This document shows positions 1 to 39,681 of a DNA stretch of 39,681 bases, in pieces. Each line of letters begins with the position of its first letter. The first letter of the stretch is position 1. Position numbers and translations under genes: made by a program. This DNA comes from an uncultured Alphaproteobacteria bacterium. Lineage in GTDB: Bacteria > Pseudomonadota > Alphaproteobacteria > Rhodobacterales > Rhodobacteraceae. Below the pieces are notes generated by a model. The model saw only the letters and a list, made by a program, of their open reading frames with translations. It was not told the DNA's origin and searched no databases. Location of the stretch: contig CACIIZ010000009.1 of NCBI GenBank assembly GCA_902586855.1, forward strand, positions 1 to 39,681, given 5' to 3'.

Positions 1-1008
1 ACTATTTTTAATGTTTTCCTTATCATTCTTGGATTTAGCATTTATTTTTTCGGCATAAGATTCATTTATAAAGACGGTTGGTAGCGTTGACTTATTTAAG
101 TCCACTGACCATCCATCTTTTGTTTTCTTCACAATTAAGTCTGGAGAGCTAATTTGTGGGATATCATTTTCAAACATAGCCCCAGGTTTAGGGTTAAAGC
201 TTCTTATTACTTTAAGATATTGTGTTATTTCAGTTAGCTCACATCCGCATTTCTTGGCTAAGATCTTGAGGTCCCCTCTAGCCAATATGGATAAATTGTT
301 TAGTAGTATCTCCAAACTCTGATCATTATTACCAGTCGCTTTTGCTTGAAGAATTAAGCACTCTTTAAGGTCTCGTGCGAATAACCCAGCTGGCTCACAA
401 GCTTGGAGTCTTTCCAGAATCTTTTCTGCCAATGTAATCTCTACACCGCATTCAGATGATATTTCATCTAAAGGCTTTCCTAACCACCCCGACGGTTCAA
501 TATGTTCCAAGAATTTCATGGCAAGGAAAATCTCCTCCTCGGATTCAAATAATAAAAGTATCTGGTTTTCTATATGCTGATAAAGTGATTTGGGGCGATC
601 TTCGACTGTTGTTTCAATAATGTTATCTCCTTGCATATCATTCCCAGACCCTAGGTTGGTTTGTGAATTTTTGCCATCATATTCTAGAAGATTGCAGTCA
701 AACCGATTGTCATAGTCATCATGTTTAGTTGGATCATCTGTTATAGCACTACCGTTTTCTAGGCTAATATCTACTTCAGTCTTATTGGGAGTTTCCAAAG
801 GTAGGCTTTCTTGATTATCATCAGTTTCAGACTTATCCCTGATTGTATCATCTTCAGTTTCTAGAAAAGGATTTTCAAAAGTTTGCTCTTCTAAATACTG
901 AGTTAGATCCAGATTGGTCATTTGCAACAATTTTATTGCTTGCTGAAGCTGCGGTGTCATAACTAATGACTGCCTTTGCTTAATATTGAGGGAAGGTGAT
1001 AATTGCAT
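1..1008 (-). CDS. rpoN: RNA polymerase sigma-54 factor RpoN, 3' part truncated by window edge
   Basis: Absent from the ORF track because it runs off the window. Translation from the ATG at 1008 (minus) reads MQLSPSLNIKQRQSLVMTPQLQQAIKLLQMTNLDLTQYLEEQTFENPFLE..., the typical RpoN region I, followed by an acidic linker and a core-binding region (..EPSGWLGKPLDEIS..EPAGLFARDLKECL..). Confidence 0.93.
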   Translation of the reverse strand, partial: MQLSPSLNIKQRQSLVMTPQLQQAIKLLQMTNLDLTQYLEEQTFENPFLETEDDTIRDKSETDDNQESLPLETPNKTEVDISLENGSAITDDPTKHDDYDNRFDCNLLEYDGKNSQTNLGSGNDMQGDNIIETTVEDRPKSLYQHIENQILLLFESEEEIFLAMKFLEHIEPSGWLGKPLDEISSECGVEITLAEKILERLQACEPAGLFARDLKECLILQAKATGNNDQSLEILLNNLSILARGDLKILAKKCGCELTEITQYLKVIRSFNPKPGAMFENDIPQISSPDLIVKKTKDGWSVDLNKSTLPTVFINESYAEKINAKSKNDKENIKNS

Positions 1009-1194
1009 GTGAATCTCCTTTTTTTTCCCACTGTATGGAAAAAAAATAAGGAATCAAAAAATCTATTTGACTGACTATTTTGTCAACATAATGACAATAA
1101 AAATCAATAAAAACATATGCTTATAAGAGAAATAAATTAGAACATATTTTTTGATGTCAAAAAAAATACCAAATTTATGGTCATTTTATTAAAA

Positions 1195-1210
1195 TGGTAG
1201 TACACTTGCA
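1195..1210 (+). promoter_or_regulatory. Candidate sigma-54 promoter TGGTAGTACACTTGCA
   Basis: GG-N10-GC spacing, 49 bp upstream of the 80-aa ORF; -24 element is imperfect (TGGTAG). Confidence 0.5.
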
Positions 1211-1258
1211 TGGGCACATTGATTAGGTATTACATAAGAAAGTTAGGGTCGCAAAATA

Positions 1259-1501
1259 ATGAAACGATTTTCTAGTTCGAAAGATACTGGGGCACCGTGC
1301 CAGCGATGCATGATACTCAGGATATTTCTTGGAATGGTCTTATTAGTTGTGATTTTGGGCCTTCTGGGAGGTGATGAGTTATCCTATCTCAAGTATATAA
1401 CAACTCAAAACGTAGGTAATACCATAATTATAGCTGGGATTGTAGTTTTCGTTGTTAAACTTCTTTTTTGGCTCTGGGACAGAAAACACAAGAAGATTTA
1501 G
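1259..1501 (+). CDS. Small membrane protein of unknown function (80 aa, two predicted TM segments, CxxC)
   Basis: Complete ORF with two hydrophobic segments; sigma-54-like element upstream. Confidence 0.55.
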   Translation: MKRFSSSKDTGAPCQRCMILRIFLGMVLLVVILGLLGGDELSYLKYITTQNVGNTIIIAGIVVFVVKLLFWLWDRKHKKI

Positions 1502-1510
1502 CTTGATAAT

Positions 1511-1999
1511 TTATCTATCTCGGACCAAACGTACAGCTAAGTTCTGATACGGGTAGAACCTACCATATGTATTTCCAGTATAAAAGTTGACAGACCAGTA
1601 ATGCCTTTTTGCATACTTGTTCTGCTCTCCTGTCCAGTAGGGTACTGGGTCTGTATTAGGGAAGATACCTTTTTCAATTGTGGGAATACCACAATCTTTA
1701 CATACTAGAGACTCTAGCTCCTTCCTAGAGGGTAGTCGCCAACCGCTACCTAACTGCTCTACAGCTATTCCTATTACCTCGTCCATCTGTTCGTGATTGA
1801 GATTCAATATTCTCCCATCACAAGTTTCTCCATTCCATCTCTGCCCAACACTGCATCTCATCCACTCTGTACCTGTATACAAGTCAATCACTAAATGTTC
1901 TTTGGTGTAGAATTGGTCGCTTTGCTCAGAAAATCCCATATTAGTTAGGCAAATTGCCATGAGTACTTTGGAAAGAAATACTCTGAGAAACTTTTTCAT
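1511..1999 (-). CDS. Exported Lcl/DUF1566-like domain protein
   Basis: N-terminal signal-like segment; WRLPSRKELESLV...YWTGEQ...LAVRLVRD pattern typical of DUF1566. Confidence 0.7.
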   Translation of the reverse strand: MKKFLRVFLSKVLMAICLTNMGFSEQSDQFYTKEHLVIDLYTGTEWMRCSVGQRWNGETCDGRILNLNHEQMDEVIGIAVEQLGSGWRLPSRKELESLVCKDCGIPTIEKGIFPNTDPVPYWTGEQNKYAKRHYWSVNFYTGNTYGRFYPYQNLAVRLVRDR

Positions 2000-2132
2000 T
2001 GGATTGCCTATCTATAATTGTTTTTACGGGTTAGTATTCATTGAATTAATTTAATTTAGTCATATATCACAATTAGTATAGCGTTTGAAGGTCAATGCTT
2101 TTTACTGTTAATGTTGAAATTAGATTTTAAGT

Positions 2133-2148
2133 TGGTACTATTCTTGCA
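2133..2148 (+). promoter_or_regulatory. Sigma-54 promoter TGGTACTATTCTTGCA upstream of motA
   Basis: GG-N10-GC spacing, near-consensus, 42 bp before the motA ATG. Confidence 0.75.
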
Positions 2149-2190
2149 AACTTTAACGCAAATTGTAACATCAAGGTAAGAAATAGAGCA

Positions 2191-2952
2191 ATGGATATAG
2201 CATCTTTAGTTGGAATAATGGGAGCGATAGGCTTGATTGTTGTCGCTATGACTGCTGGTGGGAGCATCAATACATTTATCGATATCCCCTCCGTACAGAT
2301 TGTTTTTGGTGGTACAGCATTTGGCGTCATGTACAGTGCTACCTTACCAAATTTTTTAGGAAGTTTTGGTGTCATGGCAAAAGCATTTTTCCCTCCGGTA
2401 AAGAAACAAGATGAACTAGTTGAAAGAATGGTAGAATTAGCAGGAATAGCCCGAAAGGATGGGATGATGGCATTGGAAGGTCAGGAAGTTCCAGATAAAT
2501 TTTTTGCTAAAGGAATGCAAATGCTCGTAGATGGTGCTGACGAAGCAAAACTTACGTCGCAGCTTACGCAGGAAATAAAAGCCATGAAGGCTCGCCATGA
2601 GGTAAACCAAGGCGTTGTAGGAGCTTGGATCGACATTGCACCGGCAATGGGGATGATTGGAACCTTAGTAGGATTAGTTTTAATGCTAGGCAACATGGCT
2701 GATCCAAAAGCCATTGGACCTGCTATGGCTGTGGCCTTGCTAACAACGCTTTATGGAGCATTTGTAGCTAATGTTCTATTTCTCCCAATGAAGACAAAAC
2801 TGGAGGGATATACAGCCTATGAAGTCGTGTATCGTGAGATGGTGGTTTTGGGGCTAAGGAATATAGCTCGGGGAGAATCGCCTAGAAATATACAAGACCA
2901 AATGGTTGCAAACCTTCCTCCTAAAATGCAAGCAAAATTGGAAGCAGCTTAA
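2191..2952 (+). CDS. motA: Flagellar motor stator protein MotA/PomA
   Basis: MDIASLVGIMGAIGLIVVAM..., GAWIDIAPAMGMIGTLVGLVLML, AVALLTTLYGAFVANVLFLPM motifs. Confidence 0.95.
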   Translation: MDIASLVGIMGAIGLIVVAMTAGGSINTFIDIPSVQIVFGGTAFGVMYSATLPNFLGSFGVMAKAFFPPVKKQDELVERMVELAGIARKDGMMALEGQEVPDKFFAKGMQMLVDGADEAKLTSQLTQEIKAMKARHEVNQGVVGAWIDIAPAMGMIGTLVGLVLMLGNMADPKAIGPAMAVALLTTLYGAFVANVLFLPMKTKLEGYTAYEVVYREMVVLGLRNIARGESPRNIQDQMVANLPPKMQAKLEAA

Positions 2953-3000
2953 GTTCTATCAATTGATAATTGGTGACTCTTAGTTAATAGGAACAGGGAA

Positions 3001-4194
3001 ATGGCAGAAGCCACAGAAGAGACAGAAGAGGAAGAAGAGCAGGAATGTCCTAAATGTCCTCCTCCAGGAGCCCCCGCATGGATGGCAACTTTTGCGGATA
3101 TGGCTACCCTGCTGATGGCTTTTTTCGTTCTAATTTTATCCTTTGCGGAATTTAATGTTCCAAAATTTAAGCAAATTTCAGGTTCATTAAAGAACGCATT
3201 CGGCGTTCAAAGAATTGTTCCAGTAGTTGAACAGCCTAAAGGCACAACTGTATTGTCGCTCAATTTCAGTCCCTCTCCCAGCCCATCTGTTACAAAACAG
3301 ATGACCCAGCAAACTACTACTATAGAACAGCCTAACTTAGAGCAAAAACAAAAAGATAAAGATTCAGAAAAAGATAAAGACGCTGAAGGTGGAGAAATAG
3401 AGACAGCTGAATTGGCAAAAGCATTGAAAGATGCTATCGGAAGGGGCGAAGTAAGCATTGAATCTCTTGGGGACAAGGTATTTGTAAACTTTAATGATAC
3501 TCAAGAGTCTGAAAACAAGAAAGATACGGCAGAGTTAATTGAAGAGACTTTAAAGGCCTTGGAAGAAGCTAGAGCTGCTTCTGGGAAAGCTGAACAGGAA
3601 GTACTCTTTGGTGGTATTGAAAAAAAATTGGCTGAACTTGCTGCAGCTGCCAAAAGTAATGACAACTCGTCATCTGATGGGGGATCTTCATCAGATGGAA
3701 AACAGGATGGTAACGGAACTGGCGGTGGTGGTTCCGCTGGTGATCAAAAGGCGCAAATAGCTCAAGATAATTTGCAAGTAGCTCTCAAAGAGGAAATTAG
3801 CCAAGGTCTAGTGGAGGTTGAGAGGAGAGACGGGAAAGTTTATGTGACTGTAGGAGCAGGAGGTGCTTTTCCTTCAGGTTCAGCTGAATTGACTGCGGAA
3901 GCAAGATCTATAATGGCAAAAATTGCAACCAAAGGTGTTGGTGAAAATAGCAGGATTACGGTTTCTGGTCACACGGACAATGTCCCTCTAAAGTTTGGGT
4001 CTAACTTTAGAGATAATTGGGATTTAGCAGCAGCTAGGGCATCGAGTGTGGTACAGGAAATGGAAAAAACCGGTGCAATCAGTGCTGATCGAATGCAGGC
4101 TATTAGTTTCGGCGAAGCTAAGCCAGTTAAGAGTAACGATACGGCTGAAGGTAGGTCAAAGAATAGAAGAATAGAAATTGAGATTGATTTCTAA
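3001..4194 (+). CDS. motB: Flagellar motor stator protein MotB/PomB
   Basis: PAWMATFADMATLLMAFFVLILSFAEFNVPKFKQISGSLKNAFGVQ (PomB-like plug/TM) and a C-terminal OmpA domain (VSGHTDNVPL...GRSKNRRIEIEI). Confidence 0.95.
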   Translation: MAEATEETEEEEEQECPKCPPPGAPAWMATFADMATLLMAFFVLILSFAEFNVPKFKQISGSLKNAFGVQRIVPVVEQPKGTTVLSLNFSPSPSPSVTKQMTQQTTTIEQPNLEQKQKDKDSEKDKDAEGGEIETAELAKALKDAIGRGEVSIESLGDKVFVNFNDTQESENKKDTAELIEETLKALEEARAASGKAEQEVLFGGIEKKLAELAAAAKSNDNSSSDGGSSSDGKQDGNGTGGGGSAGDQKAQIAQDNLQVALKEEISQGLVEVERRDGKVYVTVGAGGAFPSGSAELTAEARSIMAKIATKGVGENSRITVSGHTDNVPLKFGSNFRDNWDLAAARASSVVQEMEKTGAISADRMQAISFGEAKPVKSNDTAEGRSKNRRIEIEIDF

Positions 4195-4216
4195 GGGAGA
4201 AAATAGTTTTCCCCTT
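4193..4216 (+). terminator. Possible hairpin at the motB stop
   Basis: AAGGGAGAAAA-TAG-TTTTCCCCTT imperfect inverted repeat; no clear downstream T-run. Confidence 0.25.
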
Positions 4217-4655
4217 GAGAAGTAGTAAACCTTCACTACTCTTTCTGTCTCACTAATAACCTTGCTCTATTTTGTTAAGTAACTGTCGTTGAGACGCACG
4301 ACATTGTCCGGTTAACCTGATGCTACCACCTTGGTGTATCATAAAAAATATTGTCTTCCTGATTCAAAGGCTGGCAACAAATTTAGTTCTTTTTTGAAAT
4401 CATTATACTTCCAACTAGGTGCCGGCTATTAAGTAGGAATCAATTGGTATACTTAGACACTTAATCCCAATTACAATTAGCCAAAATATTCAGTAGATTT
4501 AAGCCTTTAATCTGAGAGCATAAAGAAACATTCTACTGAGGGCTGTAGATATCTTGATCAGGAAAAAAACCTAGGGTCTGTCTTGGAGAGCCAAGTATAA
4601 GGGTGGATTTAAAATATCCAAGAATCATTAGGATTACTTTTGATTAAAAGCTAAT

Positions 4656-5492
4656 TTAGTAAGTGGTAGGGGCGATACTCGCAACATTTCCACTTTTACG
4701 CTTCTTCTTTGATTTTTTCTTTTCATCTTCAGGTTCAATTGGTGGTCCCACAAGACTTCGCACAAAATCACATTTTGGGTCAAATGTTCGGCATATTTGC
4801 TGAACATTTGCTTCATCGGTAGCTGCTACTATTGCCCACATTTGATAGTCTTGAAACATACTGTAGCTTCTTCGCATGGTAATCTGGCCTTGCTTAAAAT
4901 ACACAGCTATCAATAGAGAGGATAGTAAAAACAAAATAATACTGACATTAAAAGTAATTAAATAGACTGACATCACTGCTATAAGTGGCTCCCACATTCT
5001 ATTTTGTACCAACCATACTGGTGGAAGAAAAACAGCCGTTTGAGAAAATGAGGTATCGTATACATCACATTTTCTGCGAAAATCTTTTAATATTTCAAAA
5101 GTTCTAAATTCAGATTTTTCAATTAATGGTCTATCATTGAATTTGTTGGAAATAAGTTTAGCTTCCTCTTCTGAGGTGAATTTCAATACTCCGCCGAGTG
5201 GGCCTCTTGTAAAAACTTCAAAGAATGTACCATTTCTCCAAATTGTCAATAGCCATTGGCCATCATCTTCACTAGATAATAAATCAACAAGATTATCTGA
5301 GTTTGACCTAAATTCCGTACCGTCTACTGCTACTATGACGTCCTCAGTCTTAAGTTTTAACGCTTTTGTTCTTGAAGACCTACCATGTTCGGCAATCTTT
5401 AGATAGGGGGTCCCGTCAGCTTCTACCACTTTGCTGTCAGCTCCGGTGGTTCCAGTCTCACTTGCAATAGTATTTTCTGTGTCCTCAGCCAT
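4656..5492 (-). CDS. Uncharacterised membrane protein with possible PDZ-like N-terminal segment (278 aa)
   Basis: ORF at the end of the flhB-linked run; segment ALKLKTEDVIVAVDGTEFRS..., hydrophobic TM pair, basic C-terminus. Confidence 0.65.
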   Translation of the reverse strand: MAEDTENTIASETGTTGADSKVVEADGTPYLKIAEHGRSSRTKALKLKTEDVIVAVDGTEFRSNSDNLVDLLSSEDDGQWLLTIWRNGTFFEVFTRGPLGGVLKFTSEEEAKLISNKFNDRPLIEKSEFRTFEILKDFRRKCDVYDTSFSQTAVFLPPVWLVQNRMWEPLIAVMSVYLITFNVSIILFLLSSLLIAVYFKQGQITMRRSYSMFQDYQMWAIVAATDEANVQQICRTFDPKCDFVRSLVGPPIEPEDEKKKSKKKRKSGNVASIAPTTY

Positions 5493-5516
5493 TTTTCTGT
5501 ACTCGACTCATAGAAA

Positions 5517-6266
5517 TTACGGGAATTTTATATGATTATCTCTACTTTGTAACTGCTTAATCATTTCATTATTTTTTTGTTCAAGCAATTTTATTTGCTT
5601 AGCTAAAATGTTTTGCGTGTCAGCTAAATTTTGCATTGTTTTGTTGTCTGCTAAAGTGGTAGTAACCCCTTCCAAGGAATTGGTGTATGCATCCTGAATG
5701 CCATTTATTAAGGCCTCTATTTGTGCTAACTGTCCGTTCATCTGAGATATTAATGTCTCAGATACCGTGCTCGAGAGCTGGCCGCTAAAATTAGCAATTT
5801 CTCCGGACAATTGTTCGTTCGCCGTTTTTACATGTGCTTCCATAGAATTGGTCGTACTCTTAAAATCATCTCTCATAACTTCTATTTTATTCAATACACG
5901 CTTATTTTGATCTTGAATTAGAGCTTGATTATCCATTGCCATTCGAAGATTATTTGTTGTTTCTTTCACAGCATCAACATTTTCAGCAAAAATTACTAAT
6001 GCCTCTCGATTTGTGGTTGTCATGACTGATAAATCAGACATTGACCTGAAATATATCACTGATGAAAAGCCTATGGCAACCACTGCCGCCAGTATCGAGC
6101 TACCAAATATTATAGTTGTATAACGATGGATTTGCTTCACTGTTGCCTCCAACTTTTTATGTTCTCGTTTAACCTTATTATATTCTGACGTGATATCTGT
6201 GGCTGCATCCGCAGCATCCAGAGCGATCTTTATGCTTTCCTCAATTGTATCTAACTCTGCACTCAT
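5517..6266 (-). CDS. Uncharacterised membrane-anchored coiled-coil protein (249 aa)
   Basis: TM near residue 55 (TIIFGSSILAAVVAIGFSSVIYF) followed by a long heptad-rich region; start overlaps the upstream gene stop. Confidence 0.7.
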   Translation of the reverse strand: MSAELDTIEESIKIALDAADAATDITSEYNKVKREHKKLEATVKQIHRYTTIIFGSSILAAVVAIGFSSVIYFRSMSDLSVMTTTNREALVIFAENVDAVKETTNNLRMAMDNQALIQDQNKRVLNKIEVMRDDFKSTTNSMEAHVKTANEQLSGEIANFSGQLSSTVSETLISQMNGQLAQIEALINGIQDAYTNSLEGVTTTLADNKTMQNLADTQNILAKQIKLLEQKNNEMIKQLQSRDNHIKFP

Positions 6267-6487
6267 GCTAATCTCCCAACACGTTTTGCATTTTTCTTCT
6301 TTTTGAAGTGTACATTCTTTTTCTTAAAGTAAGCACATTTCATGCCAGTCGTTGCAAAAACTATATGACTAGGAAGCTTTGGGGATTTGAAACCAAAGTT
6401 TGCGCAGCCCCATGGTCTGAATTTATCATGAGTGATGAATAAATACCGACAATTACGACAAACTTTATTTTCACTCATGATTTTCAT
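6263..6487 (-). CDS. Small four-cysteine (zinc-ribbon-like) protein
   Basis: C-x2-C-x14-C-x22-C in KVCRNCRYLFITHDKFRPWGCANFGFKSPKLPSHIVFATTGMKCAYF; overlaps both neighbouring ORFs by about 4 bp. An in-frame ATG (MSENK) is a possible alternative start. Confidence 0.7.
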   Translation of the reverse strand: MKIMSENKVCRNCRYLFITHDKFRPWGCANFGFKSPKLPSHIVFATTGMKCAYFKKKNVHFKKKKNAKRVGRLA

Positions 6488-6702
6488 TGCCTTCTTTTAC
6501 CAATTTCATCAAAAAACCTAGCAATTGGGTAACGCAAAGAACCTAGTAAACACAAGACTGAGGCGATAAAGAGTAGTGCAGACCTTATAAGGTTTCCATC
6601 ATCCCAATTTTCTAAACCCTTCAAGCAGGCGTAAATCGACACTCCAAAGAATGACATTGTACTAATCCAGTCCCCATAACTTTTATGATATCTTCTTGCC
6701 AC
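6484..6702 (-). CDS. Small membrane protein (72 aa)
   Basis: ORF 3 bp downstream of flhB, overlaps the next gene; two hydrophobic segments. Confidence 0.65.
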   Translation of the reverse strand: MARRYHKSYGDWISTMSFFGVSIYACLKGLENWDDGNLIRSALLFIASVLCLLGSLRYPIARFFDEIGKRRQ

Positions 6703-6705
6703 GAA

Positions 6706-7869
6706 TTATTCCTTCTCCTGAATTATCTGGCCGTTCTCGTTAAATCTTAGATCTGCAGGTAGATCTATTTCGGGCTCGTCGACCACTTCTCCTTTGTCTA
6801 CCCTGTATATATAAGCTAATGCAATAGCTACAGCATTATATAAGCGATCAGAAATTTCTTTACCAATATCGGAAGTGAAGAATAAAGCACGGGCTAATAG
6901 AGGGCTACGGAAGGTTGTAATATTTTTTTCTTTCCCAGCTTGTATGATGTCATGTGCCACTTTTCCTCTCCCCATTGCAACGACTTCTGGGGCTCCCGGT
7001 TCTCCTACAATATATCTTAAGGCTACCGCAAAGTGCGTTGGATTAGTAATTATAGCTGTTGCATTGGCCACATTTTCAACAGATTTTCGTTGCTCGGATG
7101 CTTCCATACTGGCCTGTAATTGCTTTTGCCTAATTTTCTGTTTTACTTCTGGTGACCCTTCTGTTTGTTTATATTCATCTTTTTGCTCTTGTCTTGTCAT
7201 TCTGAGGGATTCAATATGCTGATGCCGTTGCCAGAAATAATCTAATGCTGCTATCACCGCTAAAGCTACCAAACTAGCAATAAGTAATAAGGGAAAAATA
7301 TTTTGTAATTGGTCCAATGCCGCAGCTAAACTACCACCAGGCATCTGAAGAATTTGGGGTAGTGTTAAGTAAATGATATAAGATGCTGCGCTCATCAATA
7401 GAATAACCTTCAGAATTGACTTTCCAAGTTCAACCAAAGATTTCAAAGAAATGATGTTCTTCATCCCCTTAATAGGGTTTAATTTACTGCCCTTAAAGGA
7501 CATTGCTTTAGGTGCGAAATTAATTCCGCCAACCGCAACCTGTGTTCCTAAAGTAACTAAAAAAACAGGTGTTCCAACAAGTAAACTTAACTTTAGGAAA
7601 TACCAAAGTGCATAGTTAGTCTTAATTGCGGGCAAATCATCTAAACTACTATCTGCTTCAAATACAAAAAGGTCAGCCCACTCGAACAAATACTGCTTAG
7701 CCACTAGAAAGAACGCAAACATGATAACAAGGGCCATTGAAATATTTGTAAACACAAACATTTCTTTCGAAGTTAAAACTTTTCCATCTTCGCGGGCCTT
7801 TTCGATTTTCCGTTGGGAGGGTTCCTCTGTTTTTTCTTGACCGCCCTCATTTTCTTCAGCCATTACCAA
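6706..7869 (-). CDS. flhB: Flagellar export protein FlhB
   Basis: EKTEEPSQRKIEKAREDGKV N-terminus, autocleavage motif NPTH (AIITNPTHFAVALRY), canonical C-terminal domain. Confidence 0.97.
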   Translation of the reverse strand: MVMAEENEGGQEKTEEPSQRKIEKAREDGKVLTSKEMFVFTNISMALVIMFAFFLVAKQYLFEWADLFVFEADSSLDDLPAIKTNYALWYFLKLSLLVGTPVFLVTLGTQVAVGGINFAPKAMSFKGSKLNPIKGMKNIISLKSLVELGKSILKVILLMSAASYIIYLTLPQILQMPGGSLAAALDQLQNIFPLLLIASLVALAVIAALDYFWQRHQHIESLRMTRQEQKDEYKQTEGSPEVKQKIRQKQLQASMEASEQRKSVENVANATAIITNPTHFAVALRYIVGEPGAPEVVAMGRGKVAHDIIQAGKEKNITTFRSPLLARALFFTSDIGKEISDRLYNAVAIALAYIYRVDKGEVVDEPEIDLPADLRFNENGQIIQEKE

Positions 7870-8680
7870 TCCCCCAAATCATATCCTGCATTGATTCAAT
7901 AGAAGCTTCAACAAGGTCAGACATTGCAAAACCTATGGTAGATGCAGAAAAATATAGTAGAATAAATGTTCCGAGTAGTGTTATTGGAAATCCAAAAGCA
8001 AAAAGATTAAGGGTAGGGGCTGATCTAGTAATTATACCAATGGACAAGTTTATCATTAATAGAACTATAGCAATAGGTAACATTATTACTGTGGCAGCTA
8101 AAAACATCGAACCAGCAGCACCAATTCCTGATTTAAGAAGAATTCCAAGTGTTGGGAGCGAATTTATGGGTATGAATTCATAACTATCTAATAAGGTCCT
8201 AAGCACTATCAGGTGGCCATCGACAGCCAGAAATATTACTAAGAGGAATAGCATTAGAATTTGGCTAACTACAGGCGTGGATGATCCAGTATTGGGATCA
8301 ACTTGTGCTGCAAAAGCAAGACCCGATGTGCTAGCTATTTTTTCTCCTGCCAGGGTCGCAGCAGAAAACCATATTGTTAGTACAAGTCCGGCACTTAGAC
8401 CAATTGCGACTTCTTTTATAATAAGAACCACTCCGAAAGCAGAGGTGATAGTTTCTAAATTCAATGTATTAGCCTGATTTTGAAAAATGGCTAAAGTCAG
8501 CACCATTCCAAAGAGTATTCTTACTGGCAGTAGTACATATCCTGCACCAAAGATAGGGGATGCAATTAAAAAAGCACTGATACGAAAACTACAAAAAAAG
8601 AATAGGAGGAGTTGATCAAGAACAATTTGAAGATTTAACCCTGGTAGTGGTCCTATGTTTGCTTGAGAAATGTCAAACAT
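7856..8680 (-). CDS. fliR: Flagellar export protein FliR
   Basis: Polytopic FliR-like sequence (FRISAFLIASPIFG..., GLAFAAQVDP); fliQ-fliR-flhB synteny. Confidence 0.95.
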   Translation of the reverse strand: MFDISQANIGPLPGLNLQIVLDQLLLFFFCSFRISAFLIASPIFGAGYVLLPVRILFGMVLTLAIFQNQANTLNLETITSAFGVVLIIKEVAIGLSAGLVLTIWFSAATLAGEKIASTSGLAFAAQVDPNTGSSTPVVSQILMLFLLVIFLAVDGHLIVLRTLLDSYEFIPINSLPTLGILLKSGIGAAGSMFLAATVIMLPIAIVLLMINLSIGIITRSAPTLNLFAFGFPITLLGTFILLYFSASTIGFAMSDLVEASIESMQDMIWGIGNG

Positions 8681-8953
8681 TTAACTAAAGCCTAATCCAG
8701 CAACTCTATCGAAAATGAAAGTGAAAAAGTCTACCAAACTTACAAGCATGAAATTTGAGAGAAGTGCAAAAGTCAAAACAACTATAACGAGCTTAGGTAC
8801 AAAACTTAAAGTCATTTCATTAATGGTTGTCGCCGCCTGTACGATGCCGATAATAAGGCCGACACCTAAGGCTACAGCCAGTAATGGACCTGCCGTCAAA
8901 ATTATTTGATAGAAAGCTAGCCTCAAAAATTCAACATTCGAATCAAAATCCAT
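8681..8953 (-). CDS. fliQ: Flagellar export protein FliQ
   Basis: 90 aa, two TMs, GLIIGIVQAATTINEMTLSFVPKLVIV motif. Confidence 0.96.
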   Translation of the reverse strand: MDFDSNVEFLRLAFYQIILTAGPLLAVALGVGLIIGIVQAATTINEMTLSFVPKLVIVVLTFALLSNFMLVSLVDFFTFIFDRVAGLGFS

Positions 8954-8963
8954 TCATCTTATC

Positions 8964-9746
8964 CTATGTAGAAGAGTATGTAGCGACTAGTGATCCGACG
9001 GTCATAGCCCAACCGTCTACCAATACGAATAATAATAACTTAAAGGGCAACGATACCAACATAGGGCTTAGCATCATCATACCCAGTGACATTAAGGTAG
9101 AAGCAATAACCATATCAATGACCAAAAACGGCAAAAATAATAGGAAGCCAATTTGGAATGCAGTTTTTAATTCTGATGTAATGAAGGCAGGTAATAGGAC
9201 AGGCAGTGGAACTTCCGAATTACTTTCATAGTTGGCGTCCCCAGCCATGTCTGCGAACATTTGCAAGTCATTTTTCCTTGTATTGTATACCAAGAAATCT
9301 TTAGCTATGTCACTAGCTTTTGATAAGGATTTTTCTGCAGACATATTGCCCTCTAAGTATGGAGTGAGAGCGGTTGAATTAATTTTTGACAAGGTAGGAG
9401 ACATAATAAAGAGTGTTAAGAATAGCGCTACTGCGACTAAGACTTGGTTCGGTGGGGTCTGCTGGGTTCCCATAGCTTGGCGCAAAATGGACAGCACAAT
9501 GATAATTCTTGTGAAAGAAGTCATTCCAAGAATTAGTGAGGGAAGTACAGTAAGACTTGTCATTAAAGCCAATATTTGCAGGGATAAAGAGTAAGTTGTT
9601 TCACCATCTGCGGAATCGGAAACATTAATTGCAGGTAACCCCAGACCAAAGTTTTCAAACACGCTTTCTGCTTGCATTGGACTATTAATCATTACGAAGA
9701 ATATGAGAGTAGTAACCCCAATCATGATTTGTGTGATATGTTTCAT
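8964..9746 (-). CDS. fliP: Flagellar export protein FliP
   Basis: LTSLTVLPSLILGMTSFTRIIIVLSILRQAMGTQQTPPNQVLVAVALFLTLFIM; C-terminal FliP block. Confidence 0.97.
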   Translation of the reverse strand: MKHITQIMIGVTTLIFFVMINSPMQAESVFENFGLGLPAINVSDSADGETTYSLSLQILALMTSLTVLPSLILGMTSFTRIIIVLSILRQAMGTQQTPPNQVLVAVALFLTLFIMSPTLSKINSTALTPYLEGNMSAEKSLSKASDIAKDFLVYNTRKNDLQMFADMAGDANYESNSEVPLPVLLPAFITSELKTAFQIGFLLFLPFLVIDMVIASTLMSLGMMMLSPMLVSLPFKLLLFVLVDGWAMTVGSLVATYSST

Positions 9747-10201
9747 TCTCTATAACTCACTGCTGGATTCATTTGTCTGGCTGTCTGAATAGCTTTACTG
9801 AGTGGGTGATCGATATTCTTCCCAGGCAAGTTGGTCTCTACACTAGTAGCTTTTATGTTTGAATTTGATCTAGTGGTTGATTTTTGTTGGGGGCCCGCTT
9901 TTACTAGATTTCTTTTTGAACTAGTTGAGGGATTTTTTTGTGTCTGACCCAATGTTATTAGGGAGCTTTTTTTACCTTTATTTGAGATAAGTAGGAACTG
10001 AATGGAATCTACAGAAATTATTCTCAATTTTTCCGTTGAACTCAGAGCTTTTTCTTCTATTAGCTGAATTCTTTTATTCGATCCCCAGGTTCCAGAGAGT
10101 TTGCCTTTATTCTTTGTAACAAAAACTTGTAGCGCTACAAGTCCTAGTAAGAAAATTCCTACAGTAAGGATCTGGGTGAAATTTATGCCTTCTATATCCA
10201 T
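9743..10201 (-). CDS. fliO: Flagellar biosynthesis protein FliO (start moved to ATG at 10201)
   Basis: Single TM and FliO-like domain (KRIQLIEEKALSSTEKLRIISVDSIQFLLISN) just upstream of fliP. AAAGAGG Shine-Dalgarno precedes the ATG at 10201. The ORF-track GTG start at 10219 lies about at the predicted transcription start. Confidence 0.85.
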   Translation of the reverse strand: MDIEGINFTQILTVGIFLLGLVALQVFVTKNKGKLSGTWGSNKRIQLIEEKALSSTEKLRIISVDSIQFLLISNKGKKSSLITLGQTQKNPSTSSKRNLVKAGPQQKSTTRSNSNIKATSVETNLPGKNIDHPLSKAIQTARQMNPAVSYRE

Positions 10202-10228
10202 TTTTTTGCCTCTTTCCACAAAGAGAAA

Positions 10229-10244
10229 GGCAAAAACTGTGCCA
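10229..10244 (-). promoter_or_regulatory. Sigma-54 promoter TGGCACAGTTTTTGCC upstream of fliO
   Basis: Consensus -24 half and GC at -12 with N10 spacing. Confidence 0.8.
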
Positions 10245-10316
10245 GATGCTAAAACTCAATATATATAAGGTTTTTGTCCTTAGAATAGATTCAATGTCAA
10301 AGAAATGACATCTCGA

Positions 10317-10676
10317 TTAAATACTTTCCATCCTTTTTTCAGGATCAACTATTTCAGTGAAACGTACCCCAAATCTTTCTCCCACCATGACAACTTCTCC
10401 CTTTGCAATCATGGTACCATTGGCCAGGATATCAAGGGGATCGCCAGCTAGTCTGTCTAATTCGACAACAGATCCTTCACCCAATCTTAATAGTTCTCGG
10501 ATCTTTATTTCTGCTCCTCCGACTTCTACGGTAAGTGCTACATCAATGTTTTCTAAAACTTTTAGGTTTTCAGTTCCACTACTTTGAGAACTAGTTTGGT
10601 CTTCAACTGAGTTAGTTTCCGATGCAGGTGGGTTACCTTCTGCGGGTGCAGTTTCCTCTGAATTTTCTTCGGCCAT
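10317..10676 (-). CDS. fliN: Flagellar motor switch protein FliN
   Basis: VALTVEVGGAEIKIRELLRLGEGSVVELDRLAGDPLDILANGTMIAKGEVVMVGERFGVRFTEIV (SpoA domain). Confidence 0.97.
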   Translation of the reverse strand: MAEENSEETAPAEGNPPASETNSVEDQTSSQSSGTENLKVLENIDVALTVEVGGAEIKIRELLRLGEGSVVELDRLAGDPLDILANGTMIAKGEVVMVGERFGVRFTEIVDPEKRMESI

Positions 10677-10706
10677 TTCTTATCCCTTCCTATCTTGGGT
10701 GGTGTC

Positions 10707-11678
10707 TTATGATGACAGACGTTTGTTTAAATTGATTGCTGACTGACCAGAAACTTCCCCCATCTCTCCCAAAAAAATGGGTTTATCTTCAACTCTTATT
10801 TCAACACCTTCTCCAATTTGAATCGGTATCACTTCACCTGGTTTCACATTAATTAATTTACTCATCGATACAACTGGCTTGCTAAGTCTCGCGGTAACCT
10901 TTAACGGTACTTCTAGTACCGCTCTTTCAAGTCTTTGTCGCCATGAAACATCATCTTCAACTACATCAGATTGAACTTTTGAACGCAGTAAAGAGGCAAT
11001 TGGCTTTAGGGTTTGAAGGGGATAAATCAAATCGAAATTAGCAGCATCCATTCCAGGTAACTGGACTACAAAAGAACAAATAATTACCAGCTCAGATCCA
11101 TCCACAAAAGAAACAAATTGAGGATTCACTTCCCTACCTTGGACTGTAAGGTTTATGGGCATTAAATCTTTCCAGGCAGCTTCCAGCATTCGATTCAAGC
11201 CTTCCGAAATAATCTCTATTAGTCTATCCTCTGTAGATGTGAATTCTGTTTTTTTACTCTTATCGGGTCCGAGTTGTCCCCCGTAAAAAGAGTTTGTTAA
11301 AATTGAAATGAACGTGGGATCCATAACTAACATCATGTTACCACGTAATTCTTCCAGGCGACTTGCGGTAAGACTCATAAAGCTTTCTATTCCCGATGTG
11401 TATTCATCAAAGGTTTTTACTTCAGGTGGAAATGAAGAAATTCTAGGTTGGATCCTCAGCATTGGCAAAAAGACTGCTCTAGAAAAACGCGCAAAGCGCT
11501 CGTTGATCATCCTCAAGGCATAGTAGTCTCCAAGAAGGGTTAGGTCATCTGACCCAAATTTAAATGGACGCACATTTGCAGAATCTGATACATCAGAACT
11601 ACTCGTCCCCTCACCATCTTGTAATCCTTCTATGAGTGCATCTACTTCATCACTAGATAATTTTCTTGATGATACCAA
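10707..11678 (-). CDS. fliM: Flagellar motor switch protein FliM
   Basis: LSSDEVDALIEGL N-terminus; FliM middle and SpoA C-terminal domains. Confidence 0.96.
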   Translation of the reverse strand: MVSSRKLSSDEVDALIEGLQDGEGTSSSDVSDSANVRPFKFGSDDLTLLGDYYALRMINERFARFSRAVFLPMLRIQPRISSFPPEVKTFDEYTSGIESFMSLTASRLEELRGNMMLVMDPTFISILTNSFYGGQLGPDKSKKTEFTSTEDRLIEIISEGLNRMLEAAWKDLMPINLTVQGREVNPQFVSFVDGSELVIICSFVVQLPGMDAANFDLIYPLQTLKPIASLLRSKVQSDVVEDDVSWRQRLERAVLEVPLKVTARLSKPVVSMSKLINVKPGEVIPIQIGEGVEIRVEDKPIFLGEMGEVSGQSAINLNKRLSS

Positions 11679-11692
11679 AGTAAGCTACCCCT

Positions 11693-12265
11693 CTATTGTA
11701 GCATGAAAGATGTAAAATGGACCGACTCAACGCCTCCAAAATCTTCCAGCTCCGTAAGCTTTTTATTAATTGCCTCAGCTATAGCTGCTGAAAGGGCGTC
11801 TCTACCTGCCTTTCCTTGTATTTCCTCCTCCGAAAATTCACTCATCATACCTAAGATTTCTGATCTAAGTGATAATTGATGCATTTCTACATTGGCCATA
11901 ACTGTATCGTCGTATTGTGTTGAAACACCTATACCAACTTGTAGAAACTTTGTCGAATTTCTTAAATTTGTGGTGAATGTTCCAGAAAATTCATAATAGG
12001 TAGTGACAAAGTTTTCTACCTCTGGGGCTATTTTCTTATCAGGATCAGATTCTGCAGCTTCTGCAGCTGCCTTAGCCTCCTCAGCTTCTTTCATTTTTCT
12101 TTCAATAATTTCTTCTATTTCCTCAGAAGGATCGGCTGCTTTACTGCCAAAAAGAAAAAAGCCTACACCTAGACCAATTCCCACTAGTAAGATACCCCCT
12201 CCGATGAACATTAGCAACTTCAGTAAACCACCCTTCTTCTTTTCTTCCGTATTTTCATCAGCCAT
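11693..12265 (-). CDS. fliL: Flagellar basal body-associated protein FliL
   Basis: Single TM followed by FliL domain; position between fliK and fliM. Confidence 0.9.
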   Translation of the reverse strand: MADENTEEKKKGGLLKLLMFIGGGILLVGIGLGVGFFLFGSKAADPSEEIEEIIERKMKEAEEAKAAAEAAESDPDKKIAPEVENFVTTYYEFSGTFTTNLRNSTKFLQVGIGVSTQYDDTVMANVEMHQLSLRSEILGMMSEFSEEEIQGKAGRDALSAAIAEAINKKLTELEDFGGVESVHFTSFMLQ

Positions 12266-12276
12266 GGTAAATTCCT

Positions 12277-13587
12277 TTATGCTATAAGATTAATGGTCTG
12301 GTTTAGAGATTGAATAGTGTTTGATCCTGATGGAAGATCTTCTTGGTCAGCTTCTTTGTCCTCGGATGGCTTATCTTTTTGACCCTTTTCATTATTATTC
12401 TGGTCATGGGTTCCTTTTTTCTCATGATCCGAATTAGTATTTAGATTTGATAACTTTAGTCCGGATCCTTCTAACATTTGTGATAGTTTAGCTTCAGACT
12501 CTGCAAGTAAAAGTGCTGCACTCGATGTCTCTGTAATAATACTAATTTTAGCAGCGTCATTATGTAAGCTGAGAGAAATTGTAAGCTTACCAAGATTCTT
12601 AGGTTTCAAAGCTAGTTCGATGCTTTCCTTCCCGTTTTGTAGTGCTTGTTGAACCCTATTTAGAAGATTCTTACTCCAGGACCTATCCAACATATTTAGA
12701 TGATCTAAGACTGTACTTGAATTTGCTTGAGTAGCGCTACCTGAATTAAGTTGACTCCCCGAGTTGCTATTGTTTGACATTGAAGAGTTTGAATTTGAGT
12801 TTGAGGCTGTTATGGAGGCATTAGGGCCTGTGTCAGCCTTCAAAATTTCCTTCCCAGAGGAGGTTTGGAAAAATTTTGGTAATTGAAAGCCTTTATCCGA
12901 ACTTTTCTCAACAAGCTGCTTTGGTTCAAGATTTAGCATTTCGGACTTTTCTTTTATTTGAGTTATCCTTAAAGTATCGGAAAGGGATTCGTTACCCTGG
13001 TACGCTTTCTTTACCATATTATCTATGCTTTTCTCGATAGTTGATGGCTTTACTTCCTTATTAATAGATTGAAATTCTTTGAGAATTTGGCTACTCATTG
13101 GGACAGTTTTTTGGTTCTTCTGCTCTAAAATGGTATCCTTTGCATGGAAAGATACTGTTTCAGAATTTTCTTTGACAACCGCAGCCAATTTTTGGAGAAA
13201 ATCGGTTTTATTATCGGTACTCGTCAGCTTAAGAACTAAACTAAAAGATCCCATGCTAGCAGTAGTATTTGGGGGAGTCCAGTTTGACCTTATTATCGGA
13301 GGATCAGTGACTTTATTTGATGGATTTCCGTTAGGATCATGAAAGTTCCCCACCATAGTTGTTGATATTTCAGGATTTTGTACTTTCTCTGCAAAATCTG
13401 AGGTTGTAATATTCAAATTTGTTGGGATAAGAGAAATCTCTTGATCGATTTCCACCTCTTCATTGTCCGAAGAAACCATTCCAAAGAGTGCATCAAACAT
13501 GCCAGTTCCCTCTGTATCTGAATTATTAGCTAGGCCTTTAATCCCCTCTGGGAATTTAGAATCACCCTTAGAACAAATCTCAGTCAT
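12277..13587 (-). CDS. fliK: Flagellar hook-length control protein FliK
   Basis: Low-complexity N-terminus, C-terminal LQNGKESIELALKPKNLGKLTISLSLHNDAAKISIITETSSAALLL (Flg_hook domain). Confidence 0.9.
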   Translation of the reverse strand: MTEICSKGDSKFPEGIKGLANNSDTEGTGMFDALFGMVSSDNEEVEIDQEISLIPTNLNITTSDFAEKVQNPEISTTMVGNFHDPNGNPSNKVTDPPIIRSNWTPPNTTASMGSFSLVLKLTSTDNKTDFLQKLAAVVKENSETVSFHAKDTILEQKNQKTVPMSSQILKEFQSINKEVKPSTIEKSIDNMVKKAYQGNESLSDTLRITQIKEKSEMLNLEPKQLVEKSSDKGFQLPKFFQTSSGKEILKADTGPNASITASNSNSNSSMSNNSNSGSQLNSGSATQANSSTVLDHLNMLDRSWSKNLLNRVQQALQNGKESIELALKPKNLGKLTISLSLHNDAAKISIITETSSAALLLAESEAKLSQMLEGSGLKLSNLNTNSDHEKKGTHDQNNNEKGQKDKPSEDKEADQEDLPSGSNTIQSLNQTINLIA

Positions 13588-13630
13588 AATAATTTTTAAA
13601 CAATCTAATTATACCTATACGGGCTCATTC

Positions 13631-13646
13631 TGCAATTTGAATGCCA
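13631..13646 (-). promoter_or_regulatory. Sigma-54 promoter TGGCATTCAAATTGCA upstream of fliK
   Basis: GG-N10-GC in the fliJ-fliK gap, 44 bp before the fliK start. Confidence 0.75.
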
Positions 13647-13657
13647 GTTTAGCCCCA

Positions 13658-14098
13658 TTAGGAGTTAAACACTCCGCGCTTAATGGTGTTAGCAGGTGAG
13701 GATAGGAGAGATTTTTTCTCCCCCTCTTCCAATTCGAGTCTTTTGTGCATGTCAGCCTTTTCAAGTGACTTTAGCATTTTTTGATTTCGGACAGCTATCT
13801 TTTTGTTCACCTGCTTATTTTCTTCCACTAGGAACTTGGTTCGATTTTCTGTCGCAGAAATTTGCTCCTGAATTTGAAAATCGTACCATTTGTCTGATCT
13901 TAACTGCAAAGCAGTAACCGTTTTACCATCCTCTTGTTTATTTGCCCTTATCTCTTTTAGTTGGGAATTCATAGCATTATTTTTCTCTATTTCTTTCGCA
14001 ATAGATTTTACCTGTTTGAAGAACTTATTTCTTTCAACTTTTTCCTTTAAGGCCATTAGTTCAAATAATTTACTCTTAGGTCGCATCAGATTATCCAC
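13658..14098 (-). CDS. fliJ: Flagellar export chaperone FliJ
   Basis: 146-aa charged coiled coil overlapping the fliI end; position in fliG-H-I-J order. Confidence 0.8.
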   Translation of the reverse strand: MDNLMRPKSKLFELMALKEKVERNKFFKQVKSIAKEIEKNNAMNSQLKEIRANKQEDGKTVTALQLRSDKWYDFQIQEQISATENRTKFLVEENKQVNKKIAVRNQKMLKSLEKADMHKRLELEEGEKKSLLSSPANTIKRGVFNS

Positions 14099-15419
14099 TT
14101 AGGACTTTTTCTAGATCATCTTTAGAGGATTCAAAATCAGCTTTTATATCCTGTGTCTGTTGTAGATAAGACACTAGGGCTGGCCAAAGGTTTACAGCCT
14201 CATCAAGTTCTGGGTCTTGGCCGGCGGAATATCCTCCCATTAATATTAAGTCCCTATTTTCTAGGTAAAGTGAGACTAATCTTCTAAATTTGTTCGCTGT
14301 TTCCTGGTGCTCTATGCTAGTAATCTCGGTCATAACACGACTTATTGAGTTTGGAATATCTAAGGCTGGATAGATTCCAAGCTGGGTCTGTTCTCTTGAT
14401 AACAAAATGTGACCATCCAAGATTGCTCTGGCCGTGTCGACCACAGGGTCATTATTGTCATCTCCATCAGCTAGAATGGTATAAAATGCTGTTATAGAAC
14501 CTTGAGTACCAATCCCTGTTCCAGATCTTTCTACAAGTTTTGGAATTAGTGAAACTACTGATGGTGGATAACCTTTTGCTGTGGGCTGTTCCCCTAAGGC
14601 TAGACCAATTTCCCTTCGGGCGTGGGCAACTCTAGTAAGAGAGTCCATTATGAGGAGAACATTTTTGCCTCGGTCACGAAAAAACTCTGCGATAGCAGTA
14701 GCCCTATTTGCACCTCTAATTCTAAGGAGGGGCGACCTATCAGCTGGCACTGCTACTACCACAGTGCGTGATTTGGCTTCACTGGTTAATATGTCATTTA
14801 CGAATTTTCCAACTTCACGACCTCTTTCACCGATCAAACCAACCACTATCACATCAGCATTAGTATTCTTACTCATCATCCCCAGTAGAACGGATTTTCC
14901 AACTCCAGAGCCAGCAATGATCCCGATGCGCTGACCTTGCCCAACGGTCAAAAGACCATTAATACCTCTAATACCAACATCCAATGGGTCTGTAACAGGT
15001 TTTCGGAGGAGTGGATTAAGCTGTACTCCATTTAATGGCCAGGTGTCTCGTAATAGGGGAATATGATCACCATCTAGTGGCTTTCCAAGAGCATCAATCA
15101 CTCTTCCTAGCAAATTCAGCCCCACCGGAATTGAATAACCATCATCTTTTAGAGATACTGTTAGCCCAGATTTTATCTGTGCTCCAGGTTGGAACAGGGA
15201 CAAACAGTTATTTCCATTATTAAAACCGACGACTTCAGCTTTTTCTTTTGTTCCTTGGTCTGTTTCCACTTCACATATGGCTCCAATGTTTGCAGGAAAA
15301 CCATCACATTCAAGTAAATTTCCATCATAGCGGGATACTTTTCCTGAAAGTATTAGATTCGTGGGTTTAAGGCTAACTTCCACATTTTCTATTAAATTTT
15401 GGGTAATAGTAGTAGTCAT
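14091..15419 (-). CDS. fliI: Flagellar export ATPase FliI (ORF open to 15452)
   Basis: GIIAGSGVGKSVLLGMMSKNT Walker A, VGLIGERGREVGKF, LLIMDSLTRVAHARREIGLALGE. An internal ATG at 15419 preceded by AAAGAGAA is the likelier start. Confidence 0.95.
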   Translation of the reverse strand: MTTTITQNLIENVEVSLKPTNLILSGKVSRYDGNLLECDGFPANIGAICEVETDQGTKEKAEVVGFNNGNNCLSLFQPGAQIKSGLTVSLKDDGYSIPVGLNLLGRVIDALGKPLDGDHIPLLRDTWPLNGVQLNPLLRKPVTDPLDVGIRGINGLLTVGQGQRIGIIAGSGVGKSVLLGMMSKNTNADVIVVGLIGERGREVGKFVNDILTSEAKSRTVVVAVPADRSPLLRIRGANRATAIAEFFRDRGKNVLLIMDSLTRVAHARREIGLALGEQPTAKGYPPSVVSLIPKLVERSGTGIGTQGSITAFYTILADGDDNNDPVVDTARAILDGHILLSREQTQLGIYPALDIPNSISRVMTEITSIEHQETANKFRRLVSLYLENRDLILMGGYSAGQDPELDEAVNLWPALVSYLQQTQDIKADFESSKDDLEKVLSG

Positions 15420-15516
15420 ATGTATTGTTCTCTTTAAAAAAATCGGTATCAAACGGCAATTTCATATTGCCTTACTAATTAGATGAGTTAGATATCCTTT
15501 TTTGGGTATGGCTGTC

Positions 15517-16827
15517 CTAGTCATTTTCTTTGTTCTTGTCTTCAAGAATATTGTCTGCAACCATTTGTGTATCTTCCTCCAGATCCTTTGGTAATGAAAT
15601 TTTCTCTTGGTCAGTAATGTTGTTAGTTGGTGAAGATGGTTTGTCTACAGCCGACTCATTTTGATTTGTTACATTTTTGTTTTGATTGTGAGCTTCTTGG
15701 GTGTCGGCTAAGCCTTGAATTTCTTCAGTCTCCGACTCAGTAGAAGTATCTTTGGACTGGAAATCTGAATTTTCGTCAGGTGTAGGTAGTCGGCCATCTT
15801 CCGAGTTAGCCAATTCGAAGTTTCTCACTCCCGGTTGGTCATCTGAATTATAACGATTCTGTAAGCTATCTTCCAATGACACTCCACCAACCTCAATAAT
15901 ACTATCTCCATGTTCCAAAGTTTGGTCTGCGCTAATACTGAATTTGGAAAGAATTTTGGACTCATTCATTAAGTTAGAGACATTTTCATAATCTTCAGGA
16001 TTTAATTTTAGAATATGATTATTTGCTTTACTTTTGATAGCTTGAGCAAGATTTTCAATCTTTTCAGTAAATTTTTCAGGCATTTCTAATATAGCAGCAC
16101 CAACCCGTTCACTTGAGATTTTCAAAATCTCCTCTTTTAGTTTCCTTTCTAACAGGCTTGTATCAATTGTAATATTCTCTTCTAAACGCTCAATCAAAGT
16201 TTCAAAGGTTTTAAGACTTTTTTCTATTCGAGTAGCCTGAGCAGTTTCAAATTTTTTTGTAGTTTCTGCTATTCCGTTTTGATACGCCTCTTCTTTCTCT
16301 GATTCAGTATATAGTTTTTCTTTGATTGGCACTCCAATGGCGGTTTTTTCCGCTTGATTTGAAATTTCTTTTTCTTCGTTGAGTGTTGGGTTTTCAAGAC
16401 TAATTGCATCAATATTTGAGTCTTCATTATTTTCTTCTGATGAACCATCAGTAGATTGTTCATCAGATTTAGTCTCTATCATATTCCTGGCTGATTCATT
16501 ATCTTCAACAACATGACTGTTTCCAGCCTCTTGGCTGGCTGTATCTGATTGGCTGCCATGATCATTCGTACTGCTTTCTTCGTCAGATATTTGTTTGTCA
16601 ATGGTTGCCTGATTTTTTTCCTCAGGTTTAGACTTTTTATATACATTTTCTTCAGTAGCTTTTGAGGCCATTTCGGGGAGCGATAAAGGCTTGAAAGGCT
16701 GTATAACCTTCTTTGGAAAATAAGGATTCTCTCTATATTTGTTTGAGGCCAACGTCTTCATTAGGCTGGCGATTTCGTCATCAGCCAAGGAAGACTCATT
16801 TTTTTTGTCTAATTCGTCGATCATCAT
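15517..16827 (-). CDS. fliH: Flagellar assembly protein FliH (long acidic N-terminal region)
   Basis: Position between fliG and fliI; FliH-like C-terminal region (ILKLNPEDYENVSNLM..EHGDSIIEVGGVSLEDSLQNR). Confidence 0.85.
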   Translation of the reverse strand: MMIDELDKKNESSLADDEIASLMKTLASNKYRENPYFPKKVIQPFKPLSLPEMASKATEENVYKKSKPEEKNQATIDKQISDEESSTNDHGSQSDTASQEAGNSHVVEDNESARNMIETKSDEQSTDGSSEENNEDSNIDAISLENPTLNEEKEISNQAEKTAIGVPIKEKLYTESEKEEAYQNGIAETTKKFETAQATRIEKSLKTFETLIERLEENITIDTSLLERKLKEEILKISSERVGAAILEMPEKFTEKIENLAQAIKSKANNHILKLNPEDYENVSNLMNESKILSKFSISADQTLEHGDSIIEVGGVSLEDSLQNRYNSDDQPGVRNFELANSEDGRLPTPDENSDFQSKDTSTESETEEIQGLADTQEAHNQNKNVTNQNESAVDKPSSPTNNITDQEKISLPKDLEEDTQMVADNILEDKNKEND

Positions 16828-16844
16828 TTTTCTCAGTGGGTTTA

Positions 16845-17861
16845 TTACACGTAATCATCACCGCCCCTGCCAGCAAGAACGATTGTACCTTCGTCTGACA
16901 TTCGTCTGGCAACATTAATGATGCGTTTTTGGGCTTCTTGAACTTCTGTTAAGCGCACTGGGCCCAGTGCTTCCATTTCGTCTTGTATATTTGCTGCTGC
17001 CCGGCTTGACATACAGCTAAATATTTTGTCTGCAAGGACATCATCTGTTCCCTTTAAAGCAAGGACTAGATCTTCCGTATCTACGCTTCGCATAAGAGTT
17101 TGAAGCGATTTATCATCAGACATGATCAAGTTGTCAAATACAAACATAGCCTCTTGGATAGCTTGCATTAGATTACGATCTTTCTTTGCCACAGCCTTAA
17201 ATATTGCCTGTTCAGTATCTCCAGTAGTAAAATTCATAATTGCTGCTGCAGCTTTTATGCCCCCTACTTGAGATGCTCTGAGTGTTGTGTTGGCTTGGAA
17301 CTTCTTTTCCATGACGGCTTCTAGCTCCCGTATGGCATCAGGTTGGACATTTTCTAGGTTGGCTATTCTCTCTACGATTAGGGGTTGTAGCTCCTCTGGT
17401 AACATATTGAGAACGTCTGCTCCCATGGCTGAATCAAGATAGGAAATAATGAGAGCGATTATTTGTGGATGTTCATCAACTATTAGTTCAGATATTGCGC
17501 GGGCATCCATCCAATCTAAGATTTCTATTGGGCGCTCACTGCTCGATGGAGTAATTCTTCCTAAAACAGATTGGGCCCTATCTTCCCCCAAGGCTTTTGT
17601 CATTACATTTCTGATATAATTCCCAGCTCCAAGTCCAAGGCTTGTCTGCTCTTTAATGATAGCTAGGAATTCATCTAGAACCCTGTTTACAGTGTCTTGA
17701 TCTATCCCCTGAACTGAATACATAGCCGTCCCCAGGTGCTGTACTTCTTTTGGTGAAAGGTTTTTTAAAATTTCTGAAGCTTCATCTTCTCCTAGAAGCA
17801 TCATTAAAATTGCTGACTTTTGTGTACCACTAAGTCCGTCAAATGTGCTTTCTTCTGCCAT
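16845..17861 (-). CDS. fliG: Flagellar motor switch protein FliG
   Basis: LSGTQKSAILMMLLGEDEASEILKNLSPKEVQ...; DDKSLQTLMRSVDTEDLVLALKG; C-terminal torque region. Confidence 0.97.
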   Translation of the reverse strand: MAEESTFDGLSGTQKSAILMMLLGEDEASEILKNLSPKEVQHLGTAMYSVQGIDQDTVNRVLDEFLAIIKEQTSLGLGAGNYIRNVMTKALGEDRAQSVLGRITPSSSERPIEILDWMDARAISELIVDEHPQIIALIISYLDSAMGADVLNMLPEELQPLIVERIANLENVQPDAIRELEAVMEKKFQANTTLRASQVGGIKAAAAIMNFTTGDTEQAIFKAVAKKDRNLMQAIQEAMFVFDNLIMSDDKSLQTLMRSVDTEDLVLALKGTDDVLADKIFSCMSSRAAANIQDEMEALGPVRLTEVQEAQKRIINVARRMSDEGTIVLAGRGGDDYV

Positions 17862-17930
17862 GGAACCCTCTATGAATTTTTCTATCTTTACAATCTAACA
17901 AATTTCTTGTTTCAGGAAAAGCTGCATCCC

Positions 17931-19652
17931 TTAACTTGGCCCCATGTCTTTACTAATCATTTCTTTAAAGACGTTGGAAACCTTGCCTGCTTCTTCAGAG
18001 ACAATCATCCTAATTACTGCTACTTTGTCATCATAAGTATTGGCTGTATCCAGCATATCGGCTGAAATTGCTTGTTTTTTGGGTTTCAGTTTGGCTTTTA
18101 TATCTTCCAAAGACTCCCCTTCTTGGACTTCTACAGTATCCACATCAACTTCATCTTCCATACCAACTAGGACTTCACCAGGTGCACCAGGTCCTATCGG
18201 TATCATTATCCTATTTAGTAGTGGTCTTATAACGCCTAGGGCTACAATCGATAGAATTAATATGGTCACTAGTTGTTTAAGTAGGTTTTTAATCAAAGGA
18301 ATTTCGTGCCATTCCTTTGCAACACCTTCCAACGTTGAAATGAAGGGAGAACTACTAACAGTTAAGGTATCACCTCTTTCTTGATCAATACCAATCGCAC
18401 CAGAAAGTAATTTTTCAATTTCAGCGAGCTTTTCAGCTGGTAAAGGTTGTCCTTCCTCCAAACCTGTTTCTGGATTCACAACTACCGTTTCTCTCAAAAG
18501 AACCGCAGCGGTTATCTTTACGATTGTGTTCGAGGGCTTTTGGGTCGTCGAAATAGTTCTACTCACTTCAAAATTCTCTATGTCACTTGAGGAACGAGTT
18601 CTAATTCTATCATCTGAAGTATTTTCAGACGGGGACGTACTCAACTCAGCTTGGGTTGGGGGTGTATTGGCTACAGCACCAGGTATTCCTCGGGCAGGCA
18701 GATCAGTTGATAGGTCCAAGGTAGTTTGTTTACTTCTTGTTGCTGTTCCCTTGGGATCCACTATCTCTTCCGTTGTCTCGTTTCTGGTAAAATCAATATC
18801 CAAATTCACTTGTGCGCTTACATTTCCTGGTCCTACAATAGGTGTCACTAAGGATATTATTCTACTTCGATAGATACTTTCCAAACGCATCCTATGTTCT
18901 AATTGGCTATCAGATAGAATACTATCTGGATCATCTGCAGATTTTGATAGTAAAGCCCCATTCTGATCAACAACTGTTACATCTTGCTTTGACATATTCG
19001 GTATAGACGAAGAGACAAGATGAACTATCGCAGTTACTTGACTTGCTCCGAGAGTTCTCCCGTATGGAAGTTGGACGAAAACAGAGGCAGTAGGAGGTTG
19101 TTGATTTCTAACAAATACAGATTTTTCAGGTAAGGCCAGATGAACCCTGGCCGATAATACGTCCTCTATCTCTCTTATGGATCGGGCTAATTCTATTTCC
19201 TGGGTCTGTTTTAATCGCATTAATTCTACCGAGCGGCTTGAACCTAGCGGAAGATCATTCAAGCTCTGGTAACCTCCAGGAACAGAGGCTGGCAATCCTT
19301 GAGCGGCTAGGGAAATCCGAGAGCTATGATAGTCGTCTACAGGGACTAGAATGTCACCAGTCGTAGGATCAAGAGTTACACTGACCCCTTGATTCCTCAG
19401 AGCGTCCACAACTTTAGATTTTTCTGAGTCTGGAAGCGAAGCGTACAAAGTTGTACGTTCTGGTTGCTGTAAAATAGCATAAACTAACAGACCAATTCCG
19501 ACAGCTATAACCGCTATTATAGCTGGGAATGATCGTTGGAAACTTGGTTGGGAGGTAAACCTTTGCACATTTGCCAAAAGACGACTGGTTTGAGTCACCA
19601 AACCATTATCAGTTCTATTTGTCGCTGCTGAGAATTCTGTAGTATCTGTCAT
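17931..19652 (-). CDS. fliF: Flagellar MS-ring protein FliF
   Basis: YASLPDSEKSKVVDALRNQGVSVTLDPTTGDILVPVDDYHSSRISLAAQGLP...; typical FliF/YscJ domains. Confidence 0.97.
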   Translation of the reverse strand: MTDTTEFSAATNRTDNGLVTQTSRLLANVQRFTSQPSFQRSFPAIIAVIAVGIGLLVYAILQQPERTTLYASLPDSEKSKVVDALRNQGVSVTLDPTTGDILVPVDDYHSSRISLAAQGLPASVPGGYQSLNDLPLGSSRSVELMRLKQTQEIELARSIREIEDVLSARVHLALPEKSVFVRNQQPPTASVFVQLPYGRTLGASQVTAIVHLVSSSIPNMSKQDVTVVDQNGALLSKSADDPDSILSDSQLEHRMRLESIYRSRIISLVTPIVGPGNVSAQVNLDIDFTRNETTEEIVDPKGTATRSKQTTLDLSTDLPARGIPGAVANTPPTQAELSTSPSENTSDDRIRTRSSSDIENFEVSRTISTTQKPSNTIVKITAAVLLRETVVVNPETGLEEGQPLPAEKLAEIEKLLSGAIGIDQERGDTLTVSSSPFISTLEGVAKEWHEIPLIKNLLKQLVTILILSIVALGVIRPLLNRIMIPIGPGAPGEVLVGMEDEVDVDTVEVQEGESLEDIKAKLKPKKQAISADMLDTANTYDDKVAVIRMIVSEEAGKVSNVFKEMISKDMGPS

Positions 19653-19687
19653 TTTAACACCTAGATTAAGTCAGAAAATGGTCATTT

Positions 19688-20008
19688 TTACACTGGCATA
19701 TTCATAATATCTTTATATGCAGAGAGGACTTTATTTCTTACGTTTAAAGTTAACTGAAATCCAAGAGATGAAATTTGTTGCTTCATCATTACTTTGCTTA
19801 AATCTGTTTCTATCCCTAATTCAAAATTCTTGGCACTTAGGACGGCATCTTCTTGAGCTTTGGCCACTTCGCGTATAGCACCGGTCATTCTATCGGTAAA
19901 AGGGGTTTCAGGTATATTGGGCCCAAGGGTTTCCTTGGCAGGATTTAAAACCTTTTGGTGAAAATTCATTACCTTGTTTTCTAGACTTGCAGGGTTTATT
20001 TTAGACAT
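19688..20008 (-). CDS. fliE: Flagellar hook-basal body protein FliE
   Basis: FELGIETDLSKVMMKQQISSLGFQLTLNVRNKVLSAYKDIMNMPV C-terminal FliE signature; overlaps the upstream activator gene. Confidence 0.92.
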   Translation of the reverse strand: MSKINPASLENKVMNFHQKVLNPAKETLGPNIPETPFTDRMTGAIREVAKAQEDAVLSAKNFELGIETDLSKVMMKQQISSLGFQLTLNVRNKVLSAYKDIMNMPV

Positions 20009-21209
20009 TTCCAGCTTCCTCTCTTGTGGTAGCTTTTGAAAGCACCTGATTTCTTAAGTTTTCTTGAACACATTCACTGCTACTCTCAGAGTCTACAATA
20101 ATATCTAGCTCTGATATTCTCTCTCCGGAGCTTAGGACTAACGCCCTTTGCACAACATTCTCTAATTCCCTCACATTCCCAGGCCAACTATAACTTAGGA
20201 GGGTATTTATGGCTCCAAAATCAATAAATGGGATTTTAGTGATATCAGCAACATGCCTTAGGAGTAAATTTGTGATGATTGGGATTATATCATTCTGACG
20301 CTCTACCAGTGCTTTTGTTAAAAGTGGAAAAACATTAAGTCGATAATATAAATCTTCCCTAAACCGATTTGCAGCGATTTCCTTGGACATAGCTCTATTT
20401 GTAGTCGCTATTACTCTCACATCTACTGGAATTTCTTGTTGAGAGCCCAGTGGGGTAACGATTTTTTCCTGCAAAACTCTTAATAATTTTGCTTGTAACG
20501 AAAGTGGCATTTCAGAGATTTCATCTAATAAAAGGGTTCCACCATCTGCAGCTCGGAAAATACCTTTGTTAGAAGTTGATGCACCAGTGAAGGCTCCCTT
20601 TTCGTGACCAAAAAGGATTGCCTCCAACATATTTTCGGGAATAGCGGCACAATTGATACCGACAAAGGCGTTATCTTTTCTATTAGAATGTTGGTGAATA
20701 AATTTTGATAGCACCTCTTTTCCTGTTCCTGTCGGGCCATTAATGAAAACGGTTACATCAGCTTCTGAGACCTTTTTTGAAAGTTTAAGTAGTTGGACAC
20801 TATTAGTATCTCCAGCAGTCATAGCTTTCTTTGGTTGAATCAAACTGAGAAGAAGTTGAAATGAAAAATTTTCAGTAGGATTATTAGAGGTTTTTTCTTT
20901 TCCCAGGTGAAAGCGAATGAGGTTACCACCCAAGTGATTTTCGATCTGATAATTTTGACTCTCTTCGTTCACTACGATGACATTCTTTGCCCGCACTTTT
21001 CTCGCAGCTTCCAATAATGGTTGCTGACCTCCTATTTTATTTTCCCACGCAGCAGAACAAACAAACGTATTATTATTGGATGCTACGTTTGCTCCCGCTT
21101 CGGCTCCTACATCAGAGATCAACGATGTACTGATGATCCGATCAGTAAGAGACTTATTAATCTGTTCTGCTAATCTGAAATCACTGCTCTTAATATAGAT
21201 TGATGTCAT
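20001..21209 (-). CDS. Sigma-54 activator (AAA+), apparently without C-terminal HTH; FleT-like (ORF open to 21257)
   Basis: Walker A GPTGTGKE, GAFTGA loop, Walker B GGTLLLDEI, R-finger region FREDLYYRLNVFPLL, GNVRELENVVQRA. The sequence ends about 40 aa later without a Fis-type HTH. Likely start is the ATG at 21209 with AAAGAGG upstream. Confidence 0.88.
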   Translation of the reverse strand: MTSIYIKSSDFRLAEQINKSLTDRIISTSLISDVGAEAGANVASNNNTFVCSAAWENKIGGQQPLLEAARKVRAKNVIVVNEESQNYQIENHLGGNLIRFHLGKEKTSNNPTENFSFQLLLSLIQPKKAMTAGDTNSVQLLKLSKKVSEADVTVFINGPTGTGKEVLSKFIHQHSNRKDNAFVGINCAAIPENMLEAILFGHEKGAFTGASTSNKGIFRAADGGTLLLDEISEMPLSLQAKLLRVLQEKIVTPLGSQQEIPVDVRVIATTNRAMSKEIAANRFREDLYYRLNVFPLLTKALVERQNDIIPIITNLLLRHVADITKIPFIDFGAINTLLSYSWPGNVRELENVVQRALVLSSGERISELDIIVDSESSSECVQENLRNQVLSKATTREEAGNV

Positions 21210-21240
21210 GTCGATCCTCTTTGTCCGTCTCTCGATTAAA

Positions 21241-21256
21241 GGCAAGAAGTGGGCCA
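21241..21256 (-). promoter_or_regulatory. Candidate sigma-54 promoter TGGCCCACTTCTTGCC upstream of fleT-like gene / fliE operon
   Basis: GG-N10-GC; overlaps the extended ORF N-terminus, 32 bp before the preferred ATG at 21209. Confidence 0.65.
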
Positions 21257-21432
21257 ATATTAAATATTTATGGAAAAATAATTGTAGGTACTCTTTTTAT
21301 AAGGGAGACGACTTGTCTTAAAATAACTCCAAATCGTTTCCTGAGAGTATCTATTCAAAATTTTGACAAAAAATTATCTTTGTGTTTTATTATTATTCAA
21401 AAAAATGACAGGCATTAGAATCTAGATGGTGG

Positions 21433-22518
21433 TTGGAGATGATGGACAAGTTGATTGTCGGTGTAAGTAGTCCGTGCAAAGAACTTAAGCGTCTAATAAG
21501 TATGGTTGCAAAAGCTAGCACAACCGTCTTAATTTTGGGTGAAACAGGTTCTGGAAAGGAACTTGTTGCAAAGGGTTTGCACTTAGAGTCCGGTCGTAAA
21601 GGTCCGTTGGTTTCAGTTAATTGCGCTGCTATTCCGTCTGAACTATTAGAATCAGAGTTATTTGGGCATGAAAAAGGATCCTTCACAGGTGCGGATAAAC
21701 CTCGTGCTGGGAAATTTGAACAGGCGGCAGGGGGAACATTGTTTTTGGACGAAATTGGAGATATGCCCATTTCCCTTCAATCAAAGTTATTAAGAGCGCT
21801 TGAGGATAAGGCTATCCAGAGAGTTGGTGGTAATAAAACTTTTAAGTTAGATTTCAGATTGATCTGTGCAACTCACCAGGATCTAAATTTGAAGGTAGAT
21901 AAGGGAGATTTCAGAGCAGATTTGTTTTATCGAATAAATGTGTTTCCAATAGACGTCCCAAGATTATCTGAGAGGGCTGTAGATATTCCTCTTATTTTAA
22001 ATAAAATACTAGAGGATTTTGAATTCTTGGATGGTTCGATAAATATTGCTCCAACATTTGACGAAACAGCTCTGAGTGCCCTTCAAAAATATTCTTGGCC
22101 TGGGAATGTGCGTGAACTTAAGAACTTAATAGAAAGGGCTTGCGTTCTTTTTAACGGAAAATCGATAAACTCAGAACATGTAAAAAATAATCTTTTGAAA
22201 ATCAAGGTTCCTGATCATGGTGAGGAAAGTACAGCATTGTGGGATGCAGCAGCAGATTTGGTTGGAATTCCTACAGGCCACGATGAGGATACAACTGCAC
22301 TTCCGTTACCACATCCAGACCAATATAAAGACTGGTTTGCATATTTTGATAATATTGATCTAAGACGTCACTTGCAGGATATCGAAATAGTGTTAATTGA
22401 AGCTGCGCTGGAAAAATCGACTGGGCAGGTTAGCCAAGCTTCAGGCATGCTGAAATTACGTCGAACAACCTTGATTGAAAAAATGAAAAAGCTTGCGATT
22501 GAAAAGTCGTCCTTTTGA
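21433..22518 (+). CDS. Sigma-54 activator (AAA+ plus Fis-type HTH, no receiver domain), FleQ-like
   Basis: [16 protein letters not shown] Walker A, GSFTGA loop, [11 protein letters not shown] Walker B, C-terminal [44 protein letters not shown] (Fis HTH). Confidence 0.92.
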
Positions 22519-22525
22519 GAGATTT

Positions 22526-22810
22526 TTACTCTTTATATCCTTTAATGGCTTTCATTCTTTTGTGAGCAGCCTCGGCATTCTTGGTACCTGCTTTTGATAT
22601 TTCAGAAATCATTTTTTCATTTTCTTCAGCTATTGATTTAATGATATCAAAATTCTCTTCACTCAATTGTTTGACTCCGACAGAAAAAATTTCATTTATA
22701 ATTGATTTCCTATATTGATCTAATCTAAGTATTTCTACGTAATCATGGCTTTGCTGGGCAGTGGTTATACGCACCGAAATATCTTTCAAATTATCTACTA
22801 AGTGTTGCAT
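22526..22810 (-). CDS. fliT: FliT-like flagellar chaperone candidate (94 aa)
   Basis: Small helical protein directly downstream of a fliS-like gene; weak sequence signature. Confidence 0.5.
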   Translation of the reverse strand: MQHLVDNLKDISVRITTAQQSHDYVEILRLDQYRKSIINEIFSVGVKQLSEENFDIIKSIAEENEKMISEISKAGTKNAEAAHKRMKAIKGYKE

Positions 22811-22820
22811 ACAAATCCAA

Positions 22821-23210
22821 TTATTCAGAAGCCACTTTTGACCAAGCGTTTTTTATTTCCACTATGCTATTTAGGGCGGTCGAACTCTTATTTATGAAAC
22901 CGGCTCTGAGATCCTTTATGAGGTGGACTCTTAGAAATTCGTATAACCGAAAAAGGTCATTTGCGATCTGCCCACCTTTCTCTAGGTCTAGGCTTGACTG
23001 CAGCATGTAAATAACAGAAATAGCACGAGAGAAACTTTTGGAGCGACTTAATAAGTCACCAGATTTTATGCTGATATTTTTTTGAAAGGATCTCACTGCC
23101 TTGATAAGTTCATCCATCACCAGAATTACAACGGTCTCAGGATCTTTGGCTTCAGCTGCCCCAAACATGTCAGTTTTACGATAGGCTTTCGCTACTTTTT
23201 CAAATTGCAT
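22821..23210 (-). CDS. fliS: Flagellin export chaperone FliS (copy 1)
   Basis: AYRKTDMFGAAEAKDPETVVILVMDELIKAVRSF...SRAISVIYMLQSSLDLEKGGQIANDLFRLYEFL. Confidence 0.85.
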   Translation of the reverse strand: MQFEKVAKAYRKTDMFGAAEAKDPETVVILVMDELIKAVRSFQKNISIKSGDLLSRSKSFSRAISVIYMLQSSLDLEKGGQIANDLFRLYEFLRVHLIKDLRAGFINKSSTALNSIVEIKNAWSKVASE

Positions 23211-23252
23211 TTTTATCTAAATCCCTAGGTATATTGCCAAACTATCAATTTT

Positions 23253-23630
23253 ATGTATGATAACGTCATGATTATTTCAACAAATGATCTCAACTCTAGT
23301 AATGCCAGGTTCCAGGATTCCAGACCTGGTTCAGTTAATGTTGCACCTCCAATTGCAAAAATAATGCCACCAGGAAGTAACCCTAGTGCGAACGTGAAGC
23401 CAGTTAATCTCCTTAATCATTCAGGGATCACAAATGAGAATAATTTTTATGGTTCGAGGGCTAACAAGAAGCAGGCCCCTAGTACGGTAACAGCGGAGGC
23501 CTATTTAGCGGCCAGAATAAGTCTTAGGCCTGTATATATACATAACGAGATAATTACTAGAATTCAGAACGTGTCTAACCTTTCAAAGGACCCGCCCAGG
23601 TTTAAGGATCAAGTTGATCTGATCGCGTAG
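23253..23630 (+). CDS. Uncharacterised protein (125 aa), possibly real
   Basis: Longest ORF in the gap; proline/asparagine-rich N-terminus, no recognised domain. A minus-strand sigma-54 promoter overlaps it. Confidence 0.45.
   Translation: MYDNVMIISTNDLNSSNARFQDSRPGSVNVAPPIAKIMPPGSNPSANVKPVNLLNHSGITNENNFYGSRANKKQAPSTVTAEAYLAARISLRPVYIHNEIITRIQNVSNLSKDPPRFKDQVDLIA
23354..23369 (-). promoter_or_regulatory. Candidate sigma-54 promoter TGGCATTATTTTTGCA upstream of fliS copy 1 / fliT
   Basis: GG-N10-GC, -12 TTGCA; about 145 bp upstream of fliS, inside the opposite-strand 125-aa ORF. Confidence 0.6.
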
Positions 23631-23635
23631 TTCCG

Positions 23636-24127
23636 TTATAAAGAGTCAAAGATTGTTGGCTCTGATTTCATTAAATCCCCAAACCATCCAATCCCATCTT
23701 CTTCTTGTATTTGCCAACCAACTGGGACTTCTGTAGTTAAGCCTGAGCGAGAACTGAAAACGAATGCTTTGAATAAAATAACAGCTTTCTCTGCACTATA
23801 ATCCCGTGTTTTCAGTGGCGCAAACTCATCAATGAAAAGTCCTTGAAGTTTTCTAGGCTTATTATTTGCATGAAATTTTACCCTTTTAAATATGTATGAA
23901 TTAATGTATTGTATCGCAGTTTCTCCGGCTTCTATTTCATTAAGAAATTCTAAAACTTTTGTCCCTGCTTCCTCTATAGATTCAGCCTTAATCTCATTAT
24001 AGTGCTGATTTAAACCATCCGTTAGATAGTTGGCAAAAGAAGACATTGGGGCATTTCCAGTTAGAAATCCCCCTGCGGCTTTTGCTACACAAGCGCTAAA
24101 TACCCATTCTGGACAGAATTTAGCCAT
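23636..24127 (-). CDS. Uncharacterised protein (163 aa)
   Basis: Complete ORF with AGGAG Shine-Dalgarno before the ATG; soluble, no recognised family. Confidence 0.6.
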   Translation of the reverse strand: MAKFCPEWVFSACVAKAAGGFLTGNAPMSSFANYLTDGLNQHYNEIKAESIEEAGTKVLEFLNEIEAGETAIQYINSYIFKRVKFHANNKPRKLQGLFIDEFAPLKTRDYSAEKAVILFKAFVFSSRSGLTTEVPVGWQIQEEDGIGWFGDLMKSEPTIFDSL

Positions 24128-24236
24128 ACTTTCTCCTAGGCTCCATATTTCATTTATTTACAATAACACATCCAGGAAGATGTTATCATATACAGAAATC
24201 GGGTCTAGAAGATTTTGAGAAAATTTTTTAAAATTA

Positions 24237-24620
24237 TTAGATCTTATTACTAGAAATAGAGGTCCAAGCATCTACTAAGGAACTTATGATAGCAATCACA
24301 CTATCGATTTCGTGTTGTTTATCATCCTTAATTATTTTTGCCAGCTGGTCTAAACTATAAACATATATTTGATCAAGATTAGAAGCAATTTCCCCTCCAT
24401 TCTCGAAGTTGAGACTAGATCTAAGTATTTCAAGTGCTGCGATTGATTTTGATGCTTCCAGTCCCCCAACTCTACTTCCTTCACTCATTTGCTTTCGCAT
24501 AACTAGTAAGTTTCGTTTGAGATCTTGAAAAGTTAATTCTATTAACCTGTGAGGCGATGCCCCATCTATCTCAGAGAGATTGGTTTCTTTATATGCATTT
24601 AGTGCTGATTGAACATTCAT
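24237..24620 (-). CDS. fliS: Flagellin export chaperone FliS (copy 2; ORF open to 24641)
   Basis: MNVQSALNAYKETNLSEIDGASPHRLIELTFQDLKRNLLVMRKQM...LEILRSSLNFENGGEIASNLDQIYVYSLDQL; GGAGG Shine-Dalgarno precedes the ATG at 24620. Confidence 0.9.
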   Translation of the reverse strand: MNVQSALNAYKETNLSEIDGASPHRLIELTFQDLKRNLLVMRKQMSEGSRVGGLEASKSIAALEILRSSLNFENGGEIASNLDQIYVYSLDQLAKIIKDDKQHEIDSVIAIISSLVDAWTSISSNKI

Positions 24621-24735
24621 GTGTATCCTCCAACTTGTCAATTAATAGTAACGACACAGAAAAAAAATATTTAATTCAAATGTCATAAAAATAACAAAAG
24701 CAGCGTCGTTTTATTCACTACAATTAAGCAAAGAT

Positions 24736-24751
24736 TGGCACGAATTTTGCA
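24736..24751 (+). promoter_or_regulatory. Sigma-54 promoter TGGCACGAATTTTGCA upstream of fliD
   Basis: Perfect TGGCAC-N5-TTGCA. Confidence 0.9.
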
Positions 24752-24795
24752 GATTTTGAGAGTTTATTAACTCTAGTTTAAACCAGGAGTATCTT

Positions 24796-26478
24796 TTGAC
24801 AGTAGATTATCTGAGTGTCTTGAATAAAAAGGGGTCTGGGTTAAATATTACTCAGATTGTTGATAGTTTGGTTGAGGCCGATACCGTTCCTAAGAAGAAT
24901 ATGCTAACTGAGGATCAGACAACAAAACAAGCTGAAATATCTGCCTTTGCCGAAGTTGTGAGTGAGCTAAATTCGCTCAAAACAGATTTAACAACATTGT
25001 CAAACTCAAATAAATACCTTCCGTCCTCAACAAATACAGCTTTAAGTATCACTGTGACAGACAATTCAACTGCAAAAAATCTTTCGTCTGATGTAAGAGT
25101 TGTGTCTTTAGCTTCACAACAGACCCTTGAGTTTGCAGGTTCCTCACCATTTAACTCTCCTACAGCCTCTATTAATACGGGAACATTGACCTTAACCTTA
25201 GGATCGTGGAACTCAGATAATACGTTCACCAATAAATCACCAGCGGTCACGCATAGTGTGAAAGTCGATACTAATAACAATACGCTTCAGGGGCTAGCTG
25301 CATCTATTAATTCTCTGTCAGATATTACAGCGTCTGTTTTACAAACCTCTTCTGGGGTGTATTCTCTAGTCGTCAAATCAGCTATGGGAGCTAACAATGC
25401 AATAAAGATTACCACCGGAGATGCTGGATTAAATCAATTTAGAGCTGATCCCACTATCAATATAGGTACGCCAACTCCACGCTCAGTCCAAAAAGCTTCA
25501 GCATCTGATGCCGAATTAACAGTTGATGGTGTAACAGTAAAACGGACCAGTAACACGATAGCGAACATTTTTTCAGGCTATACTTTGGATTTAAATAGTA
25601 CAACCACTTCAGCATTCAGGGTTAGTTCTTCTCTGGATGATGACTCTGCCTATCTAAATACCAAAACCTTAGTAGATCGTTTGAACTTCACAAGGAGCTA
25701 TTTTACTGAGATTTTAGACAAGGGAGTAGAAGATGGTGAGGCTGGAACTTTAGCTTATGACCCAGTGATGAGTGCAATTTCAAAAAAACTGAGAAGTTTC
25801 AGTGAAGGCCAAATAATAGGGTTTGGGGCTAATTCAAAATATTTGTCGGAATTAGGTATTAGTACTAAAAGGGACGGAACACTTTCAATAAATGAGAAAA
25901 CATTTCGGGAGGCAATAAAGAATGACTCCAGTAGTTTTGATGCTATTTTTAATAGTTCCGTAACCTCTGATAATACAAATTTAGTTCTGAATAAGAATAC
26001 GTTTAGTTCACCTAAGCCAGGTAGTTACGCATACGTTTTTGACTCCTCCAAAGCAGCCAGCCCAGTAGATTTGAGGTCATCCTTAGGCGGGGTTACAATG
26101 TCAGGTGGAACCGATATCAGTACAGGTCAATCCTATTACTCTGCAATTAGTGGTGACGCTATGGGTGTGAACATAATCCCACAAACCAGTGTTTCGTCGG
26201 CTACTGTATATGTTGGTGAGAGCATGGTCGACTCGATGAACAACTATTTAGAACAAATTCTTGCCTCCTCAGGGGATATTGAAAGGCGAAAAAGCACTCT
26301 CAATAAGGATTTAGTTGATATTGAAGCAGATTTATTGGGTATGGAAAGTAAAGTAGACACCATACGGGCAAGATATTTGGAACAATATTCTGCTATGGAA
26401 AGTGCTGTTACCAGTCTTAAGGGAACTGGAGAATACCTTGAAAATATGATAAAGAGTTGGAATGAATCAGACGACTAG
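24796..26478 (+). CDS. fliD: Flagellar filament cap protein FliD
   Basis: KGSGLNITQIVDSLVEADTVPKKNMLTEDQTTKQAEISAFAEVVSELNSLKTDL N-terminus and FliD C-terminal coiled coil; AGGAG Shine-Dalgarno before a TTG start. Confidence 0.95.
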   Translation: MTVDYLSVLNKKGSGLNITQIVDSLVEADTVPKKNMLTEDQTTKQAEISAFAEVVSELNSLKTDLTTLSNSNKYLPSSTNTALSITVTDNSTAKNLSSDVRVVSLASQQTLEFAGSSPFNSPTASINTGTLTLTLGSWNSDNTFTNKSPAVTHSVKVDTNNNTLQGLAASINSLSDITASVLQTSSGVYSLVVKSAMGANNAIKITTGDAGLNQFRADPTINIGTPTPRSVQKASASDAELTVDGVTVKRTSNTIANIFSGYTLDLNSTTTSAFRVSSSLDDDSAYLNTKTLVDRLNFTRSYFTEILDKGVEDGEAGTLAYDPVMSAISKKLRSFSEGQIIGFGANSKYLSELGISTKRDGTLSINEKTFREAIKNDSSSFDAIFNSSVTSDNTNLVLNKNTFSSPKPGSYAYVFDSSKAASPVDLRSSLGGVTMSGGTDISTGQSYYSAISGDAMGVNIIPQTSVSSATVYVGESMVDSMNNYLEQILASSGDIERRKSTLNKDLVDIEADLLGMESKVDTIRARYLEQYSAMESAVTSLKGTGEYLENMIKSWNESDD

Positions 26479-26596
26479 TAGTTTGTACTGTTGATCAATT
26501 GAATCTACTTTTCTCAATACATTAAATTTATCTTGCCAATATTCTGTCCCAATTCATGGATGATAAATATTTTTAGATTGATCCCAGCTTTTTATT

Positions 26597-27601
26597 TTAT
26601 CTTTGACTTAGGTTTAGATGGTGATGGTTCTTGAAAACCCAATTTTGAACATCATTTGCTGCATAAGAGTAATGTTTTTGTATCTTTAAAGTCTGCCTAA
26701 ACTCACTTCCAGATATTTCTGTGAGATATTCTTTTGAATGATTGCAGTCATCATGAAGTACGATACCACGGCAAGCTGAGCAGTGATAGGCGCCACCGTG
26801 AGTTATTATTTTAATCGATAGATTATTTTCGTACTTTCTCGTCATTTCAATTGCAGCATTATTTTTGTATACACCCTCAGCTCCGGCGTGATCGCGACCT
26901 ATCGAAAAATGAGTAAAGCCTAACCATTCTCGTAGCTTTGCATGATGTATAGCTTCCCTAGGTCCAGCGTAAAACATGTTAGCCCTTATCGGGATAAAAT
27001 GGATTTTATTCTTATAACGTGGTTTCATTACTGAGTCATATAGTCCTCTAAGTTTTCCACAATCAATGTCCCCAAACTTTTTGGGGCCTACCATGGGATT
27101 AATGACTACTAGCTCACACTGCTCGAGCATTTTATCAATTATTTTTTCGTGACCTAAATGTGGTATATTTCTAGTTTGGAAAGCTCCTACAGAACCAAAT
27201 TCATTAATAAGCTCTTGTATTCTTTTCTGAGCTAAAAGAATTTCTCTAGTGTAAGTATCAAGTTTTTTTTGAAATTGACTATTCAGAGTGAATCTTTTCA
27301 AGAAATTACCCCTATTCAGTGACAATCTACAGCCAATATAATTGCTTGGCACTGAACCAAAAATCAATCGCTTGATCCTTTCGTATGGAAGGTCAAATTT
27401 TTCATAGGCAACAAACATTTCAGGGATCAGTGGAATTAGTATAGGTAAGCCATTCGACGGACAGTTGAATTTTTTTAGTTTCTGGGCAGAACTGACAAAA
27501 TTTTTGATCAGCATACCGCTCCTTATACCAGCAAGATCTATAAGAGCTCTTTCAACAAAATTCGCTTCATCCTCGAGTTTAAGGTGGGGTTGTATATTCA
27601 T
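26597..27601 (-). CDS. ATP-sulfurylase (sulfate adenylyltransferase)-like protein
   Basis: FQTRNIPHLGHE (HxxH motif), FYAGPREAIHHAKLREWLGFTHFSIGRDHAG, CSACRGIVLHDDCNH...ISGSEFRQ, all matching the Sat family. Confidence 0.85.
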   Translation of the reverse strand: MNIQPHLKLEDEANFVERALIDLAGIRSGMLIKNFVSSAQKLKKFNCPSNGLPILIPLIPEMFVAYEKFDLPYERIKRLIFGSVPSNYIGCRLSLNRGNFLKRFTLNSQFQKKLDTYTREILLAQKRIQELINEFGSVGAFQTRNIPHLGHEKIIDKMLEQCELVVINPMVGPKKFGDIDCGKLRGLYDSVMKPRYKNKIHFIPIRANMFYAGPREAIHHAKLREWLGFTHFSIGRDHAGAEGVYKNNAAIEMTRKYENNLSIKIITHGGAYHCSACRGIVLHDDCNHSKEYLTEISGSEFRQTLKIQKHYSYAANDVQNWVFKNHHHLNLSQR

Positions 27602-27630
27602 GAATTTCCCTTAAGCAAATTGAGGAAAAA

Positions 27631-27646
27631 TGCAAATCTTGTTCCA
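27631..27646 (-). promoter_or_regulatory. Candidate sigma-54 promoter TGGAACAAGATTTGCA upstream of Sat-like gene
   Basis: GG-N10-GC with TTGCA, 30 bp before the start. Confidence 0.6.
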
Positions 27647-27816
27647 TAATGTGATTGTAGCAATATCTTTTCATGACTTCTTCCAAGAGACATATGTCTT
27701 TCTAAGGAGGTTTTCTATTAAGAAGTTGCAGGTGGTTCGTCCCTTGACCCTTGCCCTCTATTTAATACTGACGCGCCTAGTATGGTTTTCATCGAAAGGC
27801 CATTAGGCATAAATAG

Positions 27817-27832
27817 TGGCACGGAAACTGCA
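27817..27832 (+). promoter_or_regulatory. Candidate sigma-54 promoter TGGCACGGAAACTGCA upstream of TPR-glycosyltransferase
   Basis: Consensus TGGCAC and GC with N10 spacing (-12 CTGCA). Confidence 0.65.
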
Positions 27833-27960
27833 ACCAGAAAAGATATGAAAACCAGTAAGAATTAGCTGTCATTAGTAGCAATACGTAACTTAAATAACCA
27901 TTTTGTGCCAAACTAATTCTTGCCAGAAATATTGTAAAAAAAGCGTTCAAACATAGAATA

Positions 27961-30210
27961 ATGGTGACGTTAAGTTTAGATCAAGCCATTCAGCAGGCAA
28001 AGTCATATCTAGAAGAAGATCAATTAGAGGACGCAAGGGATCTTTATCACGCTGTTTTACAAAAGTTTCCAAAAAATGAGAGAGTGCACAAAGATTTAGC
28101 TGTATTACAGAACCCATTAAAAACCTTTCTCAAAGAACCACCTACGGAACTCATAAAACAATTAATCGAACTTTATAATCAGGATCAGTTAGTGTCTGTT
28201 GCTGAAAAAACTTTGATGTTGACGTTAGAGTTTCCTGGATCTGCTGCTATCTGGAATATGTTGGCCGTTGTGAATAAAAAGTTGGGGAGAAACAAAGTAT
28301 CAGAAGTTGGATTTAAAAATGTAATCACCCTTAGACCTAATTATTTAGCAGGATACATAAGGTTAGGTATCGTATTAAAAGAGCAAGGAAAACATGACGA
28401 AGCGATAAAGGTATATGATAAAGTTCTTTCAATAAAATCAGATTATTCCGAAGCCTTTAACAGCAGAGGTAATATTCTAAAGGAACAAGGTAAATTAAAC
28501 GAAGCTATCCAGGAATATCGCAAAGCAATTTCACTAGAGACCAATTTTGTTGAGGCCTACAATAACCTTGGTCTCGCACTGATAGCACAAGGCAGATTGA
28601 AAGAGGCGATAAAAGAATTTCGTATAGCCATCTCATTCCAATCAGATTTTTCTGAATGTCACTATAATTTGGGCTGTGCACTACATCAGCAAGGTAAGTT
28701 GAGAGAAGCCATAGAAGCTTATGAGAAAGCCTCGCACCACGGGTTGGTCCGTGCTGCTGATACATTCCATCGAAAAGGAAATGCTTTGAGAGACCTAGGT
28801 AGGTTTGAGGAGGCATTGCAGGCATATAAGGAAGCAGTATCGTTGAAGCCAGATTTTGCTGAATGTTATTTTTGTATTGGTAATACACTTATGGATTTGG
28901 GTAAATTAGGCAAATCTATCTGGGCGTATAGGAAAGCTATCTTAATAAAACCCGATTTTGCGGAGGCCTACCATAACATGGGTAATGCTCTTCAAAACCA
29001 AGATCGAATTAAAAGTGCTTTAACGGCATACGGAAAAGCTGTTTCAATTAAACCTAATTTTGTAGAGGCCTATAAAAATATGGGAAATGCTTATTACAAT
29101 CTAGCCCAACTTGATAAAGCATTAGAGGCCTATAATAAGGTGCTGTCACTTAAACCAGATTCATCTGACTCGTATAACAATATAGGTCTCACTTTTCTTG
29201 AAAGAGGAATGTTTGACGAGGCAGAAAAAGCTTTTAAGAAAGCTTTATTGCTCGATTCCAATAGTGCTAAGGTTTATTACAATCTTTCATTATTTCATAA
29301 TATCCAAGGTAATTTAAAGTTAGGATTTGAATTGTATGAATGGCGAAGTAGATTGGAAGGTAAGAACATAGGATCTTTCAAGAAAGAGGGGAGACTGCAA
29401 CGAAACCAAAGCGTCAATAGAAAACATATTTTGATTCATGAAGAGCAAGGATTGGGGGATACAATACAATTTTGTCGCTATCTCCCGTTACTTGAAAAAA
29501 ATGGAGCTACTGTTAGCTTCAAGGTAACACCAACGTTACATAAGTTGCTTTCAACCCTTGAAGGATCTGTCTCTATTATCAGTGATGCTCCAGAAAAAGG
29601 AAGGTTTGATTATGAGACATCGTTGCTGAGTCTACCTCATTTTTTTGGAACTCAACTTTCAACAATTCCATCGGAATCCCCATATCTTCATGCAGATAAT
29701 CTGAAAATTAGATCTTGGAAGAAAAAACTGAAGAAGAATAGCTTTAAGATTGGCATTTGTTGGCAAGGAAATACAGGGAAAGTTGATGTTGGGAGGTCAT
29801 TTCCTGTAGTTCTCTTTGAGGCTATATCAAAGATCTCAAATATTGAGTTGCTAAGTTTACACAAGGGCGAAGGAGAGGATCAACTTTTGAATGCCGGTTT
29901 TCCAATCACAACTTTTGGTGAAGATTTTGATGCTGGTCAAGATGCGTTTGCTGATACTGCAGCTGTCATGATTTTGTCTGATCTTATTATTACATCCGAC
30001 ACGGCAGTGGCACATTTGGCTGGAGCTTTGGGATGTAAAACATGGGTGGCCTTAAAATATTTACCTGACTGGCGCTGGCTGATGGACAGAAGGGATAGTC
30101 CATGGTATCCCACGTTATCATTATATCGGCAGGACGAACCTGGGAATTGGGAGAGTGTTTTTAAAAATTTTGAGCATAATATCCGGTTGCTAGTTGAGAG
30201 AGGTCAATGA
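27961..30210 (+). CDS. TPR-repeat protein with C-terminal GT9/heptosyltransferase-like glycosyltransferase domain
   Basis: About 10 tandem 34-aa TPRs (..SIKPNFVEAYKNMGNAYYNLAQLDKALEAYNK..), then EEQGLGDTIQFCRYLPLL...DLIITSDTAVAHLAGALGCKTWVALKYLPDWRWLMDRRDSPWYPT. Confidence 0.92.
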   Translation: MVTLSLDQAIQQAKSYLEEDQLEDARDLYHAVLQKFPKNERVHKDLAVLQNPLKTFLKEPPTELIKQLIELYNQDQLVSVAEKTLMLTLEFPGSAAIWNMLAVVNKKLGRNKVSEVGFKNVITLRPNYLAGYIRLGIVLKEQGKHDEAIKVYDKVLSIKSDYSEAFNSRGNILKEQGKLNEAIQEYRKAISLETNFVEAYNNLGLALIAQGRLKEAIKEFRIAISFQSDFSECHYNLGCALHQQGKLREAIEAYEKASHHGLVRAADTFHRKGNALRDLGRFEEALQAYKEAVSLKPDFAECYFCIGNTLMDLGKLGKSIWAYRKAILIKPDFAEAYHNMGNALQNQDRIKSALTAYGKAVSIKPNFVEAYKNMGNAYYNLAQLDKALEAYNKVLSLKPDSSDSYNNIGLTFLERGMFDEAEKAFKKALLLDSNSAKVYYNLSLFHNIQGNLKLGFELYEWRSRLEGKNIGSFKKEGRLQRNQSVNRKHILIHEEQGLGDTIQFCRYLPLLEKNGATVSFKVTPTLHKLLSTLEGSVSIISDAPEKGRFDYETSLLSLPHFFGTQLSTIPSESPYLHADNLKIRSWKKKLKKNSFKIGICWQGNTGKVDVGRSFPVVLFEAISKISNIELLSLHKGEGEDQLLNAGFPITTFGEDFDAGQDAFADTAAVMILSDLIITSDTAVAHLAGALGCKTWVALKYLPDWRWLMDRRDSPWYPTLSLYRQDEPGNWESVFKNFEHNIRLLVERGQ
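28300..29300 (+). repeat. Tandem TPR-encoding repeats (approx. 102-nt period)
   Basis: Repeated protein motif [A/S]xxxxPDFxEAYxNxGxxLxxQGxxxEAIxAYxKA. Confidence 0.85.
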
Positions 30211-30601
30211 AGTGAACCCCCCTTTTGTTTCAATTTCTTGGGGAGAGTTGTTTGATAAGATAACCATCCTCCAAATCAAATTCGAAAAAATCACAACTCA
30301 AAAGTCTCTAGAAAATATCAATCAAGAATTAACGCATCTGATTTCAATTTTTGATATCAAGTTTAAGGACAATGCGCTAGCAAAGGATCTAAAAAAAGAC
30401 CTAGAGCGTGTAAATAATAAACTTTGGGAAATTGAAGATCAGATAAGAGAAAAGGAAAGAAAAAAAACTTTTGACAAGGAATTTATTCAACTGGCCCGAA
30501 GTGTTTATATAACCAATGATGAGCGTGCGAGGATCAAGAAAAAAATAAATGTTACCTTTGAATCGAGCGTGGTTGAGGAGAAGTCATATTCAGAATACTG
30601 A
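30194..30601 (+). CDS. DUF6165-like small helical protein
   Basis: SWGELFDKITILQIKFEKI...NKLWEIEDQIREKE...AR.VYITNDERARIKKKIN; overlaps the end of the TPR-GT gene. Confidence 0.7.
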   Translation: MREVNEVNPPFVSISWGELFDKITILQIKFEKITTQKSLENINQELTHLISIFDIKFKDNALAKDLKKDLERVNNKLWEIEDQIREKERKKTFDKEFIQLARSVYITNDERARIKKKINVTFESSVVEEKSYSEY

Positions 30602-30680
30602 AATCAATTTATTTGATGAGAAATAAGTATATTTTCATTTTTTGACTTAATTCATTACCGAAATTCATAATGTGCCATAA

Positions 30681-31322
30681 TCAGGTTAAGTAGTTATTTT
30701 TCTTAAATATTTTAAGGATTTCGCGTGCTTTTTGATTAACGGTAAAGCCACTCCTATGTTCTAGTACTAAATCAGGGTACTTTGGTTCTTCTTTTTTTAT
30801 ATCAATCCCAGTTACATTCTTTATTTTATTGTTTTTGAAACTCGAATAAAGACCTTTACTATCCCTTTTTTCTAGCTCTGAAAGGGATGTTTTAAGATAA
30901 ATTTCAAAATATCCTGGTAAATTGGCTCTGTTCCAAGAGAAGATTTCTTCAAACATGGCGATCACAGACGTAATTACAGTAAAACCTTGTGAGGCTAGTA
31001 ATAGACTTAACCGTGAGTAGGCCATGCCAAACAGTTTTCTACTGGCAATCCCATAGTCATTTTGGTCAATGACGTTTTCAAATAATTTTTTACGCATATC
31101 GTCGCCATCAAGTAGAATAGGTGCAAGCCCCTTAGAAGAAATAAGATTTTTTAGTTCATGAGCTAAGCTTGTTTTTCCAGCACCTGATAATCCTGTTATC
31201 CAAATAACTTTTCCTGAACATGAATTAAACTCATGTAAAATGGGGTCGTTAAGGTTTAAATCAAAAGGAATCTGTTCAATTTTGTTCATTTCACCTATCT
31301 GTTCCTCTGTAGGGGCCTTCAT
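30681..31322 (-). CDS. Adenylylsulfate (APS) kinase-like protein
   Basis: GKVIWITGLSGAGKTSLAHEL P-loop, LLDGDDMRKKLF, FEIYLKTSLSELEKRDSKGLY, all matching the CysC family. Confidence 0.85.
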   Translation of the reverse strand: MKAPTEEQIGEMNKIEQIPFDLNLNDPILHEFNSCSGKVIWITGLSGAGKTSLAHELKNLISSKGLAPILLDGDDMRKKLFENVIDQNDYGIASRKLFGMAYSRLSLLLASQGFTVITSVIAMFEEIFSWNRANLPGYFEIYLKTSLSELEKRDSKGLYSSFKNNKIKNVTGIDIKKEEPKYPDLVLEHRSGFTVNQKAREILKIFKKNNYLT

Positions 31323-31352
31323 TAGTCAAAATGTTCGGAAAATCATCTGTTG

Positions 31353-32441
31353 CTACAGCTTTAGAAATCGGTTCAACCATCCTATTGTATTAAGAAAATA
31401 ATTTGATGTTGCCGTCTCGTCGCTGAGCATTATCAAGTCTGATCCAAGTTCAATTGAGTGCTGAAGAGCCATTATTTCACCTTTAGTCGGTTGCATGCTT
31501 TGTTGCATGCTTGTAAGATTCTCTGTAGCCATAATTAGAGGAAGACCGTAAGATTTTGTGGCTATACAAATCTTGAGTATGGATTTATAGAAATTTTCAA
31601 TTCCGACTTCGGCTAATAGATCACCTCTGTCAATCATAATAGCATCAGAAAATCTCACTATTTGTTCAACATTTTCGACCCCTGATTTGTTTTCAATCTT
31701 GGCTACTAGTAACTTGTCTGGGAATTTATTTCTGATTATTTTTAGGGTTTTACTATCCTGTATGAAGCTTAAGCCTATAGCATCAAAGTCTAGTTTCCCT
31801 ACCTGACTCAGGAAATCTAAGTAAAATTCAAGTTGTAAATCATTGTCATAGATACTTCCAGGTATATTCAGACCCTTCCTTGGAAGAAGCTGGAATTTGG
31901 TTCTTGATCTCCCACACACACTATTTTCTTTTTGATCGAAGAAATCAAATTCATATAGTCCATCTGATAAACTAAACGATTTTAACACACTTGTTATATT
32001 TGGTAATGGTTTTGTTAGTTCGACCTGTCTGATATTATTTTTAACTTCCTTCGGACCAAAATAAAAATTTATACATTCGTTTTTCTTGATACTTATTGGT
32101 AAAGAATTATTTGTTCTTGGTTTAATTCCTGGAATATCAAGTAAAATTTTGGTTTTAGAACTTGCTTTTCTAATGGATTTAGAAACCTTAGTATGCCAAT
32201 CAATCGAACTATGGCTCCCATTTAGTCGGAAATAATTAGTGTATTGACTTATCTTCTGAACTGAAGAAGGTGTTGATGACTTGGGTCCTATTGTGGCAAG
32301 AATCCCTGGATGGTCAGTAGGAAACATAAGAGAGGAGTTCCCAAAATATTTTGATTTTCTTTTGTCTTGGGAATAACGCCCGTCGACTGCAAAGCGACGA
32401 TCCTCTTTTAGACCAAATTTGAAATAGTTTAAATGGATCAT
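31353..32441 (-). CDS. Pyruvate-kinase-like protein, short, C-terminal domain absent
   Basis: ILATIGPKSSTP, FRLNGSHSS (cf. RLNFSHG), LLVAKIENKSGVENVEQIVRFSDAIMIDRGDLLAEVGIE, PTKGEIMALQHSIELGSDLIMLSDETA. Confidence 0.85.
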   Translation of the reverse strand: MIHLNYFKFGLKEDRRFAVDGRYSQDKRKSKYFGNSSLMFPTDHPGILATIGPKSSTPSSVQKISQYTNYFRLNGSHSSIDWHTKVSKSIRKASSKTKILLDIPGIKPRTNNSLPISIKKNECINFYFGPKEVKNNIRQVELTKPLPNITSVLKSFSLSDGLYEFDFFDQKENSVCGRSRTKFQLLPRKGLNIPGSIYDNDLQLEFYLDFLSQVGKLDFDAIGLSFIQDSKTLKIIRNKFPDKLLVAKIENKSGVENVEQIVRFSDAIMIDRGDLLAEVGIENFYKSILKICIATKSYGLPLIMATENLTSMQQSMQPTKGEIMALQHSIELGSDLIMLSDETATSNYFLNTIGWLNRFLKL

Positions 32442-32494
32442 TGTTTCTCCAATTTATTCTATGTTATGATTTTCCTGAAGAAGATGTATCAGAT

Positions 32495-33286
32495 TTAAGC
32501 TACTCTTCTCAGGTAGCCTTTTGGGGACATGCTTAATAGTAATTTGTTATCAATATCAGTATCTACGACAAAATTTTTGCTCTCTTTAAGAAATTTTTCT
32601 ACGGCGCCTTTAGGATTATTATTAATATCCCAAGGGCGATCTTCAAAAGATCCTGGAGGCATTTGTGCGACGATTGTATCACAAACAATCAAGTAACTAT
32701 TTTTTGTTACTAGGCTTTTATAAAGTCTTAATTCCTCTAGTACATGTTCTTCAGTATGGTTGCTGTCTAGCATTATCATCACTTTTGCCCCATCAGGAAT
32801 AAGCTCTCTTATTTCTTTGTAGATGGCCTGCTCAATACTTGATCCTTCAAGCATAACAATCTTATTAGCTAAAGGATGAGACCTTATAGCATCTCTATTA
32901 TGTTTTCTTATGTCAATATCAACTCCAATGACTTTCCGTTCTATTTTGGGAGTATTCTGGTTTTCAATGGGGTCATTTATTTCCGCTACATCTAGTAGGG
33001 AAAGCATCGATGCAGTGAAGCAAAGAGATCCTCCGTGCGCAATTCCTGTCTCAATTACTATATCAGGCTTTGTGTTCCATATTATTTCTTGAATAGCTAA
33101 AATATCTTGAGGCAACTGAATTATAGGTCTACCGAGCCAACTAAAATGGTAGGAGTATTTATGCTTTGAAGATTGATTGAGCCATTTTTTGCTCGTTTTG
33201 AACAAATCAGGATCATTGCCCTGAGCCAAGATCTGATGCTTACATTCTTCGTGGAATAATTTGATTGGATTTGTTTCTTTGGTCAT
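32495..33286 (-). CDS. CmcI / cephalosporin-hydroxylase-family (rhamnosyl O-methyltransferase-like) protein
   Basis: FSWLGRPIIQLPQDILAIQEIIWNTKPDIVIETGIAHGGSLCFTASML...GVDIDIR...VMIMLDSNHTEEHVLEELRLY. Confidence 0.88.
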   Translation of the reverse strand: MTKETNPIKLFHEECKHQILAQGNDPDLFKTSKKWLNQSSKHKYSYHFSWLGRPIIQLPQDILAIQEIIWNTKPDIVIETGIAHGGSLCFTASMLSLLDVAEINDPIENQNTPKIERKVIGVDIDIRKHNRDAIRSHPLANKIVMLEGSSIEQAIYKEIRELIPDGAKVMIMLDSNHTEEHVLEELRLYKSLVTKNSYLIVCDTIVAQMPPGSFEDRPWDINNNPKGAVEKFLKESKNFVVDTDIDNKLLLSMSPKGYLRRVA

Positions 33287-33380
33287 TATTGGGATCTATT
33301 ATTATTGAAATATTAATAGGCTCTCGTGCTAATGCAAAGTAGTCGGGTGATCTCAGCTTTGCCTAACACGTTCTTCTCAA

Positions 33381-33396
33381 TGCAAAAGGTGCGCCA
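33381..33396 (-). promoter_or_regulatory. Candidate sigma-54 promoter TGGCGCACCTTTTGCA upstream of the CmcI-PK-APSK operon
   Basis: GG-N10-GC, -12 TTGCA; 95 bp upstream of the first gene. Confidence 0.65.
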
Positions 33397-33438
33397 AAAT
33401 TTTATCAAATAAATTTAAAATTTCTGTCACGGCAATGA

Positions 33439-33454
33439 AGGCACAAGTATTGCA
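33439..33454 (+). promoter_or_regulatory. Candidate sigma-54 promoter AGGCACAAGTATTGCA upstream of rfbF
   Basis: GGCAC-N5-TTGCA, correct spacing; 24 bp before the ATG at 33478. Confidence 0.75.
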
Positions 33455-33477
33455 TCAAATGGGTGCGGAGGTTTAGC

Positions 33478-34254
33478 ATGAAAGTTGTGATTTTAGCAGG
33501 TGGTTATGGTACCAGGCTTAGTGAGGAAACTCATCTGAGACCCAAACCAATGGTTGAAATTGGAGGTAAACCTATCCTCTGGCATATTATGAAAATTTTT
33601 TCTTCACATGGATTTAACGAATTTATTGTCTGTTGTGGATACAAAGGCTATATAATCAAGGAATATTTTGCCAATTATCTTCTTCATAATTCTGATGTTA
33701 CCATTGATCTGAATACAAGATCCATAGATGTTCATTCAAATAATGCAGAGCCTTGGAAAGTAACACTAATTGATACTGGAGAAACAACACTCACTGGTGA
33801 GAGACTGAAAAGAGTGTGCCCATACTTGGAGGATCAACAGGATTTTTTCTTTACCTATGGGGATGGGATAAGTGATGTAGACCTAACTAAATTAAAAAAA
33901 TTCCATAATAGACATGGTAAGTATGCTTCCGTCACTGTGATTAAACCGCCAGGTCGATATGGCTCTGTTAGTCTTCAATCATGTGGTAAAGTGAATAGTT
34001 TTGAAGAAAAACCACCTGGTGATGGGGGATACGTGAATGGGGGGTTTTTTATTCTTTCAAAAAAGGTTTTTGATTTCTTGCCTTTAGAGAGTGAGTCCTG
34101 GGAAAGTAGTCCTATGTTAAAATTAGTAGCTGAAGATGAATTAATGGCTTTTAGGCATGATGGTTTCTGGTCGGCAATGGATACCCTTAGAGACAAAAAT
34201 TATTTAGAAGGCTTATGGAACTCTAATAGTGCGCCTTGGAAAAAATGGTTGTAA
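33478..34254 (+). CDS. rfbF: Glucose-1-phosphate cytidylyltransferase (ORF open from 33463)
   Basis: MKVVILAGGYGTRLSEETHLRPKPMVEIGGKPILWHIMKIFSSHGFNEFIVCCGYKGYIIKEYF; GGAGG Shine-Dalgarno before the ATG at 33478. Confidence 0.95.
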   Translation: MKVVILAGGYGTRLSEETHLRPKPMVEIGGKPILWHIMKIFSSHGFNEFIVCCGYKGYIIKEYFANYLLHNSDVTIDLNTRSIDVHSNNAEPWKVTLIDTGETTLTGERLKRVCPYLEDQQDFFFTYGDGISDVDLTKLKKFHNRHGKYASVTVIKPPGRYGSVSLQSCGKVNSFEEKPPGDGGYVNGGFFILSKKVFDFLPLESESWESSPMLKLVAEDELMAFRHDGFWSAMDTLRDKNYLEGLWNSNSAPWKKWL

Positions 34255-34307
34255 GGCAGAAGGTTGCATAAATTAGGTAAAAGGGGTAGCTGGCCAAATA
34301 GAACTTG

Positions 34308-35150
34308 CTAATCTGAAAATTTGTTCCTTGCTGGTACATTTGGTTTGCCCCAAAAAGATTTCGGGCTATAATTATTCGGTGGATAGTGACCGAGGTTTAA
34401 GGCGATTGTACTTTTTCTCTCTGTTACCCTTCTTTCAACTAACTCTCTAACGGATATTGGATTACCGCTACAAACATTGTAGGTTCCATTTGATTGCTGT
34501 ACTACTAAGGTAATTAAATGATTTGATACTTTGGTAATAGGTAGGTAGTCAAGGAGTTGCTCACCTTTTGTCATATTAAACTGGGAGTCTCCCCGATCTA
34601 TAGCTTCATCGAGTTGAGGAATGATAGAGTTTCGAGACTGTCCTATCCCTATAGTATAAAATATCCTCGCCCAAGCTAAATTGAACTTTTTCTTTCTTTG
34701 AAGAAACAAAAGCGATTTGTGTAAGGTATGTTTAGCGAAGCCATAAGGTGTTACGGGATCACAGATATCATTTACTTCTAAACAACCTGATTTCAACCCA
34801 TATTCCATGCAGGTACCGGCTACGACCAAGGAAGTTACTCCTGCGTCCAAAAGTTCATTTATAAACCGATAGTTGGTAACAAAATTTTTCTCAATGTGGT
34901 GAAGAGATTCATAATTAGGTAAACCTTCCCAAGCGAGATGCAGCAGTGTTGTTGGGTTGTTTAGAATTATAGGTGGTGCGCCATCATTTATGTCCCATTC
35001 TATAATCTCTATTGGTATGGTATTAAAAAGTTTCTTACACCGTTTTTTATCTCTTGTTAGCAAGACCAATTTGCACCCAAGCTGATGAAGCATTGGTACA
35101 AGATTCTTACCAATGAAACCTGTTGCACCTGTAACTATTACTTTTTTCAT
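34308..35150 (-). CDS. NAD-dependent epimerase/dehydratase (SDR) family protein
   Basis: VIVTGATGFIGKNLVPML Rossmann motif; PYGFAKH (YxxxK). Confidence 0.88.
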   Translation of the reverse strand: MKKVIVTGATGFIGKNLVPMLHQLGCKLVLLTRDKKRCKKLFNTIPIEIIEWDINDGAPPIILNNPTTLLHLAWEGLPNYESLHHIEKNFVTNYRFINELLDAGVTSLVVAGTCMEYGLKSGCLEVNDICDPVTPYGFAKHTLHKSLLFLQRKKKFNLAWARIFYTIGIGQSRNSIIPQLDEAIDRGDSQFNMTKGEQLLDYLPITKVSNHLITLVVQQSNGTYNVCSGNPISVRELVERRVTERKSTIALNLGHYPPNNYSPKSFWGKPNVPARNKFSD

Positions 35151-35503
35151 TTCTCATCATTCCTTTTACAACAAATTCTTGCTTGGCTACAATTGATACT
35201 CGTGCATCCTGGGAGCTATTTGTGAAAGTCTGATGATAAAAGATAATAGGGAGGTATTTTCCATTTTATCCTCAAAAGGGTTTCAACAAAAACTTGTCAT
35301 TAAGTGTCTTGCAGATTTTGTATGACTGTTTTCCCATAATAATATCTGGCCTAAAGGTCTTATATTTACACTAAAATTCTTAAGACAAAATTTCTTAGTG
35401 TGGGGATTAAAGACTTGGCCCTTTCAGAACGGATTACTGTTGTTGATAAGGTAAGGTAAGAGCGGTATTAAGTTCCTATTGACTATATAAATTGCTCTTA
35501 ACT

Positions 35504-35519
35504 AGCAAGTACTGTACCA
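35504..35519 (-). promoter_or_regulatory. Candidate sigma-54 promoter TGGTACAGTACTTGCT
   Basis: GG-N10-GC; lies about 355 bp upstream of the epimerase start. Confidence 0.5.
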
Positions 35520-35540
35520 GTTTCGCATGTCATGTATGCT

Positions 35541-35566
35541 ACTGGCACGCAAACGATTGTGCCAGT
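35541..35566. promoter_or_regulatory. Perfect inverted repeat ACTGGCAC-N10-GTGCCAGT
   Basis: 8-bp arms, 10-nt spacer, in a roughly 700-bp intergenic gap next to the sigma-54-like element. Confidence 0.5.
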
Positions 35567-35834
35567 GCCCATTATTGATCAACGAATTCGTAAAAGTTGA
35601 AATTTGATACTGAATAGATTTTGCTAAAAACGCTGCTCTAAAAATAAAGATTAACTGAGGTTGCATCTGCACTTAGGAGAACATTTTGGGGAGAGTTTTT
35701 TTGGTAATAGAGTGGGAATTATTTTTTCAATTTAAAATTGAAAATCTCAAAGATAAATTACTGAATCATTTAAAGATCTCGTCAAAATAATTTTGTGGTA
35801 CAGTTATTTGAGATTAAAAAACTCATCAGTTAGC

Positions 35835-35850
35835 TGGCACATTTATTGCA
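35835..35850 (+). promoter_or_regulatory. Sigma-54 promoter TGGCACATTTATTGCA upstream of gmd
   Basis: Perfect TGGCAC-N5-TTGCA, 12 bp before the ATG at 35862. Confidence 0.8.
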
Positions 35851-35861
35851 ACCTTTTTGTG

Positions 35862-37007
35862 ATGTATGTTTGGAAACCTAAGAAAGCACTGATAGTCGGA
35901 ATAACGGGCCAGGATGGTTCTTACCTTGCCGAACTCTTACTTGATAAAGGATATGAAGTTCACGGGATTAAGAGAAGATCATCATCTATTAATACACAAA
36001 GAATTGATCATCTTTTTCCTGGACCAAATGAGCAAGCAAAAAACTTGCATATGCATTTTGGTGATCTATCTGATTCATTAAATATCATTAGACTCTTGAA
36101 AGAAATTAACCCTGATGAAGTATATAATTTGGGAGCGCAAAGCCATGTCGCTGTCAGTTTTAAGAATCCTATTTATACAGCAGATATAGATGCATTAGGA
36201 ACACTGAGATTACTTGAGGCAATAAGAATTTTGGGTTTGGAAAAGAAAATCAGATTTTATCAAGCCTCTACCTCAGAATTGTATGGTTTAGTTAGGGAGA
36301 TCCCACAAACGGAAGAAACTCCATTTTATCCTCGCAGTCCATATGGTGTTTCAAAGTTATTTTCTTATTGGACTACTGTGAATTATAGAGAGGCATACGG
36401 TATTTACGCTTGCAATGGTATATTATTTAATCATGAAAGCCCAAGAAGAGGAGAAACTTTTGTGACTAGGAAAATCACCAGGGAACTATCTAAAGTCGCA
36501 TTAGGTTTAAGTGATTGTCTAAGGGTTGGAAATATTAATGCATTGAGAGATTGGGGACATGCAAGAGATTATGTGAAAATGCAATGGTTAATGTTGCAAC
36601 AAGACGAACCAGAGGATTTTGTGATAGCCTCTGGAAAACAACATTCAGTGAAAGAATTTATTCAGTGGGCAGGAGAATACCTAGGGGTGATAATAGAATT
36701 TCAAGGTGAGGGTATGAACGAGGTTGGTGTGATTTCAAGGATACAAAAGTTTAAGACAAATGTTTTGAGCTTAGGAGACGTAGTAGTACGCATTGATCCC
36801 AACTACTACCGTCCTACAGAGGTAAACACTCTGCTAGGAGATCCATCTAAAGCAAAGAAAAAGCTTGGTTGGAAGCCAAAAATTACAGCAAGAGAATTGT
36901 GTGAAGAAATGATGTGTTCAGATTTTGAAATGACAAAAAAAGAATCAATGAAAGCTAAAAATGATTTTCAAGATCTGAGTAGTAGCACTTCCCTTTCAAC
37001 TATATAA
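35862..37007 (+). CDS. gmd: GDP-mannose 4,6-dehydratase (ORF open from 35793)
   Basis: [46 protein letters not shown]...; [41 protein letters not shown]. Confidence 0.97.
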
Positions 37008-37044
37008 CAACAGATAAATTTCTTTATAAACATTTGGTCGATAA

Positions 37045-38136
37045 TTAATTGTAGAATATTCTCATAGTATTCACGATATAGTCTATTTGTTCATCAGAAA
37101 TCTGGATCATGGAGGGAAGCCACAACCCATTTAGTCCAATTTCTTTTGAGACGGGATACTCTCCCTGGACCTTGTATGCGGGTTGCTCATTTATTGGAGG
37201 ATACATTATTCTAGTACCTATGTAATTTTCTTTTAGAAACTTTACTAATCCTGACCGATTCTCTACTTTTGCATCTATAAACCAAGGGGTGGTATGACTG
37301 AGGTCATGATTAAATAGCTTAACTTCTTTCACATCTTGTAACTTCTCTTTATACAATTTCCATATCTGTTTTTTTCTGATCAATCGGGCTGGGAGCTTTT
37401 TCATTTGCTCAATACCAATGACGGCTTGCATGTCCGTAAATTTAAAATTATATCCTATACTTTCGTGAAAATCGGTGCCTCCCATACTTCTACCAAAGTC
37501 TTTTAATCTCCTTAATCTTTTTGCTAAATCTTCGTCGTCAGTTACCAATGCCCCTCCTTGTCCAGTTGATATAATCTTTGGAGTCGAAAAAGAGAAACAC
37601 CCAATCTTACCGATAGTACCCACATGTTTTCCGTCAGGATAAAAAGATCCTAGGGATTGTGCCGCATCTTCAATAAAATGAAGATTTCTATCCAGCGCCA
37701 GTTCTTTTAATTTGCGCACATCAGTTATGGGATATCGACCATTCGCAGAAACAAAAATAATAGCTTTAGTATTTTCACTTATTTCTGATCTCACTTTTTC
37801 AATATCAAGACATAATGTTTCTGGTTCAACATCCACAAATTTTGGTGTTGCTCCAAGCATTTTTATAGAGTTAGGAGTTGCAATCATAGTATAATTTGGG
37901 ACTATAACTTCATCATCGGCTTTCAAGCCAACTGCAAGGGCGGCCATGGTGAGACTAATTGTCCCGCTATTTGTCGCAATACAATGCTTAGATCCAGTGA
38001 AATCCTTGATCATATTTTCAAATGTTTCAGTCCTTTTGTATTCAGTTAGGAAATTTCCTTCAGCCATGTATTCGGTCATAGCCAAGGTTTCTTCTTCCCC
38101 AAAATGTGGTTCCATTTGTGCAATAAACTTTTTCAT
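37045..38136 (-). CDS. DegT/DnrJ/EryC1 PLP aminotransferase, perosamine-synthase-like
   Basis: ATNSGTISLTMAALAVGLKADDEVIVPNYTMIATPN; FIEDAAQSLGSFY; FSFSTPKIISTGQGGALVTDD retains the PLP lysine. Confidence 0.93.
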   Translation of the reverse strand: MKKFIAQMEPHFGEEETLAMTEYMAEGNFLTEYKRTETFENMIKDFTGSKHCIATNSGTISLTMAALAVGLKADDEVIVPNYTMIATPNSIKMLGATPKFVDVEPETLCLDIEKVRSEISENTKAIIFVSANGRYPITDVRKLKELALDRNLHFIEDAAQSLGSFYPDGKHVGTIGKIGCFSFSTPKIISTGQGGALVTDDEDLAKRLRRLKDFGRSMGGTDFHESIGYNFKFTDMQAVIGIEQMKKLPARLIRKKQIWKLYKEKLQDVKEVKLFNHDLSHTTPWFIDAKVENRSGLVKFLKENYIGTRIMYPPINEQPAYKVQGEYPVSKEIGLNGLWLPSMIQISDEQIDYIVNTMRIFYN

Positions 38137-38321
38137 TTCAATCTCAAAGTCCTAAATTTGATTCCCTACAGGGCTGTTAACCTGTTTACTGTATTTGCTC
38201 ATAACTCCTAGAATTAAATTTGCTACTTCATTAATAACACTTGCAAAGGAATGATGTTGATTTGACCGCATAGTACCAAGACGGGATTGGTTTGATCGGC
38301 ACAAGGACAAATCGGATGATA

Positions 38322-38816
38322 CTATATTCGTTTTCTATCCAATTCAGGACCTACATATGGGCCATTCTTAAATTCCAGTACTTGGGTTTGATCTTCTAGT
38401 ATTTCGTATCCATGAGCCCCTGTTAACAAAATGATGACATCACCCTGAGATACTATGAGTTCTCTTATTTTTGTTCCTGATAGATCAAAAATGGTTGCTT
38501 TGATTTTTCCTTGCTGTACAAAAATAGCTTCCTGAGTTCTATCATTTGTCCTGTTGACTCGATTATGGATATGAGCAGGCAAACTTTTTCCTGAATCATA
38601 TCCCCAGACACCAAATTGAATAAATTCAGTTTTATGCGAGTAGAAATTTAGTCCCGGTTTCTTAATTACTTTAGCAGGGATGTATCTGGCTAAAATCGTA
38701 CTACCATCGGATATTTCAAGTATTTTAGACGATGATTGTGAGAGTTTGCCAGTTGAGTACGTCTGGAATTCGTTATGATTAGCTACACTTAAATTTTCTT
38801 CATTAATATCTAACAT
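38322..38816 (-). CDS. Cupin-like protein (ORF open to 38975)
   Basis: FGVWGYDSGKSLPAHIHNRVNRTNDRTQEAIFVQQGKIKATIFD..VSQGDVIILLTGAHGYEIL. ATG at 38816 with GGGAG upstream is the likely start. Confidence 0.75.
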   Translation of the reverse strand: MLDINEENLSVANHNEFQTYSTGKLSQSSSKILEISDGSTILARYIPAKVIKKPGLNFYSHKTEFIQFGVWGYDSGKSLPAHIHNRVNRTNDRTQEAIFVQQGKIKATIFDLSGTKIRELIVSQGDVIILLTGAHGYEILEDQTQVLEFKNGPYVGPELDRKRI

Positions 38817-39009
38817 TGATAACTCCCATTTTTCATGGCTTAGACAGCAAATAATATGCCAATGTGTCTTCTGGATCAGCCCAATTGGTACTATTCCGAA
38901 ATTGTAGGGAAGCTCCGATAGAAAGCTAATGACTAGCCTAAACTGTTTCAGTGCAGGGAAGGACGTTGCTTGCAATTTGGAGCTAACAAGAATCAGATTT
39001 AATATTTTT

Positions 39010-39681
39010 CTATAAAACTGCCAGTCTTCTAGTATCTTTAGAAGCCTTTGCGTTTACCTGAAGGGTTTTGGAAGTTTTCGTCAAATACCAATCAATTGTC
39101 TTCTGTAACCCGACTTTTAAATCTACAGTTGGTTTCCAATTAAATATTTTTTCACCTTGAGATCCATCAACTGTTTTGAAAGGAGCTCCATCAGGCATAG
39201 ATTGGTCTAATTTCAGTTCACCTGAGTAGCCCACTAACGATTTTATTTCAGATGCTAAATTTATGATGCTTATCCCATGCCCTACGCCAATATTGATTAT
39301 ATTTTTGTGAGGAGCTAAGCCTAGTCCTCTTATCATTGCTTCTGCACCATCATCGATGTACAGCCATTCTCTCACGGGTCTCCCTGAGCCCCAAACAGAT
39401 ACAGACGTCTCATTATTTAATTTAGCTTTTACAATCTTCATAATGAGTGCACCCAGCGCATGCGATCTTTCCTCATCAAAATGATCCCCTGGCCCATACA
39501 TATTTGATAGGACTAGGTTTATGGTATCCAGGCCAAACTGTGTTTGGTAGGCATGACTTCCTATCCAAGACATTTTTCGGCACATTCCATAAACTTGCAC
39601 AGAGTCATGTAATTGCCCATCCCAAAATTCCTTTTCTTTGAAATAGGTTGCATTTGAAGGATAAGCGCAATTTGATATGGG
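39010..39681 (-). CDS. GDP-L-fucose-synthase-like NAD-dependent epimerase, 5' end truncated by window
   Basis: Frame stays open past the ORF-track start at 39600 to the window end (..PISNCAYPSNATYFKEKEFWDGQLHDSVQVYGMCRKMSW..); LSNMYGPGDHFDEERSHALGALIMKI, WGSGRPVREWLYIDDGAEAM. Confidence 0.9.
   Translation of the reverse strand, partial: PISNCAYPSNATYFKEKEFWDGQLHDSVQVYGMCRKMSWIGSHAYQTQFGLDTINLVLSNMYGPGDHFDEERSHALGALIMKIVKAKLNNETSVSVWGSGRPVREWLYIDDGAEAMIRGLGLAPHKNIINIGVGHGISIINLASEIKSLVGYSGELKLDQSMPDGAPFKTVDGSQGEKIFNWKPTVDLKVGLQKTIDWYLTKTSKTLQVNAKASKDTRRLAVL

Follow-up and report, generated by a model that had tools for sequence, protein, structure and literature searches.

A pyruvate-kinase-like gene linked to ATP-sulfurylase-like and APS-kinase-like genes, with a possible role in surface decoration

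Introduction

The nearest worked-out logic for the locus described here is that of the MeOPN pathway of Campylobacter jejuni, which combines a kinase, a nucleotidyltransferase, an APS-kinase-like 3'-kinase and transfer to a glycan. Its enzymes Cj1415-Cj1418 produce CDP-phosphoramidate 3'-phosphate (PMC11800397). The same arrangement, an APS-kinase-like 3'-kinase beside a nucleotidyltransferase and a kinase, occurs in a cassette of the window, which is the whole 39,681-nucleotide stretch of DNA analysed here, from an uncultured alphaproteobacterium. The first two steps of MeOPN are carried out by other families than here (glutamine kinase and phosphoglutamine cytidylyltransferase), and no homologs of these two enzymes or of the amidohydrolase were seen in the window cassette.

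The cassette also resembles two well-known systems. With the K+-independent, Lys117-type pyruvate kinase (PK, EC 2.7.1.40) its kinase shares the barrel fold, Lys117 and the residues of the phosphate, metal and ATP sites, but differs by Ala292→Asp, by Gln328→Glu in most cases, by its own clade and by neighbours from another pathway; in this genus it also lacks the C-terminal domain. With PAPS synthesis it shares the ATP sulfurylase (ATPS) and APS kinase (APSK) families and sometimes sulfotransferases and CysQ, whereas here the cassette always includes a PK gene, genomes of the genus hold a canonical copy at another place and the APS kinase has altered residues at its APS site. In the literature within reach (many subscription papers were not), nothing relevant was found on a PK with these partners or in capsule or SAR11 contexts.

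The PK-like protein of the window

The PK-like gene occupies positions 31353-32441 of the minus strand as an open frame of exactly 362 aa, and the plus strand is broken by stops. Pfam search found the PF00224 PK barrel at residues 46-352 (E 2.8e-39, 135.5 bits versus a gathering score of 30) and no PK_C domain, which confirms the original prediction of a 362 aa PK paralog without the C-terminal domain. The protein does not reach the TIGR01064 pyruvate kinase equivalog cut-off (170.6 versus 306.4), which some relatives pass (L091 at 407, for example). It is also not a member of the truncated PK model PRK06739 (NF005234, 352 positions; 78 bits, cut-off 564), which it resembles in lacking the C-terminal domain and in its comparable length. 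Five same-genus orthologs are 51-63% identical to it. An AlphaFold model built from 26 relatives reached a pLDDT of 87, with a disordered N-terminus, and its top PDB matches are pyruvate kinases (E about 1e-30). The orthologs and the matches of the model place the open frame far beyond chance.

At the loci examined, only the window's genus lacks the C-terminal part; relatives end in PK_C, in an undefined tail of ~130 aa or in a nucleotidyltransferase domain. At the other end, a woesearchaeal PK-like protein (L083:9725-11422) has an N-terminal extension of ~90 aa with a weak HTH domain match.

Three motifs were located on the minus strand. RLNGSHS (residues 72-78, 32208-32228) belongs to the PEP/ATP phosphate and metal site. 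LDIPGIKPRT (residues 101-110, 32112-32141) keeps Asp112 and Arg119 and supplies Ile113, Pro114 and Lys117 in rabbit numbering. MIDRGDL (residues 269-275, 31617-31637) has Asp where ordinary PK has Ala292 and is a mark of the clade. The original prediction had credited RLNGSHS, KIEN and RGD with several catalytic residues and had pointed to LDIPGIKPR in place of LDTKGPEIR; all four motifs are present, and "several" was an understatement, as all the recognised catalytic positions are kept. In a 26-sequence alignment the catalytic positions are invariant except for Ala292→Asp, which is accompanied in most variant PKs by Gln328→Glu. Positions 292 and 328, which we take in rabbit numbering, presumably belong to the pyruvate pocket.

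To call the potassium-ligand Thr lost, as the original prediction also did, is misleading. It is only the backbone carbonyl of Thr113 that contacts K+, and K+-independent PKs are recognised by Lys117 combined with a hydrophobic residue at 113 (PMC4284704), the combination found here. Ala292→Asp tells more than the change at the K+ site. The Thr is likewise absent from the housekeeping PKs of the class, which read DLQGPKxR in the alignment. From these residues, the PK-fold kinase of the window is probably K+-independent.

A clade separate from housekeeping PKs

Variant loci were collected by a genome scan with MIDRGDL as the search pattern, which gave 80 loci. Since it was the search pattern, MIDRGDL cannot serve as independent proof of conservation; gene linkage, the DxPGxKxR motif and the tree, for which the MIDRGDL columns were left out, are not tied to the search pattern in this manner. 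A DxPGxKxR-like motif occurs in every retrieved variant PK, with Pro replacing the Gln of the class's DLQGPKxR. MIDRGDL lies within a PK gene in 13 genomes of an even class sample of 289 and is rare in a phylum sample (5/399). No variant PK was found in viral contigs, and phage records hold generic PKs only (23-33% identity).

In the tree, a 100/100 branch separates all 66 variant PKs from the housekeeping PKs of the class; the housekeeping set is alphaproteobacterial only, and the separation applies to that set. The subclade of the window, with SAR11 and SAR116, has a very long branch (3.74). Carriers of the clade include SAR11, SAR116, Prochlorococcus, Pseudomonas, Burkholderia, Planctomycetes, Bacteroidota and DPANN archaea. 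A normal housekeeping pyk is present on another contig of the window's genome (assembly 67% complete), and a second PK was found in 11 of the 15 carrier genomes tested; the four with no other PK are two from SAR11 and two small or partial genomes. In the SAR11 genomes HTCC9565 and AG-900-M14 (loci L052 and L045) the variant is the sole PF00224 gene found.

An ordinary extra glycolytic isozyme that drifted into glycan loci would explain the intact catalytic residues and the family members above the TIGR01064 cut-off. It would not explain the separate clade, Ala292→Asp, the fixed non-glycolytic neighbours and the loss of the C-terminal domain here, and we regard it as improbable. Given the separate clade, the second pyk and the conserved linkage described below, the gene neither groups with the housekeeping PKs of its class nor stands in for a missing one in this genome. 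It may instead be a specialised relative of PK that has been repurposed, an assignment that shares the tentative standing, a little under an even chance, of the activation module as a whole.

The cassette in the window and in the genus

As originally predicted, the PK gene adjoins APS-kinase-like and CmcI-type genes on the same strand. A CmcI/rhamnosyl O-methyltransferase-type gene (32495-33286, minus), which the genus includes in its cassette, lies 53 bases away on one side, and a gene for an APS-kinase-like P-loop kinase of 213 aa with altered APS-site motifs (30681-31322, minus) lies 30 bases away on the other. A fourth member had been overlooked: the gene at 26597-27601 (minus) encodes an ATP-sulfurylase-like HxxH nucleotidyltransferase of 334 aa and is contiguous with PK and APSK in relatives. 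Here and in one relative, a DUF6165 gene (30194-30601, plus) and a gene for a 749 aa TPR protein (27961-30210, plus), whose C-terminal part has no Pfam match, are found between APSK and ATPS. The divergent neighbour is a glucose-1-phosphate cytidylyltransferase gene (rfbF; 33463-34254, plus), which is kept in the genus.

The order in same-genus genomes is CmcI-PK-APSK-ATPS, with CmcI-APSK-ATPS-PK in one, and these cassettes adjoin rfbF and fliD. The position between flagellar and glycan genes and the O-methyltransferase-type gene make decoration of a surface or flagellar glycan likely in the genus. Three same-genus, cassette-bearing genomes encode a second, bifunctional sulfurylase/APS-kinase fusion (~570 aa) elsewhere; with this canonical sulfate-activation enzyme present, the cassette copies are specialised paralogs. 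Two further observations were made in the window. An orphan 163 aa open frame adjoining fliS (23636-24127) is 77-87% identical across five same-genus loci, and a cupin-like protein without a Pfam match (38322-38975) resembles a WbuC-type NCBIfam model weakly (29 bits versus 42).

The idea of a new role for a PK fold in a glycan setting is supported by the separate clade, the second pyk and the partner linkage; the pyruvylation that had been suggested as one such role is not. PEP-dependent glycan pyruvylation would fit the retained PEP-binding residues, but PK chemistry transfers phosphate and not the enolpyruvyl group, no ketal-pyruvyl transferase gene was seen in the cassettes, and the neighbours are of nucleotidyl-, 3'-kinase- and phospho/sulfo-transferase types. 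It is thus very improbable. With such neighbours, phosphorylation chemistry is the best fitting of the roles that had been suggested.

Linkage with sulfurylase-like and APS-kinase-like genes

An ATPS-like neighbour was found at 55 of the 80 variant PK loci and an APSK-like neighbour at 39. Linkage with both is kept across phyla. In the class sample, the ATPS-like gene is adjacent at 12 of 13 motif-bearing PK loci, and that of the window is 3.8 kb distant. PK and ATPS-like distances are correlated (Mantel r 0.85, 0/2000 permutations), to which shared organism history contributes.

Two motifs of true ATP sulfurylases, QTRN..H..H and GRDHAG, are retained in the ATPS-like proteins, and one copy passes the NCBIfam sulfurylase cut-off. 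The FQTRNVPHLGHE of these proteins also occurs in the archaeal enzyme 8A8D; FQTRN[VI]PH was accordingly dropped as a motif diagnostic against housekeeping copies, being common to the solved archaeal ATP sulfurylase. In the APSK-like protein of the window, the ENIRR and ISPYR positions are replaced and FTG reads VTG, unlike the housekeeping copies in the alignment. Some archaeal copies look canonical and pass the canonical cut-off.

The composition of the module varies. No APS kinase was found in four genomes with PK and ATPS, three from planctomycetes and one from Parcubacteria, and no ATPS at all in two SAR11 genomes, which have a CTP_transf-like protein instead, although such absences are weakened by the incompleteness of MAGs. 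A CTP_transf-like protein of ~120 aa stands at the place of the ATPS-like gene at L046:9640-9990 and L051:5086-5457. Planctomycete PK-like proteins at L101, L104 and L118 carry, by Pfam, a MobA-like nucleotidyltransferase domain instead of PK_C, and the planctomycete fusion gene is followed by a CDP-alcohol phosphatidyltransferase gene. CysQ and sulfotransferase genes adjoin several modules, and some modules are located outside glycan clusters.

Transferase type and the APS-kinase-like gene

TagF-like phosphotransferase genes were found at 0/39 APSK-positive and 6/18 APSK-negative loci. Nine further loci gave 0/8 and 1/1, so that the combined counts are 0/47 versus 7/19 (p 6e-5, uncorrected for kinship and a guide only, since about four independent cases lie behind the seven loci). 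L154, which was fetched for other reasons, obeys the same exclusion, and its genome has only a marginal APS-kinase match. Conversely, sulfotransferase-family genes lie near 11/39 APSK-positive and 0/18 APSK-negative loci. A CDP-alcohol-transferase profile drifted until it matched every locus; its column was discarded and the cluster and Pfam results were kept. The mutual exclusion of APSK-like and TagF-like genes would be expected if a 3'-phosphorylated donor serves sulfotransferase-like enzymes and a donor lacking the 3'-phosphate serves TagF-like enzymes.

The same counts bear on a dedicated PAPS supply, in which the ATPS-like and APSK-like enzymes would feed local sulfotransferases and the PK-like enzyme would regenerate ATP from ADP with PEP, pulling the reaction; TauE would import sulfate or export sulfite, and CysQ would remove PAP. 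The canonical ATPS motifs and the sulfotransferase genes at APSK-positive loci agree with it, as do the CysQ gene in the Aquirufa run APSK-ATPS-PK-TauE-CysQ and the sulfotransferase genes present in same-genus genomes. However, PK and ATPS also occur in genomes in which no APS kinase was found and alongside TagF-like transferases, a CTP_transf-like protein can take the place of ATPS, the APS site of the APSK-like enzyme is changed, and an altered pyruvate pocket would be needless for plain ATP regeneration. A PAPS supply, including these roles of TauE and CysQ, is therefore unlikely, though it is the main rival of an activation pathway. The TagF exclusion, the CTP_transf-like replacement and the PK and ATPS genomes without APSK set back pyruvylation as well.

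Transporter genes beside PK

TauE adjoins PK in distant lineages (24 loci, cluster C6), AEC genes occur in 15 loci and Na/H-exchanger-type genes in four. All 15 loci with PK and AEC are without ATPS or APSK, and 14 of them also have TauE. Such compact PK-TauE/SafE-AEC operons occur in Pseudomonas, Burkholderia, enterics and acetic acid bacteria (L066, L069, L070, L084-L086, L088, L090, L095, L096, L098, L106, L107 and L109). These genes hint that a small anion is imported or exported. In a system of this kind, the kinase would act on the solute carried by TauE, AEC or the Na/H exchanger, and nucleotide activation would be a later add-on; the PK-TauE-AEC genes standing alone in Pseudomonas, Burkholderia and enterics favor it. 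But the window cassette has no transporter gene, and the tight link with ATPS would be left unexplained. We consider this quite unlikely as the whole explanation; it is compatible with an activation pathway, of which it could be the entry step.

Discussion

The PK-like enzyme may carry out the opening step of a conserved activation module for surface glycan or lipid decoration, a reading to which we give slightly less than an even chance. For a module defined by its gene identities, clade, linkage, residue changes and co-variation with transferase type, we infer the direction, substrates and product as follows. The PK-fold kinase would phosphorylate a small substrate X with ATP, which is the most likely course, or move phosphate with PEP. 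The ATPS-like HxxH enzyme would then join a nucleotide to the tetrahedral phosphate (NTP + X-P → NDP-X + PPi). Where the downstream transferase is sulfotransferase-like, the APSK-like enzyme would add a 3'-phosphate. Finally, a transferase of sulfotransferase, TagF or CDP-alcohol type, depending on the organism, would place P-X on a glycan or lipid. For X, the candidates are alpha-hydroxy acids and phosphoramidate-like groups.

Activation of this kind is supported by the separate clade, the additional housekeeping pyk, the ATPS/APSK linkage, the correlated PK and ATPS distances, the second sulfurylase/APS kinase of the genus, the altered APSK site and the TagF exclusion, and also by the PK-nucleotidyltransferase fusion, the CTP_transf-like replacement and the genomes with PK and ATPS without APSK. 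It is weakened by the canonical ATPS motifs, the ATPS and APSK cut-offs passed, the CysQ and sulfotransferase neighbours, the AEC loci without ATPS or APSK and the modules outside glycan clusters.

With matches to models that bear the names pyruvate kinase, ATP sulfurylase and APS kinase, genes of this clade are taken for parts of glycolysis or of sulfur metabolism. Because the variant is the only PK-family gene found in two SAR11 genomes, a glycolytic PK may be wrongly credited to these two in pathway reconstructions. It is conceivable, though we hold it somewhat less firmly than the module itself, that marine bacteria and DPANN archaea have an undescribed pathway in which enzymes resembling those of sulfate activation turn the product of a PK-fold kinase into a (3'-phospho)nucleotide, from which it is put on surface glycans or lipids as a new decoration. 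A new activated donor, if the module makes one, would bring a further chemistry to the surfaces of certain organisms that rank among the most abundant in the ocean.
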